Assembly: GCA_019459145.1 (NCBI GenBank)
Contig: JAIBEK010000014.1
Span: 62,001-126,000 of the forward strand
DNA: 64,000 nt
Direction: 5' to 3'
Source of the DNA: Arenimonas sp.
GTDB lineage: Bacteria > Pseudomonadota > Alphaproteobacteria > Rhizobiales > Rhizobiaceae
The translations under genes were made by a program, and so were the position numbers. The notes under the pieces were generated by a model that was given only the letters and a program-made list of their open reading frames with translations, did not search any database and was not told the origin of the DNA. Below are positions 1-64,000 of the stretch, one piece after another; position 1 is the stretch's first letter; each line of letters starts with the position of its first letter.

Positions 1-353
1 TGGACAAGACCTCCGACACCAACATGACGGCCAAAGTCGTGCTGAAGATCGGGCCGATCAAGGCGAAGTTCGAGGGCGCGGTCGAATTGCAGAACCTCAA
101 TCCGCCGCACTCCTACACCATCGCCGGCGAGGGCAAGGGCGGCTTGGCGGGTTTTGCCAAGGGTGGCGCCGATGTCTCGCTCGCGGCCGACGGACCGGAT
201 GCCACGATCCTCACCTACACCGTCAAGGCGGAGGTCGGCGGCAAGATCGCTCAGCTCGGCTCGCGTCTGATCGATTCGACCTCGAAAAAGCTCGCGGGCG
301 AGTTCTTCGCCAAGTTCGGCGAACTCGTCGGCAATTCGGTCGCCGCCGCCTGA
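1..353 (+). CDS. CoxG-like SRPBCC family protein, 5' end missing
   Basis: This is the C-terminal part of a protein that enters the window from the left. The first full codon is at 3 and the stop is at 351-353, so about 116 residues are visible. The segment MTAKVVLKIGPIKAKFEG followed by a Gly/Ala-rich stretch and LTYTVKAEVGGKIAQLGSR is typical of the CoxG family (carbon monoxide dehydrogenase subunit G, SRPBCC fold). The family name comes from aerobic CO dehydrogenase clusters, where CoxG helps anchor the enzyme at the membrane. Many homologues sit beside other molybdenum hydroxylases or alone. No Cox genes are visible to the right, so the specific role cannot be judged. The Met at 24 is internal and not the real start. 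Confidence 0.75.
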   Translation, partial: DKTSDTNMTAKVVLKIGPIKAKFEGAVELQNLNPPHSYTIAGEGKGGLAGFAKGGADVSLAADGPDATILTYTVKAEVGGKIAQLGSRLIDSTSKKLAGEFFAKFGELVGNSVAAA

Positions 354-369
354 ACCTGAGGCAAGCGGT

Positions 370-401
370 GCGCCGCGGTAGCGCTAAAGCACCCGCGGCG
401 C
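370..401. terminator. Hairpin between convergent coxG-like gene and glpK
   Basis: Two perfect 9-bp arms, GCGCCGCGG (370-378) and CCGCGGCGC (393-401), flank a 14-nt loop in the 55-bp gap between two convergent genes. The position suits a bidirectional transcription terminator. There is no strong T-run on either side, so factor-independent termination is not certain. Confidence 0.55.
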
Positions 402-408
402 GCAGTTC

Positions 409-1905
409 TCAATTGCGTTTCGTCAGGCAGCGTGAAACGCAGTCCCGCCATCCGGCAACCGCGGACTGCCGTTCATCCTCCGGCATATCCGGCTCGAAGC
501 GGCGATCGCGCTTCCAGTGCTCGGAAAAGCCCTTCTGGTCCGGCCAGATGCCGGCGCGGGAGCCAGCGAGCCAGGCGGCGCCCAGCACGGTCGTTTCAAG
601 AATCTGCGGACGGTCGACGGGTGCGGCCAAAATGTCGGCGAGACGCTGCATCGTCCAGTCGGAGGCGACCATGCCGCCATCAACCCGCAGGACAGTCTTG
701 TCGCTCGCGCCGTCCCAATCCTTCTTCATCGCTTCCAAGAGATCATAGGTCTGGTAAGCGACGCTTTCGAGTACCGCGCGGGCGAACTCGGCGGGGCCGG
801 TGTTACGCGTCATGCCGAACATCGCGCCACGGGCCTCGGCATCCCAATAGGGCGCGCCGAGCCCGGTGAAAGCGGGAACCAGATAGACACGCTGGTGCGG
901 GTCGGCCTTGGCGGCCAGCCCGTCGGTCTCGGCCGAACTGCCGATGAAGCCGAGGCTGTCGCGCAGCCACTGCACGGCGGCACCGGCGATGAAGATCGAG
1001 CCTTCCAGCGCATAGGTGGTTTCCCCGTTCAGTCGATAGGCAATCGTCGTCAGCAACCGGTTGGACGATGCGACGCGGTCGGCTCCGGTGTTCAGCAGCG
1101 CAAAGCAGCCGGTACCATAGGTCGACTTCATCATGCCGGGCTCGAAACAGGCATTGCCGATCACGGCTGCCTGCTGGTCGCCGGCAACGCCGAGGATCGG
1201 GATTTCGGCGCCGAAGACGTCCGGATCCGTCGTACCGAAATCGTCGGCACAGTCCTTGACCTCTGGCAGCATGGCGCGCGGGATCTGCAGGATCTCGAGA
1301 AGCTCGTCATCAAAGCGGTTTTCGCCGATGTCGTAGATCAGCGTGCGCGACGCATTGGTGGCGTCGGTCGCGTGCACGCGGCCGGCCGTCATCCTGAAGA
1401 TGAGCCAGCTATCGATCGTGCCGAAGCAGACCTCGCCTTTTTCTGCACGGGCGCGCAGCCCTTCGACCGAATTGAGCATCCAGGCAAGCTTGGTGCCGGA
1501 AAAATAGGGATCGAGCAGCAGGCCGGTCTTGGCGGTGAAGAGCGGCTCGAGGCCCTTGGCCTTCTGCTCCTCGCAGAAGCGGGCAGTGCGACGGTCCTGC
1601 CAGACGATGGCGCGATGCAGCGGCTCGCCGGTCTTGCGGTCCCAGACCACGGCGGTTTCGCGCTGGTTGGTGATGCCGATCGCGGTGATGTCGCGCAGCG
1701 TGATCCCCGCCTTGGCGACCGCCATGCGGGTGGTCGACAGCACGCTCTGCCAGATCTCCTCGGCGTCGTGCTCGACCCAGCCTGAATCGGGGAAGAACTG
1801 GGTGAATTCCTGCTGGGCGACCCCGACGATGTGCATGTCCTGGTCGAACACCATGGACCGGGTCGACGTGGTTCCCTGGTCGATTGCCAGAATATATCCG
1901 CTCAT
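409..1905 (-). CDS. glpK: Glycerol kinase
   Basis: This 498-residue protein phosphorylates glycerol to sn-glycerol 3-phosphate with ATP in the cytoplasm. It is close in length to E. coli GlpK (about 502). The N-terminus carries the FGGY-kinase phosphate loop [16 protein letters not shown] (about residues 5-20). Later the GVAGDQQAA segment and the C-terminal [12 protein letters not shown] and LGAAWLAG motifs of the family are present. It is the last gene of the glycerol operon, 76 bp downstream of glpV, with a hairpin in the gap. Its product is the substrate of GlpD encoded at the start of the same operon. Start: ATG at 1905 is preceded by a GGAGACGAAG ribosome site. The assignment is secure. 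Confidence 0.96.
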
Positions 1906-1928
1906 CGGGCTTCGTCTCCTTGGATGAA

Positions 1929-1957
1929 GACCGGGGCGCGTGTTTCGCGCCCCGGTC
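1929..1957 (-). promoter_or_regulatory. Perfect intercistronic hairpin between glpV and glpK
   Basis: Arms of 12 bp, GACCGGGGCGCG (1929-1940) and its exact complement (1946-1957), enclose a 5-nt loop. It lies just after the stop of the binding-protein gene glpV and before glpK. No T-run follows in the direction of transcription. It may protect the 3' end of the abundant glpV mRNA or partly terminate transcription before glpK, as known for other binding-protein operons; that role is inferred. Confidence 0.6.
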
Positions 1958-1981
1958 CTTTGTCATGCTAACGAGGGAAGA

Positions 1982-3703
1982 TTACTTCTGCCAGCTCTTG
2001 ACCAGTTCGTCGTAGTTGACGGTCATCGGCTTTTCCTTCTCGTTCTCGACCTTCAGCTGCGGAGCAAGGTTGCCCTTGGAAACCGCATCCTTGTTCCAGT
2101 ATTCGAGGTCGTGCTCTTCGGCGAGCTTCGGGCCGATGTCACCCTGAACGCCTGCACGTTCCAGGCGCTGCATGACCTTTTCCTGCTCGGCGCACAGCGA
2201 GTCCATGGCTTCCTGCGCCGACTTCGCACCCGAGGATGCGTCGCCGATCGCCTGCCACCACAGCTGGGCCAGCTTCGGATAGTCCGGAACGTTGGTGCCG
2301 GTCGGCGACCACTGGACACGGGCCGGCGAGCGGTAGAACTCGATCAGACCGCCGAGCTTCGGCGCACGCTCGGTGAAGCTTTCATGCTGGATCGACGATT
2401 CGCGGATGAGGGTCAGGCCGACATGGCTCTTCTTCACGTCCACGGTCTTCGAGGTGACGAACTGGGCATAGAGCCAGGCCGCCTTGGCGCGGTCGTCGGG
2501 GGTGGACTTGAGCAGCGTCCAGGAACCCACGTCCTGATAGCCGAGCTTCATGCCGTCCTTCCAGTAGACACCATGCGGGCTCGGAGCGAAGCGCCACTTC
2601 GGCGTGCCGTCGGCGTTGACCACCGGCAGGCCGTCCTTGACGAGGTCGGCGGTGAAGGCGGTGTACATGAACATCTGCTGGGCGATCTCGCCCTGCGACG
2701 GAACCGGACCGGATTCCGAGAAGGTCATGCCCTGGGCGGATGCCGGTGCATAGGCCTTCAACCAGTCGAGGTACTTCTGGATGGCGTAGACCGAGGCCGG
2801 GCCGTTGGTGTCGCCGCCACGGGCAACGCAGGAGCCGACCGGACGCGAATTCTCGTCGACCTTGATGCCCCATTCGTCGACCGGCAGACCATTCGGCAGG
2901 CCCTTGTCGCCGTTGCCGGCCATGGAGAGCCAGGCGTCCGTGAAGCGCCAGCCGAGCGACGGGTCCTTCTTGCCGTAGTCCATGTGACCATAGACCTTCT
3001 TGCCGTCGATCTCGCGGCCGGTGAAGAATTCGGCGATATCTTCATAAGCGGACCAGTTGACCGGAACGCCGAGGTCGTAACCGTACTTCGCCTTGAAGTC
3101 GGCCTTGTTCTTCTCGTCGTTGAACCAGTCGTAGCGGAACCAGTAGAGGTTGGCGAACTGCTGGTCGGGCAGTTGGTAGAGGTCGCCGTCCGGCGCCGTG
3201 GTGAACTTCATGCCGATGAAGTCGTCGAGGTCGAGGCCCGGATTGGTGACGTCCTTGCCTTCGTTGGCCATCCATTTGGTGAGCGAACGGGCCTGCTGGT
3301 AGCGCCAATGGGTGCCGATCAGGTCGGAGTCGTTGACATAGGCGTCGTAGACGTTTTCGCCCGACTGCATCTGCGTCTGCAGCTTTTCAACGACGTCGCC
3401 TTCGCCGATCAGGTCATGGGTGATCTTGATGCCGGTGATGGCTTCGAAGGCCGGGGCCAGAACCTTGGATTCGTATTCGTGCGTGGTGATGGTTTCCGAC
3501 ACCACCTTGATTTCCATGCCGGCGAAAGGCTTCGCGGCATCGACGAACCACTGCATTTCCTTTTCCTGGTCGGCGCGCGACAGCGTCGAAAGGTCACCGA
3601 CCTCCTTGTCCAGGAACTGTTTGGCCTCGTCCATTCCGGCAAAGGCGGAACCGGTCATCGCCAGCAGCATGGCTGCCGTCGTCGTCAAAAGGTGCTTTCG
3701 CAT
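1982..3703 (-). CDS. glpV: Glycerol ABC transporter, periplasmic binding protein
   Basis: This 573-residue extracellular solute-binding protein captures glycerol in the periplasm for the GlpPQ/GlpST importer. The start at 3703 is chosen because ATG is preceded by GGGAGGAAAATC and opens a clear Sec signal peptide (MRKHLLTTTAAMLLAMTGSA, then FAG). An open frame continues upstream to 4054 but has no signal peptide and would run into glpU. The mature part has the features of the large binding proteins of rhizobial glycerol importers, including a Trp/Tyr-rich middle (LPDQQFANLYWFRYDWF) and a C-terminus rich in Lys and Glu. It lies between glpU and glpK in the order glpDSTPQUVK described for Rhizobium. 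Confidence 0.93.
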   Translation of the reverse strand: MRKHLLTTTAAMLLAMTGSAFAGMDEAKQFLDKEVGDLSTLSRADQEKEMQWFVDAAKPFAGMEIKVVSETITTHEYESKVLAPAFEAITGIKITHDLIGEGDVVEKLQTQMQSGENVYDAYVNDSDLIGTHWRYQQARSLTKWMANEGKDVTNPGLDLDDFIGMKFTTAPDGDLYQLPDQQFANLYWFRYDWFNDEKNKADFKAKYGYDLGVPVNWSAYEDIAEFFTGREIDGKKVYGHMDYGKKDPSLGWRFTDAWLSMAGNGDKGLPNGLPVDEWGIKVDENSRPVGSCVARGGDTNGPASVYAIQKYLDWLKAYAPASAQGMTFSESGPVPSQGEIAQQMFMYTAFTADLVKDGLPVVNADGTPKWRFAPSPHGVYWKDGMKLGYQDVGSWTLLKSTPDDRAKAAWLYAQFVTSKTVDVKKSHVGLTLIRESSIQHESFTERAPKLGGLIEFYRSPARVQWSPTGTNVPDYPKLAQLWWQAIGDASSGAKSAQEAMDSLCAEQEKVMQRLERAGVQGDIGPKLAEEHDLEYWNKDAVSKGNLAPQLKVENEKEKPMTVNYDELVKSWQK

Positions 3704-3783
3704 GATTTTCCTCCCAAAGGTTGCGATTGCAGTCTCTTCGTAGTCCGGGATGGCGGATCTGACCGCCATCCGTTTTTCAAGCC

Positions 3784-4065
3784 TCAGACGAAACGGAATA
3801 CGCCCATCGCGTAGACCACCGACAAGGCAAGAGCCCACCACAGGTTCGGACCTCCCAGCCCCAACCATGCGAGATGAATGAATGCGGATCCGAGCAACGA
3901 TATGAACAGGCGGTCGCCTCGCGTCGTCTCGAACCGCAGGACGCCGATGCGCGGATTGCCGCCCGGCGAGAAGTATTCCCAGACCGCCATAGAGGCGATC
4001 AGCGTGAAGATGCCGATGAAGAACAGCGCCGTCGGCAGCGTCCATGCCATCCACGAGAAATTCAT
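3784..4065 (-). CDS. glpU: Small inner-membrane protein of the glycerol ABC importer (DUF2160)
   Basis: This 93-residue protein has three or four hydrophobic segments, among them WTLPTALFFIGIFTLIASMA and the C-terminal LWWALALSVVYAMGVFRFV. This is the profile of the DUF2160 family, which is found almost only in glycerol importer operons between glpQ and glpV. Its biochemical role is unknown to me; an accessory membrane subunit is the usual guess. The start at 4065 (MNFSWMAW) follows a GGGGGGAGGC ribosome site. A Met 12 codons upstream lacks one and would overlap glpQ. Confidence 0.88.
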   Translation of the reverse strand: MNFSWMAWTLPTALFFIGIFTLIASMAVWEYFSPGGNPRIGVLRFETTRGDRLFISLLGSAFIHLAWLGLGGPNLWWALALSVVYAMGVFRFV

Positions 4066-4081
4066 TGTCTGCCTCCCCCCG

Positions 4082-4894
<813 letters not shown>

Positions 4895-4906
4895 CTTGGT
4901 TTCCCC

Positions 4907-5776
<870 letters not shown>

Positions 5777-5778
5777 GA

Positions 5779-6849
<1,071 letters not shown>

Positions 6850-6860
6850 GTCTCTTCCCC

Positions 6861-7937
6861 TTACGCCGCGGCGACGTCGACGAGCGCGCGCCCGTCGGAG
6901 CCGAACGCCATCAGGTGGCGCGTATCGATGAAGACCTCGAGCTCGTAGTCGGGATCGATGTCGTGGATGCCGTGGGCCAGCATGACCCAGCGCGCACCGG
7001 CGAAATTGAGGTGGATGAAGCTCTCCGAACCGGCGATTTCCGACACCAGCGTCGTGGCCGAAAGCGCGGTCGTCGCATGGTCATTGCGATGCAGATAGAG
7101 GTGATGCGGCTGGAAACCGACCGTCACCGGACCGTCGGCGATGGCGGCCAGATGCGCCGGAACCGGCAGGACCGGCCGGTCGGCCAGCAGGAATTGGCCG
7201 CCGGACTTTATCAATTCGATCGTGTTGAGCGGCGGATCGGCGAAAGTGCGCGCGGTCAAGAGATCCAGCGGGTGACGATAGACCTGGATCGTCTCGCCGA
7301 ACTGGGTGACCGCCCCCTGGCTCAAGGTGGCGGTATTGCCGCCCAGCAGCAGCGCCTCGGACGGTTCGGTGGTGGCGTAGACGAAGATCGCGCCGGACTG
7401 GGCGAAGATCTTCGGCAACTCCTCGCGCAGTTCCTCGCGCAGCTTGTAGTCGAGATTGGCGAGCGGCTCGTCGAGCAGGACCAGATTGGCGTTCTTGACG
7501 ATGGCGCGCGCCAGCGCGGTGCGCTGCTGCTGTCCGCCGGAGAGGTTGAGCGGGGTGCGATCAAGATAAGGCGTCAGCCGCAACAACTCGGCCGCCTTCT
7601 TCACCTCGCGGTCGATGGTGGCGGAATCCTTCCCTGCAATCCGCATCGGCGAGGCGATGTTCTCGTAGACGGTCAGCGCCGGGTAATTGATGAATTGCTG
7701 GTAGACCATGGCGACGTTGCGCTTCTGCACCGGCACGCCGGTGACGTCGACGCCATCCAGATGGATCGATCCACCGGTCGGCTTGTCCAGACCCGCCATC
7801 AAGCGCATCAGCGAGGTCTTGCCGGACAGCGTCGGCCCCAGCAGGACGTTCAGCGACCCTCGCTGCAAGACGAGATTGGTCGGGCGAATGTGATATTCGC
7901 CGGCAACCATCTTCGAGACATTGCGCAATTCAAGCAT
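6861..7937 (-). CDS. glpS: Glycerol ABC transporter ATPase 1, lacking the switch histidine
   Basis: This 358-residue MalK-type ATPase has Walker A GPTLSGKT (34-41), a canonical signature LSGGQQQR (132-139) and Walker B LVLLDEP (D156, E157). The H-loop position, His in nearly all ABC ATPases, is Thr190 in YATTEPSEA. The C-terminal part is a TOBE-like regulatory domain. It is the first transporter gene after glpD, with a 55-bp gap, and lies 11 bp before glpT. It should work as a heterodimer with GlpT under the GlpPQ membrane pair. Confidence 0.93.
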   Translation of the reverse strand: MLELRNVSKMVAGEYHIRPTNLVLQRGSLNVLLGPTLSGKTSLMRLMAGLDKPTGGSIHLDGVDVTGVPVQKRNVAMVYQQFINYPALTVYENIASPMRIAGKDSATIDREVKKAAELLRLTPYLDRTPLNLSGGQQQRTALARAIVKNANLVLLDEPLANLDYKLREELREELPKIFAQSGAIFVYATTEPSEALLLGGNTATLSQGAVTQFGETIQVYRHPLDLLTARTFADPPLNTIELIKSGGQFLLADRPVLPVPAHLAAIADGPVTVGFQPHHLYLHRNDHATTALSATTLVSEIAGSESFIHLNFAGARWVMLAHGIHDIDPDYELEVFIDTRHLMAFGSDGRALVDVAAA

Positions 7938-7992
7938 CTATTCCTCGGGCCTCCTCCGAACCGTCGGCTATCTTCCAGCTGGCGCCTGCCCC

Positions 7993-9504
7993 TTATCGGG
8001 CGACGGCGACCGCCATGTATGTCTCCAGTTCCGCGGCCTCCCCGGCCGTCAGGAACAAACCTTGCTTCGTGCGCCGCCACAGCACGTCTTCCGCGCTGCA
8101 GGCCCATTCGCGCCCGATCAGCCAGCGGACTTCGCACTCGTAAAGCGAGCCGCCAAAATGGCGCCCCAGATCTTCCGATCCTTTTGCGCCCGCGAGCATT
8201 TCCTTTGCGTCGGTGCCGTAGCAGCGGACAAGTCGCTCGGCATGGCCTTGCTCCAGGAAGGGAAAGACCTTCAGCAGCTTGTCGACTTCCGCCGGATAGG
8301 CCGTCGCGCCGAAATCGCCTCCAGGCAGGCGGCTCTTGGCCGTCCAGGGCGCCCCCATTGCACCGATCGCCTCACCGATCTTTTCCAGCGCATGTTCGGC
8401 CAGCCGCCGATAGGTCGTCAGCTTGCCGCCGAAGACATTGAGAAGCGGCGCCTCTTCGTCCGGCTGGTCGAGCTTCAAAACGTAGTCCCGGGTCGCCTCC
8501 TGGGCCTTCGAAGCACCATCATCATAAAGCGGGCGCACGGCCGAATAGCTCCAGACGATATCGTCCTTGCGCACAGGTTCGGCGAAATACTCGCTCGCCG
8601 CATTGCATAGATACGCGATTTCCTCTTCGCTTATTTTCACATTTTTCGGATCGTCCGTATAGTCACGATCCGTCGTGCCGATCAGTGTGAAGTCGTTCTC
8701 GTAGGGAATGGCGAAGATGATGCGGTTGTCCGGGTTCTGGAAGAAATAGGCCCGCTTGTCGGAGAACTTCTTCTTCACCACGATATGGCTGCCCTGGACG
8801 AGCCGGACATTGTGGACATTGTTGCGGCCGAAAGCGCCGGCAAGCACCTGGTCGACCCAGGGACCGGCGGCATTGACCAGCATGCGCGCCCTGAAGCTCT
8901 GTGTCTGGCCGTTCGCCTGGTCACGCACCGTGACGGTCCAGAGCCCGTTCTCGCGGCGCGCCGAGGTAACCCGCGTGCGGCTCATGATCGTCGCACCGCG
9001 ATCGGCGGCATCCCGCGCATTGAGGACCACCATGCGGGCATCATCAACCCAGCCGTCAGAATACTCGAAGGCCTTGGAAAATACCGGCTTCAACGGCCGT
9101 CCGGCCGGATCGCGACGCAGATCGAGCGTCTTCGTCGCCGGCAGCAGCTTGCGACCGCCAAGGTGATCATAGAGGAAAAGGCCGAGACGGATCAGCCAGG
9201 CAGGGCGAACGCCGCCTTTCTGGAAGGGCAGGACGAAACGCAGCGGCCAGATGACGTGCGGCGCCATGGCCCAGAGGATTTCGCGCTCCATCAGCGCCTC
9301 GCGCACCAGGCGAAACTCGTAGTATTCGAGATAGCGCAAGCCGCCATGGATCAGCTTGGTGGCGCCGGATGACGTGCCCGAGGCGAAGTCGTTCATCTCG
9401 GCGAGGGCGACGGAATAACCTCGCCCGACCGCATCGCGCGCGATACCGCAGCCATTGATGCCGCCACCGACGACAAAGATGTCGAAAACCGTCTCGACCG
9501 ACAT
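7993..9504 (-). CDS. glpD: Aerobic glycerol-3-phosphate dehydrogenase (FAD)
   Basis: This 503-residue flavoprotein oxidises glycerol 3-phosphate to dihydroxyacetone phosphate and passes electrons to quinone at the inner membrane. The FAD-binding dinucleotide fold is at the N-terminus (FDIFVVGGGINGCGIARDA) and is followed by the family motif FASGTSSGATKLIHGGLRYL. The C-terminal DAO_C domain includes the segments LPGGDFGA and LIGREWACSAEDVLWRRTK. The start at 9504 gives MSVETVFD right before the FAD motif and follows GGGAGCGGGG. It is the first gene downstream of the GlpR-type operator repeats and probably leads the whole operon. Confidence 0.96.
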   Translation of the reverse strand: MSVETVFDIFVVGGGINGCGIARDAVGRGYSVALAEMNDFASGTSSGATKLIHGGLRYLEYYEFRLVREALMEREILWAMAPHVIWPLRFVLPFQKGGVRPAWLIRLGLFLYDHLGGRKLLPATKTLDLRRDPAGRPLKPVFSKAFEYSDGWVDDARMVVLNARDAADRGATIMSRTRVTSARRENGLWTVTVRDQANGQTQSFRARMLVNAAGPWVDQVLAGAFGRNNVHNVRLVQGSHIVVKKKFSDKRAYFFQNPDNRIIFAIPYENDFTLIGTTDRDYTDDPKNVKISEEEIAYLCNAASEYFAEPVRKDDIVWSYSAVRPLYDDGASKAQEATRDYVLKLDQPDEEAPLLNVFGGKLTTYRRLAEHALEKIGEAIGAMGAPWTAKSRLPGGDFGATAYPAEVDKLLKVFPFLEQGHAERLVRCYGTDAKEMLAGAKGSEDLGRHFGGSLYECEVRWLIGREWACSAEDVLWRRTKQGLFLTAGEAAELETYMAVAVAR

Positions 9505-9560
9505 TCGTTCCCCGCTCCCATTTTCGCACTGCACAATTTCATGCAATTGCGAAAGTCCGA

Positions 9561-9596
9561 TTATCTAAATCGAAGCATAAACGAATGTCAAACGAA
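9561..9596 (-). promoter_or_regulatory. glpD operon promoter with three 11-bp-spaced GlpR-type repeats
   Basis: Read on the minus strand, the heptamer TTCG(T/A)TT occurs three times at exact 11-bp steps (plus-strand starts 9568, 9579 and 9590). A TTGACA hexamer lies at 9586-9591, and an AT-rich GATAAT/TAGATA stretch follows about 18-20 bp downstream as a possible -10. DeoR-family repressors such as GlpR bind repeated TTCG-type sequences, so this is a plausible repressor site covering the promoter of glpD. Confidence 0.65.
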
Positions 9597-9609
9597 CATT
9601 GAGGAATAT

Positions 9610-10407
9610 TCAGCGCCGGCCGTCACTGAATTCCTGCAGGCTTTGCGTTTCCACCAACTGCACGTCGCTTTCGGCACAGATCCGTCGAATCGACTCGACC
9701 GGACAATGGTCGGTGATAAAGGTGTGGACCTGCGAGATATGACCGATTCGAACCGGCGCGGTGCGCTCGAACTTGGAAGCATCCGAGACGAGGATGACAT
9801 GACGGGCATTGGCGATGATCGCCTGGGCGACCTTGACCTCGCGATAGTCGAAATCGAGGAGCGCGCCGTCCTCGTCAATGGCAGACACGCCGATGACGGC
9901 GAAATCCACCTTGAACTGCCGGATGAAATCGACGGCGGCCTCGCCGACGATGCCACCGTCCGAACCGCGCACCACCCCGCCGGCAATGACCACCTCGATC
10001 AGGGGGAATACGCGCAAGCGGTTGGCGACATTGATGTTGTTGGTGATCACCATTAATTCCCGATGGTCCACCAATGCCTCTCCCACGGCCTCGGTCGTCG
10101 TACCGATATTGATGAACAGCGAGGAATTGTCGGGGATCAGCGCGGCCGCGGCACGGCCGATCGCCTGCTTCTGCGGCGCGGCGATGGAGCGTCGGGCCTC
10201 GTATTTGACGTTCTCGTTGCCGCTCGGAAAGATCGCGCCGCCATGGATGCGGGTCAGTGCCTTGCCGTCGCACAGATCGTTCAGGTCCTTGCGAATGGTC
10301 TGCGGGGTCACGGCAAACCGGGCCGCGAGTTCATCGACCAGGACACGGCCTTCCGCCTTGGCGAGAGTCATGATTTCCGCCTGGCGGCTGGAAAGCAGCA
10401 TCATCAT
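9610..10407 (-). CDS. glpR: DeoR-family repressor of glycerol metabolism
   Basis: This 265-residue regulator has an N-terminal DeoR winged helix (LVDELAARFAVTPQTIRKDL, then ALTRIHGGAI) and a C-terminal sugar-phosphate-sensing domain of the ribose-5-phosphate isomerase-like fold (INIGTTTEAVGEAL and ISDASKFERTAP-like segments). In known systems GlpR releases DNA when glycerol 3-phosphate binds. It lies directly upstream of glpD on the same strand, with 105 bp between them holding the candidate operator. The first three codons are Met; initiation at 10407 or 10401 is possible, and AAAGGGG just upstream fits either. Confidence 0.92.
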   Translation of the reverse strand: MMMLLSSRQAEIMTLAKAEGRVLVDELAARFAVTPQTIRKDLNDLCDGKALTRIHGGAIFPSGNENVKYEARRSIAAPQKQAIGRAAAALIPDNSSLFINIGTTTEAVGEALVDHRELMVITNNINVANRLRVFPLIEVVIAGGVVRGSDGGIVGEAAVDFIRQFKVDFAVIGVSAIDEDGALLDFDYREVKVAQAIIANARHVILVSDASKFERTAPVRIGHISQVHTFITDHCPVESIRRICAESDVQLVETQSLQEFSDGRR

Positions 10408-10511
10408 CCCCTTTTTCGTTTTTATTCATCCTAGGGGAAAATGAAGAGCAGGCAAGAGTGCCACGGACGATCGACTGGTAGCCCGATGGGCCCCGCAATC
10501 GCCCGTCTTCG

Positions 10512-10532
10512 GTGCCGGCGTCGCCGGCACCC
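10512..10532. terminator. 9-bp perfect hairpin downstream of the YARHG gene
   Basis: GGTGCCGGC (10512-10520), a GTC loop and GCCGGCACC (10524-10532) form a perfect stem 20 bp past the stop of the YARHG-protein gene. No T-run follows, so a terminator role is likely but unproven. Confidence 0.45.
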
Positions 10533-10551
10533 CCTTGGCCCGCTCATCCGG

Positions 10552-10836
10552 TCAACGGCAGCCCTGGTAGACTTCCCAGCGCTCGATGTCGGCGACACGG
10601 CGCTGCTCGCCGGGCGTCAGTTTGCCATAAGGAGGGAAACAACCGCGGCCGAAGACATTGCGGGCGCGCTGTGTCTTGAAGCAGTAGCCCTTGGCGGCAT
10701 AGATCGCATTGCGCTCATACCAAAGCTGCTCGCAGGTCATGCCGCTCTGGGCCATCGACGGCGCCAAAGCCCCCATGCCGAACAACATCGGAACGACAGC
10801 GATCACAGTCATAGCCAGTTTCTTGATGTAGCCCAT
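10552..10836 (-). CDS. Small exported YARHG-domain protein
   Basis: This is a 94-residue protein with an N-terminal signal peptide (KKLAMTVIAVVPMLFGMGA, cut near PSMAQS). The mature region carries CEQLWYERNAIYAAKGYCF, which matches the YARHG motif (tyrosine-alanine-arginine-histidine-glycine-type domain, extracellular, function poorly known). Four Cys in the mature part (TCEQ, GYCF, GRGCF, YQGCR) could make two disulfides in the periplasm. It has no evident link with the glycerol genes or the hexuronate genes on either side. Start: ATG at 10836 follows a GGGAGGGTTCCG ribosome site. Confidence 0.75.
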   Translation of the reverse strand: MGYIKKLAMTVIAVVPMLFGMGALAPSMAQSGMTCEQLWYERNAIYAAKGYCFKTQRARNVFGRGCFPPYGKLTPGEQRRVADIERWEVYQGCR

Positions 10837-11000
10837 TTCGGAACCCTCCCCTGTATGGAACGAAAACAGGCTATCACAACCGCTTCGGCCGCAATTGACT
10901 CATATCAAGACTATTCTTGGGTCGCGCAGGCCGGTCCGGCCGGGAGATCCGCAGGGTGAACACCACTGGACGAAGCAAATCTCGGGGCGCGGGTTGCCGT

Positions 11001-11921
11001 CTAGTTCGAAAGCCGGATCTGCTCGCGCGGGACAAGGGCGCCGGGACGGCATACGACCTGCGCCGCGACCTCGTGCCCACGGGCCGCCGCCCTGTCCGGG
11101 GCTTCGCCCGAAAGCCGCGCCGCGAGGTAGCCGCCATTGAAGGAATCGCCAGCCCCGGTGCTGTCGACCGGCTTCACGCTTTCGAAGGTCAGGATCGAAA
11201 TCGAGCCGTCGGACTTGGATACGGCAACCGGCCCGCCGCCATTCTTCACCACCACTTCACCGGCGCCCCAGCGCAGCCAGCGGGTGGCGCAGGCTTCGAT
11301 ATCGCTGTCGCCAAAAACGGCAGCCTCGTCATCGAAACTCGGAAGGCCGATCGAGGCCGTTGCGGCGGCGCGCGTCAGGCAGTCACGCATCGTCTGCGTG
11401 TCTTCCCACAGTTTCGGACGGATATTCGGGTCGAAGACCGTCGTCTTGCCGGCTTGGCGAGCCGCGCCGATCAGGCGCAACAGCGCCTCTCGACGGTCCG
11501 GTTCAAGAATGGCCAGCGTGATGCCGGAAAAATAGACGACGTCGGAATGGGCAATCGCGGCTTTAAGCGCCTGCTCGTCATCGGCGAGACGGCGCGCGGC
11601 GGACTGGCCGCGCCAATAGGAAAAGCTGCGCTCGCCGTCATGCAACTCGATCGCATAGAGGCCGACCGTGCGCTCGGGATCGCGTTCGATGAAGCGCGTC
11701 GAGATGGCACTGTCCTGAAGGAATTCCTGCATGCGTTCGGAAAAGGGGTCGGGGCCCAGCCGGGTAAAATAGGCGACCTCCCAGTCTGCCGGCAGACAGG
11801 CGCGGGCATACCAGGCGGTGTTCAGCGTATCGCCGGCAAAGCCCATGCGCCACAAGCCGCCATCGGCCTGCGACAACTCCACCATCGCCTCGCCGATCGA
11901 GAGAAACAGCTTGCTACCCAT
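11001..11921 (-). CDS. kdgK: 2-dehydro-3-deoxygluconokinase (PfkB family)
   Basis: This 306-residue ribokinase-type sugar kinase probably phosphorylates 2-keto-3-deoxygluconate to KDPG, the step that feeds hexuronate breakdown into the Entner-Doudoroff route. The N-terminal IGEAMVELSQ and GFAGDTLNTAWYAR segments are typical of KdgK, and the C-terminal catalytic motif DSTGAGDSFNGGYLAARL carries the base Asp. The start at 11921 (MGSKLFLSIGE) is chosen because AGGAGGCGAAGG precedes it; the upstream in-frame Met has none. It lies next to uxuA, whose product is its substrate. KDPG aldolase is not in the window. Confidence 0.9.
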   Translation of the reverse strand: MGSKLFLSIGEAMVELSQADGGLWRMGFAGDTLNTAWYARACLPADWEVAYFTRLGPDPFSERMQEFLQDSAISTRFIERDPERTVGLYAIELHDGERSFSYWRGQSAARRLADDEQALKAAIAHSDVVYFSGITLAILEPDRREALLRLIGAARQAGKTTVFDPNIRPKLWEDTQTMRDCLTRAAATASIGLPSFDDEAAVFGDSDIEACATRWLRWGAGEVVVKNGGGPVAVSKSDGSISILTFESVKPVDSTGAGDSFNGGYLAARLSGEAPDRAAARGHEVAAQVVCRPGALVPREQIRLSN

Positions 11922-12006
11922 CCTTCGCCTCCTACGCGATTGCACTTCGCATGCCCGGTCGAGGCTTTTCCGCCATCGGCCTCGCCGAGGCAATCATAAA
12001 TCGACA

Positions 12007-12036
12007 CGACGACGCGAAGAGGACTTCGTGTCGTCG
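12007..12036. terminator. 13-bp hairpin between uxuA and kdgK
   Basis: CGACGACGCGAAG (12007-12019) and CTTCGTGTCGTCG (12024-12036) pair with a single G-U-type mismatch around an AGGA loop. With the hairpin at 12068-12089 it fills the 190-bp gap between uxuA and kdgK. A transcription or mRNA end after uxuA is the simplest reading. Confidence 0.5.
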
Positions 12037-12067
12037 CGTTTGCGGCTCAAGGAACCGCTGACGCTTC

Positions 12068-12089
12068 GGCGCAGACTTGCCTCTGCGCC
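12068..12089. terminator. 8-bp hairpin just past the uxuA stop
   Basis: GGCGCAGA (12068-12075) and TCTGCGCC (12082-12089) form a perfect stem with a 6-nt loop, 22 bp downstream of the uxuA stop codon. It is the first of two tandem hairpins in this gap. Confidence 0.45.
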
Positions 12090-12111
12090 AGCACCGTTTG
12101 ACCCTATTCGC

Positions 12112-13329
12112 TCAGGGGCGCATTCCCTCGACCGGATGCTCAAGCGCCGTCATGATACCCCGCAGTTCGGCCAGGCCTTTCAGGCGGCCGATGGCGGGAT
12201 AGCCGGGCTGGGCCTTGCGACCGAGGTCGTCGAGGATGTCCTGGCCGTGGTCCGGGCGGAAGGGAATGCTGCAATCGGACCGCCCGGCCGTGCGCCGGCG
12301 GTTTTCCTCCCGCAGCACGGCAGCGATCATCGCCACCATGTCGGTGCCGCCGCCGAGGTGCTCGGCCTCGTAGAAGCTGCCCATGATATCGCCCGACTGG
12401 CGCTGGACGTTGCGCAGATGGAGGAAATGGACGCGATCGCCCAGCCTGTCCATCATTCCCGGCAGATCATTGTCGGGCCGGGCACCGAGCGAACCGGTGC
12501 ACAGCGTGATGCCGTTCGCCGGCAGGTCGACCGCCGCCATCACCTTGCGATAGTCGGCTTCCGTCGACATCACCCGGGGCAGTCCGAGCAGCGAGAACGG
12601 TGGATCGTCCGGATGACAGCAGAGGCGCAGGCCGAGATCCTGGGCCACGGGCGTCACTTCGGCGAGAAAATCGATCAGATGGCCGCGGAGACGTTCTTCC
12701 GAAATCGCCGCATATTCGGCAAGATGGGCTCGGACATCCTCGAGGGTGAAGTGTTCGGCGGCTCCGGGAAGGCCGAAGACGACATTGCGGGCGAGCGCCT
12801 GCCGTGTCGCGTCGTCCATTGCCTCGAACCGACGCTTCGCATCTTCCGCCACGTCCCGAGGATAGTCCTCCACCGCGCCGGGCCGGGCCAGGATATGGAT
12901 GTCGAAGGCGGCAAAATCATTGAGGTCGAAGCGCATGCAGGTGGCGCCGTTGGGCAGGCGCCAGGCGAGGTCGGTGCGGGTCCAGTCGAGCACCGGCATG
13001 AAATTATAGCAGATCACCTCGATCCCGGCATCGCGCAGCTCCCGGAGCGAGGTCTTGTAATTGGTGATGTGTTCGCGCCAGGAGCCCGTCTGCTTCTTGA
13101 TGTCCTCCGACACGGGCAGGCTCTCGACGACCTCCCATTTGAGACCCGACGGGCTTCCGTCCTTCATGCGCCCGATTTCGGCCTGGCGTTTCGCCACTTC
13201 CTCGCCCGTCCATACCGCACCGGTCGGGACGTGATGCAGCGCCGAGACCACCCCCTCGACCCCGGCCTGCATCATGTCGTCGATCGACACGAGATCCCGT
13301 GGTCCAAACCAGCGCCAAGTCTGCCGCAT
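12112..13329 (-). CDS. uxuA: Mannonate dehydratase
   Basis: This 405-residue enzyme removes water from D-mannonate to give 2-keto-3-deoxy-D-gluconate. It matches the UxuA family from its first residues (MRQTWRWFGPRDLVSIDDMM) and has the typical length of about 395-405. Other family segments are WEVVESLPVSEDIKK, YNFMPVLDWTRTDL and the metal-site region LCCHPDDPPF with GITLCTGSLG further on. The ATG at 13329 follows GGAGGAATGGCAG. It is divergent from the GntR gene, which probably regulates it. The preceding enzyme, fructuronate reductase, is not in the window. Confidence 0.95.
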   Translation of the reverse strand: MRQTWRWFGPRDLVSIDDMMQAGVEGVVSALHHVPTGAVWTGEEVAKRQAEIGRMKDGSPSGLKWEVVESLPVSEDIKKQTGSWREHITNYKTSLRELRDAGIEVICYNFMPVLDWTRTDLAWRLPNGATCMRFDLNDFAAFDIHILARPGAVEDYPRDVAEDAKRRFEAMDDATRQALARNVVFGLPGAAEHFTLEDVRAHLAEYAAISEERLRGHLIDFLAEVTPVAQDLGLRLCCHPDDPPFSLLGLPRVMSTEADYRKVMAAVDLPANGITLCTGSLGARPDNDLPGMMDRLGDRVHFLHLRNVQRQSGDIMGSFYEAEHLGGGTDMVAMIAAVLREENRRRTAGRSDCSIPFRPDHGQDILDDLGRKAQPGYPAIGRLKGLAELRGIMTALEHPVEGMRP

Positions 13330-13395
13330 CTGCCATTCCTCCTGAGCCTGCTGCGTCGATAATATCTGACCGTTCTCTAGCAGCTGAGTTGCCTG

Positions 13396-13425
13396 TTGAC
13401 TAGTATGGAAGTTCAGACCTATACA
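13396..13425 (+). promoter_or_regulatory. Putative gntR promoter with ACTAGT-centred site
   Basis: TTGACT (13396-13401) and TATACA (13420-13425) are separated by 18 bp upstream of the GntR-family gene, and an ACTAGT palindrome overlaps the -35 side. The 115-bp divergent region to uxuA is the natural place for an FCD-type GntR operator. This is a pattern match only. Confidence 0.4.
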
Positions 13426-13444
13426 GTTCGAAGGGAGAGATCGA

Positions 13445-14146
13445 ATGGCATTTGTCCGCGCAGAACCAGCCGCACTGGAGCAAAGCTCGGCCGTCGGGCC
13501 GCAGCTTTACCGGCTGTTGCGCGACCGGATCGTCAAGGGCGATCTTGCGCCCGGCGTCCGAATTTCGGAATCGGAAATTGCCGCCAGCTACAAGGTCAGC
13601 CGCCAGCCGGTGCGCGAGGCCTTCATCAAGCTCGCCGAAGAATCCCTCGTCGAAGTGCGCCCGCAGCGCGGCACCTATGTCCGACGCATCTCCGTGCCTG
13701 CGGTGATGACGGCGCGCTTCGTTCGCGAAGCGGTCGAGGCCGACCTCGTTCGTGCGGCGGCGCGCGCGGTCACGCCGAACATACTGGCTCTTCTCGACAA
13801 CAATCTTGTCGCCCAACGCGCGGTGGTCGACAGCGACGACCCGAGCCGTTTCATGGAACTGGATGAAGCCTTTCACCGGCTTCTGGCCGAGGCTGCCGGC
13901 CAGCCGGCCATTTGGGACATACTGGAGGACCTGAAGACCCAGATGGACCGCGTGCGCCATATCAGCACCCGTCAGTTTCCCCGCGAACGCCTGATCGACC
14001 AGCATGCCGCCATCGTCGCCGCCTTGCGCTCCGGCGATCCCGCGGCCGCCGAGGCGGAGATGCGAACCCATCTCAAGGGCGTGCTGACGGACCTGCCGGC
14101 GATTGCCGAGGCCATGCCCGAATTCTTCGACGAAACGGGAGGCTGA
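13445..14146 (+). CDS. GntR-family (FCD) transcriptional regulator of the hexuronate genes
   Basis: This 233-residue regulator has a winged helix at about 20-85 (SESEIAASYKVSRQPVREAF, then LVEVRPQRGTYVRRI) and an all-helical FCD ligand domain. Metal-binding His and Asp of that domain appear in LDEAFHRLLAEAAG, DQHAAIVAAL and MRTHLKGVL. The family includes UxuR and ExuR, which sense fructuronate or galacturonate. Lying divergent from uxuA and upstream of the AGE, TRAP and uxaC genes, it most likely represses both sides until a hexuronate is present. The start is ATG at 13445 after AAGGGAGAGATCGA. Confidence 0.85.
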   Translation: MAFVRAEPAALEQSSAVGPQLYRLLRDRIVKGDLAPGVRISESEIAASYKVSRQPVREAFIKLAEESLVEVRPQRGTYVRRISVPAVMTARFVREAVEADLVRAAARAVTPNILALLDNNLVAQRAVVDSDDPSRFMELDEAFHRLLAEAAGQPAIWDILEDLKTQMDRVRHISTRQFPRERLIDQHAAIVAALRSGDPAAAEAEMRTHLKGVLTDLPAIAEAMPEFFDETGG

Positions 14147-14154
14147 CGGAGGTG

Positions 14155-15402
14155 ATGGCCACGGGAGGGGCGCAGAGGATCGCAAGGGGCGGGCACGGCG
14201 AACGCACCGCGCCGGAATGGGCCGCATGGTTCCACGGCACACTGATGCCATGGTGGCTGGATCGGGCCCGCGACACCATTCACGGCGGCTTCTTCGACCG
14301 GTTGACGGAGGACGGCGTTGTTGAGGCCGACGATCCGAAGTCGACGCTGGTGCAGGCCCGCCTGCTCTTCACGCTGTCGCATCTCCATCTGCACAAGCCG
14401 GACGACCGCCTGCTCGAAGGCGCCCGCGCGGCCTATCGCTTCCTCACCGAACATCAGCGCGATCCACAGGATGGCGGCTATGTCCGCACGGTCGATCGAA
14501 GCGGGCGGCCGACCGGTCTCCCCGCCGACCGCATCAAGCGCAGCTACGATCAGTCTTTCGTCCTGCTGGCGCTTTCGACCTATCAAAGGGTGGAGCCGAC
14601 CGAGGCGCTGGCGGGCCAGTTGAATGAATGCTGGTCGTTCATCGAGACTCGCCTGACCGACCCGGAAACCGGCGCACTCTATGAGGACGACAGTTTTCAC
14701 CACGGGGGCCACGGCGCCGGCGCCGTCACCCATGCACTGCGGGCGCAGAACCCGCACATGCACATGTTCGAGGCCCTGTTGCAGGCCTATGAGATGACCG
14801 GAGACGCGATGTGGATGCGGCGGGCCGAAGATATGCTCGCCGTGGTCCGGCGTCATTTCCTCGATCCCGACAACGGCACCATTGTCGAATTCCGCGCGGC
14901 GGATCTTGGCCCTGCGGAAGGCCGCGACGGCTCCCTGCGGGAAATCGGCCACCAGTGCGAATGGTCGTGGCTGCTGCATCGTTATGTCCGGTTGGGCGGC
15001 CATGCCGACGCGCTTGCCCTTGCCGACCGCATGATGGATTTCGCCGAGCGCTGCGGCTTTCACCCCGAAGGCCCGATGAAGGGCGCGGCCTATGACGAGG
15101 TCCATTCGGATGGCCGCGTCATGACCGATACCATGCTGCTCTGGCCGCAGACCGAGGCGGGCAAGGCCTATGTCGCCCGGTTCGAGCGCCTCGGCCACGG
15201 GGCGGACGCGGACCGTGCCCATGATTTCATGCGCATCGTCTTTCAAACCTATTTCGCCGGACGGAAAGCCTGGCGAAACCGCGTTGACGGCGCGGGACGA
15301 ACGCTACAAGCCGAAGCCCTTAGCCGGCTACTTTACCATGTCACGATATTCGTCACGGAAGGCGAACGCGTCGGGCTCTGGCCCGACCGCACGACTGGCT
15401 GA
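14155..15402 (+). CDS. AGE-family sugar epimerase/isomerase
   Basis: This is a 415-residue protein of the N-acylglucosamine 2-epimerase superfamily (alpha/alpha-6 barrel). Family landmarks are GGFFDRLTEDG near the N-terminus, LLFTLSHLHLHKP, the active-site region EIGHQCEWSWLLHRYV and TDTMLLWPQTEAGKAY. These also occur in mannose isomerase (YihS-like) and cellobiose epimerase, so the substrate cannot be assigned; a sugar related to hexuronates is suggested by the context. The gene follows the regulator by 8 bp. The start is ATG 14155 (GTG 14152 is an alternative), with GGAGG unusually close to it. Confidence 0.82.
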   Translation: MATGGAQRIARGGHGERTAPEWAAWFHGTLMPWWLDRARDTIHGGFFDRLTEDGVVEADDPKSTLVQARLLFTLSHLHLHKPDDRLLEGARAAYRFLTEHQRDPQDGGYVRTVDRSGRPTGLPADRIKRSYDQSFVLLALSTYQRVEPTEALAGQLNECWSFIETRLTDPETGALYEDDSFHHGGHGAGAVTHALRAQNPHMHMFEALLQAYEMTGDAMWMRRAEDMLAVVRRHFLDPDNGTIVEFRAADLGPAEGRDGSLREIGHQCEWSWLLHRYVRLGGHADALALADRMMDFAERCGFHPEGPMKGAAYDEVHSDGRVMTDTMLLWPQTEAGKAYVARFERLGHGADADRAHDFMRIVFQTYFAGRKAWRNRVDGAGRTLQAEALSRLLYHVTIFVTEGERVGLWPDRTTG

Positions 15403-15445
15403 CGCCAGAAGATCCGAATTTCATCAAGCAACGGAGGAGAAGACT

Positions 15446-16426
15446 ATGATGAATTCCCTGAAGTCCCTTGGCCTTGCGGCCGCATTCATCGCCGGCCTTG
15501 CCAGCACCGCCTATGCGGAAATCGCCTTGAACCTGTCCACCTCGCAGAACCCGCAGGATCCGCTCGTCATCGCCATGGAGGGCGCGAAGAAGAAGATCGA
15601 GGAGCGCAGCAAGGGCGAGATCAAGATCACCATCTTCCCGAGCTCGCAGCTTGGCTCCGACAATGACGTGCTCGAGCAGATCCGCAACGGCGCCAACATT
15701 GCCGTGCTGGTGGATGCCGGCCGTCTCGCGCCGTTCCAGAAGGAACTGGGCATCCTCTCGGCGCCCTATCTGGTCGATGATTACAGCAAATATGCCGCCA
15801 TCACATCCTCGCCGGTCTATGCCGAATGGGTCGAGAAGCTCGCCCAAGCCTCGGGCATCCGCCTGTTGAACTACAACTGGTTCCAGGGCACGCGCCAGAT
15901 GTTCTCGAAGAACCCCGTCAAGGTTCCGGCCGATCTCTCCAGCGTGCGCGTGCGCACCATCGATGCGCCCGGCTGGATCGCCACCGTCAATGCCATGGGC
16001 GCGACCGCCGTGCCGATGCCGTGGTCGGAAGTCTATTCCGCGCTCCAGCTCGGCGCGATCGACGGGGCGGAAGCGCAGCTGACCGGCGCCTACGGCATCA
16101 AGCTGCATGAAGTGGTCAAGAACGTGGCGCTCACCAACCATGTCCAGCTCTATACAGGCCTTGCCACCTCCGAACAGTGGTTCCAGGCCCAGCCGGAAGA
16201 AATGCGCAAGATCATCGTCGAAGAGCTTGCCGCAGCCGGTGACGAAGCCACCCGGATGACGGTCGAGAAGCTCGATAGCGTGCGCAAGGAGATGGAAGCG
16301 GCGGGCGTGACGTTTACCGACGTCAACATCGACGACTTCAAGTCCCGCGTGCCGGGGGTCTACACCGAGCTCGGCCTGGAGGAAACGCGCAAGGCGCTCG
16401 AACCGTTCATCGCCTCCGCCCAGTAA
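15446..16426 (+). CDS. dctP: TRAP transporter, periplasmic binding protein (hexuronate-type)
   Basis: This 326-residue DctP-family protein begins with a signal peptide (MMNSLKSLGLAAAFIAGLAS, cut after AYA). The mature protein has the TRAP features VRTIDAPGWIATVNAMGATAVPMPWSEVY, with the conserved Arg that binds carboxylates, and QLGAIDGAEAQLTGAYGIKL. It delivers an organic acid to the DctQM permease encoded next. Flanking uxaC, uxuA and kdgK suggest glucuronate or galacturonate as ligand; this is inferred from context only. The start at 15446 follows GGAGGAGAAGACT. Confidence 0.88.
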   Translation: MMNSLKSLGLAAAFIAGLASTAYAEIALNLSTSQNPQDPLVIAMEGAKKKIEERSKGEIKITIFPSSQLGSDNDVLEQIRNGANIAVLVDAGRLAPFQKELGILSAPYLVDDYSKYAAITSSPVYAEWVEKLAQASGIRLLNYNWFQGTRQMFSKNPVKVPADLSSVRVRTIDAPGWIATVNAMGATAVPMPWSEVYSALQLGAIDGAEAQLTGAYGIKLHEVVKNVALTNHVQLYTGLATSEQWFQAQPEEMRKIIVEELAAAGDEATRMTVEKLDSVRKEMEAAGVTFTDVNIDDFKSRVPGVYTELGLEETRKALEPFIASAQ

Positions 16427-16456
16427 ACCGCCGTCACCGTCGAGGCAAACCACAAT

Positions 16457-16485
16457 GGCCAATGGCGCAGCCCGCGTCATTGGCC
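16457..16485 (+). promoter_or_regulatory. Intercistronic hairpin between dctP and dctQ
   Basis: GGCCAATG (16457-16464) and CATTGGCC (16478-16485) pair perfectly, and four more inner pairs (one G-U) extend the stem to 12 bp with an AGCCC loop. It lies in the 73-bp dctP-dctQ gap, 14 bp before the dctQ start. It may stabilise or end the dctP message so that more binding protein than permease is made. Confidence 0.55.
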
Positions 16486-16499
16486 TCGGGAGAGGACAT

Positions 16500-16991
16500 A
16501 TGTGGAAACTTTTTGATCGCGTCGAGGAGATCCTCGCGCTCGTCTTTCTGGCCGGCACAGTGATCAGCGTGCTTGCCGGCGCCGTCGGACGTTCGATCGG
16601 CGTTCCGTTTCCGGAAGGTCCGGAGATCGCCCAGCTGTTGTTGATCTGGACCTGCATGCTCGGGGCGGACCTGACCATCAAGCGTGGAGAACACATTCGG
16701 GTCTCGGCACTGCCTGACGCGCTTTCCCCTCGTTATCGGCTCATCCTGATCTGGGTCAGCCTGATCTGCATCGTTCCTTTCCTCGGCTATATCGTCTACC
16801 TCGGCACCCAGCTGGCCTTGTCCAACTGGGCTCGCGAGTTGGGGGCTTCGGGCTTGAGCTATGGCCTGGTCACGCTCGCCCTGCCGGTCGGCGCCGCACT
16901 GATGATCATTTCCGTTCTTCGACGGGTTTTTGCACACGGCGTGCTCTTTGCCCTTGAACCCGAAGTCCCCGCGCAGGAGTATCCCTTGTGA
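16500..16991 (+). CDS. dctQ: TRAP transporter small permease
   Basis: This 163-residue DctQ-type subunit has four membrane helices (for example ILALVFLAGTVISVLAGAVG and LILIWVSLICIVPFLGYIVY). The family region LLIWTCMLGADLTIKRGEHIRV is present. The start at 16500 (MWKLFDRVEE) is chosen because GGAGAGGACAT stands directly before it; the Met 15 codons upstream lies inside the hairpin and has no ribosome site. Its stop overlaps the start of dctM by 4 bp (GTGA), so the two are translationally coupled. Confidence 0.88.
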   Translation: MWKLFDRVEEILALVFLAGTVISVLAGAVGRSIGVPFPEGPEIAQLLLIWTCMLGADLTIKRGEHIRVSALPDALSPRYRLILIWVSLICIVPFLGYIVYLGTQLALSNWARELGASGLSYGLVTLALPVGAALMIISVLRRVFAHGVLFALEPEVPAQEYPL

Positions 16992-18277
16992 TTTCCGCCC
17001 TGATCCTGATCCTTGCACTGGGCTTCATCGTCATCGGCATGCCGGTCGCCTTCGCCATCGGCATCGCCAGCATGGCCTATTTCCTGCTGCCCACGACCTT
17101 CCTGCCGGACAGCATCGCCGTGCAGCGCATCGTTGCCTCCAGCCAGTCGTTTCCGCTGCTTTCAGTCCCTCTGTTCATCCTGGTCGGGCATCTGATGAAC
17201 GGCACCGGCATCACCCCGCGGCTGACCAGCCTGGCAACGACGCTGGCCGGCTGGATGCGCGGCGGGCTTGGCCAGACAAGCCTTGTGCTCAGCGCCCTGA
17301 TGGGCGGCATTTCCGGGTCGGCCGTCGCCGATGCCGCCATGCAGGCCCGCGTGCTCGGCGAGCCGATGATCAAGAGCGGCTATTCCCGCGGCTTCACCGG
17401 CGCTCTGCTGTCGATCGGCGGGCTGATCACGGCAACCATTCCGCCCAGCCTCGGCCTGATCCTCTACGGCTTTCTTGGTGAAGTATCGATCGGCCGCCTG
17501 TTCATCGCCGGCGTCGTACCCGGCGTGCTTTTGACGATCGCGCTGATGTTCGCTACTGCCTGGGTCGCACGCAAACGTGACTACAAGCCGGTGAACGACC
17601 GCCTGCCGACCTTCCGCGAAGTGCTCGCTGGCTTCCGTATCAGCCTCTGGGCCATCCTTTTCCCGGTCTGGCTGCTGGTCGGCATCCGTTTCGGCTTGTT
17701 CACGCCATCGGAGGCCGGCGCCTTTGCCGTCGCCTACACCCTGTTCATCGGTTTCTTCATCTATCGCGAACTGACGCTTGCCAAGCTGGTCGATGCCCTC
17801 GTGGCCAGCGTGCGCGACATCGGCATGATCATGATCATCATCCTTTTGTCGGGCGCCTTCGGCTATGTCATCACCTTCGAACGCGTGCCGCAGACCATAG
17901 CGGAAGTGACGCTTGGGCTGTTCTCCAGCCAGTCGATGCTGCTGTTCGTCATCGCCGGCTTCCTGCTCGTGTTCGGCATGCTGGTCGAGGCAACCGTCAT
18001 CGTCATGCTGCTGACGCCGATCCTCGTTCCCGTCATCACGGCTGCCGGCATCGATCCCGTCCATTTCGGCCTGGTGATGATGACGCTCGTCACCTTCGGG
18101 GGCATGACACCGCCGGTCGGCGTTTCGATGTTCACCGTGTGCGGCATCCTCAATTGTTCCTACAAGGAATACACAGTCGAAATGGTGCCGCTGGTCGTCG
18201 CCGTGCTCGCCGTCGTCGTGCTGATGATCCTCGCTCCCGAGGTCGTGCTGTTCCTGCCGAACTACCTGATGGGCTGA
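16988..18277 (+). CDS. dctM: TRAP transporter large permease
   Basis: This 429-residue DctM protein is the sodium-driven transport subunit, with about twelve membrane segments. It starts with GTG at 16988 inside the dctQ stop. Typical segments are GMPVAFAIGIASMAYFLL, LMGGISGSAVADAAMQARVLG, ITATIPPSLGLILYG and GMTPPVGVSMFTVCGIL. It is followed 52 bp later by uxaC on the same strand, which supports a hexuronate role for the transporter. Confidence 0.9.
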   Translation: MISALILILALGFIVIGMPVAFAIGIASMAYFLLPTTFLPDSIAVQRIVASSQSFPLLSVPLFILVGHLMNGTGITPRLTSLATTLAGWMRGGLGQTSLVLSALMGGISGSAVADAAMQARVLGEPMIKSGYSRGFTGALLSIGGLITATIPPSLGLILYGFLGEVSIGRLFIAGVVPGVLLTIALMFATAWVARKRDYKPVNDRLPTFREVLAGFRISLWAILFPVWLLVGIRFGLFTPSEAGAFAVAYTLFIGFFIYRELTLAKLVDALVASVRDIGMIMIIILLSGAFGYVITFERVPQTIAEVTLGLFSSQSMLLFVIAGFLLVFGMLVEATVIVMLLTPILVPVITAAGIDPVHFGLVMMTLVTFGGMTPPVGVSMFTVCGILNCSYKEYTVEMVPLVVAVLAVVVLMILAPEVVLFLPNYLMG

Positions 18278-18329
18278 CCCTTGCCACGGGCGGCTTCGGC
18301 CGCCCGCCACATCCAAACCGAGTGACGCC

Positions 18330-19721
18330 ATGCTCTTGCATCCCGATCGCCTGTTTCCCGCCGATCCCGCGACCCGCACGATCGCCCGCGACCTCTACCG
18401 CACCGTCGAACACCTGCCGATCGTCTCGCCGCACGGCCATACCGATCCGCGCTGGTGGGGAGAAGACCCGGCCTTCGCCAACCCGGCGGAGCTGTTCGTC
18501 ATTCCCGACCATTATGTGGTGCGCATGCTGGTCAGCCAGGGCGTGCCCTATGAGGCGCTGGGCATCGGAGAGAACGCGGAAAGCGATCCGCGGGCGATCT
18601 GGCGGACATTCGCGCGCCATTATCACCTGTTTCGCGGCACGCCGTCGCGGCTCTGGCTCGATCATGCCTTTTCCGAGGTCTTCGGCCTTGAGGAGCGCTT
18701 GTGCGAGGACAATGCCGAGCACCACTATGATGTGATCGCCGATCGGCTGGCGGATGCGGCCTATCGGCCGCGGGCGCTGTTCGACCGTTTCGGCATCGAA
18801 GTGATCGCCACCACCGACAGTGCCCTCGACGATCTTGCCCATCATCAGGCCGTCCGCGCCTCCGGCTGGAAGGGTCGGATCGTCCCGACCTATCGGCCCG
18901 ACGGCGTGGTCGACCCCGATACGGATGGGTTCCGCCAGAACGTCGAACAGCTCGGAACGCTCACCGGCTGCGACATCGGCACCTGGGAGGGCTATCTGGC
19001 CGCCCATCGGGCCCGCCGTGATTTCTTTCGCTCGATGGGCGCAACCGCCACCGATCACGGCCACCCGACCCCCCGGACGGCCGATCTCAGCCAGGCCGAA
19101 GCGCACGCGCTCTATCAGAGAGTTCTCGCAGGTGCGCTTACCAAGGGCGATGCCGAACTGTTCCGGGCGCAGATGCTGACCGAAATGGCCCGCATGTCGG
19201 TAGAGGACGGCCTGGTCATGCAGTTGCATGCCGGCTCGCTGCGCAGCCACAATGCCGGCGTGCTGAAACGCTATGGACGTGATCGCGGCTTCGACATTCC
19301 GGTGGCAACGAATTTCACCGAGGCCTTGCAACCGCTGCTCAACGCGGTCGGCATGGATCCGCGATTGACGCTCATTCTCTTCACCCTCGACGAAAGCGTC
19401 TATGCGCGCGAACTCGCGCCGCTCGCCGGCGTGTATCCCTCGCTTCGCCTCGGCCCGCCCTGGTGGTTCCACGACAGTTTCGAGGGTATCCGCCGCTATC
19501 GCGAGGCGACGACGGAAACGGCCGGCTTCTTCAACACGGCTGGCTTCAACGACGACACGCGCGCGCTCTGCTCCATCCCGGCCCGCCATGATGTCAGCCG
19601 CCGCGCCGACTGCGCATACCTGGCCGAACTCGTGACCAGCCATCGTCTGGACGAAGCCGAGGCCCATGAACTCTCCCCGCTTCTGGCCGGCGAACTGGCC
19701 CGGCGTGCCTACCGGCTGTGA
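18330..19721 (+). CDS. uxaC: Glucuronate (uronate) isomerase
   Basis: This 463-residue enzyme (family length about 470) converts D-glucuronate to D-fructuronate, or galacturonate to tagaturonate. The metal and substrate site of the amidohydrolase-like fold starts at IVSPHGHTDPRWWGEDPAF. Further motifs are ATTDSALDDLAHH, MQLHAGSLRSHN, LRLGPPWWFHDSFEGIRRYR and SIPARHDVSRR. It lies at the end of the TRAP operon. Its product would still need UxuB (mannonate oxidoreductase) before UxuA can act, and no uxuB is present in the window. Confidence 0.95.
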   Translation: MLLHPDRLFPADPATRTIARDLYRTVEHLPIVSPHGHTDPRWWGEDPAFANPAELFVIPDHYVVRMLVSQGVPYEALGIGENAESDPRAIWRTFARHYHLFRGTPSRLWLDHAFSEVFGLEERLCEDNAEHHYDVIADRLADAAYRPRALFDRFGIEVIATTDSALDDLAHHQAVRASGWKGRIVPTYRPDGVVDPDTDGFRQNVEQLGTLTGCDIGTWEGYLAAHRARRDFFRSMGATATDHGHPTPRTADLSQAEAHALYQRVLAGALTKGDAELFRAQMLTEMARMSVEDGLVMQLHAGSLRSHNAGVLKRYGRDRGFDIPVATNFTEALQPLLNAVGMDPRLTLILFTLDESVYARELAPLAGVYPSLRLGPPWWFHDSFEGIRRYREATTETAGFFNTAGFNDDTRALCSIPARHDVSRRADCAYLAELVTSHRLDEAEAHELSPLLAGELARRAYRL

Positions 19722-19915
19722 GCACCGCCGGGCACTGACAACACCAGAGGGGACAGAACGCGCTCAATCATTCTGTGGCGCTATGCTTGCTATTTTCTCT
19801 ATCTATTTGATCGATGAATTTTTCCGGAGGATTCTCCGCTGAAACAACGCAAGGGTGAGACCGTCGGCCCTGCGGCGAAATTCATTGGAGCACGACAGGT
19901 GAAGGGCGAGCAGAC

Positions 19916-21559
19916 ATGGCAAATGCCGAGTTTCCCGATTTCGGCCTGACGGTTGCCCAACGCCGTGAAGCGGTGCTCGGTCACACTTACGAATATCCCG
20001 GCATGGATGGAGAACGCGGTGAGATCTGGTGCTATTCCGACCGCTTCTCCTATGCGCCCGGCGACACAGTCACCTTGTTCATCAGTTCGACGGCGCCTAC
20101 CTGCCAGATCGACATCCTGCGGGATGGAGGGGTCGAACGACATGTCATGACGATCGCGGGCATTCCGGCCGTCTGGCAGGAGACGCCGGACCAATGTTCG
20201 GTGGAGGGCTGCGGCTGGCAGCCGAGCCACAGCTTTACGATCCCGGCGGATTGGACCTCCGGCGCCTACCGACTGACGCTGACGGCGCAAGGGCGCGACG
20301 GCAAGCCGATCCGCTGCCATCACCTCTTTATCCTGTGCCCCGCCAACGATGCCAAGCCGGGACGCATTCTCCAGGTCGCCGCCACCGGCACCTGGACCGC
20401 CTACAACACCTGGGGCGGCTCCAATCACTATCAGGGGATCACCGGGCCGAACCGCGACCAGTATGCGACTCGCGTCAGCACGCAGCGCCCCTGGTGTCGG
20501 GGTTTCGTCGTACTGCCGAAGGATGCACCGCGCGTGCCGGTCGAGGTCAGCCTGCCGCCGGGAGCCGTGCCGCGTTATCCGCACATGGAATGGGCCTATG
20601 CCACCGGCCATTCGAAGAAATACGCATCGGCCGGCTGGGCGAGCTATGACAGCCACTTCTTTCGCTGGGCGGAGCGCTCCGGCTACGGCGTCGATCTGAT
20701 CAGCCAGCACGAACTGCATTTCCGTCCCGAACTGCTCCACGCCTATGACTGCGTCGTCTTCGTCGGCCACGACGAATACTGGACCTGGGAGATGCGCGAC
20801 ACGGTGGATCGCTTCGTTGAGCGCGGCGGCTTTGCCGCACGTTTTGCCGGCAACTTCATGTGGCAGACCCGTCTCGAGGACGAGGGGCGCACGCAGGTTT
20901 GCTACAAGTATCGGGCGCGGGCCGAAGACCCGGCTTACCAGACCGGCGACGTGACGCGGGCCACGAACAGCTGGGAGGCGCCCGAAATCGGACGTCCGGG
21001 CACAGCGACTTTCGGCCTCAATTCCACCAATGGCGTCTATGCCGGCTGGGGCGGGTGTTCGCCGCGCGGCGTGCGCGGCTTCCCGGTCTGCCGGCCCGAG
21101 CACTGGGCCTTTGCCGGGACGGGCCTGTTCTATGGCGATCTGCTGGGCGCCGAGAGCCACATCTACGGGTACGAGGTCGACGGTCTCGACTACCAGATCC
21201 GCCATGGCCGGCCCTATCCGACCGCCACCAGCGGCGCACCCGAGGGCCTCGAAATCCTCGCGCTCGGCATGGCGAGCTCCGTCGAGGAGAACGACGACGT
21301 CCTGGGGCCCGAGGATCGTTTCTTCGGCGACGAGGACGGCCGCTTCATCGCCGAGACGCTCTACGGGGACGCAAGCGACGAGAACCTCGAAAAGGTGCGC
21401 TACAGCAATGGTATGATCGTTAACTTCCGCAAGGGCGAGGGCGAGGTCTTCCATGCCGGCACCTGCGAATGGGTGGCCGGGCTGTTGCGCAGCGACGCCA
21501 TGGTCGAACGGGTCACCCGCAATGTGCTCGATCGCGCCCTTAACCCCTCCAACCGATAG
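19916..21559 (+). CDS. N,N-dimethylformamidase large-subunit-like protein
   Basis: This 547-residue protein belongs to the DMFA2-like family. It has an N-terminal beta-sandwich region (about 30-140: WCYSDRFSYAPGDTVTLFIS, ending HHLFILCP) and a C-terminal glutamine-amidotransferase-like region. Signatures are TWTAYNTWGGSNHY (about 159-172), ASAGWASYDSHFFRWAE, VFVGHDEYWTWEMRD (281-295) and GNFMWQTR. Dimethylformamidase uses an iron held by two Tyr and one Glu; Tyr288 in HDEYW, Tyr330/332 in CYKYR and Glu413 or Glu420 are my candidates. It is much shorter than the classic 762-residue subunit and has no small-subunit gene beside it. An amide substrate is likely, its identity unknown. It lies 11 bp before the BKACE gene. 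Confidence 0.75.
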   Translation: MANAEFPDFGLTVAQRREAVLGHTYEYPGMDGERGEIWCYSDRFSYAPGDTVTLFISSTAPTCQIDILRDGGVERHVMTIAGIPAVWQETPDQCSVEGCGWQPSHSFTIPADWTSGAYRLTLTAQGRDGKPIRCHHLFILCPANDAKPGRILQVAATGTWTAYNTWGGSNHYQGITGPNRDQYATRVSTQRPWCRGFVVLPKDAPRVPVEVSLPPGAVPRYPHMEWAYATGHSKKYASAGWASYDSHFFRWAERSGYGVDLISQHELHFRPELLHAYDCVVFVGHDEYWTWEMRDTVDRFVERGGFAARFAGNFMWQTRLEDEGRTQVCYKYRARAEDPAYQTGDVTRATNSWEAPEIGRPGTATFGLNSTNGVYAGWGGCSPRGVRGFPVCRPEHWAFAGTGLFYGDLLGAESHIYGYEVDGLDYQIRHGRPYPTATSGAPEGLEILALGMASSVEENDDVLGPEDRFFGDEDGRFIAETLYGDASDENLEKVRYSNGMIVNFRKGEGEVFHAGTCEWVAGLLRSDAMVERVTRNVLDRALNPSNR

Positions 21560-21569
21560 CGGAAACAAC

Positions 21570-22499
21570 ATGAAGTCGAAGAAGGTCATCATCACCTGCG
21601 CCGTCACCGGCTCGGTCCACACCCCGTCGATGTCGCCGCACCTGCCCTGCACGCCGGAGGATATCGCGGCGCAGTCGATCGAAGCGGCGAAGGCCGGCGC
21701 ATCGATCCTGCATCTGCATGCCCGCGACCCGGAAAACGGCCGGCCGACGGCCGATCCGGCCGTGTTCATGCGCTTCCTGCCGGTGATCAAGCAGGCCTGC
21801 GATGCCGTCATCAACATCTCCACCGGCGGTTCGTCGCTGATGTCGCTCGACGAGCGGCTGGCGGCGGCTCTTTCCGCCGAGCCGGAAATGTGCTCCCTCA
21901 ACATGGGGTCGATGAATTTTGGTCTTTACCCGGCACTCGACCGGCCGCGCGAATGGCAACACCCGTGGGAACCGCAATTGCTCGAGGCGACGCGCGGCAC
22001 GATCTTCAAGAACACCTTCGCCGACATCGAAGCCATTCTGAAACGTCTTGGCGAGGGCTGTGGCACCCGTTTCGAGTTCGAGTGCTACGACGTGGGCCAT
22101 CTCTATACGCTCGCCCATTTCCGCGACCGCGGACTGGTATCGGGGCCACTGTTCATCCAGTTCGTCTTCGGCGTTCTCGGCGGTATCGGGGCCGACCCCG
22201 AAAACCTCGTCCATATGAAACGGATCGCCGACAAGCTGTTCGGCGACGACTACCGCTTCTCCGTGCTGGCGGCCGGGCGCCACCAGATGCCGATGATCAC
22301 CATGGCCGCGACCATGGGCGGCAGCGTGCGCGTCGGCCTGGAGGACAGCCTTTATGACGGCCGCGAACTGGCAAGGTCCAATGCCGCCCAGGTCGGGCGC
22401 ATCAGGACGATCCTTGAAGGTCTGTCACTCGAAGTCGCGACGCCGGAGGAAGCGCGTGCCATGCTCGCCCTCAAGGGCGGCGACCGGGTCGCCTTCTAG
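21570..22499 (+). CDS. Beta-keto acid cleavage enzyme (BKACE/Kce family, DUF849)
   Basis: This 309-residue TIM-barrel protein belongs to the family that condenses a beta-keto acid with acetyl-CoA and splits it to acetoacetate plus a new acyl-CoA. Zn ligands are visible as H48 and H50 in ILHLHARD and E258 in VRVGLEDSLY, with the conserved R254 and D259 beside it. These match the 3-keto-5-aminohexanoate cleavage enzyme pattern. Family members differ widely in substrate (3-keto-5-aminohexanoate, dehydrocarnitine, beta-ketoadipate and others) and I cannot assign one. It is cotranscribed with the dimethylformamidase-like gene, and a thioesterase that could hydrolyse its CoA product is 2 kb away. 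Confidence 0.88.
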   Translation: MKSKKVIITCAVTGSVHTPSMSPHLPCTPEDIAAQSIEAAKAGASILHLHARDPENGRPTADPAVFMRFLPVIKQACDAVINISTGGSSLMSLDERLAAALSAEPEMCSLNMGSMNFGLYPALDRPREWQHPWEPQLLEATRGTIFKNTFADIEAILKRLGEGCGTRFEFECYDVGHLYTLAHFRDRGLVSGPLFIQFVFGVLGGIGADPENLVHMKRIADKLFGDDYRFSVLAAGRHQMPMITMAATMGGSVRVGLEDSLYDGRELARSNAAQVGRIRTILEGLSLEVATPEEARAMLALKGGDRVAF

Positions 22500-22555
22500 G
22501 GTCGGGCGCGGACAGTCCCACCCCGTCACGAGACAGGAACCCCATTGGAGCGACC

Positions 22556-23584
22556 ATGAAGACCTTCCTTGCCGAAGAACAGAAACGCCATGACCCAAAA
22601 TTCTTCCTGTCGAGCGGCGGCCGCCGGGCCAATCCGGAACAGCCGGAACGCGTCGAGCGCCTGCTCGAAGGCGCGCGCGCCGCAGGCCTCTCCGTGGAGC
22701 GGCCGGCAGACCACGGCCTCGGTCCGATCTCGGCCATCCACACGCCGGAATATCTGGACTTCCTCAAGCGCATCTACCAGCGCTGGCAGCATATCGAAGG
22801 CGCCTCCGAAGAGGTGATCCCGAACATCCATCCGATCGCCCGCGGCGGTAGTTATCCAGCTTCCGCCGTCGGACAGGCCGGATACCACATGGCCGACACC
22901 TCCTGCCCGATTTCGGCCGAGACTTTTGACAGCGCCTGCTGGAGCGCCTGGAGCGCAACCTCCGCCGCCGATGCGGTGGCGGCCGGGGACCCGTGGGCCT
23001 ATGCACTCTGCCGGCCGCCGGGGCACCATGCCTTCAGCGATGTGGCAGGCGGCTTCTGCTTCTTCAACAATTCGGCGATTGCCGCGCAGCGGTTGAAACG
23101 CTCGGCCGAGCGCGTGGCGATCATCGACGTCGACCTGCATCACGGCAACGGCACGCAGGGCATCTTCTATGCCCGCAACGACGTTCTGACAGTCTCTATC
23201 CACGCCGATCCGGTGCGCTTCTATCCATTTTTCTGGGGCCATGCCGACGAACGCGGCGAAGGACCGGGCCTCGGCTATAACTTCAATCTGCCGCTTGCGC
23301 GCAAATCGGATGATTCGACCTTTCTCGAAGCACTGTCGGCCGGCCTGCGGCGCGTCGAAGCCTTCAGCCCGGACGCGATCGTCATTGCGCTTGGACTCGA
23401 CGCCTACGAGCAGGACCCGTTCGGCGGCCTTTCGGTCTCGACCCCCGGTTTCGCCCGGATCGGCGAGGCGATCGCCAGGCTCGGCCGGCCGGCGGTGATC
23501 GTCCAGGAAGGCGGCTATCTCTGCGACGCCCTCGGCGAGAACCTCACATCCTTCCTGACCGGTTACGGCGGAAAGGCCGGGTGA
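22556..23584 (+). CDS. Histone-deacetylase-fold amidohydrolase, acetylpolyamine amidohydrolase-like
   Basis: This 342-residue zinc amidohydrolase is very close in length to acetylpolyamine amidohydrolase of Mycoplana ramosa (341). The His dyad is in CRPPGHHAF (H157, H158). Zn ligands are D193 and H195 in DVDLHHGNGTQ and D282 in LGLDAYEQDP, and the transition-state Tyr is Y321 in QEGGY. All catalytic residues of class-II-type deacetylases are present. Likely substrates are N-acetylated polyamines or other N-acyl amines. It is 56 bp downstream of the BKACE gene on the same strand and convergent with the LysR gene, with a gap of only 4 bp. Confidence 0.87.
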   Translation: MKTFLAEEQKRHDPKFFLSSGGRRANPEQPERVERLLEGARAAGLSVERPADHGLGPISAIHTPEYLDFLKRIYQRWQHIEGASEEVIPNIHPIARGGSYPASAVGQAGYHMADTSCPISAETFDSACWSAWSATSAADAVAAGDPWAYALCRPPGHHAFSDVAGGFCFFNNSAIAAQRLKRSAERVAIIDVDLHHGNGTQGIFYARNDVLTVSIHADPVRFYPFFWGHADERGEGPGLGYNFNLPLARKSDDSTFLEALSAGLRRVEAFSPDAIVIALGLDAYEQDPFGGLSVSTPGFARIGEAIARLGRPAVIVQEGGYLCDALGENLTSFLTGYGGKAG

Positions 23585-23588
23585 GGCC

Positions 23589-24563
23589 TCAGGCTCGCTC
23601 GCTCCTCGGGCCGGGATAGGATCGCTCGTCGAGCGGCCGCGAGGCGATTGCCTGGCGGAGCTCGGCAAGGAGCAGACCTTCGGCGCGCCCGCGACGCGCG
23701 GAGGGGTCATGGACGAGATGGACGTCGATCATCGGCGCAGACACATGGGGTGGCAGCCGCCAGAGGCGTCCGGCGCGCACATCATCCTCGACCACATGGA
23801 TCGGCAGGGGGCCGAAACCGAAGCCGGCTATGATCAGTCGTTTCACTTCCTCGAGGTGCGACGAGGTGCCGATGACAGCGCCCTCGAATCCTTCCTTCTG
23901 GCGCAGGAGGGCGACGGGCCACAGGGCGCCGGACATCTGGTCGGTCTTGAACGAGACGTAAGGTTCGTGGCGCAAAGCCGAAAGCGAGAGGTCGGACTTT
24001 CCGAACAACGAATGGCGGGGACCGCAGAAATATCCGAAGGCTTCGCGATAGAGCAGGTCGTATTCGAGCTTCGGATGGCGCTCCTCCATCAGGCAGACGC
24101 CCAGGCTGGCATCCCGGTTGGCCACCGCCGCCGCGACGTCATGGCTGGACGCCACCGTCATCGACAGTGTCACCTGGGGGAAAGCGCGATGGAAGGCGGC
24201 AAGCACCTCGTCGAAGAAGGGACAGACGACATGGCTGGCGAGCGCGATATCGATATGCCCGGTGAGGTCGGCCGGGTGTTGTTCCATCCTTTGCGGCAGG
24301 CCGGAGACGATGTCGAACAGAGCGACGCATTCGCTGAAGAGACGCTGCCCGGCCGGGGTCACCGAAAAATGCGAGGCATTGCGCTCGATGAGCCGGCAAT
24401 CCATGTGGGTTTCCAGACGCCTGAGAGCGTTGCTGATGGTCGGCTGCTTCAACGAGAGCTTTTCTCCCGCCGCCGTCAGCCCCTTTTCCTGTACGATCAC
24501 CATGAAGGTGCGCAGCAGGTTCCAGTCGAGTTCCCATACGAAACGCCGTCTCGGACCAGCCAT
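23589..24563 (-). CDS. LysR-family transcriptional regulator
   Basis: This 324-residue regulator has an N-terminal winged helix (LDWNLLRTFMVIVQEKGLTA, then LKQPTISNALRRLE) and a LysR substrate-binding domain. The start at 24563 (MAGPRRRFVWELDW) keeps the usual LysR length; the frame is open further upstream but would overlap the divergent thioesterase gene. It lies between the amidase/BKACE/deacetylase genes and the thioesterase, with 105 bp to the latter. It probably controls the thioesterase and perhaps the other three genes. The ligand is unknown. Confidence 0.88.
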   Translation of the reverse strand: MAGPRRRFVWELDWNLLRTFMVIVQEKGLTAAGEKLSLKQPTISNALRRLETHMDCRLIERNASHFSVTPAGQRLFSECVALFDIVSGLPQRMEQHPADLTGHIDIALASHVVCPFFDEVLAAFHRAFPQVTLSMTVASSHDVAAAVANRDASLGVCLMEERHPKLEYDLLYREAFGYFCGPRHSLFGKSDLSLSALRHEPYVSFKTDQMSGALWPVALLRQKEGFEGAVIGTSSHLEEVKRLIIAGFGFGPLPIHVVEDDVRAGRLWRLPPHVSAPMIDVHLVHDPSARRGRAEGLLLAELRQAIASRPLDERSYPGPRSERA

Positions 24564-24587
24564 GGACACACCATTCCCCAAATATAT

Positions 24588-24603
24588 GCTTGTGGCCACA
24601 GCT
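24588..24603. promoter_or_regulatory. Candidate LysR box between lysR and thioesterase genes
   Basis: The perfect palindrome TGTGGCCACA (24591-24600) lies inside the longer near-symmetric GCTTGTGGCCACAGC in the 105-bp divergent region. LysR regulators typically bind an interrupted palindrome in such gaps. No other copy was noticed in the window. Confidence 0.4.
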
Positions 24604-24668
24604 ATTGCATGAATTGATTTGTCGTCAAAGCCGAAGCCGGTTCGACGAACGCGGAGGAGAATCGAAGA

Positions 24669-25079
24669 ATGACAATCCTGACTTATCAAGGGGTGGTCTA
24701 CCCGGCGCAATGCGACGCCATGAGTCACATGAACGTGCAATTCTATATAGCCGCCTTCGACCAGTCGCTGTGGCACCTGATGGCGGCTTGCGGCTATTCG
24801 GCCACCTGGATTGCCGAGCGCCGACAGGGCTGGGCCGACCGCCGCTACGAGATCGACTTTCGCCAGGAACTGCCGGTCGGCAGCCTGTTCGAGATCAGAA
24901 GCTCGGTGGTGAAGGTCGGGCGAACCTCGCTGTCCACCCGGCATAGCCTGACGAACAAGGCCGATGGCGTGCTTTGCGCCGAACTTCTCGCCGTGTCGGT
25001 CTATTTCGATCTGACGATGCGCCAATCGCTGGCGCTGCCACCGGAGATCGTCGAGGGCGCAACGGGGTTGACGCGCTGA
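24669..25079 (+). CDS. Acyl-CoA thioesterase, 4HBT hotdog fold
   Basis: This is a 136-residue single hotdog-domain protein. The motif AQCDAMSHMNVQFYIAAFDQ matches the active-site helix of 4-hydroxybenzoyl-CoA-type thioesterases (Asp, then His-Met-Asn). The later region FRQELPVGSLFEIRSSVVKVGRTS is also typical. It would hydrolyse a CoA thioester in the cytoplasm. In carnitine catabolism a thioesterase of this type follows a BKACE enzyme; here a BKACE gene lies 2.2 kb upstream, so the pairing is suggestive. The start follows GGAGGAGAATCGAAG. Confidence 0.85.
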   Translation: MTILTYQGVVYPAQCDAMSHMNVQFYIAAFDQSLWHLMAACGYSATWIAERRQGWADRRYEIDFRQELPVGSLFEIRSSVVKVGRTSLSTRHSLTNKADGVLCAELLAVSVYFDLTMRQSLALPPEIVEGATGLTR

Positions 25080-25097
25080 GGCGCGCGCAGAACGCCG

Positions 25098-25859
25098 CTA
25101 ACGCAGCATTGTTTTGAGCTCCACTTGGACGGCGAGCAGCGCGGGCAGATAGCGCTCGGCGAGCACGTGCGGATCGTCTCCGCGCACCGGCAGGCCGAGG
25201 TTGAGCGCGGCGACGGTGACACCCCGCATGTTGAGCACGGGCACGGCGATGGAGCGCAGGCCGAGTTCCACCTCTTGGTCGATCACGGCATAGCCCTTGT
25301 CGCGCACGGTGCGGATGCGGTCCATCAACTCGTCGGGATCGGTGACGGTTAAGGGCGTGCGGGCGGTGGGTGGATTGCTCGCCAGGCGGCCACGGATCTC
25401 ATCATCCGGCAGCGCCGCAAGAAGGACACGGCCCATTGACGTACAAAAGGCCGGCAGCCGGGAGCCGGGCATCAGGGCGATCGACATGACCTTGCGCTGG
25501 GCGGCGCGGGCGACATAGACGATCTCGTCCCCATCGAGGATGGACACCGAAGAGCTTTCCCCGAGTTCGTCCGACAGCCGATCGAGCAGCGGCTGCACCA
25601 TCTGCGGCAGCGGCATGGTTGCAAGGCAGGCCGTGCCTAGGCGCAGAACGCGCGGGGTCAGGGTGAAGAACTTGCCGTCATAGTCGGCATAGCCGTAATG
25701 GGCCAGCGTCAGCAGGCAGCGTCTCGCGGTGGCCCGGTCAAGGCCGCTGGCCGCCGCCACCTGCGCAATGCTCTGACGCGGATGGTCGGCGGTGAAGGTC
25801 TCGATTGCAGCCAGTCCCTTGGCCAGGCCGCCCATGGTGTCGCGATCGGTGATCGTCAT
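25098..25859 (-). CDS. pcaR: IclR-family regulator of the beta-ketoadipate pathway
   Basis: This 253-residue IclR protein has a winged helix (SIAQVAAASGLDRATARRCL, about 35-60) and a C-terminal GAF-like effector domain (SVSILDGDEIVYVARAA and LRSIAVPVLNMRGVTVAALN). It resembles PcaR/PcaU/PobR-type regulators that respond to beta-ketoadipate or aromatic acids. It is divergent from pcaIJF, with a perfect 10-bp inverted repeat in the 127-bp gap. The start at 25859 (MTITDRDTMGGLAKGL) gives the usual length; the frame extends upstream to 25910 but would cover the operator. Confidence 0.88.
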   Translation of the reverse strand: MTITDRDTMGGLAKGLAAIETFTADHPRQSIAQVAAASGLDRATARRCLLTLAHYGYADYDGKFFTLTPRVLRLGTACLATMPLPQMVQPLLDRLSDELGESSSVSILDGDEIVYVARAAQRKVMSIALMPGSRLPAFCTSMGRVLLAALPDDEIRGRLASNPPTARTPLTVTDPDELMDRIRTVRDKGYAVIDQEVELGLRSIAVPVLNMRGVTVAALNLGLPVRGDDPHVLAERYLPALLAVQVELKTMLR

Positions 25860-25869
25860 CGTGGGTTCC

Positions 25870-25902
25870 GTGCGATATGTCAACAAAAGCCTCATATCGC
25901 AC
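25870..25902. promoter_or_regulatory. Candidate PcaR operator
   Basis: GTGCGATATG (25870-25879) and its exact complement CATATCGCAC (25893-25902) are separated by 13 bp, so the arms are about two helical turns apart. The half-sites resemble the known PcaR/PobR-type sequence GTTCGATAATCGCAC. The position between pcaR and pcaIJF suits control of both genes. Confidence 0.65.
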
Positions 25903-25986
25903 AAAGCCATTGCCGAAAAGGTCCCCTTTTCCTATTCATTGAAACAGGCTGCCTGATCGTGATCGGTGGCGAACGAGGAGATTTCG

Positions 25987-26709
25987 ATGGACAAGACAGT
26001 CCCCAGCCTGGCCGAAGCAGTGGCCAGGATCGGCGATGGCGCAACCGTGATGATCGGCGGGTTCGGCGGCTCCGGCGCGCCGATCGAGCTCATTCACGCG
26101 CTGATCGACCGCTTTGTCGAGACCGGCCATCCGAAGGACCTGACGGTGGTGAACAACAATGCCGGCAATGGTCATGTGGGCTTGGCCGCGCTGATCGAGC
26201 AGGGCATGGTGAAGAAGCTGATCTGCTCCTTCCCGCGTTCAGCCGATCCCAAGGTCTTCACGGACAAATATTTCGCCGGCGAAATCGAGCTCGAACTGGT
26301 GCCGCAGGGCACGCTTGCCGAGCGTATCCGCGCCGGTGGAGCCGGCATCCCCGCCTTCTACACCCCGACGGCCTACGGCACGGAGCTCGCCGAGGGCAAG
26401 AAGATCGAGGAGTTCGACGGCCGGTCCTATGTCCAGGAACGCTGGCTGAAGGCCGACTTCGCGCTCGTCAAGGCGCATATCGGCGACACCCATGGCAACC
26501 TCCTCTACAACAAGGCGGCGCGCAATTTTAATCCGTTGATGTGCATGGCCGCGGCCCACACCATCGTTCAGGTATCGAAGCTTGCCTCACCCGGCGAGAT
26601 CGATCCGGAGAACGTCATCACGCCCGGCATTTTCGTCCAGGCGGTGATCGAAGTATCCGACCCTCAGCAGGAAGAAGTCCTCAACCGTGCGGGAGCGATC
26701 TATCCATGA
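25987..26709 (+). CDS. pcaI: 3-oxoadipate CoA-transferase subunit A
   Basis: This 240-residue alpha subunit transfers CoA from succinyl-CoA to 3-oxoadipate together with PcaJ. The family glycine motif MIGGFGGSGAPIELIHAL (about 22-40) and PEDVITPGIFV-type region (here PENVITPGIFVQ) are present. The start at 25987 (MDKTVPSLAEAV) follows GAGGAGATTTCG. It overlaps pcaJ by 4 bp (ATGA). An acetoacetate (SCOT) role is also possible for this family, but the IclR regulator and thiolase in the same operon favour beta-ketoadipate. Confidence 0.9.
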   Translation: MDKTVPSLAEAVARIGDGATVMIGGFGGSGAPIELIHALIDRFVETGHPKDLTVVNNNAGNGHVGLAALIEQGMVKKLICSFPRSADPKVFTDKYFAGEIELELVPQGTLAERIRAGGAGIPAFYTPTAYGTELAEGKKIEEFDGRSYVQERWLKADFALVKAHIGDTHGNLLYNKAARNFNPLMCMAAAHTIVQVSKLASPGEIDPENVITPGIFVQAVIEVSDPQQEEVLNRAGAIYP

Positions 26710-27377
26710 CCGACAAGCTTTCCAACGCCCAGATCGCCTGGCGCGCAGCGCAGGATATCGAAGACGGCGCCTATGTGAACCTCGGCATCGGCTTTCCCGA
26801 AATGGTCGCGCAATACCAGCCGCCGGGACGTCAGGCGGTATTTCACACCGAAAACGGCATTCTCGACTTCGGTGAACCGCCGGCGGCCGGCGAAGAGGAC
26901 TGGGACCTGATCAATGCCGGCAAGAAGGCCGTGACGCTCAATCCGGGCGCCGCCTTCTTCCACCATGCCGACAGCTTCGCCATGGTGCGCGGCGGGCATC
27001 TCGACGTCGCCATTCTTGGTGCCTACCAGGTTGCCCAGAACGGCGACCTGGCCAACTGGAGCGTCGGCGCGGGCGGCGTGCCGGCCGTCGGCGGGGCCAT
27101 GGATCTCGTGCATGGGGCAAAGCGGGTCGCCGTGATCACCGAGCATGTGACGAAGAAAGGTGAGCCGAAGCTTCTCGATCGCTGCACCCTGCCCTTGACC
27201 GGCGTCGGCTGCGTGACACGCGTCTATACCAGCCTCGCCGTGATCGACATCGAGAACGGCCACTTCGTCCTGCGCGAAAAGCTGCCGTCGATCTCGCTCG
27301 AACAATTGCAGTCCCTGACCGGCGCCGAACTTCTCGTGCCCGGTCCGGTGGCCGACCTCATCGTGCCGGAGCTCTGA
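26706..27377 (+). CDS. pcaJ: 3-oxoadipate CoA-transferase subunit B
   Basis: This 223-residue beta subunit carries the catalytic Glu in the HTENGILDFGEPP segment and the VNLGIGFPEMVAQY motif near the N-terminus. GGVPAVGGAMDLVHGAKR is the expected C-terminal family region. ATG at 26706 overlaps the pcaI stop, and pcaF starts 1 bp after the pcaJ stop, so the three genes form a tight operon downstream of the PcaR operator. Confidence 0.9.
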   Translation: MTDKLSNAQIAWRAAQDIEDGAYVNLGIGFPEMVAQYQPPGRQAVFHTENGILDFGEPPAAGEEDWDLINAGKKAVTLNPGAAFFHHADSFAMVRGGHLDVAILGAYQVAQNGDLANWSVGAGGVPAVGGAMDLVHGAKRVAVITEHVTKKGEPKLLDRCTLPLTGVGCVTRVYTSLAVIDIENGHFVLREKLPSISLEQLQSLTGAELLVPGPVADLIVPEL

Positions 27378-27378
27378 C

Positions 27379-28584
<1,206 letters not shown>

Positions 28585-28639
28585 AGGCGCTTCCGACACG
28601 TTCGCTCGGAGAAGGTCGTAGGTCCAACGCCCGGAACGG

Positions 28640-30532
28640 CTAGCTTGTGGGCATGCCCGCAGGTCTAAGATGGCGCCGTAGCGCGGCGATGCGGAAGATC
28701 GCATTGGCCGCGCCATAGCCCTGATAGCCGCGCCGCTCGACGATCTCGAAGAAGAAGCCCTCTCCATAGGTCGGGGAATAGAGCTGGAAATACTCCCCCT
28801 GCTCGTCCCTGTCGTAGAGAATATTGTGCCGCTTCAGCCGCTCGACCAGATCCGGGTCGATGCCGAAGCGGACCTCCACGTCATCGTAGTAGTTCGGCGA
28901 AATCGCCAGCGTCGAAAAACCGTTGCGTCGCAGAGCCTGCGCCGTGGCGAAAATGTCATCCGTCTGGAAGGCGATGTGCTGGATGCCCGAACCGAAGTTT
29001 TCGGCAATGAAGTGCCCGGCCAGCGTCTTGCGGTTTTCCGCGCCGTTCAGCGTGATGCGAAGGCTGCCGCTGTCGTTCTCGACGACCTGGCTGCGCACGA
29101 CGCCAGCCGGATCGATGATGTCGACCATCGGCGTCTTCCTTGTCTTGAGCTGGGAGGTGTAGAACAAGAGCCAGGTCAGCATCTCGTCATATTTGACCGT
29201 CTGGGCCACGTGGTCGAACCGCGTCAGGCCGACGCCTGCGGCGTCGCCGTCCGCGACCGGCAGCGGCTTGAAATCGATTTCCCAGATGCGACCGAGATCG
29301 CCGCTGCGGTCAAGAAAATACAAGAGCCCCCCGCCGACGCCGCGGATGGCGGGAATGACCACCTCGCCCGGGCCGACCGGTTGCTCGAAGGCTTCGGCGC
29401 CGAGCGCCACGGCGCGATCAAACGCCGCCTTGGCGTCATCGACCATCAGTGCGATCGCGTAGGCATTGGCGCCATGCACCAGGTAGGAGGCGCTGGCGAA
29501 CCCCTTTTCGTCCCGGTTGAGAAGGAGGTTCACCCCGCCCTGCCTGAACAGCGTGACGGCCTTGGACCTGTGTTCAGCCACCGCCCGAAAGCCGAGCGTT
29601 TCAAGCAGGCTTTCCAGTTGCGCGCCGTCGCTGTCGCTGACGGCGAATTCGACGAAGGCGATCTCCGCCACCTCGGCACGATCGGGCATGTCGGGAACGC
29701 TCATGACGATGTCCGGATCCGCCCGTTTGACCTGGTCCATCAGATAGATCAGCGAGCGATGTCCGTCCGCCGAGATCGCGCTAGGCGAACCGCCACGGAA
29801 CTGGTCGTTGAAGATTTCAAGGGACAGGTAGCCGTCATAGCCGGTCGCCGCCACGGCGCGCATGAATTCGGTGACGGCCAAGTCGCCCTCGCCGGGCATG
29901 TTGCGGAAATGGCGCGACCAGTAGAGCAGATCCATGTCGATCAGCGGCGCATCGGCCAATTGCACGATGAAGATACGGTCGCCCGGGATGGAGCGGATCG
30001 AATTGACGTCGATCTTGCGCGCCAGCGTGTGGAAACTGTCGAGGATGAGGCCGATGCTCGGGTGATCGGCGCGGCGGACGATTTCCCAGGCATCGCGATG
30101 GTCGTGAATCTGACGGCCCCAGGCGAGCGCCTCGTAGCCCACCCGCAGGTTTCGCGAGGCTGCCCGCTCGCCCAGTTCGCGAAAATCGGCCGCCGCCCGG
30201 TCAATGCCGCCGAGAGAGACCGGGGAGGCGTTGGAACAGATCAGCATGAGATCGGTCCCCAGTTCCGCCATCAGGTCGAACTTGCGTTCCGCACGGTCGA
30301 AATTGCGGCTTCGGAAGGGTTCGGGCATGCCCTCGAAATCACGGAAAGGCTGAAACAGCGTGACCTCGAGCCCGTGGTCGCGCACCATGCGGCCGACCTC
30401 GGCCGGGGAGCGGTCGAAGGCCAGGAAGTCGTTCTCGAATATCTCGATTCCGTCGAAGCCCGCACGGGCGATCGCCGCCAGCTTCTCCTCGAAGTCGCCA
30501 CTGATCGAGACGGTCGCGATCGACGTTTTCAT
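28640..30532 (-). CDS. qsuB: 3-dehydroshikimate dehydratase fused to an HPPD-like domain
   Basis: This is a 630-residue two-part protein. Residues 1-270 are a sugar-isomerase-type TIM barrel that turns 3-dehydroshikimate into protocatechuate; expected metal ligands are E134 (GYEALAWG), D165 (LILDSFH), Q191 (VQLADAP) and E239 (LSLEIFN). Residues about 290-615 are two VOC modules like 4-hydroxyphenylpyruvate dioxygenase, and keep its iron triad H441 (FDHVAQ), H519 (GIQHIAF) and E596 (FFFEIVER). It resembles QsuB of Corynebacterium and QuiC1 of Pseudomonas putida in layout and length. The start at 30532 (MKTSIATVSI) is the family start. It is the last gene of the TRAP-aroQ operon and feeds protocatechuate to the pca route. 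Confidence 0.92.
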   Translation of the reverse strand: MKTSIATVSISGDFEEKLAAIARAGFDGIEIFENDFLAFDRSPAEVGRMVRDHGLEVTLFQPFRDFEGMPEPFRSRNFDRAERKFDLMAELGTDLMLICSNASPVSLGGIDRAAADFRELGERAASRNLRVGYEALAWGRQIHDHRDAWEIVRRADHPSIGLILDSFHTLARKIDVNSIRSIPGDRIFIVQLADAPLIDMDLLYWSRHFRNMPGEGDLAVTEFMRAVAATGYDGYLSLEIFNDQFRGGSPSAISADGHRSLIYLMDQVKRADPDIVMSVPDMPDRAEVAEIAFVEFAVSDSDGAQLESLLETLGFRAVAEHRSKAVTLFRQGGVNLLLNRDEKGFASASYLVHGANAYAIALMVDDAKAAFDRAVALGAEAFEQPVGPGEVVIPAIRGVGGGLLYFLDRSGDLGRIWEIDFKPLPVADGDAAGVGLTRFDHVAQTVKYDEMLTWLLFYTSQLKTRKTPMVDIIDPAGVVRSQVVENDSGSLRITLNGAENRKTLAGHFIAENFGSGIQHIAFQTDDIFATAQALRRNGFSTLAISPNYYDDVEVRFGIDPDLVERLKRHNILYDRDEQGEYFQLYSPTYGEGFFFEIVERRGYQGYGAANAIFRIAALRRHLRPAGMPTS

Positions 30533-30608
30533 GTCCGTACTCCTGCACATTTCGAGGAAGACGAGCGGGCTTGAGGGCTTGGCATCGGGTGACGCCGAGG
30601 AAGACCCG

Positions 30609-31058
30609 TTACCGCTTGCCCTCCGCAATCAGCAGTTCAAGCGCCTTGACCGCCAGGGGATAGCCCTTGGCCCCGAGACCCGCCATCACCGTCGTCGCGG
30701 TCATGGAGACATAGGAGCGGTGATAGATGGATTCCCGGCGATGCACGTTGCTGATGTGGAACTCGATTATCGGTCCCTTGAACATCTTCAGGGCGTCGAG
30801 CAGAGCGAGCGAGGTGAAGGTGAAGGCGGCCGGGTTGATGATGATACCGGCACCCTCGTCGATCGCCTCGTGCACGAGATCGATCAGCTTTTCCTCGCTG
30901 TTGGTCTGATGAAACGCGACGGGGCGTTCCCCCGCCGCCTGCCTGCACCAGGCCTCCACATCGGCCAGCGTGTCGTGCCCGTAGATCTCCGGCTCACGGC
31001 GTCCGAGCCGGTTGAGGTTTGGTCCGTTCAGAATGTAGATCGGCTTCAACTCGTTCAT
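30609..31058 (-). CDS. aroQ: Type II 3-dehydroquinate dehydratase
   Basis: This 149-residue enzyme interconverts 3-dehydroquinate and 3-dehydroshikimate. Type II landmarks are YILNGPNLNRLGRREPEIYG (with the catalytic Tyr), FHQTNSEEKLIDLVHEA, IIINPAAFTFTSLALLDAL and FHISNVHRRESIYHRSYVS. In this operon it most likely works in the catabolic direction between the quinate dehydrogenase and the dehydroshikimate dehydratase, as QsuC does in Corynebacterium. It starts 13 bp after dctM. Confidence 0.95.
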   Translation of the reverse strand: MNELKPIYILNGPNLNRLGRREPEIYGHDTLADVEAWCRQAAGERPVAFHQTNSEEKLIDLVHEAIDEGAGIIINPAAFTFTSLALLDALKMFKGPIIEFHISNVHRRESIYHRSYVSMTATTVMAGLGAKGYPLAVKALELLIAEGKR

Positions 31059-31071
31059 CTTGGAGCTCCAA

Positions 31072-32373
31072 TCAACCCTGGTAGCCCATGAGCCGGGGCA
31101 GCCACAGCACGGTGTCGGGAAGGAAGGTGATCACGCCGAGGCAGAAAACCATCCAGAAAATGAAGGGGGCAGCGTCGCGAATGATGTCGCGCACCGGGGC
31201 GCCCGAGATCTTGGCGACGATGAAGAGCAGCAGCCCATAGGGCGGCGTCACCAATCCCAGCATGATGTTGACCACGACGACGACGCCGAAGTGTACCAGG
31301 TCGATGCCGAGCGCCTGGGCCGTCGGAATGAAGACCGGTACGATGATCAGCAGGATGGCTGTCCCCTCTAGGACGCATCCGAGCAGCAGCAGCACGATGT
31401 TCACGAAGATCAGGAAGGTGGTGGGCGACATGTCCCAGCCGGTCAGCACCACCCTCAGGCTTTCCGGGATGTTCTCGACCGTGACGACATAGTTGAACAC
31501 CAGTGCGCCGGCGATCAGCATGCCGATCGAAACCGACGTCTTGGCGCTGACGAAGAGGGCCCTGTAGAAGGCGGCAAAACTGATGCTGCGGTAGACGAAT
31601 GCGGAGATGATCAGGGCGTAGGCGGCAGCAAGGGCTGCGGCCTCCGTCGGCGTGGTGATGCCGGAATAGATGCAGCCGAGCAGCAGGACCGGCATCAGGA
31701 GTGCCGGCAGCGCGCGCCAGGTGATGCCGGGAATGTCGCGCAGGGGCACCGGCTCCTCGACGGGGAAATTCCTCCGCCGCGCGGTGATGGCGATCTGCAT
31801 CATCTGCAAGGCGGCCATCAACAGCCCCGGCACGATGCCGGCAAGGAACAGGTAACCGATCGACGCATCGGAAACGAGCGCATAGATCACCATCGGAATG
31901 GAGGGGGGGATGATCGGGCCGATGACCGCCGTGACGGCGGTTAGCGCCGCCGCGAAGCTCGGTGTATAGCGTCCGCCGTTGGTCATCAGCTTCTGCATCA
32001 TGCCACCGGTGCCCGCTGCATCGGCGATCGCCGAACCGGACATTCCGGCAAAGATGATGCTCTGCACGACGTTGACCTGAGCCAGTCCACCGCGGAAGCG
32101 GCCGACGAGGACGTTGCAGAACGACAGCAGGCGTTCCGTCATCGACCCGATGTTCATGAACTCCGCCGCAAGGACGAAGAGCGGAACGGCCAGGATGACA
32201 TAGTTGGAATACATGCCGTTGAGGAATTGCTCGGCGGCAATGCCCATGTCGGCGCCGGAGACCATCAGATAGAAGATCGAGCCGGCGATCATCGACAGCC
32301 CGATGGGCAGGCCGAGAAAGGCGAGAACGGTGATCGCGACGATCGAGAGGGAAAAGGGGCTGGCCAGGTTCAT
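31072..32373 (-). CDS. dctM: TRAP transporter large permease (probable quinate/shikimate uptake)
   Basis: This 433-residue DctM subunit has about twelve membrane helices. Family motifs include AGMSGSAIADAAGTGGMMQKLM, IGPIIPPSIPMVIYAL, IAGALVFNYVVTVENIPESL and GLVTPPYGLLLFIVAKISG. Its start overlaps the dctQ stop by 4 bp (ATGA). The genes that follow are aroQ and qsuB, and the gene upstream of the operon is a quinate/shikimate dehydrogenase, which makes quinate or shikimate the best guess for the substrate. I know of no sequence signature that proves it. Confidence 0.88.
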   Translation of the reverse strand: MNLASPFSLSIVAITVLAFLGLPIGLSMIAGSIFYLMVSGADMGIAAEQFLNGMYSNYVILAVPLFVLAAEFMNIGSMTERLLSFCNVLVGRFRGGLAQVNVVQSIIFAGMSGSAIADAAGTGGMMQKLMTNGGRYTPSFAAALTAVTAVIGPIIPPSIPMVIYALVSDASIGYLFLAGIVPGLLMAALQMMQIAITARRRNFPVEEPVPLRDIPGITWRALPALLMPVLLLGCIYSGITTPTEAAALAAAYALIISAFVYRSISFAAFYRALFVSAKTSVSIGMLIAGALVFNYVVTVENIPESLRVVLTGWDMSPTTFLIFVNIVLLLLGCVLEGTAILLIIVPVFIPTAQALGIDLVHFGVVVVVNIMLGLVTPPYGLLLFIVAKISGAPVRDIIRDAAPFIFWMVFCLGVITFLPDTVLWLPRLMGYQG

Positions 32374-32888
32374 ACGCCGGAACTCGCTTTGGTCGGGTCG
32401 AAGCTATCCGGCGCCTTGCCGCGAATGGCCTGTACGCAAAGCCAGACATAGCGAACAATCATGGCCACGGCGAAAACGACATAGATGGAAAAGAGATAGT
32501 CGAAGCGGATCTTAAGATAGGCGGTGCTCTCGACCTTCATGAAGGTCACGTAGTCGACGACCGCAGGCAGAGACCAGCCGAAAAGGAAGACGAGCGAGAC
32601 GGCCGAGATCACCTGCATCAGCCGGCGTGGCCCGTCACCCGCGGCACCCCAGAACAGGTCGAAGCGGATTTCGTCGATCTCGCGGATGACAAAGGCGGAG
32701 CCGAAAAGCACCATCCAGATCCAGAGCGCGACGCTCGCCTCGTGGGTCCAGCCGATCGCCACGTTCAGCACGTAACGGAACGCGATCTGCATGAGGAAGA
32801 CCACGAACATGCCCAGCAGCATCAGGGCGATGAGGTTCTCGGCGCGGTTTCTCAGCCACTCGCCGACCATGGGGAGTCTCGATTTCAT
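32370..32888 (-). CDS. dctQ: TRAP transporter small permease
   Basis: This 172-residue DctQ subunit has four membrane helices, for example NLIALMLLGMFVVFLMQIAF and VISAVSLVFLFGWSLPAVVD. The segment WIWMVLFGSAFVIREIDEIRFD is typical. It lies between dctP and dctM, with a strong hairpin in the 68-bp gap to dctP. An upstream Met at 32898 in another frame is not used. Confidence 0.86.
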   Translation of the reverse strand: MKSRLPMVGEWLRNRAENLIALMLLGMFVVFLMQIAFRYVLNVAIGWTHEASVALWIWMVLFGSAFVIREIDEIRFDLFWGAAGDGPRRLMQVISAVSLVFLFGWSLPAVVDYVTFMKVESTAYLKIRFDYLFSIYVVFAVAMIVRYVWLCVQAIRGKAPDSFDPTKASSGV

Positions 32889-32913
32889 CCGGGGTCACTT
32901 TCCTGTTGCGTCA

Positions 32914-32938
32914 GACGAGCCGGCATGGCCGGCTCGTC
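32914..32938 (-). promoter_or_regulatory. Perfect 11-bp hairpin between dctP and dctQ
   Basis: GACGAGCCGGC (32914-32924) and its exact complement (32928-32938) enclose a 3-nt loop, 18 bp after the dctP stop. The compact, GC-rich stem is the strongest of the four binding-protein-linked hairpins in the window. mRNA protection or partial termination is inferred. Confidence 0.6.
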
Positions 32939-32956
32939 GCATCCGGTGACGACGGA

Positions 32957-33955
32957 TCAGAGGGCAGCCACCTTTTCGAGGATGCCTTCCGGCCAGCTCT
33001 TTGCAAGGTCGGAACCGAGGTATTTTTCCTGGGCGAATTTGCGGAAGGCATCGAGATCGGGTTCGTAGACCTTGAGGCCGGCGGCCTTGAACTCTTCGAC
33101 GAGCTTCGCCTCCTGGGCGAGATGCTGCTCTTCGCTCCACTGCATCGCCTTGTCGGCAGCAGCCTGGATCTGCGCCTGCTGCTCGGCCGAGAGGCCCTTC
33201 CAGACGTCCGCGGAGATCGTCAGGAGGTCATAGCCGATCAGATGCGACGTCAGGACGATCTGCGACATGACCTCGTAGAACTTCATGTTCTTGACGTTCG
33301 GCAGCGGGTTGTCCTGACCGTCGATGGCGCCGGTCTGCAGGCCCGTGTAGACCTCCGCATAGGCCATCGGTATCGGGTTAGTGCCGATCGCCTCGCCAAG
33401 GAACTGCCAGGCATCGCCGCCGGGCATGCGCAGCTTGACGCCTGCCAGATCGGCCGGCGTGGTGATCTTCTTGTCGGACTTCAGGCCGACCTGACGCGCA
33501 CCGAAATAGGTCGGGCCGAGAATGTGGACGCCCGCCTTCTCCTCCGCCATCTTCTTGAATTCGGCACCAACGTCGCTGGCAAAGAAGGTACGGACATGCG
33601 CCGCGTCACGGAACAGATAGGCCGAGGTCAGCACCGACCATTCCGGCACCTGCTTGGAAATGTCCTGAGGGGCGATGTTGCCCATCTGCAGGTTGCCGCG
33701 CTGAAGTGCGACGAGTTCGGTTCCCTGCTTGAAAAGCGTGCCGCCATAGAAGGGCTCGACCTTGAACTTATCCTTGAGTTCGTCGGCGAACATTTTCACC
33801 ATGCCGGCGCGAATGTCCTGCTCGGAGAACACGGCCGAAAACTTCAGCGTGGCCGGCTCCTGCGCGAAGGCCGGCATCGACAGCGCCATGCCGGTCGCCG
33901 CGGCGACAGCAAAGGTCGCGCCAAGCAAATGGCGCCGTGTGAGTCTGGTTGTCAT
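32957..33955 (-). CDS. dctP: TRAP transporter, periplasmic binding protein (probable quinate/shikimate)
   Basis: This 332-residue DctP protein has a twin-arginine-like start (MTTRLTRRHLLGATFAVAAA) followed by a hydrophobic stretch and a cleavage site near AFAQEP. The conserved TRAP segment AGVKLRMPGGDAWQFLGEAIGTNP contains the ligand-binding Arg, and YTGLQTGAIDGQDNPLPNVK follows. The start at 33955 has GAGGAGGAAGAA ahead of it. The upstream region contains a TetR-type operator next to a TTGACA hexamer, so the operon dctPQM-aroQ-qsuB is probably repressed by the nearby TetR protein. Confidence 0.88.
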   Translation of the reverse strand: MTTRLTRRHLLGATFAVAAATGMALSMPAFAQEPATLKFSAVFSEQDIRAGMVKMFADELKDKFKVEPFYGGTLFKQGTELVALQRGNLQMGNIAPQDISKQVPEWSVLTSAYLFRDAAHVRTFFASDVGAEFKKMAEEKAGVHILGPTYFGARQVGLKSDKKITTPADLAGVKLRMPGGDAWQFLGEAIGTNPIPMAYAEVYTGLQTGAIDGQDNPLPNVKNMKFYEVMSQIVLTSHLIGYDLLTISADVWKGLSAEQQAQIQAAADKAMQWSEEQHLAQEAKLVEEFKAAGLKVYEPDLDAFRKFAQEKYLGSDLAKSWPEGILEKVAAL

Positions 33956-34266
33956 TTCTTCCTCCTCAACGTCCCTTCCGCCTCCACGGATGCGGGACTT
34001 CTCCCCTTGGGATCGGTCGTCTGACCGTCCCGACAAGTTTTGTACGAAATAGTTCGTTTATGTCAATAGGCCCAAGAGAGCTTGACGTCGGTCAAGGCCG
34101 GGTTTACCTGCGGCGCGAACCGCGCTTGCACTATCCCTTGGCCCCCGGACTTCATCAAATGCAAATTTGTCCGGCCGGAAGCGTGCCTTGCCCGACACCT
34201 CGGGATAGCCCCCCGACCGGATGATCGGCAAAGCAACGACCATGAAGACGCGAATCCCCGACCGTG
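33956..34266. other. 311-bp gap between dctP and aroE-type gene
   Basis: This intergenic stretch holds the promoter and operator of the dctP operon (34044-34066). I see no gene, ribosome site or convincing terminator in the rest of it (34067-34266), although it must contain the 3' end of the aroE-type transcript. Confidence 0.6.
34044..34066 (-). promoter_or_regulatory. TetR-type operator and -35 box of the dctP operon
   Basis: ACGAAATAGTTCGT (34044-34057) is a 14-bp palindrome with one mismatched pair. On the minus strand a TTGACA hexamer (34061-34066) stands directly upstream of it. The same arrangement recurs at 35275-35293, next to the TetR gene, which argues that both are sites of that regulator. 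Confidence 0.7.
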
Positions 34267-35154
34267 TCAGGCGCGCCGCTCGAGCGGCTCCGGCGGGCTT
34301 CCGGTCAAGATGCGGAAGTGCGCCCGCATGCGTTCGGCATTCGCCTCCTGTCCGGTGAAAAGCGCAAAAGCGCCGACCGCCTGAAACACCGCCATGCCAC
34401 CGCCATCGGCCACGCTGCAGCCGAGGCGTCGCGCCTCGGCCAACAACGCGGTCTCCAGCGGGAAGTAGACGATCTCCGCCACCCAGATACGGGGGGTCAG
34501 AAGCTCGGCGGGCAAGGGCAGGCCGGGATGCTTGTCCATGCCGGTCGGGGTCGCGTGAACCAGCCCGCTCGCCGCGGCCATGGCCTGCCTGAGGTCCGAT
34601 CCGGCGCTGACCACGGCATTGGGAAAGTGACCCGCCATGGCGGCGGCCAGTTGACGCGCGCGCGCGGCGTCGACGTCGAAGATCGTCAGGGCGCCCGCGC
34701 CGAGCTGCAGGACGGCAAATGCGGTGGCCGCTCCGGCGCCGCCGGCGCCGAGCTGCACGATATTCGTCAGGTCGGCCTGCGGGAGCTGAAGGAGAAGCCC
34801 TTGCGCGAACCCCCACCAGTCGGTGTTATGGCCGATGCGCCGACCATCGCGAAACACGACCGTATTCACCGCGCCGAGCCTTGCCGCATCGTCGGACAGT
34901 TCGTCCAGCAGGCCGATGACCTGCTGCTTGCAGGGGAAAGTGATGTTCAGGCCGCAAAAGCCGCGTTCTTCGGCCTGCCTGACGATCTGCGGCAAGAGTT
35001 CCGCACCGCTGCCGCCAAGGTCGAGGTCGAGCAGTTCGTAGCGATAGGCAAGGCCCTGTGCCGCGCCCTCGGCCATATGCATGGCGGGGGTGAGCGAGCG
35101 CTGAATTCCGGAACCGATGAGGCCCGCCCGTATTGTTCCGTCCAATCTGGTCAT
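34267..35154 (-). CDS. qsuD: Quinate/shikimate dehydrogenase (AroE family, NAD type)
   Basis: This 295-residue AroE-family enzyme has the substrate-site residues S20/T22 (QRSLTPAMH), catalytic K76 (ITFPCKQQ) and D112 (GHNTDWWG). The dinucleotide fold is QLGAGGAGAATAFAV, and the end of the second beta strand reads TIFDVDAARAR. Asp160 there, instead of the NRT-type basic patch of NADP enzymes, predicts NAD preference. This is as in catabolic quinate/shikimate dehydrogenase QsuD, to which the whole sequence is strikingly similar by eye. The role is thus catabolic, not aromatic amino acid synthesis. The start at 35154 (MTRLDGTIRAGLIG) follows AGGCGAGGACA. Confidence 0.87.
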   Translation of the reverse strand: MTRLDGTIRAGLIGSGIQRSLTPAMHMAEGAAQGLAYRYELLDLDLGGSGAELLPQIVRQAEERGFCGLNITFPCKQQVIGLLDELSDDAARLGAVNTVVFRDGRRIGHNTDWWGFAQGLLLQLPQADLTNIVQLGAGGAGAATAFAVLQLGAGALTIFDVDAARARQLAAAMAGHFPNAVVSAGSDLRQAMAAASGLVHATPTGMDKHPGLPLPAELLTPRIWVAEIVYFPLETALLAEARRLGCSVADGGGMAVFQAVGAFALFTGQEANAERMRAHFRILTGSPPEPLERRA

Positions 35155-35274
35155 TGTCCTCGCCTGACGATGCAATCGGCGCTTCGCCGCTCACCTCGTC
35201 CTCCCGCATCCTTTGTCAGGCGGCCCATCCGACCGGCTGCCAATTCGCTCGTTCCTCATTCACGGAATTATTGT

Positions 35275-35293
35275 ACGAACTAGTTCGTGTCAA
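35275..35293. promoter_or_regulatory. Perfect TetR-type operator between qsuD and the TetR gene
   Basis: ACGAACTAGTTCGT (35275-35288) is a perfect 14-bp palindrome. On the minus strand TTGACA (35288-35293) overlaps its edge, with an AT-rich AATAAT about 15-17 bp downstream, so the operator would lie between -35 and -10 of the qsuD promoter. The site also lies upstream of the divergent TetR gene, which suggests autoregulation. Confidence 0.75.
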
Positions 35294-35410
35294 TTGTCAC
35301 CCGGTTGAATAGCCGCGACAAGGTGACTAAGAAACGAAGGGAGACAGAGCCGAAACGGCGAGTGTTCACCAGCGAATCGAGGGTTCTCTGGTGGACATGG
35401 GGGGAGTGGA

Positions 35411-36073
35411 ATGACCATGGCCGGAAACGCCAGAGACATACGCAAGAACGATCCGGAAAAGACCAGGGAGAACATCCTCGAGGTCGCGACGACGGAGTTT
35501 GCCGAATTCGGCCTCTCGGGCGGGCGGGTCGATGCGATCGCGGAAAAGACCCGCACCTCCAAGCGGATGATCTATTATTATTATGGCAGCAAGGAAGGTC
35601 TCTATCTTGCCGTGCTCGAAAGGGCCTACCGAAAGATCCGCGCCCTGGAATCCGATCTCGCGCTGGCCGACATGCCGGCGGAAGCGGCCTTGCGCCAGCT
35701 CATTTCCTCCACCTTCGACCACGATGAACGCAATCCGGATTTCGTCCGGCTGGTCAGCATCGAGAACATCCATCATGCCATGCACATGCGGCGCTCGACG
35801 GAGATCGGCGAACTCAACATATCGGTCATCCGCACCATCCAGGAAATCCTCGACCGCGGCAGGCGGGAAGGCGCTTTCAAGCGCAATGTCGATGCGATCG
35901 ACCTACACATGCTGATCAGCGCCTTCTGTTTTTTCAGGGTCTCGAACCGATACACGTTCGGCACGATCTTCCATCGCGACCTGTCCGAGCCGGTGCTTTA
36001 TGCGCGACACAAACAGATGATTTCGGATGCCGTGATCGCCTATCTCGCAGTGCCGGAATCGGTTGCCGCGTGA
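35411..36073 (+). CDS. TetR-family regulator of the quinate/shikimate genes
   Basis: This 220-residue TetR/AcrR protein has an N-terminal helix-turn-helix (ILEVATTEFAEFGLSGGRVD, then AEKTRTSKRMIYYYYGSKEG, about 20-65). The C-terminal ligand domain has FVRLVSIENIHHAMHMRRS and LISAFCFFRVSNRYTFG. It resembles TetR proteins with a C-terminal TetR_C_33/CadC-like domain that often control aromatic acid pathways. It is divergent from qsuD, with a perfect palindrome in the gap and a near copy before the dctP operon. The inducer is probably a pathway intermediate. The start is ATG 35411 after GGGGGAGTGGA. Confidence 0.88.
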   Translation: MTMAGNARDIRKNDPEKTRENILEVATTEFAEFGLSGGRVDAIAEKTRTSKRMIYYYYGSKEGLYLAVLERAYRKIRALESDLALADMPAEAALRQLISSTFDHDERNPDFVRLVSIENIHHAMHMRRSTEIGELNISVIRTIQEILDRGRREGAFKRNVDAIDLHMLISAFCFFRVSNRYTFGTIFHRDLSEPVLYARHKQMISDAVIAYLAVPESVAA

Positions 36074-36129
36074 CGCGACGAGCCGGAGCATACTGAGTTC
36101 GGGAACGCGGGAAGCGCTGAGAGACGGTT

Positions 36130-37800
36130 TCAGTCGCCTATTGTCGGAACGTCGCCCGCCCACCCGCTGAACTGCCTGATCAGGCGCTCGCGCAGACTGT
36201 CCATCGACGGCTCCGGGCCTTGCGGGTCGGGCGTCATGCCCACTCCAAAACCCTCCGCTGCGAAACCTTCGACCAGCGCGCGGTCCGTGCTGACGATATG
36301 GACCGGCACGGAGCGCGAGGCATCCGGTCCGGTGACGAGCGCGGCGGGCTGGTGATCGCCGAGCACGACGAAGACGGCGCCTCGGCCGAAGCGGGCGATG
36401 TAGTCCCCCAGTGTTTCCAGCGTATAATCAATGGTCTCGACATATTGCCGGCGAACGCGATCATGATCGGCCCAAACCACCTGCGGCGTATCTCCGCTTG
36501 CGACCTGTTCGTTAAAGGCCGTGCCGTCGCCGACAGCCTGCCAATCGATCAGCTTCGGCACCGGCGTCCACGGCGCATGGCTGGAAATAAGCGCGATCTC
36601 GGCCATGACGGGCTTGCCCGCCTCATGCGCAGGTTCGCGGGCGAGGCGATCGAAGGCCGAGAGCGTATACTGGTCCGGCATGGTCACCCAATTGAACGGC
36701 TTGCCGCGATAGCCGAGATCCTTGGACGCAAGGATCTGGTCGTAGCCGAAATAGGCGGCTTCCGGCCAATCCATGGTGATGGCGGGCATGACCGCAGCGG
36801 TCCGCCAGCCGGCATCGCGAAACTGCCGGTTGAGGCTCGCCCGCTCGCTCTTCATCAAAAGGTCGTAGCGCGCCTGGCTGTCGACCCAAAGGCCTGACAG
36901 CAGCGTGCCGTGGGCAAGCCAGCTGAGACCGCCGACGGTCGGCGACCGTGTCCAGCCGCTGGCTGCGGAGAAACCCGCCGCCTGCAGCTGACCCTCGATG
37001 GCCTGAAGGCGCGGCTTGATCAGCGCGCCATAGCGCGAATCCTCGATGGCGCTTCGCCCGTAGGATTCGATGAAGACGAGGATCACGTCGCGACCCCTGA
37101 TGCGGGCGAAGAGATTGTCTCTCCCGGCAAATCCCTTGTCGCCCGCGAGTTCGCCTTCGAACCGCCTGATATCGGCGATGGAGCGGACCACGAGCGAAAG
37201 TCGCTCGCCGAGATAGGAAGTCACCCGCAGTTCGGCGACATCCTTCAACCCCACCCGAGAGCCGCCCGCCAGCAGACCGAGGCCAGCGGCGAAGATGATG
37301 GCGAAACCGGCGACAGCCGCGCGCCGGGCGGGCCGTGCGAGCCGTGTCATACGGACAGAGGCCCACCAGAAAGCGCCGACCAGCATTGTCATGGTTACCG
37401 CCGCCAGCGCGATCACGAGAGCCGCGCCAAGATTGCCGACGGCACCGGAAAGCAGGTTCCATCCGTCGAACAGCATCTTCATGTCGAGATAGGGATTGAA
37501 GCGTCGCTGGAAGGCGGCGAGCACGCCGACATCCGCGGACTTCAGAAACAGAAGACAAAAGACGACGGTCGTGGCAAGAAGCGCGACGGGGACGGCCATC
37601 CGCCTCGGCAGCAGCAGCAAAGCGAGCGCGAGCAGCGGTACCTCAAGCGGTATCCGCAGGAACGCCATGGGATGGAAGGCGCCAGGATTGTCCGGCATCG
37701 TGCAGGCGGCAAAACCGATGACGGCGAATATGAGGACCGAAAGCACAGCCTTCCAGCCGGAGACCCGCATGCGCCCATCGTCCGATCCGTATCGCGTCAT
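36130..37800 (-). CDS. LtaS-like membrane phosphotransferase / sulfatase-fold protein
   Basis: This 556-residue protein has five predicted membrane helices in residues 15-185 and a periplasmic alkaline-phosphatase/sulfatase domain after about 250. Likely metal and catalytic residues are Glu in LVFIESYGRSAIED, Thr in SPTVGGLSWLAHGT, His in ISSHAPWTP and Asp-His in VVLGDHQPAA, the pattern of lipoteichoic-acid synthase and phosphoglycerol or phosphoethanolamine transferases. It may decorate a surface glycan or lipid; the substrate is unknown. The start at 37800 (MTRYGSDDGRM) follows GGAAGGTGAACCGG. It is divergent from the flippase-like gene with 62 bp between, and may belong with the unusual cluster to the right. 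Confidence 0.82.
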   Translation of the reverse strand: MTRYGSDDGRMRVSGWKAVLSVLIFAVIGFAACTMPDNPGAFHPMAFLRIPLEVPLLALALLLLPRRMAVPVALLATTVVFCLLFLKSADVGVLAAFQRRFNPYLDMKMLFDGWNLLSGAVGNLGAALVIALAAVTMTMLVGAFWWASVRMTRLARPARRAAVAGFAIIFAAGLGLLAGGSRVGLKDVAELRVTSYLGERLSLVVRSIADIRRFEGELAGDKGFAGRDNLFARIRGRDVILVFIESYGRSAIEDSRYGALIKPRLQAIEGQLQAAGFSAASGWTRSPTVGGLSWLAHGTLLSGLWVDSQARYDLLMKSERASLNRQFRDAGWRTAAVMPAITMDWPEAAYFGYDQILASKDLGYRGKPFNWVTMPDQYTLSAFDRLAREPAHEAGKPVMAEIALISSHAPWTPVPKLIDWQAVGDGTAFNEQVASGDTPQVVWADHDRVRRQYVETIDYTLETLGDYIARFGRGAVFVVLGDHQPAALVTGPDASRSVPVHIVSTDRALVEGFAAEGFGVGMTPDPQGPEPSMDSLRERLIRQFSGWAGDVPTIGD

Positions 37801-37862
37801 CCGGTTCACCTTCCCGCAGAGTGGAATGTCATTTTGAACGATCGCCCCGAAACGAGACCGAG

Positions 37863-38786
37863 ATGCGCAAGCTGAAGCCATTCGCCATCGCCGCCGGCCT
37901 CCTGCTTCTTGCCGCGGTCCTTCTCGCCGTCGATCCGGCGGGCGTCATCGAAGCGCTCAGCCGGGTACCGTCGGGGCACATTCTGGCAGCCGTGCTGGTG
38001 GTCCAGGTGCAGATCGTGCTGTCGGCGCTTCGCTGGCGTTTCACCGCCGCCCGGCTCGGCCATGCTATATCGGTTCCAATCGCGGTCCGCGAATATTATC
38101 TCGGCGGCGTTCTCAACCAGATCTTGCCCGGCGGCATCGCCGGCGATGCGGCCCGCGTGTACCGTAGCCGGCAAGAAAATCCCGGCGGCTGGAAACGGGC
38201 CGCGACCGCCGTCGTGCTGGAGCGACTGTCCGGTCAACTGGCCTTCCTGCTGCTTACATGCCTCGGCCTGATCGCCTGGCCGATCCTTATGCCCGACAGC
38301 ATGCCGATCGCCCTCTCGCCGGCGATCTGGATCGTGGTGGCCGTCATTGTCGCCCTCACCGCCATCGGCGCATGGTTCAGCGCGCCGCTCAAGGCTCGGC
38401 TGGGTCAATTCGGCCCCGACATTCATGCCGCGTTCTGGAGGGACGGGGCGCTTGGCGTGCAGGCCGGCCTCAGCACCCTGATCGTCGGAAGCTATGTCCT
38501 GACCTTCCTGCTGGCCTCCGACGCCGTCGGCGCGACGCTGCCGCCGATCGCCGCCGTGACCGCGGTTCCCCTCTGTCTTCTCACCATGCTGGTGCCCATC
38601 GGCATCGGCGGATGGGGAACGCGCGAAGCAGCCGCCGCGGCCCTCTGGCCTCTCTTTGGCTTCACCAGCGCGGAAGGTCTCGCGGCGAGCCTCTTGTACG
38701 GCGTGTTCTCGCTCGCAGGAACGGCCTTGCCCGGCCTGGTCGTTCTGGCCGGCTCCCTGCTCGCCGGGCTGCGCCGCAACAGATAG
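37863..38786 (+). CDS. Lysylphosphatidylglycerol synthase-type multi-pass membrane protein (AglD/UPF0104 family)
   Basis: This 307-residue inner-membrane protein has about eight helices. The family signature GGVLNQILPGGIAGDAARVYR (read as GGVLNQILPGGIAGD then AARVYR) and the later GIGGWGTREAAAAALW are clear. It matches the transmembrane flippase-like half of MprF and the stand-alone AglD-type proteins linked to lipid or glycan export. There is no aminoacyl-transferase domain, so it does not make lysyl-PG. A lipid-flipping role for the cluster product is conjecture. The start at 37863 (MRKLKPFAIAAG) is chosen because it opens the first helix. Confidence 0.82.
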   Translation: MRKLKPFAIAAGLLLLAAVLLAVDPAGVIEALSRVPSGHILAAVLVVQVQIVLSALRWRFTAARLGHAISVPIAVREYYLGGVLNQILPGGIAGDAARVYRSRQENPGGWKRAATAVVLERLSGQLAFLLLTCLGLIAWPILMPDSMPIALSPAIWIVVAVIVALTAIGAWFSAPLKARLGQFGPDIHAAFWRDGALGVQAGLSTLIVGSYVLTFLLASDAVGATLPPIAAVTAVPLCLLTMLVPIGIGGWGTREAAAAALWPLFGFTSAEGLAASLLYGVFSLAGTALPGLVVLAGSLLAGLRRNR

Positions 38787-38800
38787 GGCCGGAACGCCTG

Positions 38801-39553
38801 TCACGGCATCAACCGCGCGTAGATGTCGCCTGACGGGCTTTCGGACCCGAGCGCCGCGAGGTCCCGCGACACGGCGGCCGCGTCCTTCCATCCCGCATCG
38901 ACGAAGCGATGTCTCTCGCCGATCACCCGGTTGAAACGGTAATTGCCGAGCTGTCGGAGCCGGTCGATCGCCTCCTGGGCGATGGCCGGCAGGGCTGGGA
39001 TATATTCGAACGCGATGAGCCCGATCGGCCGGGAGAGGCCGCGCAGGATCTCCGCTTCCGCTCCTTCGACATCGATCTTGCAGAAGGCGGGCAGTCCGTA
39101 TCTGTCGATCAGCCGGTCGAGCGTCGTCATCGGCAGCCGGATTTCCCTGTCCCAGATGACGTTCTTGAAACCATCGGCATGGCTGACGCCCTTGATGAAG
39201 CGGTCGGATATGGTCGTGACGGTGGGATAGCGGCTTGAAATGTGGAGCACCGCCTCGCCTTCGCTCGCGCCGACCGCCACCCGCTCGAAACCCCTCAACC
39301 GTTCGGCCAGATGCCTGTCGATAATGTCGGCGAAGACCGGCTGCGGTTCGACCGCAACCACCTCGGCGCCGAGCGAAATCAGCGTGCGGCTGCGGCTGCC
39401 GACATGGGCGCCGATATCGAAAACAAGGTCACCGGGCGAGATCAGGCTGCCGTAGAAACGCCGGAGCTGCCATCGACGCCATGGCTGGCCGTAATAGATC
39501 AGCAGCGAACGGGCGACGCCGATCGCGGTGTCGACACTGTCAACGCCTCTCAT
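38801..39553 (-). CDS. FkbM-family SAM-dependent methyltransferase
   Basis: This 250-residue methyltransferase has motif I in LVFDIGAHVGSRSRTL (about 43-58), the acidic VVAVEPQP strand and the FkbM signature FCKIDVEGAEAEILRGL. FkbM enzymes O-methylate hydroxyls of polyketides or sugars. The start codon at 39553 overlaps the stop of the CDP-alcohol phosphatidyltransferase by 4 bp, so the two are translationally coupled and part of one minus-strand operon with the RibA-like gene. The target is unknown. Confidence 0.85.
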   Translation of the reverse strand: MRGVDSVDTAIGVARSLLIYYGQPWRRWQLRRFYGSLISPGDLVFDIGAHVGSRSRTLISLGAEVVAVEPQPVFADIIDRHLAERLRGFERVAVGASEGEAVLHISSRYPTVTTISDRFIKGVSHADGFKNVIWDREIRLPMTTLDRLIDRYGLPAFCKIDVEGAEAEILRGLSRPIGLIAFEYIPALPAIAQEAIDRLRQLGNYRFNRVIGERHRFVDAGWKDAAAVSRDLAALGSESPSGDIYARLMP

Positions 39554-40329
39554 TCGTCGACCTCCGCCTTGCTCAGGAGATAAAGACAATCGATCGCGAA
39601 GGAATAGGAAAGCGACAGAAGCGCGATGGCGGCAAGCCATGAGGAAACAGGCGGAGCGATGCCAGGCAAGAGGATGAGGCACAGCACGGCCACCTGCACC
39701 ACGCAGACGAGCTTGCGCCTGAGCGACGGCGGCAGCGACCCTGCAAGGCGCGGCAGAGGATACTGCGCCAGCACGAAACCATAGCGCATCAAGCCGATCA
39801 GCAGCACCCAGCCTCCCGCCTTGTCGAGGAGGAGCGCCGCGGCGGACAGACAGAGGATCAACAACGCGTCGACCTCCATGTCGAACCGGGCACCAAGCTC
39901 GGACTCCTGTCCGAAGCGACGGGCCAGATGGCCGTCGACGCCATCAAGCGCGAGAGCGAGCAACACGAGCAGGACAAGTGTCCAGAGCGTGGCCTCCGCG
40001 CCTTGCAGCGGACCGGGAAAGAACACCGCCGCCGCCACCATGCTGACAAGCGCCGCGCGGACAGCCGTGACCGTGTTGGCCAAACCGAAGCGCTCGAAGC
40101 CGTGGCGCGGCAGACCGTGGATGACAAGCGCGAAGATGAAAAGGAGCAGGATTACCGCAGCGATTATGGCGTCGCGCCCGAGCGAAAGATGTTCGGCTGC
40201 CAGTCCATAACCGGCGATTGCGGCGATGAAGACCCCGCCGAGAACGGTCAGCGCGCTGGCCTTGAGCGCGGGCGATGGCCCGCGATCGGCGACGGCCGCC
40301 TGCACGACTGATGGTTCCTTCGTCGTCAT
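39550..40329 (-). CDS. CDP-alcohol phosphatidyltransferase family protein
   Basis: This 259-residue membrane protein has about six helices and a full catalytic motif: DGVDGHLAR followed by eight residues, then GARFDMEVD. This fits D-x2-DG-x2-AR-x8-G-x3-D-x3-D exactly. Such enzymes move a phosphatidyl (or phospho-alcohol) group from a CDP-linked donor to an alcohol. It is neither PgsA nor PssA by context: it sits 6 bp after a RibA-like gene and overlaps an FkbM methyltransferase. The acceptor is unknown and might be the product of the neighbouring pyrimidine/pterin-type enzymes. Confidence 0.87.
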   Translation of the reverse strand: MTTKEPSVVQAAVADRGPSPALKASALTVLGGVFIAAIAGYGLAAEHLSLGRDAIIAAVILLLFIFALVIHGLPRHGFERFGLANTVTAVRAALVSMVAAAVFFPGPLQGAEATLWTLVLLVLLALALDGVDGHLARRFGQESELGARFDMEVDALLILCLSAAALLLDKAGGWVLLIGLMRYGFVLAQYPLPRLAGSLPPSLRRKLVCVVQVAVLCLILLPGIAPPVSSWLAAIALLSLSYSFAIDCLYLLSKAEVDE

Positions 40330-40335
40330 GTTCGC

Positions 40336-41442
40336 CTATTCCGCGGCAAGAAGGGCCTCGATATCCAGCATATGGCCGGCGCGCGCCTTCTTCGTCCGCA
40401 GGTAGCGGGCGTTCTCGACCGTCACCTCGCCGGTGATGGCAACACGGCTGTTCACCTTGATGCCCCCGTCGGCAAGCGCTGCCATCTTGGCCGGATTGTT
40501 GGTGAATATGACAACATCATCGATGCCGAGCAAGCGCAGCATCGCGATCGCCGCCTCGTAGCGGCGGTGGTCGCTGCCATAACCCAGTTCCGCATCGGCA
40601 TCGATCGTATCCAGACCGAGATGCTGGTACCCGTAGGCCCGCATCTTGGCGCCGATGCCGGTGCCGCGTCCCTCCTGGTCGAGATAAAGCAGCACGCCCC
40701 CACCGACCGCCTTCATCGATGCGAGACCGTTGCGCAGCTGGTCGCCGCAATCGCATTTGAGCGACCCGCAGAGATCGCCGGTGATGCAGGAGGAATGGAT
40801 GCGGATCGGCACCGGGGCGCTGAGATCGGGCTGGCCGACCACAATCGCGACCTGATCCTTCTGCGCCAGTCCGCCACGAAAGACGACGAACTCGGCATCG
40901 CCGAGATCCCGCAGCGGAACGCGGGTGCGGACCACGATATCGAACTTCTGTCGTGCGGCGGTGACGTCCGCGAGCAGCGATCGGTCGAGCGTGCAACAGG
41001 CCGCGAACCGGTGTTCAAAGCCGTTGAGGTCGGCGCAGACCATGGCCGGCAGCAAAAGCGCCAGCCGTGCCAGTTCGGCGGATGCACCCATCAACGGGTC
41101 GGCCGCGCCCCAGCGGGCCGGTGCCGGCGCTTGAAGCGCGTAGGAAAGGCGCGAAGCTCCTGCGAAGGAGACCCCGTCGAGCGGGACTGAAATATCACCA
41201 CGCGCGCCCGGCAAAAGTCTCGCGACACGGTGTGATGTCAGGAAAAGCGAGTGCTTCTCGTCGACGGCGGCGGCAAATTGGTCGTAGACGGACGGGGCGG
41301 CGCTATCCAGCGCCAACACGGCAATCCGGCGCGAGCCCTCCCCGAGGATGACCGGCCGGCCAAAGCGCAATTCGGCGACGGCACGTTCCACCTGCATTGC
41401 AGGCGAGGCAAACTGGAAACCTTGGTCGTCAAACGGTGTCAT
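40336..41442 (-). CDS. GTP cyclohydrolase II-like protein with degenerate N-terminal RibB-like region
   Basis: This 368-residue protein ends in a complete GTP cyclohydrolase II domain (about 170-368): Zn cysteines C219, C230 and C232 in SSCITGDLCGSLKCDCGDQL, the DQEGRGTGIGAKMRAY loop (255-270), and TNNPAKM. The product of this activity is the 2,5-diamino-6-ribosylamino-pyrimidinone phosphate that starts riboflavin and some deazaflavin or antibiotic routes. The N-terminal 150 residues resemble DHBP synthase only at AVAELRFGRPVIL; the acidic metal loop and later catalytic motifs are missing. The genetic setting (CDP-alcohol transferase, glycosyltransferase, methyltransferases) argues against housekeeping riboflavin synthesis, so I give no symbol. 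Confidence 0.87.
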   Translation of the reverse strand: MTPFDDQGFQFASPAMQVERAVAELRFGRPVILGEGSRRIAVLALDSAAPSVYDQFAAAVDEKHSLFLTSHRVARLLPGARGDISVPLDGVSFAGASRLSYALQAPAPARWGAADPLMGASAELARLALLLPAMVCADLNGFEHRFAACCTLDRSLLADVTAARQKFDIVVRTRVPLRDLGDAEFVVFRGGLAQKDQVAIVVGQPDLSAPVPIRIHSSCITGDLCGSLKCDCGDQLRNGLASMKAVGGGVLLYLDQEGRGTGIGAKMRAYGYQHLGLDTIDADAELGYGSDHRRYEAAIAMLRLLGIDDVVIFTNNPAKMAALADGGIKVNSRVAITGEVTVENARYLRTKKARAGHMLDIEALLAAE

Positions 41443-41759
41443 CAGAATTCTCCAACATGTCCGATAACAAGCTTACGCGTGGAAGCCCCGAGCGGATCAT
41501 TCATGCTGACCATCGCTGGCCGGATTTTCGGATCGCTCGCGATGGTGATCCCGCTCCACCCTTGAAACGACAAGAAACCTGCACATTTTGAGCAATCCTC
41601 CCCTGCGACATCGCCCGATCGACCGTGCCGGCTGAACGGTCGATGAAAACACCGTGGCATCATCCGCGAATTCGAGGCATCGTAGCCACCAATTCCGTAA
41701 CCGGCTCGACAGTTCGGTCAGGGGACGTCATCGCCCCCGCGCCGCCAAGGAGAAGACCA
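41443..41759. promoter_or_regulatory. 317-bp divergent control region of the RibA-like and BchC-like genes
   Basis: This gap must hold promoters for both arms of the unusual cluster. It contains a perfect 9-bp inverted repeat ATCGACCGT (41618-41626) / ACGGTCGAT (41636-41644) with a 9-nt spacer, and a wider pair ACCATCGC (41509-41516) / GCGATGGT (41539-41546). I checked for an FMN riboswitch and did not recognise its conserved core. AAGGAGAAGACCA at the right end is the ribosome site of the BchC-like gene. Confidence 0.5.
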
Positions 41760-42761
41760 ATGAACCTGGATACCAGGACCGTCGGGAAGGCAGGCGTCGG
41801 CAATGCCCGCGCGTTGTGGTTTCCAGCCGCCGGGCAATGCGAAATACGGGACGAGGCCATGCCGCCGCCAGTGGAGGGCCAGGTACTCGTGCGCATGCTG
41901 TTCAGCGGCATCAGCCGCGGCACGGAGAACCTCGTCTTCAACGGCCACGTGCCCGCCGGCGAATTCGAGCGCATGCGCGGACCCCACATGGGCGGAGATT
42001 TTCCCTTTCCGGTGAAATACGGTTATTCGGCCGTCGGACGGATTGAAGCAGGCAGCGCCGCGCTTCTCGGCAAGGCGGTGTTCTGCCTTCACCCGCATCA
42101 GGATATCTTCACCGTCGGCGAGGACGCCGTGACCGCCCTGCCGGACGGAGTGCCGCCGGCGCGGGCCGTGCTGGCGGCCAACATGGAGACGGCACTGAAC
42201 ATCGTCTGGGATGCGGACATCCTGCCGGGTGACCGGGTCGCGGTCTTCGGCGCCGGCGTCGTCGGCACCCTCGTCGCCTATCTCGCCTCGCACATCATCG
42301 GCACCGACGTCCTACTCGTCGATCGCAACCCGGCAAGAAAGCGCCTGGCCGAAAGGCTCGGCCTCGACTTTACCTCAGGCGAACAGCTCGCCGGCGAATT
42401 CGACGTGGCTGTCAATGCCTCCGGTTCGGGCGACGCACTTGCCCGCGCCATCGAACTGGCCGGGCAGGAGGCCCGCATCGTCGAGGCAAGCTGGTATGGT
42501 GACAGGCCCGTCAGCCTGCCGCTCGGCGGCGCCTTCCATGCGCGGCGGCTGACCATCGTCAGTTCTCAGGTGGGTTCCGTGCCGCCAGCGAGGCGGTCGC
42601 GCTGGACCTATGCAAGACGGCTCGCAAAGGCCCTCGACCTGCTGCGCGACGACCGCCTCGATGCCCTGATCTCCGGCGAAACTCGGTTCGCCGACCTCGA
42701 GAGCGCCTATCCGGCGATCCTCGCCGATCCGGAAACCCTTTGTCATCGTATCCGCTACTAA
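41760..42761 (+). CDS. BchC-like medium-chain dehydrogenase without zinc cysteines
   Basis: This 333-residue MDR-superfamily protein has a GroES-like N-terminal part (about 15-140) and a Rossmann domain with VAVFGAGVVGTLVAYLAS and an acidic LLVDRNPARK after the second strand, which suggests NAD. The SGISRGTENLVFNG segment and FCLHPHQDIF are like BchC (bacteriochlorophyllide hydroxyethyl dehydrogenase) and its non-photosynthetic relatives. The catalytic-zinc Cys of common alcohol dehydrogenases is replaced by Ser here. It is the first gene of a four-gene plus-strand operon with the QueD-like, GT4 and methyltransferase genes. The substrate is unknown. Confidence 0.82.
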   Translation: MNLDTRTVGKAGVGNARALWFPAAGQCEIRDEAMPPPVEGQVLVRMLFSGISRGTENLVFNGHVPAGEFERMRGPHMGGDFPFPVKYGYSAVGRIEAGSAALLGKAVFCLHPHQDIFTVGEDAVTALPDGVPPARAVLAANMETALNIVWDADILPGDRVAVFGAGVVGTLVAYLASHIIGTDVLLVDRNPARKRLAERLGLDFTSGEQLAGEFDVAVNASGSGDALARAIELAGQEARIVEASWYGDRPVSLPLGGAFHARRLTIVSSQVGSVPPARRSRWTYARRLAKALDLLRDDRLDALISGETRFADLESAYPAILADPETLCHRIRY

Positions 42762-42788
42762 GACCAATATTTTTGAGAGCGAGGCCCC

Positions 42789-43187
42789 ATGTTCGCCGTT
42801 GAAGTCCGTGACCACATCATGATCGCCCACAGCCTGCCCCGCCCGGTTTTCGGTCCCGCGCAGGGCATGCATGGCGCCACCTTCGTGGTCGATGCCGCCT
42901 TCTTCACCCGCGACGTCGACGAGGACGGGCTGGCGGTCGACATCGGCGCGGCGACATCCGTGCTCGGCGAGGTGCTGAAGCCGCTCAATTACAAAAATCT
43001 CGACGAAGTCGCCGTTTTCACCGGCAAGGTCACGACGACAGAGGTGATCGCCAAGCACATCTTCGATGAACTCGCACGCGCCGTCGCCGACAAGAGGCTC
43101 GGTCCGGGCAGTCATCGTATCTGCCGGCTGAAAGTGACCCTGCACGAATCTCACGCGGCCCGCGGCTGGTACGAGGCCGATCTTTGA
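42789..43187 (+). CDS. 6-pyruvoyl-tetrahydropterin synthase/QueD-like protein, active site degenerate
   Basis: This 132-residue protein has the T-fold of the PTPS/QueD family (VDIGAATSVLGEVLKPLNYKNLDEV, TTTEVIAKHIFDELAR and the late Glu in VTLHESHAARGWYEA). Two Zn-type histidines remain, H14 in MIAHSL and H28 in GMHGA, but the third (HGH in QueD) is Ala30. The nucleophile Cys and the catalytic Asp-His pair (LDHHYLN in E. coli QueD, LNYKNLD here) are not conserved. It therefore probably does not make 6-carboxytetrahydropterin and may act on, or bind, a related compound. Its stop overlaps the TTG start of the glycosyltransferase by 4 bp. Confidence 0.8.
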   Translation: MFAVEVRDHIMIAHSLPRPVFGPAQGMHGATFVVDAAFFTRDVDEDGLAVDIGAATSVLGEVLKPLNYKNLDEVAVFTGKVTTTEVIAKHIFDELARAVADKRLGPGSHRICRLKVTLHESHAARGWYEADL

Positions 43188-44251
43188 GCCAGAGCGTCAC
43201 CTTCGCCTATCCCGGCGATCTGGGCTTGAACACCGGCGGCTATGCCTATGATCGCCGGGTCATATCAGGTCTCTCGGAAAACGGCTGGTCGGTCGAGCGC
43301 CTGCCGCTGGGCGAGGGCTTTCCGTTCCCCACCGCAGAAGGGAAGCTTGAGGCCGAACGCAGGCTGTCGGAGCTTTCGGACGGCGCGCTCGTGGTGATCG
43401 ACGGCCTTGCCTTCGGCGTGCTGGACGAATGGGCCGGGCGCGAGGCTGAGCGCCTGCGCATCGTCGCCCTTGTCCATCATCCGCTGGCGCTCGAGACCGG
43501 TCTCGACAACACGCAGCAGAGCGTCCTTCACCGATGCGAGCGCCGATCGCTGTCCCTTGCCAGCCACGTCATCGTCACTTCGCCGATGACCGCGCGCGCG
43601 CTGGTGGCCGATTACGGCATGCCGGCACTGCGGATCACGGTCGCCCTTCCGGGCACCGATCCCGCGCCCGCCGCCGCCGGAACCGGCATTGGCACTGGCA
43701 CTGACACTGACGATCCGCCGCATATCCTCTCCATCGGCACCCTGATCCCACGCAAGGGCCACGACGTTCTGATCGACGCACTGAAAGAGGTGGAGCATCT
43801 GCCCTGGCGGGCGACCATCGTCGGCAGCCAGACCCTCAATCCGCAGACAGCCACGCTTCTGCACCGGCAGGTCGAGGCGCTCGGCCTGACCGCACGGATT
43901 TCACTCGCCGGCGAATGCGACGATCCGCGCCCGCTCTTGGCCGGCGCCGACATCTTCGCGCTGGCCAGCCGGTTCGAGGGTTATGGAATGGTATTCGCCG
44001 AGGCCCTTTCGCAGGGACTGCCGATCATCGCCTGCCGGGCGGGGGCCATCCCCGAGGTCGTTCCCGAGGAAGCGGGCCTGTTGGTGCCCGTCGATGACGT
44101 CGGCGCCTTTGCCCGAGCACTCCACAGCCTTCTCACCGACACGACCCTGCGGCGGGCGAAGGCCGAAGCGGCAAGGCTTGCCGGTGCGCAATTGCCGGGC
44201 TGGGCGACGACTGTCGATATCATCTCGACTGCATTGAGGGGGCTTCCATGA
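43184..44251 (+). CDS. Family 4 glycosyltransferase (GT-B)
   Basis: This 355-residue GT-B enzyme has an N-terminal acceptor domain beginning FAYPGDLGLNTGGYAYDRRV and a C-terminal donor domain. In the latter, LSIGTLIPRKGHDVLIDAL and the E-x7-E motif FEGYGMVFAEALSQGLPIIA (about 262-281) are clear. It should transfer a sugar from a nucleotide donor onto a cytoplasmic acceptor. Translation seems to begin at TTG 43184 within the QueD-like stop, since the sequence from there is conserved-looking and no ATG or GTG follows soon. A hexanucleotide repeat encodes the interdomain linker TGIGTGTDTD. It overlaps the methyltransferase start by 4 bp. Confidence 0.85.
   Translation: MSQSVTFAYPGDLGLNTGGYAYDRRVISGLSENGWSVERLPLGEGFPFPTAEGKLEAERRLSELSDGALVVIDGLAFGVLDEWAGREAERLRIVALVHHPLALETGLDNTQQSVLHRCERRSLSLASHVIVTSPMTARALVADYGMPALRITVALPGTDPAPAAAGTGIGTGTDTDDPPHILSIGTLIPRKGHDVLIDALKEVEHLPWRATIVGSQTLNPQTATLLHRQVEALGLTARISLAGECDDPRPLLAGADIFALASRFEGYGMVFAEALSQGLPIIACRAGAIPEVVPEEAGLLVPVDDVGAFARALHSLLTDTTLRRAKAEAARLAGAQLPGWATTVDIISTALRGLP
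43682..43711 (+). repeat. Five-unit imperfect hexanucleotide repeat in the GT4 gene
   Basis: Five tandem hexamers (ACCGGC, ATTGGC, ACTGGC, ACTGAC, ACTGAC) encode Thr-Gly-Ile-Gly-Thr-Gly-Thr-Asp-Thr-Asp in frame. They lie in the likely linker between the two domains of the glycosyltransferase. Unit changes would keep the frame, so length variation should be tolerated. Confidence 0.7.
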
Positions 44252-45042
44252 GCGGCTTCGACAAGGACTGGCTGGCGTTGCGCGAGCCCGCGGATCGTGC
44301 CGCGCGTCATGATGGGCTGGTGGCCGACCTGGCGCGCCATCTCGCCGGCATGGGAAACGCGCGCATTCTCGACATCGGCTGCGGCACCGGCTCGACCTGG
44401 CGCAGCCTTAAAGATCGGATGCCCGGCGAGGTGGGCTGGACGCTGCTGGACCATGATCCCGGCCTGCTGGAAGAAGCAGAACGGCGGATCGGCCAAGACA
44501 GCGAGGTCGCGTTCCGTCGGCACGACCTCAACGACATCGACGGCCTGCCGCTGGAAGGCGTCGATGTGGTCACCGCGTCGGCGCTGTTCGATCTGTGTTC
44601 GGAGCGCTTCTGCGAGGCTGTCGCCGACCGGCTCGCATCGGCACGCATCGGCCTCTACGCGGCGCTGAACTATGACGGGATCATGGACTGGTCTCTCCCT
44701 CACCCGCTCGACGAACGGATGGTGGACCTTTTCAACAGGCATCAGCGCACGGACAAGGGGTTCGGCCCGGCGCTCGGACCCGATGCGACGTCCTGCCTCG
44801 CCCGCCAATTCGCGGCGCGTGGGTACGACGTCAGGATCGGCAACAGTCCATGGCGGATGGATGCGAGCTCGACCGCCCTGCAGGTCGAACTGCTGAACGG
44901 CCTGCGCCGTCCGCTTCTGGAGATGTCCGAATTGTGGGAAAAAGAAGTCGACGACTGGCTGGAATACCGCCTTGCGGCCATCGGCCAGCCGGGGAGTTCA
45001 TGCCGGGTCGGCCACACGGACCTGCTGGCCCTGCCGGTCTGA
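44248..45042 (+). CDS. Class I SAM-dependent methyltransferase
   Basis: This 264-residue protein has SAM-binding motif I in ARILDIGCGTGSTWRSL (about 36-52), an acidic strand in GWTLLDHDPGLLEEAE and the motif DLNDIDGLPLEGVDVVTASALFDL. ATG overlaps the glycosyltransferase stop (ATGA), so it is the last gene of the plus-strand operon. The 3' end overlaps by 45 bp the convergent RibD-like gene. The substrate is not readable from sequence; methylation of the glycosylated or pterin-like cluster product is a guess. Confidence 0.84.
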   Translation: MSGFDKDWLALREPADRAARHDGLVADLARHLAGMGNARILDIGCGTGSTWRSLKDRMPGEVGWTLLDHDPGLLEEAERRIGQDSEVAFRRHDLNDIDGLPLEGVDVVTASALFDLCSERFCEAVADRLASARIGLYAALNYDGIMDWSLPHPLDERMVDLFNRHQRTDKGFGPALGPDATSCLARQFAARGYDVRIGNSPWRMDASSTALQVELLNGLRRPLLEMSELWEKEVDDWLEYRLAAIGQPGSSCRVGHTDLLALPV

Positions 45043-45801
45043 GACGCGGGCCCGCTCAAGCCGACAGTCGAACAGGATGTCGCTGCCGAGATTGTAGACC
45101 TCGGTCACCGGGCGATGCGCACCGGCCAGCCGCTCGATTGGCGACAGCATGATGCCGCTCGGCCCGGAACCTATGATGATCGGCGAAATGGCGACATGCA
45201 GCCGGTCGACGAGGCCGGCATCGATGAACCGCGCAATCGTGCGGGCACCGCCTTCGACCAGAACCCGCAAGAGATTGCGGCGCGCCAGCGCATCGAGAAT
45301 GTCTTGCGGGTCGAGCCCACGGGCCTTGGGCTGAAGGTCTATCACCTCCGCCCCCGGCAGCGCCCTGCCCTTGGCATTGGCGCTGCGGAAGACGATCACG
45401 TTTGTCCCGCCATCGTGAAACAGGCTTTCGCCACCCTCCAGGACTGCGTGGCAATCCACGACAACGCGTACCGGCGCCGGCCCCCTGACCATCCTGACCG
45501 AGAGTTTCGGATCGTCGGCCCTGACCGTGCCCACGCCGACGATGACGGCATCAACCAGCGCTCGACAGCGATGCAGATGGGCAAGGCCGTCAGGGCCGGA
45601 AATATCGCGCGCGTCGCCCGCCGGCGTGGCGACACGGCCGTCGAGGGATTGTCCGACCTGTGCCAGAACGAATTGTTCGCGCGCGCCTGCGATCGGTGAA
45701 TAAAGCGCATGGGCGGCGTCGGTCGCCGCGACATCGTCGGCGCCCTGCCGAAGAGCAAGAAGCCGGTCCCAGGTCGCCTCGGTGATCTCCATGCTGCGCA
45801 T
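44998..45801 (-). CDS. RibD C-terminal (reductase) domain protein, dihydrofolate reductase fold
   Basis: This 267-residue protein has the RibD reductase domain from about residue 40: FVLAQVGQSLDGRVATPAGD, CRALVDAVIVGVGTVRADDP and VLVEGGARTIARFIDAGLVD (given in three pieces). There is no deaminase domain, as in fungal and archaeal enzymes that reduce the ribosylamino-pyrimidine before deamination. Combined with the RibA-like gene 3.5 kb away it could make a reduced, still 2,5-diamino ribityl-pyrimidine. The start at 45801 (MRSMEITEATWD) or 45792 is possible; a longer open frame upstream would overlap the cytochrome gene and is rejected. It lies 8 bp after the cytochrome b561 gene. Confidence 0.83.
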   Translation of the reverse strand: MRSMEITEATWDRLLALRQGADDVAATDAAHALYSPIAGAREQFVLAQVGQSLDGRVATPAGDARDISGPDGLAHLHRCRALVDAVIVGVGTVRADDPKLSVRMVRGPAPVRVVVDCHAVLEGGESLFHDGGTNVIVFRSANAKGRALPGAEVIDLQPKARGLDPQDILDALARRNLLRVLVEGGARTIARFIDAGLVDRLHVAISPIIIGSGPSGIMLSPIERLAGAHRPVTEVYNLGSDILFDCRLERARVSDRQGQQVRVADPA

Positions 45802-45809
45802 TGTCGGCT

Positions 45810-46385
45810 CTACAGTATCCGGTACAAGGTGGTGTCGCGCTTGATCACATGATGAAGCAGCACCGCCCCGATATGCAACGCAAACAGCAGCAAAAGGATC
45901 CACGCGCTCCAGGCGTGGACCGCGGAAAACGACCCGGCAATGTCCGGCGCCTTGTCCAAAGGGCTCCAGACAGGGATCAGGCCGAACCACACCAGCGGGA
46001 AGCCATGCGCGTTGGTGGCGAGGAAACCGCTCACCGGCATGACGATCAGGAACACATAGAGCAGGCCGTGGACGGCGGTCGCCGCAAACCGCTCGATGGC
46101 CGGTCCTTCGGCAGGCGGCGGCGTTGCGATCAGCCTGTTGCCGACTCGCAGCAACATCAGCCATAGCACCAGGAAGCCAAAACTCTCATGGACCATGTAG
46201 AAATCCAGTGTCACCTCCTTCTTGGTGAACTGGATGAAAAAGCCAAGCGGCCAGGTCGCAAGCACGAGCACCGCCACGACCCAGTGGAGAATGCGCGACG
46301 TGGCGGGATAACGCTCGACGCGGATGACCGCTTCGGACGGGCAGGTGGCCTTCGAAAGGATGTTCGTTTCGCTGGTATTGGACAC
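45810..46385 (-). CDS. Cytochrome b561 family protein
   Basis: This 191-residue inner-membrane di-heme protein has four helices with His ligands in RILHWVVAVLVLATW, FYMVHESFGFLVLWLMLL, AVHGLLYVFLIVMPVSGF and the last helix LLFALHIGAVLLHHVI. It should shuttle electrons between quinol and a periplasmic or membrane partner. Start: GTG at 46385 is preceded by GGGGGAAGAACC, and no ATG is suitably placed. It lies directly upstream of the RibD-like reductase on the same strand, which hints at a redox role in the cluster, though b561 proteins also stand alone. Confidence 0.85.
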   Translation of the reverse strand: MSNTSETNILSKATCPSEAVIRVERYPATSRILHWVVAVLVLATWPLGFFIQFTKKEVTLDFYMVHESFGFLVLWLMLLRVGNRLIATPPPAEGPAIERFAATAVHGLLYVFLIVMPVSGFLATNAHGFPLVWFGLIPVWSPLDKAPDIAGSFSAVHAWSAWILLLLFALHIGAVLLHHVIKRDTTLYRIL

Positions 46386-46647
46386 GGTTCTTCCCCCAAC
46401 AATGGACCCGATGAACCCAGGCGAAGAATCTTGCCAGAGCGAGCGCAGGTCACAGCCGCCAAAAGCAAGCAACAACAATAGGTGCAGGGACGAACCGGAG
46501 TAAATGGCGTTTCGTGCATAAAGCCGATTTCTCAGGACCAGGCATGGTGGTTCGGCCTTGGAGATGCAATGGCTTTCGGGCGTTTTCCGTAGCAATCCGG
46601 CTTGGTTTACTCCTGCCGATCCCGAGGTCCGGCAAAGATCATTTCCT

Positions 46648-47436
46648 TCAGGCCGTTCTGTCCCAGGAGGGTTTGCGCTTGTCAAAAAAGGCGGCAACAC
46701 CTTCGCGAGCCTCGTCCTGCTCCCAGGTGTCGGCAAGCGCAATGATGCTCTCCTCGATACGGGCCGGGTCGAGGGATCGCGACAGGGATCGGGCGAGCGC
46801 CTTGGCGGCCGCCACGGCACCGGGTGCGGTGGCCAGATACAGTTCCGCCTCGCCGATAGCGTCGGCCATCAGCCCGTCACCATCGACGAGACGCGCAACG
46901 ACGCCGAGTTCCATCGCTTCGGCTGCCTTGAAGCGCTTCGCCGACATGAAGACGCGCCTTGCCCGCCCCTCCCCCAGGCGCGCCAGCACGTAAGGGCCGA
47001 TGGTAGCCGGGATCAGACCGAGCCGGGTTTCCGTGAGGCCGAACACTGTTTCCGGCGTCGCCAGCACCAGATCGCAGACGCAGGCCAGGCCGACACCGCC
47101 ACCCAATGCGCTGCCATGGACTGCACCGATCAGCGGCTGCGGCAGGGCGTTCAGCGCACCCAGCATGCCGGCCAGTTTGCGCGCCTCGGCCATCCGGCTC
47201 TGTCTGTCGGCAGCCATCTGCTGACGCATCCAATCGAGGTCGCCACCGGCGCAGAACGCGTCGCCTTCACCCGAGAGGATGACAGCCCGCCAGTCGCGCC
47301 GCTTGCCGGCCGCCTCGGCGAATGCGGTTAGTTCCGCGATCATCCGGGCGGAAAGCGCGTTGCGCTTCTCAGGTCGGCTGAGCCGAAGCTGGACGATGCC
47401 GCGTGCATCCACATCGACCTTGATCGTCTCGTTCAT
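46648..47436 (-). CDS. liuC: Methylglutaconyl-CoA hydratase (enoyl-CoA hydratase family)
   Basis: This 262-residue crotonase-fold enzyme hydrates 3-methylglutaconyl-CoA to HMG-CoA in leucine breakdown. The CoA-binding oxyanion regions are RPEKRNALSARMIAELT, GDAFCAGGDLDWMRQQM and LIGAVHGSALGGGVGLACVCD. Assignment to the LiuC step comes from its position, overlapping the HMG-CoA lyase gene by 4 bp and following both methylcrotonyl-CoA carboxylase genes. A 262-bp gap without a gene separates its stop from the cytochrome b561 start. Confidence 0.9.
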   Translation of the reverse strand: MNETIKVDVDARGIVQLRLSRPEKRNALSARMIAELTAFAEAAGKRRDWRAVILSGEGDAFCAGGDLDWMRQQMAADRQSRMAEARKLAGMLGALNALPQPLIGAVHGSALGGGVGLACVCDLVLATPETVFGLTETRLGLIPATIGPYVLARLGEGRARRVFMSAKRFKAAEAMELGVVARLVDGDGLMADAIGEAELYLATAPGAVAAAKALARSLSRSLDPARIEESIIALADTWEQDEAREGVAAFFDKRKPSWDRTA

Positions 47437-48290
47437 CCTGCCCTCCGCAAGGTTCTGGCGAATTCGGCGGCAACGGCCAGGGCGTCGAGATCGAGGCCTG
47501 TTTCGAAACCAAGTCCGGTGAGATGCCGGGCCACCGCTTCTGTTGCGACGTTGCCGGCGGCACCCGGTGCATAGGGGCAGCCGCCCAGCCCCCCGACAGA
47601 GGCATCGAAGACACGCAGCCCCGCCTGCAAAGCGACATCAATGTTATGCAGCGCCAGACCCCCGGTATCGTGGAAATGCCCCGCCAGCTTCGATGCCGGA
47701 ACGTGCTGCAGGACAGCTTCGAGCATGGCGGCCACGGCCTCCGGCTTGGCCCGCCCCAGCGTTTCACCAAGCGAAATTTCGTGGCAGCCGAGCCCGGAGA
47801 GATGCAATGCGACCTCCGCGACCTGTGCGGGTGGTACCTTGCCCTCGAAGGGGCAATCGGTGACCACCGACACATAGCCCCGCAGGCGAAGGCCGTCGGC
47901 GAGCGCCGCTTCGGCGACGGGTTTCAGCCGCTCCAGACTTTCCGCGATCGATGCATTGAGATTGGCGCGACTGAACCCTTCCGAGGCCGAGACGAAGATC
48001 GCCACCTCGCCGGCACCCGCCGTCTTTGCCGCTTCATAGCCTTTCAGATTGGGTACGAGCACGGCATAGGAAAGGCCCGCACGGCGCGGCACTCCGGCCA
48101 TCACCTCGGCCGCATCCGCCATCTGCGGCACCCACCGGGGACTGACGAAACTTGTCGCCTCGATGCGACGAAAACCGCAGGCGGCAAGCTTCTCGATGAG
48201 GACCAGCTTCTCCTCAGTCGGTATCAGACGCTTTTCGTTCTGCAGACCATCGCGCGGGCCGACCTCGTAGATTTCAACGAACTCAGCCAT
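47433..48290 (-). CDS. liuE: Hydroxymethylglutaryl-CoA lyase
   Basis: This 285-residue TIM-barrel lyase cleaves HMG-CoA to acetoacetate and acetyl-CoA. The N-terminal VGPRDGLQNEKRLI carries the catalytic Arg-Asp, and the C-terminal loop GGLGGCPYAPGAAGNVATE carries the active-site Cys. Metal-site residues are expected in GHFHDTGGLALHNI. The start at 48290 (MAEFVEIYEVGPRDG) overlaps the 3' end of the carboxylase alpha gene by 8 bp; an upstream Met at 48320 would extend into that gene without a ribosome site. Confidence 0.95.
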   Translation of the reverse strand: MAEFVEIYEVGPRDGLQNEKRLIPTEEKLVLIEKLAACGFRRIEATSFVSPRWVPQMADAAEVMAGVPRRAGLSYAVLVPNLKGYEAAKTAGAGEVAIFVSASEGFSRANLNASIAESLERLKPVAEAALADGLRLRGYVSVVTDCPFEGKVPPAQVAEVALHLSGLGCHEISLGETLGRAKPEAVAAMLEAVLQHVPASKLAGHFHDTGGLALHNIDVALQAGLRVFDASVGGLGGCPYAPGAAGNVATEAVARHLTGLGFETGLDLDALAVAAEFARTLRRAG

Positions 48291-50235
48291 GTCCACCCTC
48301 CTCCGCCTCGAGGAGAACAAGCGGATCGCCGGCTGCGATCTGGGCGCCTTCCTGAACGAAGATCTCCGCCACGCGGCCGGCCCGCGCCGCTTTCAGCGTA
48401 TGCTCCATTTTCATGGCTTCGAGCACGCACAGTGGCTGACCCCTCTCCACATCCTGTCCAGCGCTGACGAGCACCGCACGCACCAGGCCCGGCATGGGAG
48501 CGAGCGACATGTCACTGCCGAAACCCGCGGAGGCATCGCGGTCGAGCGGATCGTGACGGCGGAAGCTGGCAGTCACACCGGAGGCAAAGACATGTATCCC
48601 ATCGGCCTCGATGACCTGCAGCCCCGGCCGGCCCGCGAGATGCCAGCACCCGCCCTGCCGCACCGCTTGCCACTGCGTGTCGCGGATGCGGACGAGGGCA
48701 TGGTCGGGGCCGGTAAGGGTCAGCTCCGCGTCGATCCGAGCTGCACCGGCCTCCAAAGTGATGCGGCGCGTCAGCGGCGCCCAGAGGGTAAAACCCGTCA
48801 GCACATCGACCGGCAGAGCCGCCGCATGGAGCACAGCCGCCGCAGCCATGGCCTGATCGGTGGCATCATCCCCGGCTCTCGCTGTCAGCAACGCCAGATC
48901 GCGTTCGATCAGTCCGGTGTCCACCTCGCCCCTGGCAAATCCGTCGTGGCGTGACAGGGCGGTGAGAAAGGCAAGATTGGTGACGGTTCCGGCCACCAGC
49001 GTTTCCTCAAGCGCGCGGTTGAGCCGTGAAAGGGCGATGGCGCGGGTCGGGCCATGCGTGATGATCTTGGCGATCATGGGATCGTACCAGGGCGATATTT
49101 CATCACCGCTCAGCACACCCGTATCAGCCCGGCAATCGTCAGGAAACGCAAGATGTGCAAGCCTGCCCGTTGCGGGCAGAAAGCCCGCCGCCACGTCTTC
49201 GGCATAGAGCCGGGCTTCGAAGGCATGGCCTGTCAGCTTGATCTCATCCTGGGAGAGCGGCAAGGGCTCGCCGCTTGCCACTCGAAGCTGCCATTCCACC
49301 AGATCCAACCCGGTCACGACCTCGGTGACCGGATGCTCCACCTGGAGCCTCGTATTCATCTCCATGAACCAGAAGCGGTCGGCGCGAAGCCCTTGCGACC
49401 CATCGACGATGAATTCCACCGTTCCGGCGCCGGAATAGCCGATGGCTTCGGCTGCCTTGACGGCCGCCGCACCCATGGCGGTGCGCATCTCCGGCGTCAT
49501 GCCGGGTGCCGGGGCCTCCTCGATCACCTTCTGATGGCGCCGCTGCAACGAGCAATCGCGCTCGAACAGATGCACGGCATTTCGCCCGTCGCCGAAGACC
49601 TGCACCTCGATATGGCGGGGGGAGGCGACGTATTTCTCGATCAGCACCGCATCATTGCCGAAGGCATGGGCCGCTTCCGCCTTCGAGGCCCTTAGGGCAT
49701 CGGCAAATTCAGCGGCGCCATTCACGCGTCGCATGCCCTTGCCGCCACCACCGGCCACCGCCTTGATGAGCACCGGATAGCCGATGGCATCCGCCTCCCC
49801 GGCCAGAAACATCGCATCCTGATTGTCGCCGTGATAGCCGGGAACGATCGGAACGCCGGCGCCCTGCATCAGTGCCTTGGCGGCATCCTTCAGGCCCATG
49901 GCGCGGATGGCTTTCGCGGAAGGACCGATGAAGGTGAGGCCGGCCTTCTCCACCGCCTCGACGAAGTCGGGGTTTTCCGACAGGAATCCATAGCCGGGAT
50001 GAATGGCCTCAGAGCCCGTCTCAAGCGCGGCGGCAATGATGGCATCCCCCTTGAGATAGCTGTCCTTCGGCGCCGCACCGCCGATGGCAACCGCCTCATC
50101 CGCCATACTCACATGCAGGGCGCGCGCGTCGACATCGGAATGGACCGCAACCGTCGATACGCCGAGCTTTCGTGCCGTTTCAATGATGCGACAGGCGATC
50201 TCCCCGCGATTGGCGACCAGGATCCTGCGAAACAT
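48283..50235 (-). CDS. liuD: 3-methylcrotonyl-CoA carboxylase, biotin-containing alpha subunit
   Basis: This 650-residue protein has a biotin carboxylase part (about 1-450; MFRRILVANRGEIACRII, ATP-grasp KAVAGGGGKGMRRV, EMNTRLQVEHPVTE), a linker BT-type domain and a C-terminal biotinyl domain. The biotinylated Lys is in LEAMKMEHTL. With LiuB it carboxylates 3-methylcrotonyl-CoA to 3-methylglutaconyl-CoA. The start at 50235 (MFRRILVANRGE) follows GGGAGGACACAAT. It is 20 bp downstream of liuB. Confidence 0.95.
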   Translation of the reverse strand: MFRRILVANRGEIACRIIETARKLGVSTVAVHSDVDARALHVSMADEAVAIGGAAPKDSYLKGDAIIAAALETGSEAIHPGYGFLSENPDFVEAVEKAGLTFIGPSAKAIRAMGLKDAAKALMQGAGVPIVPGYHGDNQDAMFLAGEADAIGYPVLIKAVAGGGGKGMRRVNGAAEFADALRASKAEAAHAFGNDAVLIEKYVASPRHIEVQVFGDGRNAVHLFERDCSLQRRHQKVIEEAPAPGMTPEMRTAMGAAAVKAAEAIGYSGAGTVEFIVDGSQGLRADRFWFMEMNTRLQVEHPVTEVVTGLDLVEWQLRVASGEPLPLSQDEIKLTGHAFEARLYAEDVAAGFLPATGRLAHLAFPDDCRADTGVLSGDEISPWYDPMIAKIITHGPTRAIALSRLNRALEETLVAGTVTNLAFLTALSRHDGFARGEVDTGLIERDLALLTARAGDDATDQAMAAAAVLHAAALPVDVLTGFTLWAPLTRRITLEAGAARIDAELTLTGPDHALVRIRDTQWQAVRQGGCWHLAGRPGLQVIEADGIHVFASGVTASFRRHDPLDRDASAGFGSDMSLAPMPGLVRAVLVSAGQDVERGQPLCVLEAMKMEHTLKAARAGRVAEIFVQEGAQIAAGDPLVLLEAEEGGHG

Positions 50236-50255
50236 ATTGTGTCCTCCCGATCCCA

Positions 50256-51860
50256 TTACATGCGGAACAGGCCGAAACGGGTTTCCCCGATCGGCGCGTT
50301 AAGGCTAGCCGAGAGCGACAGCGCGAGAACCTCTCGGGTCTTGCGCGGATCGACGATGCCGTCGTCCCAAAGCCGGGCGGAGGCGTAGAGCGGATGGCTT
50401 TGCCGCTCGAACAACTCGAGCGTCGGGCGCTTGAACTCGGCTTCCTCGTCGGCGCTCCATTGGCCGCCCTTGCGCTCTATGCCTTCCCGGCGGACCGTGG
50501 CGAGAACGCCTGCGGCCTGTTCGCCACCCATGACGGAGATGCGCGAATTCGGCCAGGTCCAGAGGAAGCGGGGCGAGAAGGCGCGGCCGGCCATGCCGTA
50601 ATTGCCGGCCCCGAACGAGCCGCCAACCAGCATGGTGATCTTGGGCACGGCGGTGGTCGCCACCGCCGTCACCATCTTCGCGCCATGGCGGGCGATGCCT
50701 TCGCTTTCGTACTTGCGGCCCACCATGAAGCCGGTGATGTTCTGCAGGAAGACGAGCGGAATGCCGCGCTGCGAGCACAGTTCGACGAAATGCGCCCCCT
50801 TCTGGGCGCTTTCGGAAAACAGCACGCCATTGTTGGCGACAATGCCGACGGGGCAGCCCATGATGTGGGCGAAACCGGTGACCAGGGTTTCGCCGAAACG
50901 GGCCTTGAACTCATCGAACCGGCTGCCATCCACCACGCGGGCAATCACCTCGCGGATGTCATAGGGCGTGCGCGGGTCGGAAGGCACGACCTCCAGCATT
51001 TCATCGGGGTCATAGGCGGGTCCTTCCGGCGCCTGCCACTGGACGCTCACCGGCTTCTGCCGATTGAGATTTGCGATGGCGCGCCGGGCAAGCGCCAGCG
51101 CGTGGGCGTCGTCCTCCGCCAGATAATCCGCCACGCCCGAGAGCCGGGTGTGGACATCGCCGCCGCCAAGATCCTCGGCGCTCACCACTTCGCCGGTCGC
51201 CGCCTTGACCAGCGGCGGACCAGCAAGAAAAATGGTGCCCTGATTGCGCACGATGATCGAAACATCCGACATGGCCGGCACGTAAGCGCCACCCGCCGTG
51301 CACGACCCCATGACCACGGCGATCTGGGCGATACCCTTGGCGCTCATCTGCGCCTGGTTGAAGAAGATGCGGCCGAAATGGTCACGGTCCGGGAAGACCT
51401 CGTCCTGGTTCGGCAGGTTGGCGCCGCCGCTATCGACGAGGTAAACACAGGGGAGCTCTGAGGCTTCGGCGATCTCCTGCGCCCGCAGATGCTTCTTCAC
51501 CGTCATCGGATAATAGGTGCCACCCTTCACCGTCGCATCATTGGCGACGATCATGACCTCCTGCCCCTCTACCCGGCCTACGCCGGCGATCAAACCGGCA
51601 GCCGGTGCCACACCGTGATACATGCCGTGGGCAGCCGTCGCGCCGATTTCGAGGAAGGGCGAGCCGGCATCAAGGAGGTTGGCGAGGCGCTCGCGGGGCA
51701 GCATCTTGCCACGCGCTGCGTGGCGTTTGCGCGCTTCCTCGCCGCCACCTTCTGCGGCAAGCGCAGCAGCCGCGCGCATCTCCTCCAGAAGGCCAAGATG
51801 CGCGGCGCGGTTCTTCTTCGCGCTTCCAGACCCTGGAATATGGTCGGATCTCAGTTTCAT
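50256..51860 (-). CDS. liuB: 3-methylcrotonyl-CoA carboxylase, carboxyltransferase beta subunit
   Basis: This 534-residue carboxyltransferase transfers carboxyl from biotin to methylcrotonyl-CoA. Characteristic segments are [53 protein letters not shown] and [20 protein letters not shown] (acyl-CoA and biotin oxyanion sites). The length fits MccB (about 535). It lies between liuA (41 bp) and liuD, as in classic liu operons. No liuR-type regulator is seen in the window. Confidence 0.96.
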
Positions 51861-51901
51861 CGGTCCTCCTGCCGTGAACGTGCCCTGCAGACAATGCAGA
51901 T

Positions 51902-53065
51902 TCAGGCCATGGACGCCATCAGTTCGCGACCGATCAGCATGCGGCGGATTTCGGACGTGCCGGCACCGATTTCCATCAGCTTGGCATCGCGGAACAGTCG
52001 ACTTACCACGCTGTCTTGCAGGAAGCCGGCTCCCCCCAGCGCCTGCACGGCCTGATGGGCCTGCACCATGGCCTGCTCGCTGGCATAAAGCACGGCACCT
52101 GCCGCATCCTGCCGCGTCACCTCGCCGCGATCACAGGCCTTGGCCACTTCATAGACATAGGCGCGGGCAGTATTGAGAGCCACATACATGTCGGCGATCT
52201 TGGCCTGCATCAGCTGGAAATTGCCGATGGGCTGGCCGAACTGCTCGCGCGTCGCCACATAGGGCATCACCTCGTCGAGACAGGCGGCCATGATGCCAAG
52301 CCCGATACCGGCGAGCACCACACGCTCGAAATCCAGGCCCGACATGAGGACGCGCACGCCCCGGCCCTCTTCGCCAAGCACGTTGTCGAAGGGCACTTCG
52401 ACGTCATCAAAAATGAGCTCGGCGGTATTGGAACCGCGCATGCCGAGCTTGTCGAAATGCGTGCTGGTGGAAAAACCCTTCATGCTCTTTTCAACGATGA
52501 AGGCTGTGATGCCTTTCGAGCCAGCGTCAGGATCGGTCTTGGCATAGACCACCAGAACATCGGCATCCGGCCCGTTGGTGATCCAGTATTTGTTGCCCTT
52601 CAGCACATAGGCGCTATTGCGCTTTTCGGCCCTCAGTTTCATCGAGACGACGTCGGAGCCGGCACCGGGCTCGGACATGGCAAGCGCCCCCACATGCGCG
52701 CCGGAGACCAGGCCGGGCAGATATTTCCGCTTCTGCTCCTCGCTGCCATTCAGCTTGATCTGGTTGATGCACAGGTTGGAATGGGCGCCATAGGACAGGC
52801 TGATCGAAGCCGAGGCGCGGGCGATTTCCTCCACCGCCACGGTGTGGGCAAGATAGCCCATGCCCGCCCCGCCATAATCCCCGCTCACCGTAATGCCATG
52901 CAGGCCAAGTTCCCCCATTTCCTTCCAGAGCGCATTGGGGAAACTGTTGGTGCGATCGACGTCGGCGGCGAGAGGCTTCAGCCTGTCCTGTGCCCAGGCA
53001 TGGACGGTCTCGCGAAGAGCGCTGACGTCTTCTCCAAGATCGAAGCGCATTGTGGCATGAAACAT
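51902..53065 (-). CDS. liuA: Isovaleryl-CoA dehydrogenase
   Basis: This 387-residue flavoprotein oxidises isovaleryl-CoA to 3-methylcrotonyl-CoA and passes electrons to ETF. The IVD-specific catalytic Glu lies in [16 protein letters not shown] rather than near the C-terminus, and [20 protein letters not shown] is also typical of this subgroup. FAD contacts appear in [13 protein letters not shown] and [12 protein letters not shown]. The start at 53065 ([12 protein letters not shown]) follows AATGAGGAGGATTTC. It leads the core liuABDEC part of the operon. Confidence 0.95.
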
Positions 53066-53075
53066 GAAATCCTCC

Positions 53076-53843
53076 TCATTTCGGGGCCATGCGGAGCGCT
53101 CCATCCAGACGGATGACCTCCCCGTTCAGCATGGCATTTTCGATGATGTGCCGCACCAGCGCCGCATATTCCGCCGGCTCTCCCAGTCGCGACGGAAAGG
53201 GCACCGAAGCGCCGAGCGCGTTCTGCACCTCCTGCGGCATGCCGGCCATCATCGGTGTCTTGAAGATACCGGGCGCGATGGTCATGACGCGGATGCCGTG
53301 GCGGGCTAGTTCGCGTGCCATGGGCAGCGTCAGGCCGACCACGCCCGCCTTGGAGGCGGCATAGGCCGCCTGGCCGATCTGCCCTTCAAAGGCGGCGACC
53401 GAAGCCGTGTTGATGATGACGCCGCGCTCGCCTCCGTCATTCGGTGCGGATCTGGCGATGGCGTCCGCGGCAAGCCGCGCCATGTTGAAGGAGCCGATCA
53501 GGTTGATGGAAACGGCGCGCGAAAAGCTCTCCAATCCATGCGGGCCGTCGCGGCCAAGCACTTTTTCACCGGGCGCCACACCGGCACAATTGACCAGCCC
53601 GTGCAGGCTACCGAAGGCGCCTTCGGCAAGAGCGACAGCCGCCTTCGCATCGGCCTCGCTCGTGACGTCGGTCAGACGGAAGCGAGCCCGGCCCCCGAGC
53701 CGCACTGCTGCGGCGTCTCCAGCTCGCTCATCGCGGTCGGCGATCACCACATTGGCCCCGGCGCCAATCAGCATCTCGGCGGTGGCGGCGCCGAGACCGG
53801 AGGCTGCGCCCGTGACGATGAAGGTCTTGCCCGCGATCTCCAT
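53076..53843 (-). CDS. Short-chain dehydrogenase, 3-hydroxyacyl-CoA dehydrogenase type II-like
   Basis: This 255-residue SDR protein has the NAD site [19 protein letters not shown], an Asp after strand 2 ([11 protein letters not shown]) that selects NAD, and the catalytic Tyr-x3-Lys in [20 protein letters not shown]. It resembles HSD10-type enzymes that oxidise 3-hydroxy-2-methylbutyryl-CoA in isoleucine breakdown or other short 3-hydroxyacyl-CoAs. It lies 10 bp before liuA and 9 bp after the acyl-CoA dehydrogenase gene, in one operon. Confidence 0.88.
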
Positions 53844-53852
53844 GTTACCCCC

Positions 53853-54995
53853 TCAAGCCTCGGCCAGAACCGAGCGCGCGATGATCAGGCGCATGATCTC
53901 GTTCGTCCCTTCCAGGATCTGGTGGACACGCAGGTCGCGGACGATCTTCTCCACACCGTAATCCGCCAGATAGCCGTAGCCACCGTGCAATTGCAGTGCG
54001 CGGTTCGCGACCTCGAAGCCGCTATCGGTCACATGCTTCTTGGCCATGGCGCAAAGCCGCGTCGCCTCCGGCAGTTTAGCGTCCAGCGCGGCGGCGGCCC
54101 GCCACAGGAAGGTGCGCGACACTTCCACATCGGTCGCCATTTCCGCGATGGTAAACTGCAGTGCCTGGAACTCATTCAGCTTGTGGCCGAAGGCCTTGCG
54201 CTCGCCGGTATAGGCGAGCGCCTTTTCCAGGGCCGATTGCGCGCCGCCGAGCGAGCAGGCGGCAATCGAGGTGCGCCCGCCGTCCAGCGCCTCCATGGCC
54301 AGCCTGAAGCCGGCCCCCTCCGGGCCCAGCATCGCATCCGCACGCACGCGAACCCGATCCAGCATCACGGTGCGTGTCGGCTGGGCGTTCCAGCCCATCT
54401 TCCTCTCATTGGCACCGAAAGTGATGCCCTCTGCATCCTTTTCCACTAGAAATGCGGAGACACCCTTCGCACCCGGCCCACCGGTGCGGGCCATCACCAC
54501 GTAGAGGTCCGTCGCCCCGGCGCCGGAAATGAACATCTTCTGGCCGGTAAGCACGTAGTCATCGCCGTCGCGTTCGGCGCGTGTGGTCAGGGCCGCCGCA
54601 TCCGAACCGCAGGACGGTTCGGTCAGGCAATAGGAAGCCAGGATCTCGGCGCTGCAGAGCCGCGGCAGATAGGTCTCTTTCTGTGCCGTGCTGCCATGCT
54701 TGTCGATCATGGTCGCAACCATGTTGTGGATCGAAAGGTAGGCGGAAATGGCGGCGCAACCCTTGGCGAGCGCCTCATAGATGAGCACCGCCTCGAAACG
54801 CCCGAGCCCCGAACCGCCAAATTCTTCCGCGACCATGATGCCGCCGAGACCCAGCGAAGCGGCATTGCGAATGACATCGACAGGGAAGTGCCTGGTCTGA
54901 TCCCATTCGAGCGCATGCGGCGCGATCTCGTCGCTAGCGAAGCTCTCGGCCATGTCACGGATTGCTGTCTGTTCTTCAGTCAGGGTAAAATTCAT
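53853..54995 (-). CDS. Acyl-CoA dehydrogenase, isobutyryl/short-branched-chain type
   Basis: This 380-residue flavoprotein introduces a double bond into an acyl-CoA. The usual catalytic Glu near the C-terminus is in HQILEGTNEIMRLIIAR. FAD-site motifs are YCLTEPSCGSDAAALTTRA and GQKMFISGAGATDLYVV. The sequence resembles isobutyryl-CoA dehydrogenase (ACAD8-like), which would suit valine breakdown beside a leucine operon. The exact chain preference cannot be proved by eye. It is in tandem between the thiolase (9 bp) and SDR genes. Confidence 0.9.
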   Translation of the reverse strand: MNFTLTEEQTAIRDMAESFASDEIAPHALEWDQTRHFPVDVIRNAASLGLGGIMVAEEFGGSGLGRFEAVLIYEALAKGCAAISAYLSIHNMVATMIDKHGSTAQKETYLPRLCSAEILASYCLTEPSCGSDAAALTTRAERDGDDYVLTGQKMFISGAGATDLYVVMARTGGPGAKGVSAFLVEKDAEGITFGANERKMGWNAQPTRTVMLDRVRVRADAMLGPEGAGFRLAMEALDGGRTSIAACSLGGAQSALEKALAYTGERKAFGHKLNEFQALQFTIAEMATDVEVSRTFLWRAAAALDAKLPEATRLCAMAKKHVTDSGFEVANRALQLHGGYGYLADYGVEKIVRDLRVHQILEGTNEIMRLIIARSVLAEA

Positions 54996-55004
54996 CGGTT
55001 CAGC

Positions 55005-56189
55005 TCAATTCATTGTCTCGAAGGCAATTGCGGTCGCTTCACCGCCACCGATACACACACTGGCGACGCCGCGTTTTGCGCCGCGCTCCTGCAATGCGGC
55101 GAGCAGCGTCACCAGAATACGCGCACCCGATGCACCGATCGGATGACCAAGGGCGCAGGCCCCTCCGTTGACGTTCACCTTGTCGGCGGGCAGGTCGAGA
55201 TCGCGCATGGCGGCCATGGCCACCACCGCGAAGGCCTCGTTGATCTCGAAAAGGTCGACGTCACCCGCCGACCATCCGGTGCTCTGGAAGAGTTTCCGCA
55301 TGGCCCCGATCGGTGCCGTCGGGAACAGCCGCGGTTCGTTGGCATAGCTGGCATGGCCGACAATGCGGGCGAGCGGCGAGAGGCCGCGCTTTTCCGCCTC
55401 GTCCTGGCTCATGAGAATGAGGGCTGCCGCCCCGTCGCTGATGGAGGAGGAGTTCGCCGCCGTCACCGTGCCATCCGGCCGGAAGGCCGGTTTCAGATGC
55501 GGGATCTTGTCCGGTCGCGCCTTGCCGGGCTGTTCGTCGGTCGAAACCGTGGTTACGCCGCCCTTTTCCGTCAATGAAACCGTTGCGATCTCGCCGGCAA
55601 AACGTCCTTCGGCAATGGCCGCTTGCGCCCGCGACAGGGATTGCAGTGCATAAGCATCCTGCGCCTCGCGCGTGACCTGGTAGGCCTGCGCGCAATCCTC
55701 GGCAAAGGTGCCCATCAGCCGCCCCTTGTCATAGGCATCCTCCAGCCCGTCGAGGAACATGTGGTCGAGCACGCGGCCATGGCCCATGCGATAGCCGCCA
55801 CGGGCGCGGTCCAGGAGGTAGGGCGCATTCGACATGCTCTCCATGCCGCCGGCGACCGTGATTTGTGCCTGCCCGGCGCGGATGGCGTCATGCGCCATCA
55901 TCACCGTCTTCATGCCCGATCCGCACATCTTGTTGACGGTCGAGGCCGGAATGGACACAGGCATTCCCGCGCCGAGCGCCGCCTGACGGGCCGGCGCCTG
56001 TCCCTGGCCCGCCGTCAGAACGCAGCCCATCAGAACCTCGTCCACCACGGACGCGTCGACGCTTGCCCGCTCCAGTGCGGCCTGAATGGCAACCGCCCCC
56101 AGTTCCGCCGCCGTCTTGCCGCCCAGAACGCCCTGAAAGCCGCCCATCGGCGTACGGGCTGCGCTCACGATGACCACATCATGCCGCAT
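55005..56189 (-). CDS. Acetyl-CoA C-acyltransferase (thiolase)
   Basis: This 394-residue thiolase has the nucleophile Cys in TVNKMCGSGMKTVMMAH (about 88), His in GGACALGHPIGASGARI and the second Cys in VCIGGGEATAIAFE. The residues are of the short-chain biosynthetic/degradative acetoacetyl-CoA type. It may split 2-methylacetoacetyl-CoA or acetoacetyl-CoA arising from the neighbouring branched-chain pathways. ATG at 56189 follows AGGAGGAGAAGAGC. It is the first gene of the eight-gene acyl-CoA/liu run, 134 bp after the ligase-like gene. Confidence 0.92.
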   Translation of the reverse strand: MRHDVVIVSAARTPMGGFQGVLGGKTAAELGAVAIQAALERASVDASVVDEVLMGCVLTAGQGQAPARQAALGAGMPVSIPASTVNKMCGSGMKTVMMAHDAIRAGQAQITVAGGMESMSNAPYLLDRARGGYRMGHGRVLDHMFLDGLEDAYDKGRLMGTFAEDCAQAYQVTREAQDAYALQSLSRAQAAIAEGRFAGEIATVSLTEKGGVTTVSTDEQPGKARPDKIPHLKPAFRPDGTVTAANSSSISDGAAALILMSQDEAEKRGLSPLARIVGHASYANEPRLFPTAPIGAMRKLFQSTGWSAGDVDLFEINEAFAVVAMAAMRDLDLPADKVNVNGGACALGHPIGASGARILVTLLAALQERGAKRGVASVCIGGGEATAIAFETMN

Positions 56190-56323
56190 GCTCTTCTCCT
56201 CCTGCCATCCGCATCACGATCCCGATGCCCAAACTCTCAGCCACAGATTTGTACGCCCTGCCGCGGAAAAGAACAGGGCCGTGGCAAAGCGCCGCTACCC
56301 GGACAGGCGTGGCTCCGCCGCAC

Positions 56324-57493
56324 CTATTCATAGCTGCGGCGATCCTCGATGACCTTTCCATCATTCGGCAATGCGCCGGGCGGCAGCAATTCCACATGAG
56401 CCCGCATCTTCAGCGTCGCGACGATACTGGGCTCATAAAGCGCCGGATTGGTGGCCCGCGTCTCGATCTGCACCGTCATAACGTCCATTTCACCTTCACG
56501 GCTGGCGACCACGCGCGCGCGGGCGATTTCGTCATGGCGCGCCACCAGTTGGGCCACCTGCTCCGGTCGCACGAACATGCCCTTGATCTTCGTGGTCTGG
56601 TCGGCACGGCCCATCCAGCCCTTGATGCGACGGTTGCTGCGCCCGCAGGGGCTTGTGCCGGGCAGGATGGCCGAGAGATCACCCGTTGCAAAACGGATGA
56701 GCGGGTAATCCGGATTGAGCGAGGTGACCACCACCTCGCCAACCTCGCCATCCGGCACCGGACGGTCGGAGCCCGGGCGCACGATCTCGACGATCACGCC
56801 CTCGTCCATGATCAGCCCCTCCATGGCGGGCGATTCATAGGCGATATTGCCGAGATCGGCCGTGGCATAGACCTGCAGGCAGCTGATGCCGCGATCGATG
56901 TAGTATTGCCGCAGGCTGGGGAACAGCGCGCCGCCGGACACCGCCGCGCGGCTGATCTTCAGACGCTCGCCAAGTTCCTCCGCCTTTTCCAGGATGACCT
57001 TCAGGTAGTCGGGCGTTCCGGCATAGACCGTCGTGCCGATGTCGGCGGCAGCGCGGACCTGCAGGTCCGTCTGCCCAGTGCCGGCGGGCAGGATTGCAGC
57101 CCCCACCGCCCGCGCCCCGTTTTCGAAGATCATGCCGGCCGGCGTCAGGTGATAGCCGAAGCAGTTATGCACGATATCTCCGCGACCGACGCCGAGCGCA
57201 TGCAGGAAGCGGCCCATGCGCCACCAGTCATGGCTGACGCCGCCTGGCTCGTAAATCGGTCCCGGCGACTGGAAATAGTGGACGATATCGCCAACCGGCA
57301 GGCCGCCGAAGGGAGGCTTCACCTTCTGCCGCTCGGACAGTTCCGCCTTGCGCAAGACCGGCAGCGAGGCGAGGGCCGACAGGGCGTCCAACGGGTTCTG
57401 GCCCTGTCGCTGGAGCAAGTCGTTGAGGAGCTTCAGCTGGCCGGTCTCACGCTCGTCCTGCGAACGGGTTTCGAGGGTGTCAAAATGGCTCAT
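56324..57493 (-). CDS. Phenylacetate-CoA ligase-like protein with atypical P-loop
   Basis: This 389-residue protein is of the PaaK-type adenylate-forming family but shorter than PaaK (about 435). Family segments include GYHLTPAGMIFENGARAVGA, GTPDYLKVILEKAEELGERL, EVGEVVVTSLNPDYPLIRFATGDLS and the C-terminal GRADQTTKIKGMFVRPEQV (given in pieces). The usual SSGTTGKP phosphate loop is replaced by SPGPIYEPGG (76-85), so normal ATP use is uncertain. It starts 25 bp after livF and belongs to the transporter operon. It may activate or bind the aryl or acyl acid imported by that system. Confidence 0.82.
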   Translation of the reverse strand: MSHFDTLETRSQDERETGQLKLLNDLLQRQGQNPLDALSALASLPVLRKAELSERQKVKPPFGGLPVGDIVHYFQSPGPIYEPGGVSHDWWRMGRFLHALGVGRGDIVHNCFGYHLTPAGMIFENGARAVGAAILPAGTGQTDLQVRAAADIGTTVYAGTPDYLKVILEKAEELGERLKISRAAVSGGALFPSLRQYYIDRGISCLQVYATADLGNIAYESPAMEGLIMDEGVIVEIVRPGSDRPVPDGEVGEVVVTSLNPDYPLIRFATGDLSAILPGTSPCGRSNRRIKGWMGRADQTTKIKGMFVRPEQVAQLVARHDEIARARVVASREGEMDVMTVQIETRATNPALYEPSIVATLKMRAHVELLPPGALPNDGKVIEDRRSYE

Positions 57494-57518
57494 GATGTAT
57501 ATCCTTGCCTTGCCGTCC

Positions 57519-58343
<825 letters not shown>

Positions 58344-58370
58344 GAATGTCGTCCCGGCGTGTGGGTTCGA

Positions 58371-58397
58371 GCTGCCCCGGCAGGAAACCGGGGCAGC
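58371..58397 (-). promoter_or_regulatory. Perfect 10-bp hairpin between binding-protein gene and livF
   Basis: GCTGCCCCGG (58371-58380) and CCGGGGCAGC (58388-58397) flank a 7-nt loop, starting 7 bp past the stop of the binding-protein gene. It is the fourth binding-protein gene in the window with such a hairpin behind it. Confidence 0.6.
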
Positions 58398-58404
58398 CTG
58401 AGGC

Positions 58405-59691
58405 TTAGTTGCAGCGTTCCGCGATCTTGTTTTCCGCCGCATAGGCTGCGGAATCATCCATCACCAACGGCGTCAGCACATCGTCATCAGGCGCGATGAA
58501 ATCGGTGATCAGGCTCCATTTCTTGGTGGAAGGATCCCATTGCTGGACGAGCGCAGCACCCGGTCCACCATGATCCGCGCAGGAAGCCTTGAACGGCTGG
58601 CCGAATTTCGGCAGGCCGAGCTCGACCATGCGCGCCTCGGTGATCTCCAGTTCCTCAAAGCCGTTGCGCAAATCGGAGGCCGTGATCGCCGACTTGCCGG
58701 TGATCTGCTGAGCCTTGCGGATGGCTTCCGAAATGACCAGCGCGGCATACATGCCGCGGGAATAGAGAACCGAGCCGACCTGATCGCCCGCGCCGCTCGC
58801 CTTGCCGGCATCGATCACATATTTCTTGAGATCGCCGTAAACCGGGTAATCCATACCGGTTCCATGCATCGCCAGCGACTTGTAGCCCTTGGCGCCCATG
58901 CCGGCCGGCATGACGTCGTGCTCGGCACCGGACCACCACACGCCGATGAAATTCTCCATCGGATAGTTGATGTTGGACGCCTCCTGGATGGCCACGGCGT
59001 TCATTACGCCCCAGCCCCACATCAACACGTAATCCGGCTTTTCACGACGGATCTGCAGCCACTGGCTCTTCTGCTCCTGGCCGGGGTGATCGACCGGGAT
59101 CTGCAACAGATCATAGCCGTGCTTCTTGGAAAGCTCGGTCAGCGTGCGGATCGGCTCCTTGCCATAGGCCGAATTGTGGTAAAGCAACGCGACTTTCTTG
59201 CCCTTCAGGTCTCCGCCGTTCTGATCGAGCAGGTAGCGGATGGCGACGCTTGCCGCATCCCAGTAATTGGCGGGGTAGTTGAACACCCATTCGAACACCT
59301 TGCCGTTGGCGGCCGACGTGCGACCATAACCGGGCGTGTAGAGCGGAATGCCGTCGGCCGCGGTCTTGGGGATCAGCTGATAGGTGATGCCGGTCGACAG
59401 CGGATTATAGACGAGTGCGCCATTGCCCTTGGTCGCCTCATAGCACTCGACGCCTTTTTCCGTGTTGTAGGCTGTCTCGCATTCCGGGACGGCAACCTTC
59501 TCTCCGCCGATTCCGCCATCGCGCTCGTTGAGAAGCGTGAAGTAGTCGTTGAAGCCATCGGCATAAGGGATGCCGCCGGGCGCATAGGGGCCGGTTCGAT
59601 AGGACAGGTTCGGCACGATCAGATCGGCAGAGGCCGGCATGCTGGTCATCAGCATGGTCGCCGCCGCAAAGGCTGCAAGCGTCTTCTTCAT
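58405..59691 (-). CDS. Liv-type ABC transporter, periplasmic binding protein
   Basis: This 428-residue type I binding protein has a signal peptide (MKKTLAAFAAATMLMTSMPA, cut after SA). It resembles the Peripla_BP_6 proteins of HAAT transporters, with ANYWDAASVAIRYLLDQNGG, KGKKVALLYHNSAYGKEPIR and MWGWGVMNAVAIQEASNI. It is longer than LivK (about 370) and falls with binding proteins found beside AMP-dependent ligases, where aromatic or aliphatic acids rather than amino acids are probable ligands. The start at 59691 follows GGGAGGAAATGAG. Confidence 0.88.
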   Translation of the reverse strand: MKKTLAAFAAATMLMTSMPASADLIVPNLSYRTGPYAPGGIPYADGFNDYFTLLNERDGGIGGEKVAVPECETAYNTEKGVECYEATKGNGALVYNPLSTGITYQLIPKTAADGIPLYTPGYGRTSAANGKVFEWVFNYPANYWDAASVAIRYLLDQNGGDLKGKKVALLYHNSAYGKEPIRTLTELSKKHGYDLLQIPVDHPGQEQKSQWLQIRREKPDYVLMWGWGVMNAVAIQEASNINYPMENFIGVWWSGAEHDVMPAGMGAKGYKSLAMHGTGMDYPVYGDLKKYVIDAGKASGAGDQVGSVLYSRGMYAALVISEAIRKAQQITGKSAITASDLRNGFEELEITEARMVELGLPKFGQPFKASCADHGGPGAALVQQWDPSTKKWSLITDFIAPDDDVLTPLVMDDSAAYAAENKIAERCN

Positions 59692-59768
59692 CTCATTTCC
59701 TCCCAACAAAGATGACTTCACTTCAGGACCGCAGCTCCTCCGCCGCGGCATTCACACTTGGCCCGCCG

Positions 59769-60845
59769 TCAGTGCGGGAAGGGCCACAGGCGCAGTTTCT
59801 CCTTGGCGACCCGCCACAGCTGGTTCAGCCCATGCGGTTCGGCAATCAGGAAGACGATGATCAGGCCGCCGACGATGATCAGTTCGAGATGGGCGGCCAG
59901 GTCCGTCGCCCAGCCGAACTGGCCGACGAACACATTCTTGAGAAGCACCGGCAGCAGAACCAGGAAGGCCGCACCGGCAAAGCTGCCGAAGATCGAGCCC
60001 AGCCCGCCGATGATGATCATGAACAGCACGAGGAAGCTCTTCTGGATGCCGAAAGCCTCACCCACTTCGACGGCGCCGAGATAGACCGAGAAGAACAGGG
60101 CGCCGGCGATGCCGATGTAGAAGGACGACACGGCGAAGGCGGTCAGCTTGGCGGTCAGCGGGTTCACCCCGATGATTTCGGCGGCAATGTCCATGTCGCG
60201 GATCGCCATCCAGCGACGGCCCACGGAACCGCGCGTCAGGTTGCGCGCCAGCCAGGCCAGGGCGAACAGGATAACGAGGCAGAACATGTACTTGGCCCAG
60301 GCCGGCGTGTTGGCGCCTGTCACCGCGATGCCGAACAGGGTGCGTTCCGGCGCGGTAATCTGGCCGGAGGCCGAATAGTTGTAGAACCACGGAACCTTGT
60401 TGAAGAGCCACACCAGGAAGAACTGTGCGGCGAGCGTTGCAACCGCAAGGTAGAAACCCTTGATCCGCAAACTGGGCAGGCCGAACAGCACGCCGACCGC
60501 AGCCGTGACGAAGCCTGCCAGCACCACATTGACGATGATCGGCATGTCGGGCATGGCCGTCATCAGCTTGTAGCAAGCATAGGCGCCAACGGCCATGAAC
60601 CCGCCCGTGCCAAGGCTGACCTGGCCGCAATAGCCGGTCAGTATGTTGAGGCCGATCGCGGCGATCGCGTAGATCAGGAACGGCACGAAGACGGCATTTG
60701 CCCAATAGTCGTTGATGAGGAAGGGGATCACGCCGAAGGCGATCGCCACCACGAGATAATAGCGGATGCGGTCGAACTTGATCGGAAAGGTCTGGCTATC
60801 CGCCACATAGCTGGTCTTGAAATCACCGGCTTCACGATACAGCAT
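59769..60845 (-). CDS. livM: Liv-type ABC transporter permease 2
   Basis: This 358-residue permease has about ten helices, including YYLVVAIAFGVIPFLIN and FLIYAIAAIGLNILTGYCGQ. The LivM motif GQVSLGTGGFMAVGAYACY and the coupling region RGSVGRRWMAIRDMDIAAEI are present. The start at 60845 (MLYREAGDFKTSY) is 4 bp after the livH stop, so the two permeases are coupled. The downstream gene is the binding protein. Confidence 0.9.
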   Translation of the reverse strand: MLYREAGDFKTSYVADSQTFPIKFDRIRYYLVVAIAFGVIPFLINDYWANAVFVPFLIYAIAAIGLNILTGYCGQVSLGTGGFMAVGAYACYKLMTAMPDMPIIVNVVLAGFVTAAVGVLFGLPSLRIKGFYLAVATLAAQFFLVWLFNKVPWFYNYSASGQITAPERTLFGIAVTGANTPAWAKYMFCLVILFALAWLARNLTRGSVGRRWMAIRDMDIAAEIIGVNPLTAKLTAFAVSSFYIGIAGALFFSVYLGAVEVGEAFGIQKSFLVLFMIIIGGLGSIFGSFAGAAFLVLLPVLLKNVFVGQFGWATDLAAHLELIIVGGLIIVFLIAEPHGLNQLWRVAKEKLRLWPFPH

Positions 60846-60849
60846 GAGT

Positions 60850-61836
60850 TCACACCCTTTCGATGATGCGTTCGCCGAACAGGCCCTGCGGCCGGAAGAC
60901 GAGGAAGGCGAGCGCCAGCACATAGGCGAACCAGTTTTCGGTGGCGCCGCCGACCAGCGGGCCGACGAAGAACTCGAACAGCTTTTCGCCCATGCCGATG
61001 ATGAGGCCGCCGACGATGGCGCCGGGAATGGAGGTGAAACCGCCGAGCATCAGGACCGGGAGGGCCTTCAGCGCAATCAGCGACAGGCTGAACTGAACCC
61101 CTGATTTCGAGCCCCACATGATGCCGGCGACAAGCGCCACGACGCCGGCAATTGACCAGACGAGCACCCAGATGAAGCGGAGCGAAATGCCGACCGAGAG
61201 CGCTGCCTGATGATCGTCGGCGACCGCGCGCAAGGCCCGCCCCTGCTTGGAATATTGTGAAAAGACAGTCAGGGTCAGGACGAGCAGGGCCGCCACCACC
61301 GCTGCCACGATATCCAGCCGGTCGATGAAGAAACCATAGCCGAACCAGGCGTTTGTGGTGCTTTCTATGCTCTCGCTGACACCCTTGGGCAGGCCGACAT
61401 CGAGCCGCTTGATGTCGGAGCCCCACATCACGTCGCCGAGCCCCTCCAGGAAATAGGCAAGGCCGATCGTTGCCATGAACAGGATGATGGGTTCCTGGTT
61501 GACCAGATGCTTGAGGATGAAGCGCTCGACCAGCACGGCGAGCAGGGTCATCACCGCCACGGTGATCAGGATTGCCGCAACGGCCGGCACGGTAAAACCG
61601 AAATGGTGGAAGTTCGTGCCGAAGATCGCGTTGATCAGATGCGCGAAAGGCACCTGTCCTTCCATGACGCCGACCAGCGTCAGGGCGGCGAACAGGGCCA
61701 GAACCCCTTGCGCATAGTTGAAGATGCCGCTGGCCTTGAAGATCAGCACGAAGCCGAGCGCCACGAGGGCGTACATGACGCCTGCCATCAGCCCGTTCAG
61801 CATGACTTCAAGGGCGAAGAAAACCGTATCAGGCAT
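60850..61836 (-). CDS. livH: Liv-type ABC transporter permease 1
   Basis: This 328-residue permease has about eight helices. LivH landmarks are GLMAGVMYALVALGFVLIFK, SGIFNYAQGVLALFAA, RALRAVADDHQAALSVGI (coupling loop) and the helix VLMLGGFTSIPGAIVGGLII. The start at 61836 (MPDTVFFALEVM) is chosen over 61854 because GGGAGTGTGG is correctly spaced before it. It lies between livG and livM. Confidence 0.9.
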   Translation of the reverse strand: MPDTVFFALEVMLNGLMAGVMYALVALGFVLIFKASGIFNYAQGVLALFAALTLVGVMEGQVPFAHLINAIFGTNFHHFGFTVPAVAAILITVAVMTLLAVLVERFILKHLVNQEPIILFMATIGLAYFLEGLGDVMWGSDIKRLDVGLPKGVSESIESTTNAWFGYGFFIDRLDIVAAVVAALLVLTLTVFSQYSKQGRALRAVADDHQAALSVGISLRFIWVLVWSIAGVVALVAGIMWGSKSGVQFSLSLIALKALPVLMLGGFTSIPGAIVGGLIIGMGEKLFEFFVGPLVGGATENWFAYVLALAFLVFRPQGLFGERIIERV

Positions 61837-61865
61837 GATGCCACACTCCCGCATCGTGAGCCGAG

Positions 61866-62693
61866 CTATTCATGAGAGACCCCCAGATAGGCGTCGATGA
61901 CGGACTGGTTGTTGCGCACCTCATCCGGTGTGCCGTCACCGATCTTCTTGCCGTAATCCATCACGACGACCCGATCGGAGAGGTCCATGACGACGCCCAT
62001 ATCGTGTTCGATGAGCGCAATCGTCGTGCCGAACTCGTCGTTCACGTCGAGAATGAAGCGACACATGTCCTCCTTCTCTTCGACATTCATGCCGGCCATC
62101 GGCTCATCGAGCAGCAGGAGTTTGGGCTCGGCGGCCAGCGCGCGGGCCAGTTCCACCCGCTTCTTCAAGCCATAGGGCAGGCGCCCGACCGGGGTCTTCC
62201 TTATTGCCTGGATTTCCAGGAAATCGATGATCTTCTCGACCTTTGCGCGGTGCTCAGTCTCCTCGCGCTGCGCGGCGCCCCACCAGAGCGCCTGCTGGAA
62301 AAGGCCGCTCTTCATCAGCGTCAGGCGGCCTGTCATGATATTATCGAGCACGCTCATGCCGTCGAACAGCGCGATATTCTGGAAGGTGCGGGCAATGCCC
62401 TGGCGCGCCACGTCGAAGGGCTTCATCTGGGGCCGGCGCGCGCCGCGAAACCAGACCTCGCCCTCCTGCGGCACGTAGAAGCCGGAGATGACGTTGAGCA
62501 TGGAGGACTTGCCGGCGCCATTGGGGCCGATGATCGAGCGGATCTCGCCTTCGCGTATGTCGAAGCTGATATCGGTGATGGCCTTCACCCCGCCAAAGCG
62601 CAGGGTGATGTTCTTCATCTCCATCAGCACGCCGCCGATCTTCCGGCCATCTGCGGTCGTGGTGTAATCCGTGAACGGTGTCTGCGCGTTCAT
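61866..62693 (-). CDS. livG: Liv-type ABC transporter ATPase
   Basis: This 275-residue ATPase has Walker A SIIGPNGAGKSSMLNVISG, signature region PYGLKKRVELARALA and Walker B LLLLDEPMAGMN followed by EKEDMCRFI. The signature reads YGLKKR rather than SYGQQR or LSGGQ, a frequent variant in LivG-type ATPases linked to acyl-CoA ligases. ATG overlaps the ligase stop by 4 bp, which ties transporter and ligase into one operon. Confidence 0.92.
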   Translation of the reverse strand: MNAQTPFTDYTTTADGRKIGGVLMEMKNITLRFGGVKAITDISFDIREGEIRSIIGPNGAGKSSMLNVISGFYVPQEGEVWFRGARRPQMKPFDVARQGIARTFQNIALFDGMSVLDNIMTGRLTLMKSGLFQQALWWGAAQREETEHRAKVEKIIDFLEIQAIRKTPVGRLPYGLKKRVELARALAAEPKLLLLDEPMAGMNVEEKEDMCRFILDVNDEFGTTIALIEHDMGVVMDLSDRVVVMDYGKKIGDGTPDEVRNNQSVIDAYLGVSHE

Positions 62694-64000
62694 GCCGCGT
62701 CCCTCCGCTCGACCGTCGCCTGGGTTTCGACATCGGCGATCTTCAGCGTCGCCTTCAGTATGCCCTTGCGTCCATCTTCATAGGTGACTTCCGTCTCCGT
62801 GCTGATTGCAGCAGAGCCATCGTAGAGCGCCGCGATCAGATCGGCATATTTCTCGGCAACGATGTTGCGGCGGACCTTGCGCGTGCGCGTCAGCTCGCCG
62901 TCGTCGGCATCCAGTTCCTTGTGCAGGATCAGGAAACGATGGATCTGGCATCCGGCCAGCATGCTGTCCGCGGCAACCGAGCGGTTCACCTCTTCCACAT
63001 GACCGCGAATCATCGCGTAGACCTGGTCGTGCGCGGCGAGTTCCTGATAGCTGGAATAGGCGATGTTGTTGCGCTCGGCCCAGCTGCCGACAGCCGTCAG
63101 GTCGATGTTGATGAAGGCGCAGCAGAAGTTCCGGTCGGCGCCGAAGACCACGGCCTCCAGGATATTCGGATAGAATTTCAGCTTGTTCTCGACATATTTG
63201 GGCGCGAACAACCGTCCATCCGCCATCTTGCCGACGTCCTTGGCGCGGTCGATAATGCGCAGGTGGCCGGTTCCCGGTTCGAAGAAACCGGCATCACCTG
63301 TCGCCACCCAGCCTTCGGCGTCCTTGGTCGAGGTCGTGCTTTCCGGGTTCTTGAAATACTCGACGAAGGTGCCGGGGCCACGATAGAAGACCTCACCGCT
63401 TTCGGCGATCTTGACCTCGACGCCCGGCGAGGGCACGCCGACCGTGTCGGAGCGCACTTCGCCGTCAGGCTGCTGCGTGATGAAGACGCTGGCCTCGGTC
63501 TGGCCGTAAAGCTGCTTCAGGTTGATGCCGAGCGAACGATAGAAATCGAAGATTTCCGGCCCGATCGCCTCACCCGCCGTATAGCCGACCCGGATGCGGC
63601 TGAAACCGAGCGTATTCTTCAGCGGCCCGTAGATGACGAGGTCGCCCAGCCGGTACTTGAGCCGATCAGATGTCGAGACCGGCTTGCCATCCAGGATCGA
63701 CGGCCCCACCTTGCGGGCATGCTCCATGAAATAGCGGAACAGCCATTTCTTGAATGGTGCGGCGTCTTCCATGCGGATCATCACATTGGTCAACTGGCCT
63801 TCGAAGACACGCGGCGGTGCGAAGAAATAGGTCGGGCCAATCTCGCGCAGATCGGTCATCATGGTGGCGGCGCTTTCCGGGCAGTTGACGCAGAAGCCCG
63901 CCCACATCGCCTGCCCCATGGAGAAGATGAAATCGCCGACCCAGGCCATGGGCAGATAGGCGAGGATCTCTTCACCGGGTCCAAGACGGTCGAAGGCACA
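62690..64000 (-). CDS. AMP-dependent long-chain acyl-CoA ligase-like protein, N-terminus outside window
   Basis: The C-terminal 436 residues of an adenylate-forming ligase are visible; the frame is open to the right edge, where it reads CAFDRLGPGEEILAYLPMAW. Motifs are LKQLYGQTEASVFIT (A5-type), EGWVATGDAGFFEPGTGHLR, IIDRAKDVGKMADGRLFAP and the acidic DADDGELTRTRKVRRNIV at the end. The ADP-forming lid resembles FadD15/ACSBG-type long-chain ligases. Genes of this type at the head of Liv-transporter operons probably trap the imported acid as CoA thioester. The stop overlaps the livG start by 4 bp. Confidence 0.9.
   Translation of the reverse strand, partial: CAFDRLGPGEEILAYLPMAWVGDFIFSMGQAMWAGFCVNCPESAATMMTDLREIGPTYFFAPPRVFEGQLTNVMIRMEDAAPFKKWLFRYFMEHARKVGPSILDGKPVSTSDRLKYRLGDLVIYGPLKNTLGFSRIRVGYTAGEAIGPEIFDFYRSLGINLKQLYGQTEASVFITQQPDGEVRSDTVGVPSPGVEVKIAESGEVFYRGPGTFVEYFKNPESTTSTKDAEGWVATGDAGFFEPGTGHLRIIDRAKDVGKMADGRLFAPKYVENKLKFYPNILEAVVFGADRNFCCAFINIDLTAVGSWAERNNIAYSSYQELAAHDQVYAMIRGHVEEVNRSVAADSMLAGCQIHRFLILHKELDADDGELTRTRKVRRNIVAEKYADLIAALYDGSAAISTETEVTYEDGRKGILKATLKIADVETQATVERRDAA

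What the first reader, a model, noticed from the sequence alone, without database searches (positions are those of the whole stretch)
36130..46385. Unusual cluster joining RibA/RibD/QueD-like enzymes with glycosyl-, methyl- and phosphatidyl-transferases
Seen: two divergent arms. The minus arm is RibA-like, CDP-alcohol phosphatidyltransferase, FkbM methyltransferase; the plus arm is BchC-like dehydrogenase, QueD-like, GT4, methyltransferase with 4-bp overlaps. A RibD-reductase-only gene and a cytochrome b561 close it, and a flippase-like protein and an LtaS-like phosphotransferase flank it. Known: RibA makes a diamino-pyrimidine from GTP, and a RibD reductase without deaminase matches the fungal/archaeal order of steps. 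Inference: the cluster makes a glycosylated, methylated pyrimidine- or pterin-derived compound that may be attached to a lipid and moved across the membrane. I know of no characterised pathway with this set.
Basis: partly seen in the sequence, partly recalled or inferred. Interest (0 to 1): 0.8.

Follow-up and report, generated by a model that had tools for sequence, protein, structure and literature searches.

The report
Conserved uncharacterised GTP-derived metabolite gene cluster
A block of genes that recurs in many Hyphomicrobiales and in some other bacteria seems to borrow the first steps of vitamin B2 synthesis to build a sugar-bearing, methylated ring compound, perhaps delivered to the cell envelope, that was not found in the papers searched.

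Summary
The window carries eleven intact genes (36130-46358): LtaS-like sulfatase, flippase-like, FkbM, CDP-alcohol phosphatidyltransferase, RibA | BchC-like dehydrogenase, PTPS, GT4, methyltransferase | RibD reductase, cytochrome b561. It is a conserved unit: in 153 loci chosen for a related PTPS, the dehydrogenase is near in 144, GT4 in 140, methyltransferase in 138, RibD in 88, RibA in 54. Of 297 genomes of the order, 89 of 89 PTPS carriers and 1 of 208 others have the dehydrogenase. The "QueD-like" protein is not QueD but the FGPAQ (PTPS-IV) subfamily: catalytic Cys and third zinc His replaced, pterin-anchor Glu kept, in 153 of 153; its solved relative is SCO6650. The RibD-like gene lacks the deaminase and is nearest reductases that act before deamination. 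Both Streptomyces clusters with RibA have Met at the switch residue beside a creatininase-family gene. Best reading: GTP to diaminopyrimidinone to its ribityl form, then T-fold protein and dehydrogenase, glycosylation, methylation, and delivery by one of two largely exclusive modules. Product and late steps are inferred. Part of the neighbourhood is in print (PMC5445326).

The parts
36130..37881 (-). LtaS-like sulfatase-family membrane protein (delivery module B); start codon uncertain
   Evidence: Pfam Sulfatase 29.3 bits; no meaningful solved relative by sequence; family in 39 of 153 loci
37863..38786 (+). flippase-like membrane protein (LPG_synthase_TM)
   Evidence: Pfam 154 bits, TIGR00374 51.2; in 35 of 153 loci, also in Streptomyces and Microbacterium copies
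38801..39553 (-). FkbM-family methyltransferase; start chosen by the 4-bp overlap with 39550-40329
   Evidence: TIGR01444 72.7 bits; in 50 of 153 loci
39550..40329 (-). CDP-alcohol phosphatidyltransferase (module B)
   Evidence: Pfam 68.9 bits, only weak equivalog scores; motif DGVDGHLAR...GARFDMEVD seen in the sequence; in 46 of 153 loci
40336..41442 (-). GTP cyclohydrolase II (RibA, PRK08815 type) with a roughly 165-aa N-terminal extension without Pfam match; zinc Cys and switch Tyr present
   Evidence: NF006456 483.5 bits over cut-off 464; residues aligned to E. coli RibA
41443..41759 (.). divergent intergenic region, presumed promoters of both arms
   Evidence: not analysed further
41760..42761 (+). 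MDR-type dehydrogenase related to BchC, named zinc-binding alcohol dehydrogenase in public records; the usual zinc-ligand motifs (recalled) are not seen
   Evidence: near PTPS in 144 of 153 loci
42789..43187 (+). PTPS-IV (FGPAQ) T-fold protein; catalytic Cys to Gln, third zinc His to Ala, anchor Glu kept
43184..44251 (+). GT4 glycosyltransferase; best solved matches 3c4q/3c48 ('predicted glycosyltransferases', recalled as MshA), further down PimB'/PimA-type chains
   Evidence: in 140 of 153 loci
44248..45042 (+). class I SAM methyltransferase
   Evidence: Pfam Methyltransf_25 44.6 bits; alignment; in 138 of 153 loci
44998..45801 (-). RibD-type reductase without deaminase domain
   Evidence: RibD_C 133.5 bits; best solved relatives 6p8c and 2azn; in 88 of 153 loci
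45810..46358 (-). cytochrome b561 (start uncertain)
   Evidence: Ni_hydr_CYTB 106.8 bits; family in 67 of 153 loci

Best explanation
The cluster is a dedicated pathway that diverts the pyrimidine branch of riboflavin synthesis before deamination. RibA opens GTP to 2,5-diamino-6-ribosylamino-4(3H)-pyrimidinone 5'-phosphate; the RibD-type reductase turns the ribosyl into a ribityl chain; because there is no deaminase the 2-amino-4-oxo face stays, and the PTPS-IV protein holds that face with its conserved Glu and, with the dehydrogenase, reshapes the ring or side chain into a pteridine-like core. GT4 adds a sugar and the methyltransferase(s) methylate. The unit is then delivered to the envelope by module B (CDP-alcohol transferase linking it to a phosphatidyl group, flippase-like protein, LtaS-like phosphotransferase), as in this window, or, in about half of the loci examined, by an MdoH-type membrane glycosyltransferase. 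Shown: the families, their co-conservation, the altered PTPS active site, the intact RibA zinc and Tyr residues, the missing deaminase, the two largely exclusive modules. Inferred: every substrate and product, the step order, the envelope location and the role of cytochrome b561.
For: Co-conservation: dehydrogenase 144, GT4 140, MT 138, RibD 88, RibA 54 of 153 loci; 89 of 89 against 1 of 208 genomes for the dehydrogenase and 46 of 89 against 8 of 208 for PRK08815-type RibA. The core also occurs in Actinomycetota and Gammaproteobacteria on plasmids. Chemistry: RibA keeps C54/C65/C67, Y105, D126 and R128 of the E. coli enzyme; RibD is nearest 6p8c (80 bits, deposited as a 2,5-diaminopyrimidinone reductase) and 2azn (73), then 2hxv (65) and 7lrh (61), whereas the housekeeping RibD reductase domain is nearest 7lrh (170) with 2azn at 67 and 6p8c at 60; the anchor Glu is kept in 153 of 153 while Cys27 is Gln and His33 is Ala in 153 of 153. 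Both Streptomyces clusters that carry RibA have Met at the switch residue beside a creatininase-family gene, consistent with a formyl intermediate (product recalled from Spoonamore 2006) being deformylated to the same pyrimidine. The genome has its own full RibD, so the cluster RibD is extra. Among solved chains GT4 resembles glycosyltransferases recalled to act on inositol phosphate or phosphatidylinositol.
Against: No enzyme of the cluster was assayed. RibA was not recognised in the fetched stretch of 99 of 153 loci and RibD in 65; 5 genomes that carry the PTPS (G295, G271, G081, G146, G210) show no zinc-cysteine GTP cyclohydrolase II at all. Five cluster RibAs have Leu at the switch residue and no creatininase label in their stretch. 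RibD does not reach the cut-off of the archaeal-type reductase model and its NCBIfam scores hardly separate that type from bacterial RibD (112.5 against 107.4 bits); other chains deposited as this reductase score low (4ha7 37, 9l1f 30 bits). The Streptomyces creatininase scores higher against MftE (141 bits) and creatininase (99.7) than against ArfB (37). In NCBIfam GT4 is nearer EpsE (79.1) and TIGR03088 (68.2) than MshA (66.3), all far below cut-off. Three Streptomyces plasmid loci have the PTPS alone. No pteridine-ring-closing enzyme is recognised in the window's cluster. Lipid attachment rests on module B only.
Confidence: 0.5

Rival explanations
1. The core makes a soluble or glycan-linked compound (for example a nucleoside-like glycoside or a cofactor); the CDP-alcohol transferase, flippase and sulfatase are a separate envelope-lipid module that happens to be clustered in part of the carriers.
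For: 75 of 153 loci have MdoH and no CDP-alcohol transferase, 32 have neither; in L133, L162 and L172 the module-B genes form a block of their own beside the core.
Against: Module B genes recur with the core in far-apart lineages: CDP-alcohol transferase and flippase-like genes in Streptomyces and Microbacterium, CDP-alcohol transferase and LtaS-like gene in Thiodictyon; the two modules are largely exclusive and the two states need only 5 changes on the core tree.
Confidence: 0.25
2. The RibA and RibD genes simply reinforce riboflavin supply and have no chemical link to the GT4/MT/PTPS genes.
For: The genome's RibBA has no zinc cysteines in its GTP cyclohydrolase II domain, so the cluster RibA may be its only canonical enzyme; RibA and RibD are missing from many PTPS loci.
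Against: A full RibD exists elsewhere and the cluster RibD lacks the deaminase that riboflavin needs; RibA and RibD recur together with the core (50 of 153 loci have both, 38 RibD alone, 4 RibA alone); RibA occurrence follows the PTPS, although only 19 of those 46 RibA genes lie within 10 kb of it.
Confidence: 0.12
3. The cluster belongs to deazaflavin (F420) synthesis, as an unpublished remark for PTPS-IV suggests (PMC5041015).
For: That remark (passages); F420 also starts from a ribityl pyrimidine (established knowledge).
Against: The window's genome has no CofH match at E 0.001; no F420 enzyme is among the window's cluster genes. The neighbour clusters of other loci were read by sight only.
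Confidence: 0.04
4. The PTPS-IV protein acts on FolE-derived dihydroneopterin triphosphate, giving a classical pterin side chain; RibA and RibD serve another branch.
For: FolE is encoded in the genome and the pterin-anchor Glu is kept.
Against: The catalytic Cys and third zinc His are replaced in 153 of 153; SCO6650 was reported to lack zinc and PTPS activity (recalled, Spoonamore 2008); FolE lies on another contig than the window (C62 against C70).
Confidence: 0.09

Closest known systems
PTPS-IV subfamily of COG0720 (FGPAQ signature) and SCO6650 (PDB 3d7j)
   Same: FGPAQ in 152 of 153 PTPS proteins; 3d7j is the best solved match, E 3.3e-37; the subfamily's published neighbourhood holds PF00925 (called FolE2 in that paper; Pfam names it GTP cyclohydrolase II) and PF01872 (PMC5445326, passages)
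   Different: The passages seen do not name the dehydrogenase, GT4, methyltransferase, MdoH or CDP-alcohol transferase; the F420 role stated in PMC5041015 is not supported for this genome
Streptomyces GTP cyclohydrolase II SCO6655 and its cluster (Spoonamore 2006, recalled; title seen as a reference in PMC3509567)
   Same: The S. fungicidicus cluster runs PTPS, GT4, MT, flippase-like, creatininase, RibA, which would fit the numbers SCO6650 to SCO6655; its RibA has Met at the switch residue
   Different: The window's RibA has Tyr there and its cluster no creatininase, so the direct diaminopyrimidinone is expected
Riboflavin pathway (RibA, RibD)
   Same: RibA and RibD_C families, residues of the GTP cyclohydrolase II site kept
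   Different: No deaminase, no lumazine or riboflavin synthase in the cluster; glycosyl-, methyl- and phosphatidyltransferases added
Phosphatidylinositol mannoside or mycothiol style pathways (CDP-alcohol transferase plus GT4)
   Same: GT4 nearest, among solved chains, to 3c4q (recalled as MshA) and PimB'/PimA-type chains; CDP-alcohol transferase beside it
   Different: No inositol phosphate synthase among the window's cluster genes; the acceptor would be a ribityl heterocycle (inference)
Toxoflavin and other products diverted from riboflavin intermediates (recalled)
   Same: RibA- and RibD-like enzymes reused for another product
   Different: Here a T-fold protein, dehydrogenase, glycosyltransferase and envelope genes; no direct comparison with toxoflavin genes was run

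Membership tests
QueD / PTPS-I (6-carboxytetrahydropterin synthase) | catalytic Cys and three zinc His (CxxxHGH and His16) | tested here: not met
   Cys27 to Gln and His33 to Ala in 153 of 153; His16 and His31 kept; TIGR03367 32.8 bits, cut-off 89.25
PTPS-IV | FGPAQ signature and PF00925/RibD_C neighbourhood (PMC5445326) | tested here: met
   window has both; FGPAQ in 152 of 153, RibA and RibD together in 50 of 153 loci
GTP cyclohydrolase II (RibA) | three zinc Cys and Tyr105 of the E. coli enzyme | tested here: met
   NF006456 over cut-off
Bifunctional RibD | N-terminal deaminase domain | tested here: not met
   only RibD_C matches in Pfam, and the TIGR00326 match covers profile 140-341 only
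2,5-diamino-6-ribosylaminopyrimidinone reductase (archaeal type) | membership of TIGR01508 at its cut-off | tested here: not met
   112.5 bits, cut-off 186.45, though the closest solved chain is deposited as this enzyme
BchC | TIGR01202 cut-off | tested here: not met
   60.9 bits, cut-off 291
CDP-alcohol phosphatidyltransferase | Pfam cut-off and the D-x2-DG-x2-AR-x8-G-x3-D-x3-D motif (recalled) | tested here: met
   68.9 bits, cut-off 22; motif read in the sequence
Lipoteichoic acid synthase LtaS | glycerol-phosphate transferase activity | not testable with these tools
   Sulfatase domain only; no meaningful solved match
F420 biosynthesis | FO synthase CofH in the genome | tested here: not met
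   no match
FAPy deformylase ArfB (Streptomyces creatininase gene, L177) | NF033501 cut-off | tested here: not met
   37 bits, cut-off 180; MftE 141 of 172, creatininase 99.7 of 235
DHBP synthase (RibB) origin of the RibA N-terminus | profile similarity and acidic DDDDRENE motif | tested here: inconclusive
   hhalign probability 3.4, E 0.013, co-linear over 148 columns; motif pattern absent, but that pattern also misses 9 of the 18 zinc-less RibA-like sequences; structure prediction not available

The most novel reading that the evidence does not exclude
The cluster makes an undescribed class of envelope molecule: a glycosylated, methylated ribityl-pteridine (or ribityl-diaminopyrimidine) head group built from GTP, anchored to a phospholipid in module-B organisms and to or with a membrane-made glycan in module-A organisms, perhaps redox-active and served by cytochrome b561.
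Probability: 0.3. Interest if true: 0.88.

Novelty: new variant of a known kind. Interest (0 to 1): 0.68.

Why it matters
Where annotated, these PTPS-IV genes are named 6-carboxytetrahydropterin or 6-pyruvoyl tetrahydropterin synthase in the plasmid records, although by their residues they cannot do that chemistry as known; their function is open in the papers seen. The gene set gives the family a concrete pathway context, names a likely substrate type (a 2-amino-4-oxo pyrimidine or pterin), and offers a culturable host with a module-A copy on a plasmid (Methylosinus trichosporium OB3b) in which knock-outs and metabolomics could identify the product. If the product is lipid- or glycan-linked, it would be a kind of envelope component of which the search made here found no mention.

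Tried and rejected
QueD/queuosine and classical PTPS roles for the PTPS: rejected on residues and on curated cut-offs. F420: no CofH. Simple riboflavin booster: lowered, see rivals. A degenerate RibB origin of the RibA N-terminus: hhalign inconclusive; the AlphaFold job was interrupted and the tool then switched off, so not settled. Solved-structure search gave nothing meaningful for the LtaS-like protein and only weak choline/ethanolamine phosphotransferase matches for the CDP-alcohol transferase. Re-clustering of unlabelled ORFs, read by sight, showed no further core gene: the largest cluster (47 loci) looks like ABC-transporter ATPases, the next (17 loci) is an unknown protein, the rest are in 14 loci or fewer. 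Rfam and tRNA scans of the window were empty. Promoters, phage and defence libraries and viral collections were not searched.

Selection and dropped rows: the 60 unnamed loci are the 60 best-scoring PTPS hits after the window's own (from 59 genomes; 89 of the 93 genomes count as carriers, the window's genome and a 65-bit fragment in G083 included, and 4 with hits of 21-22 bits were dropped); the 80 named loci are the 80 best of at least 582 relatives; 12 of 20 plasmid records were fetched. They favour relatives of the window and include duplicates of one genome (for example L037/L124, L039/L135, L035/L126, judged by matching contig lengths or gene order). In the dehydrogenase count, 11 of 101 genomes with matches of 113-135 bits were left out; none carries the PTPS, so counting them would give 12 of 208. 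In one search only 16 of the 54 RibA genomes reach the curated cut-off. The genome lists were copied by hand. Of 153 loci, 148 entered the tree and 118 of them bear one of the two module states.


Full report
What is there. The window lies in G000:C70:62001-126000, a 4.55-Mb genome judged 99.94% complete. Between a TetR-like gene (35411-36073) and a group that looks like enoyl-CoA hydratase and HMG-CoA-lyase-like genes (46648 onwards; these names are by sight of the translations) sit eleven open genes. Minus arm: RibA 40336-41442, CDP-alcohol phosphatidyltransferase 39550-40329, FkbM 38801-39553. Plus arm after a 317-bp gap: dehydrogenase 41760-42761, PTPS 42789-43187, GT4 43184-44251, methyltransferase 44248-45042. 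Convergent to it: RibD reductase 44998-45801 and cytochrome b561. Outside the minus arm: flippase-like 37863-38786 and LtaS-like 36130-37881. Family scores are in the observation check.

Co-conservation. A protein search of 297 genomes of the order found the PTPS in 93, of which I count 89 as real members. The dehydrogenase occurs in 89 of these 89 and in 1 of the 208 others (a partial hit in G111; Fisher p 3e-76), the PRK08815-type RibA in 46 of 89 against 8 of 208 (p 5e-21), 19 of the 46 within 10 kb of the PTPS. These genomes are related, so the p-values overstate independence. Record titles in the scan include Hyphomicrobiales, Rhodobacterales, Azospirillum, Xanthomonas and an Alcaligenaceae MAG; plasmid copies with more than the PTPS lie in Agrobacterium, Methylosinus, Palleronia, Neorhizobium, Thiodictyon, Arthrobacter, Streptomyces and Microbacterium. 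In the order the set is patchy: 2 of the 13 genomes of the window's own family that one search lists have the PTPS. In a draw of 299 genomes of the phylum, 19 had a match of 175 bits or more (my count of the listed places); the other matching genomes were at 45 bits or less, which I take for other PTPS subfamilies.

Two delivery modules. MdoH-type membrane glycosyltransferase and CDP-alcohol transferase are nearly exclusive near the core: 75 loci with MdoH only, 44 with the transferase only, 2 with both, 32 with neither. On a FastTree tree of the concatenated core (148 rows) the two states need 5 changes; for the MdoH label at least 4 are forced by well-supported branches. The window belongs to the second type, with flippase-like and LtaS-like genes. 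This suggests that the same small-molecule unit is handed to different envelope machinery, which is inference.

The PTPS is not QueD. It carries the FGPAQ signature of PTPS-IV (152 of 153; signature from PMC5445326, passages). Against E. coli QueD, Cys27 is Gln and His33 is Ala in 153 of 153, His71 is Tyr in 152 and Phe in 1, while His16, His31 and the anchor Glu110 are kept in 153 of 153. The best solved relative is SCO6650, 3d7j, E 3.3e-37. I recall, without having been able to read it, that the SCO6650 structure paper reported no zinc and no PTPS activity but a pterin-like binding site. A Glu that binds a 2-amino-4-oxo pyrimidine edge (established for T-fold enzymes; recalled) fits the product of a RibA and a deaminase-less RibD, and would not fit the deaminated intermediate of riboflavin synthesis. 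That fit is the central inference of this report.

RibA and RibD. The cluster RibA aligns with E. coli GTP cyclohydrolase II at the three zinc Cys, Tyr105, Asp126 and Arg128. Of 55 RibA sequences from 54 loci, 47 have Tyr at position 105, 5 Leu, 2 Met and 1, a fragment, Trp. The two Met forms are the Streptomyces fungicidicus and S. globisporus clusters, both with a creatininase-family gene divergent from RibA. The other two creatininase labels (L040, L147) are not beside RibA. I recall that SCO6655, a Met form, stops at the formyl intermediate (Spoonamore 2006; title seen in the reference list of PMC3509567). The S. fungicidicus gene order PTPS, GT4, methyltransferase, flippase-like, creatininase, RibA matches the numbering SCO6650-SCO6655, which I could not check in the S. 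coelicolor record. The creatininase is not an ArfB by its curated cut-off, so deformylation is a guess from context. The five Leu forms have no creatininase label in their stretches (neighbours of three of them listed), which speaks against a strict rule. The cluster RibD's best solved relatives are 6p8c (80 bits, deposited as a 2,5-diaminopyrimidinone reductase) and 2azn (73 bits, deposited under another name, recalled as archaeal), ahead of RibD chains at 65 bits or less, though other chains deposited as that reductase score 37 bits or less; the housekeeping RibD reductase domain instead matches 7lrh at 170 bits, with 2azn at 67 and 6p8c at 60.

The rest of the genome. A complete RibD is at C58, FolE at C62, no other PTPS family member over the threshold, no CofH. 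The only other GTP-cyclohydrolase-II-like domain is in RibBA at C2 and lacks the zinc cysteines.

Literature. Ten full-text searches of open-licence PubMed Central papers listed no description of the full set. Two papers bear on it: PMC5445326 (passages seen) reports that FGPAQ proteins neighbour PF00925 and PF01872; PMC5041015 (passages seen) assigns PTPS-IV to F420 synthesis as unpublished work. PMC2853524 (one passage) lists SCO6655 among genes whose expression is anticorrelated with predicted flux and says that most of those rise in stationary phase. Subscription papers are mostly not held, so prior work may have been missed.

Verdict. A real, widespread and coherent biosynthetic cluster. 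The early chemistry is reasonably predicted; the product, the late steps and the envelope role are open. Against it stand the many loci without RibA or RibD, the five PTPS carriers without any zinc-cysteine GTP cyclohydrolase II, and the solitary Streptomyces PTPS genes.

Noticed in passing
L002 (G000:C2:226949) and L197-L206, L209-L215: A GTP-cyclohydrolase-II-like domain without the three zinc Cys and Tyr105, in RibBA-like proteins (RibB motif seen by a narrow pattern in 9 of 18), makes up 18 of 30 sequences aligned; in 9 of the 20 genomes searched it is the only PF00925 match. Where their GTP cyclohydrolase II activity comes from is unclear.
   Followed up: partly
L062, L076, L079, L087, L091 (genus code g63): Cluster RibA has Leu instead of Tyr at the E. 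coli position 105, while the same genomes hold another PRK08815-type RibA match elsewhere, in three of the five with a stop noted inside the match; product of the Leu form unknown.
   Followed up: partly
L050:14200-15213 and 16 more loci: A conserved, probably exported protein (by sight) recurs near FkbM and MdoH in 17 loci; the one member searched (337 aa) has no Pfam or NCBIfam match.
   Followed up: no
L176, L182, L183 (Streptomyces plasmids): Solitary PTPS-IV genes near cupin, BTAD regulator and MBL-fold genes, without the rest of the cluster.
   Followed up: no
L129, L130, L133, L144, L162, L172, L186 and others (mostly Rhodobacterales): The core is joined by an inositol-monophosphatase-family gene (18 loci), a candidate for removing the ribityl phosphate; where GT4 is seen there it lies apart from PTPS.
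   Followed up: partly
window 44998-45042: The convergent methyltransferase and RibD genes overlap by 45 bp at their 3' ends.
   Followed up: no
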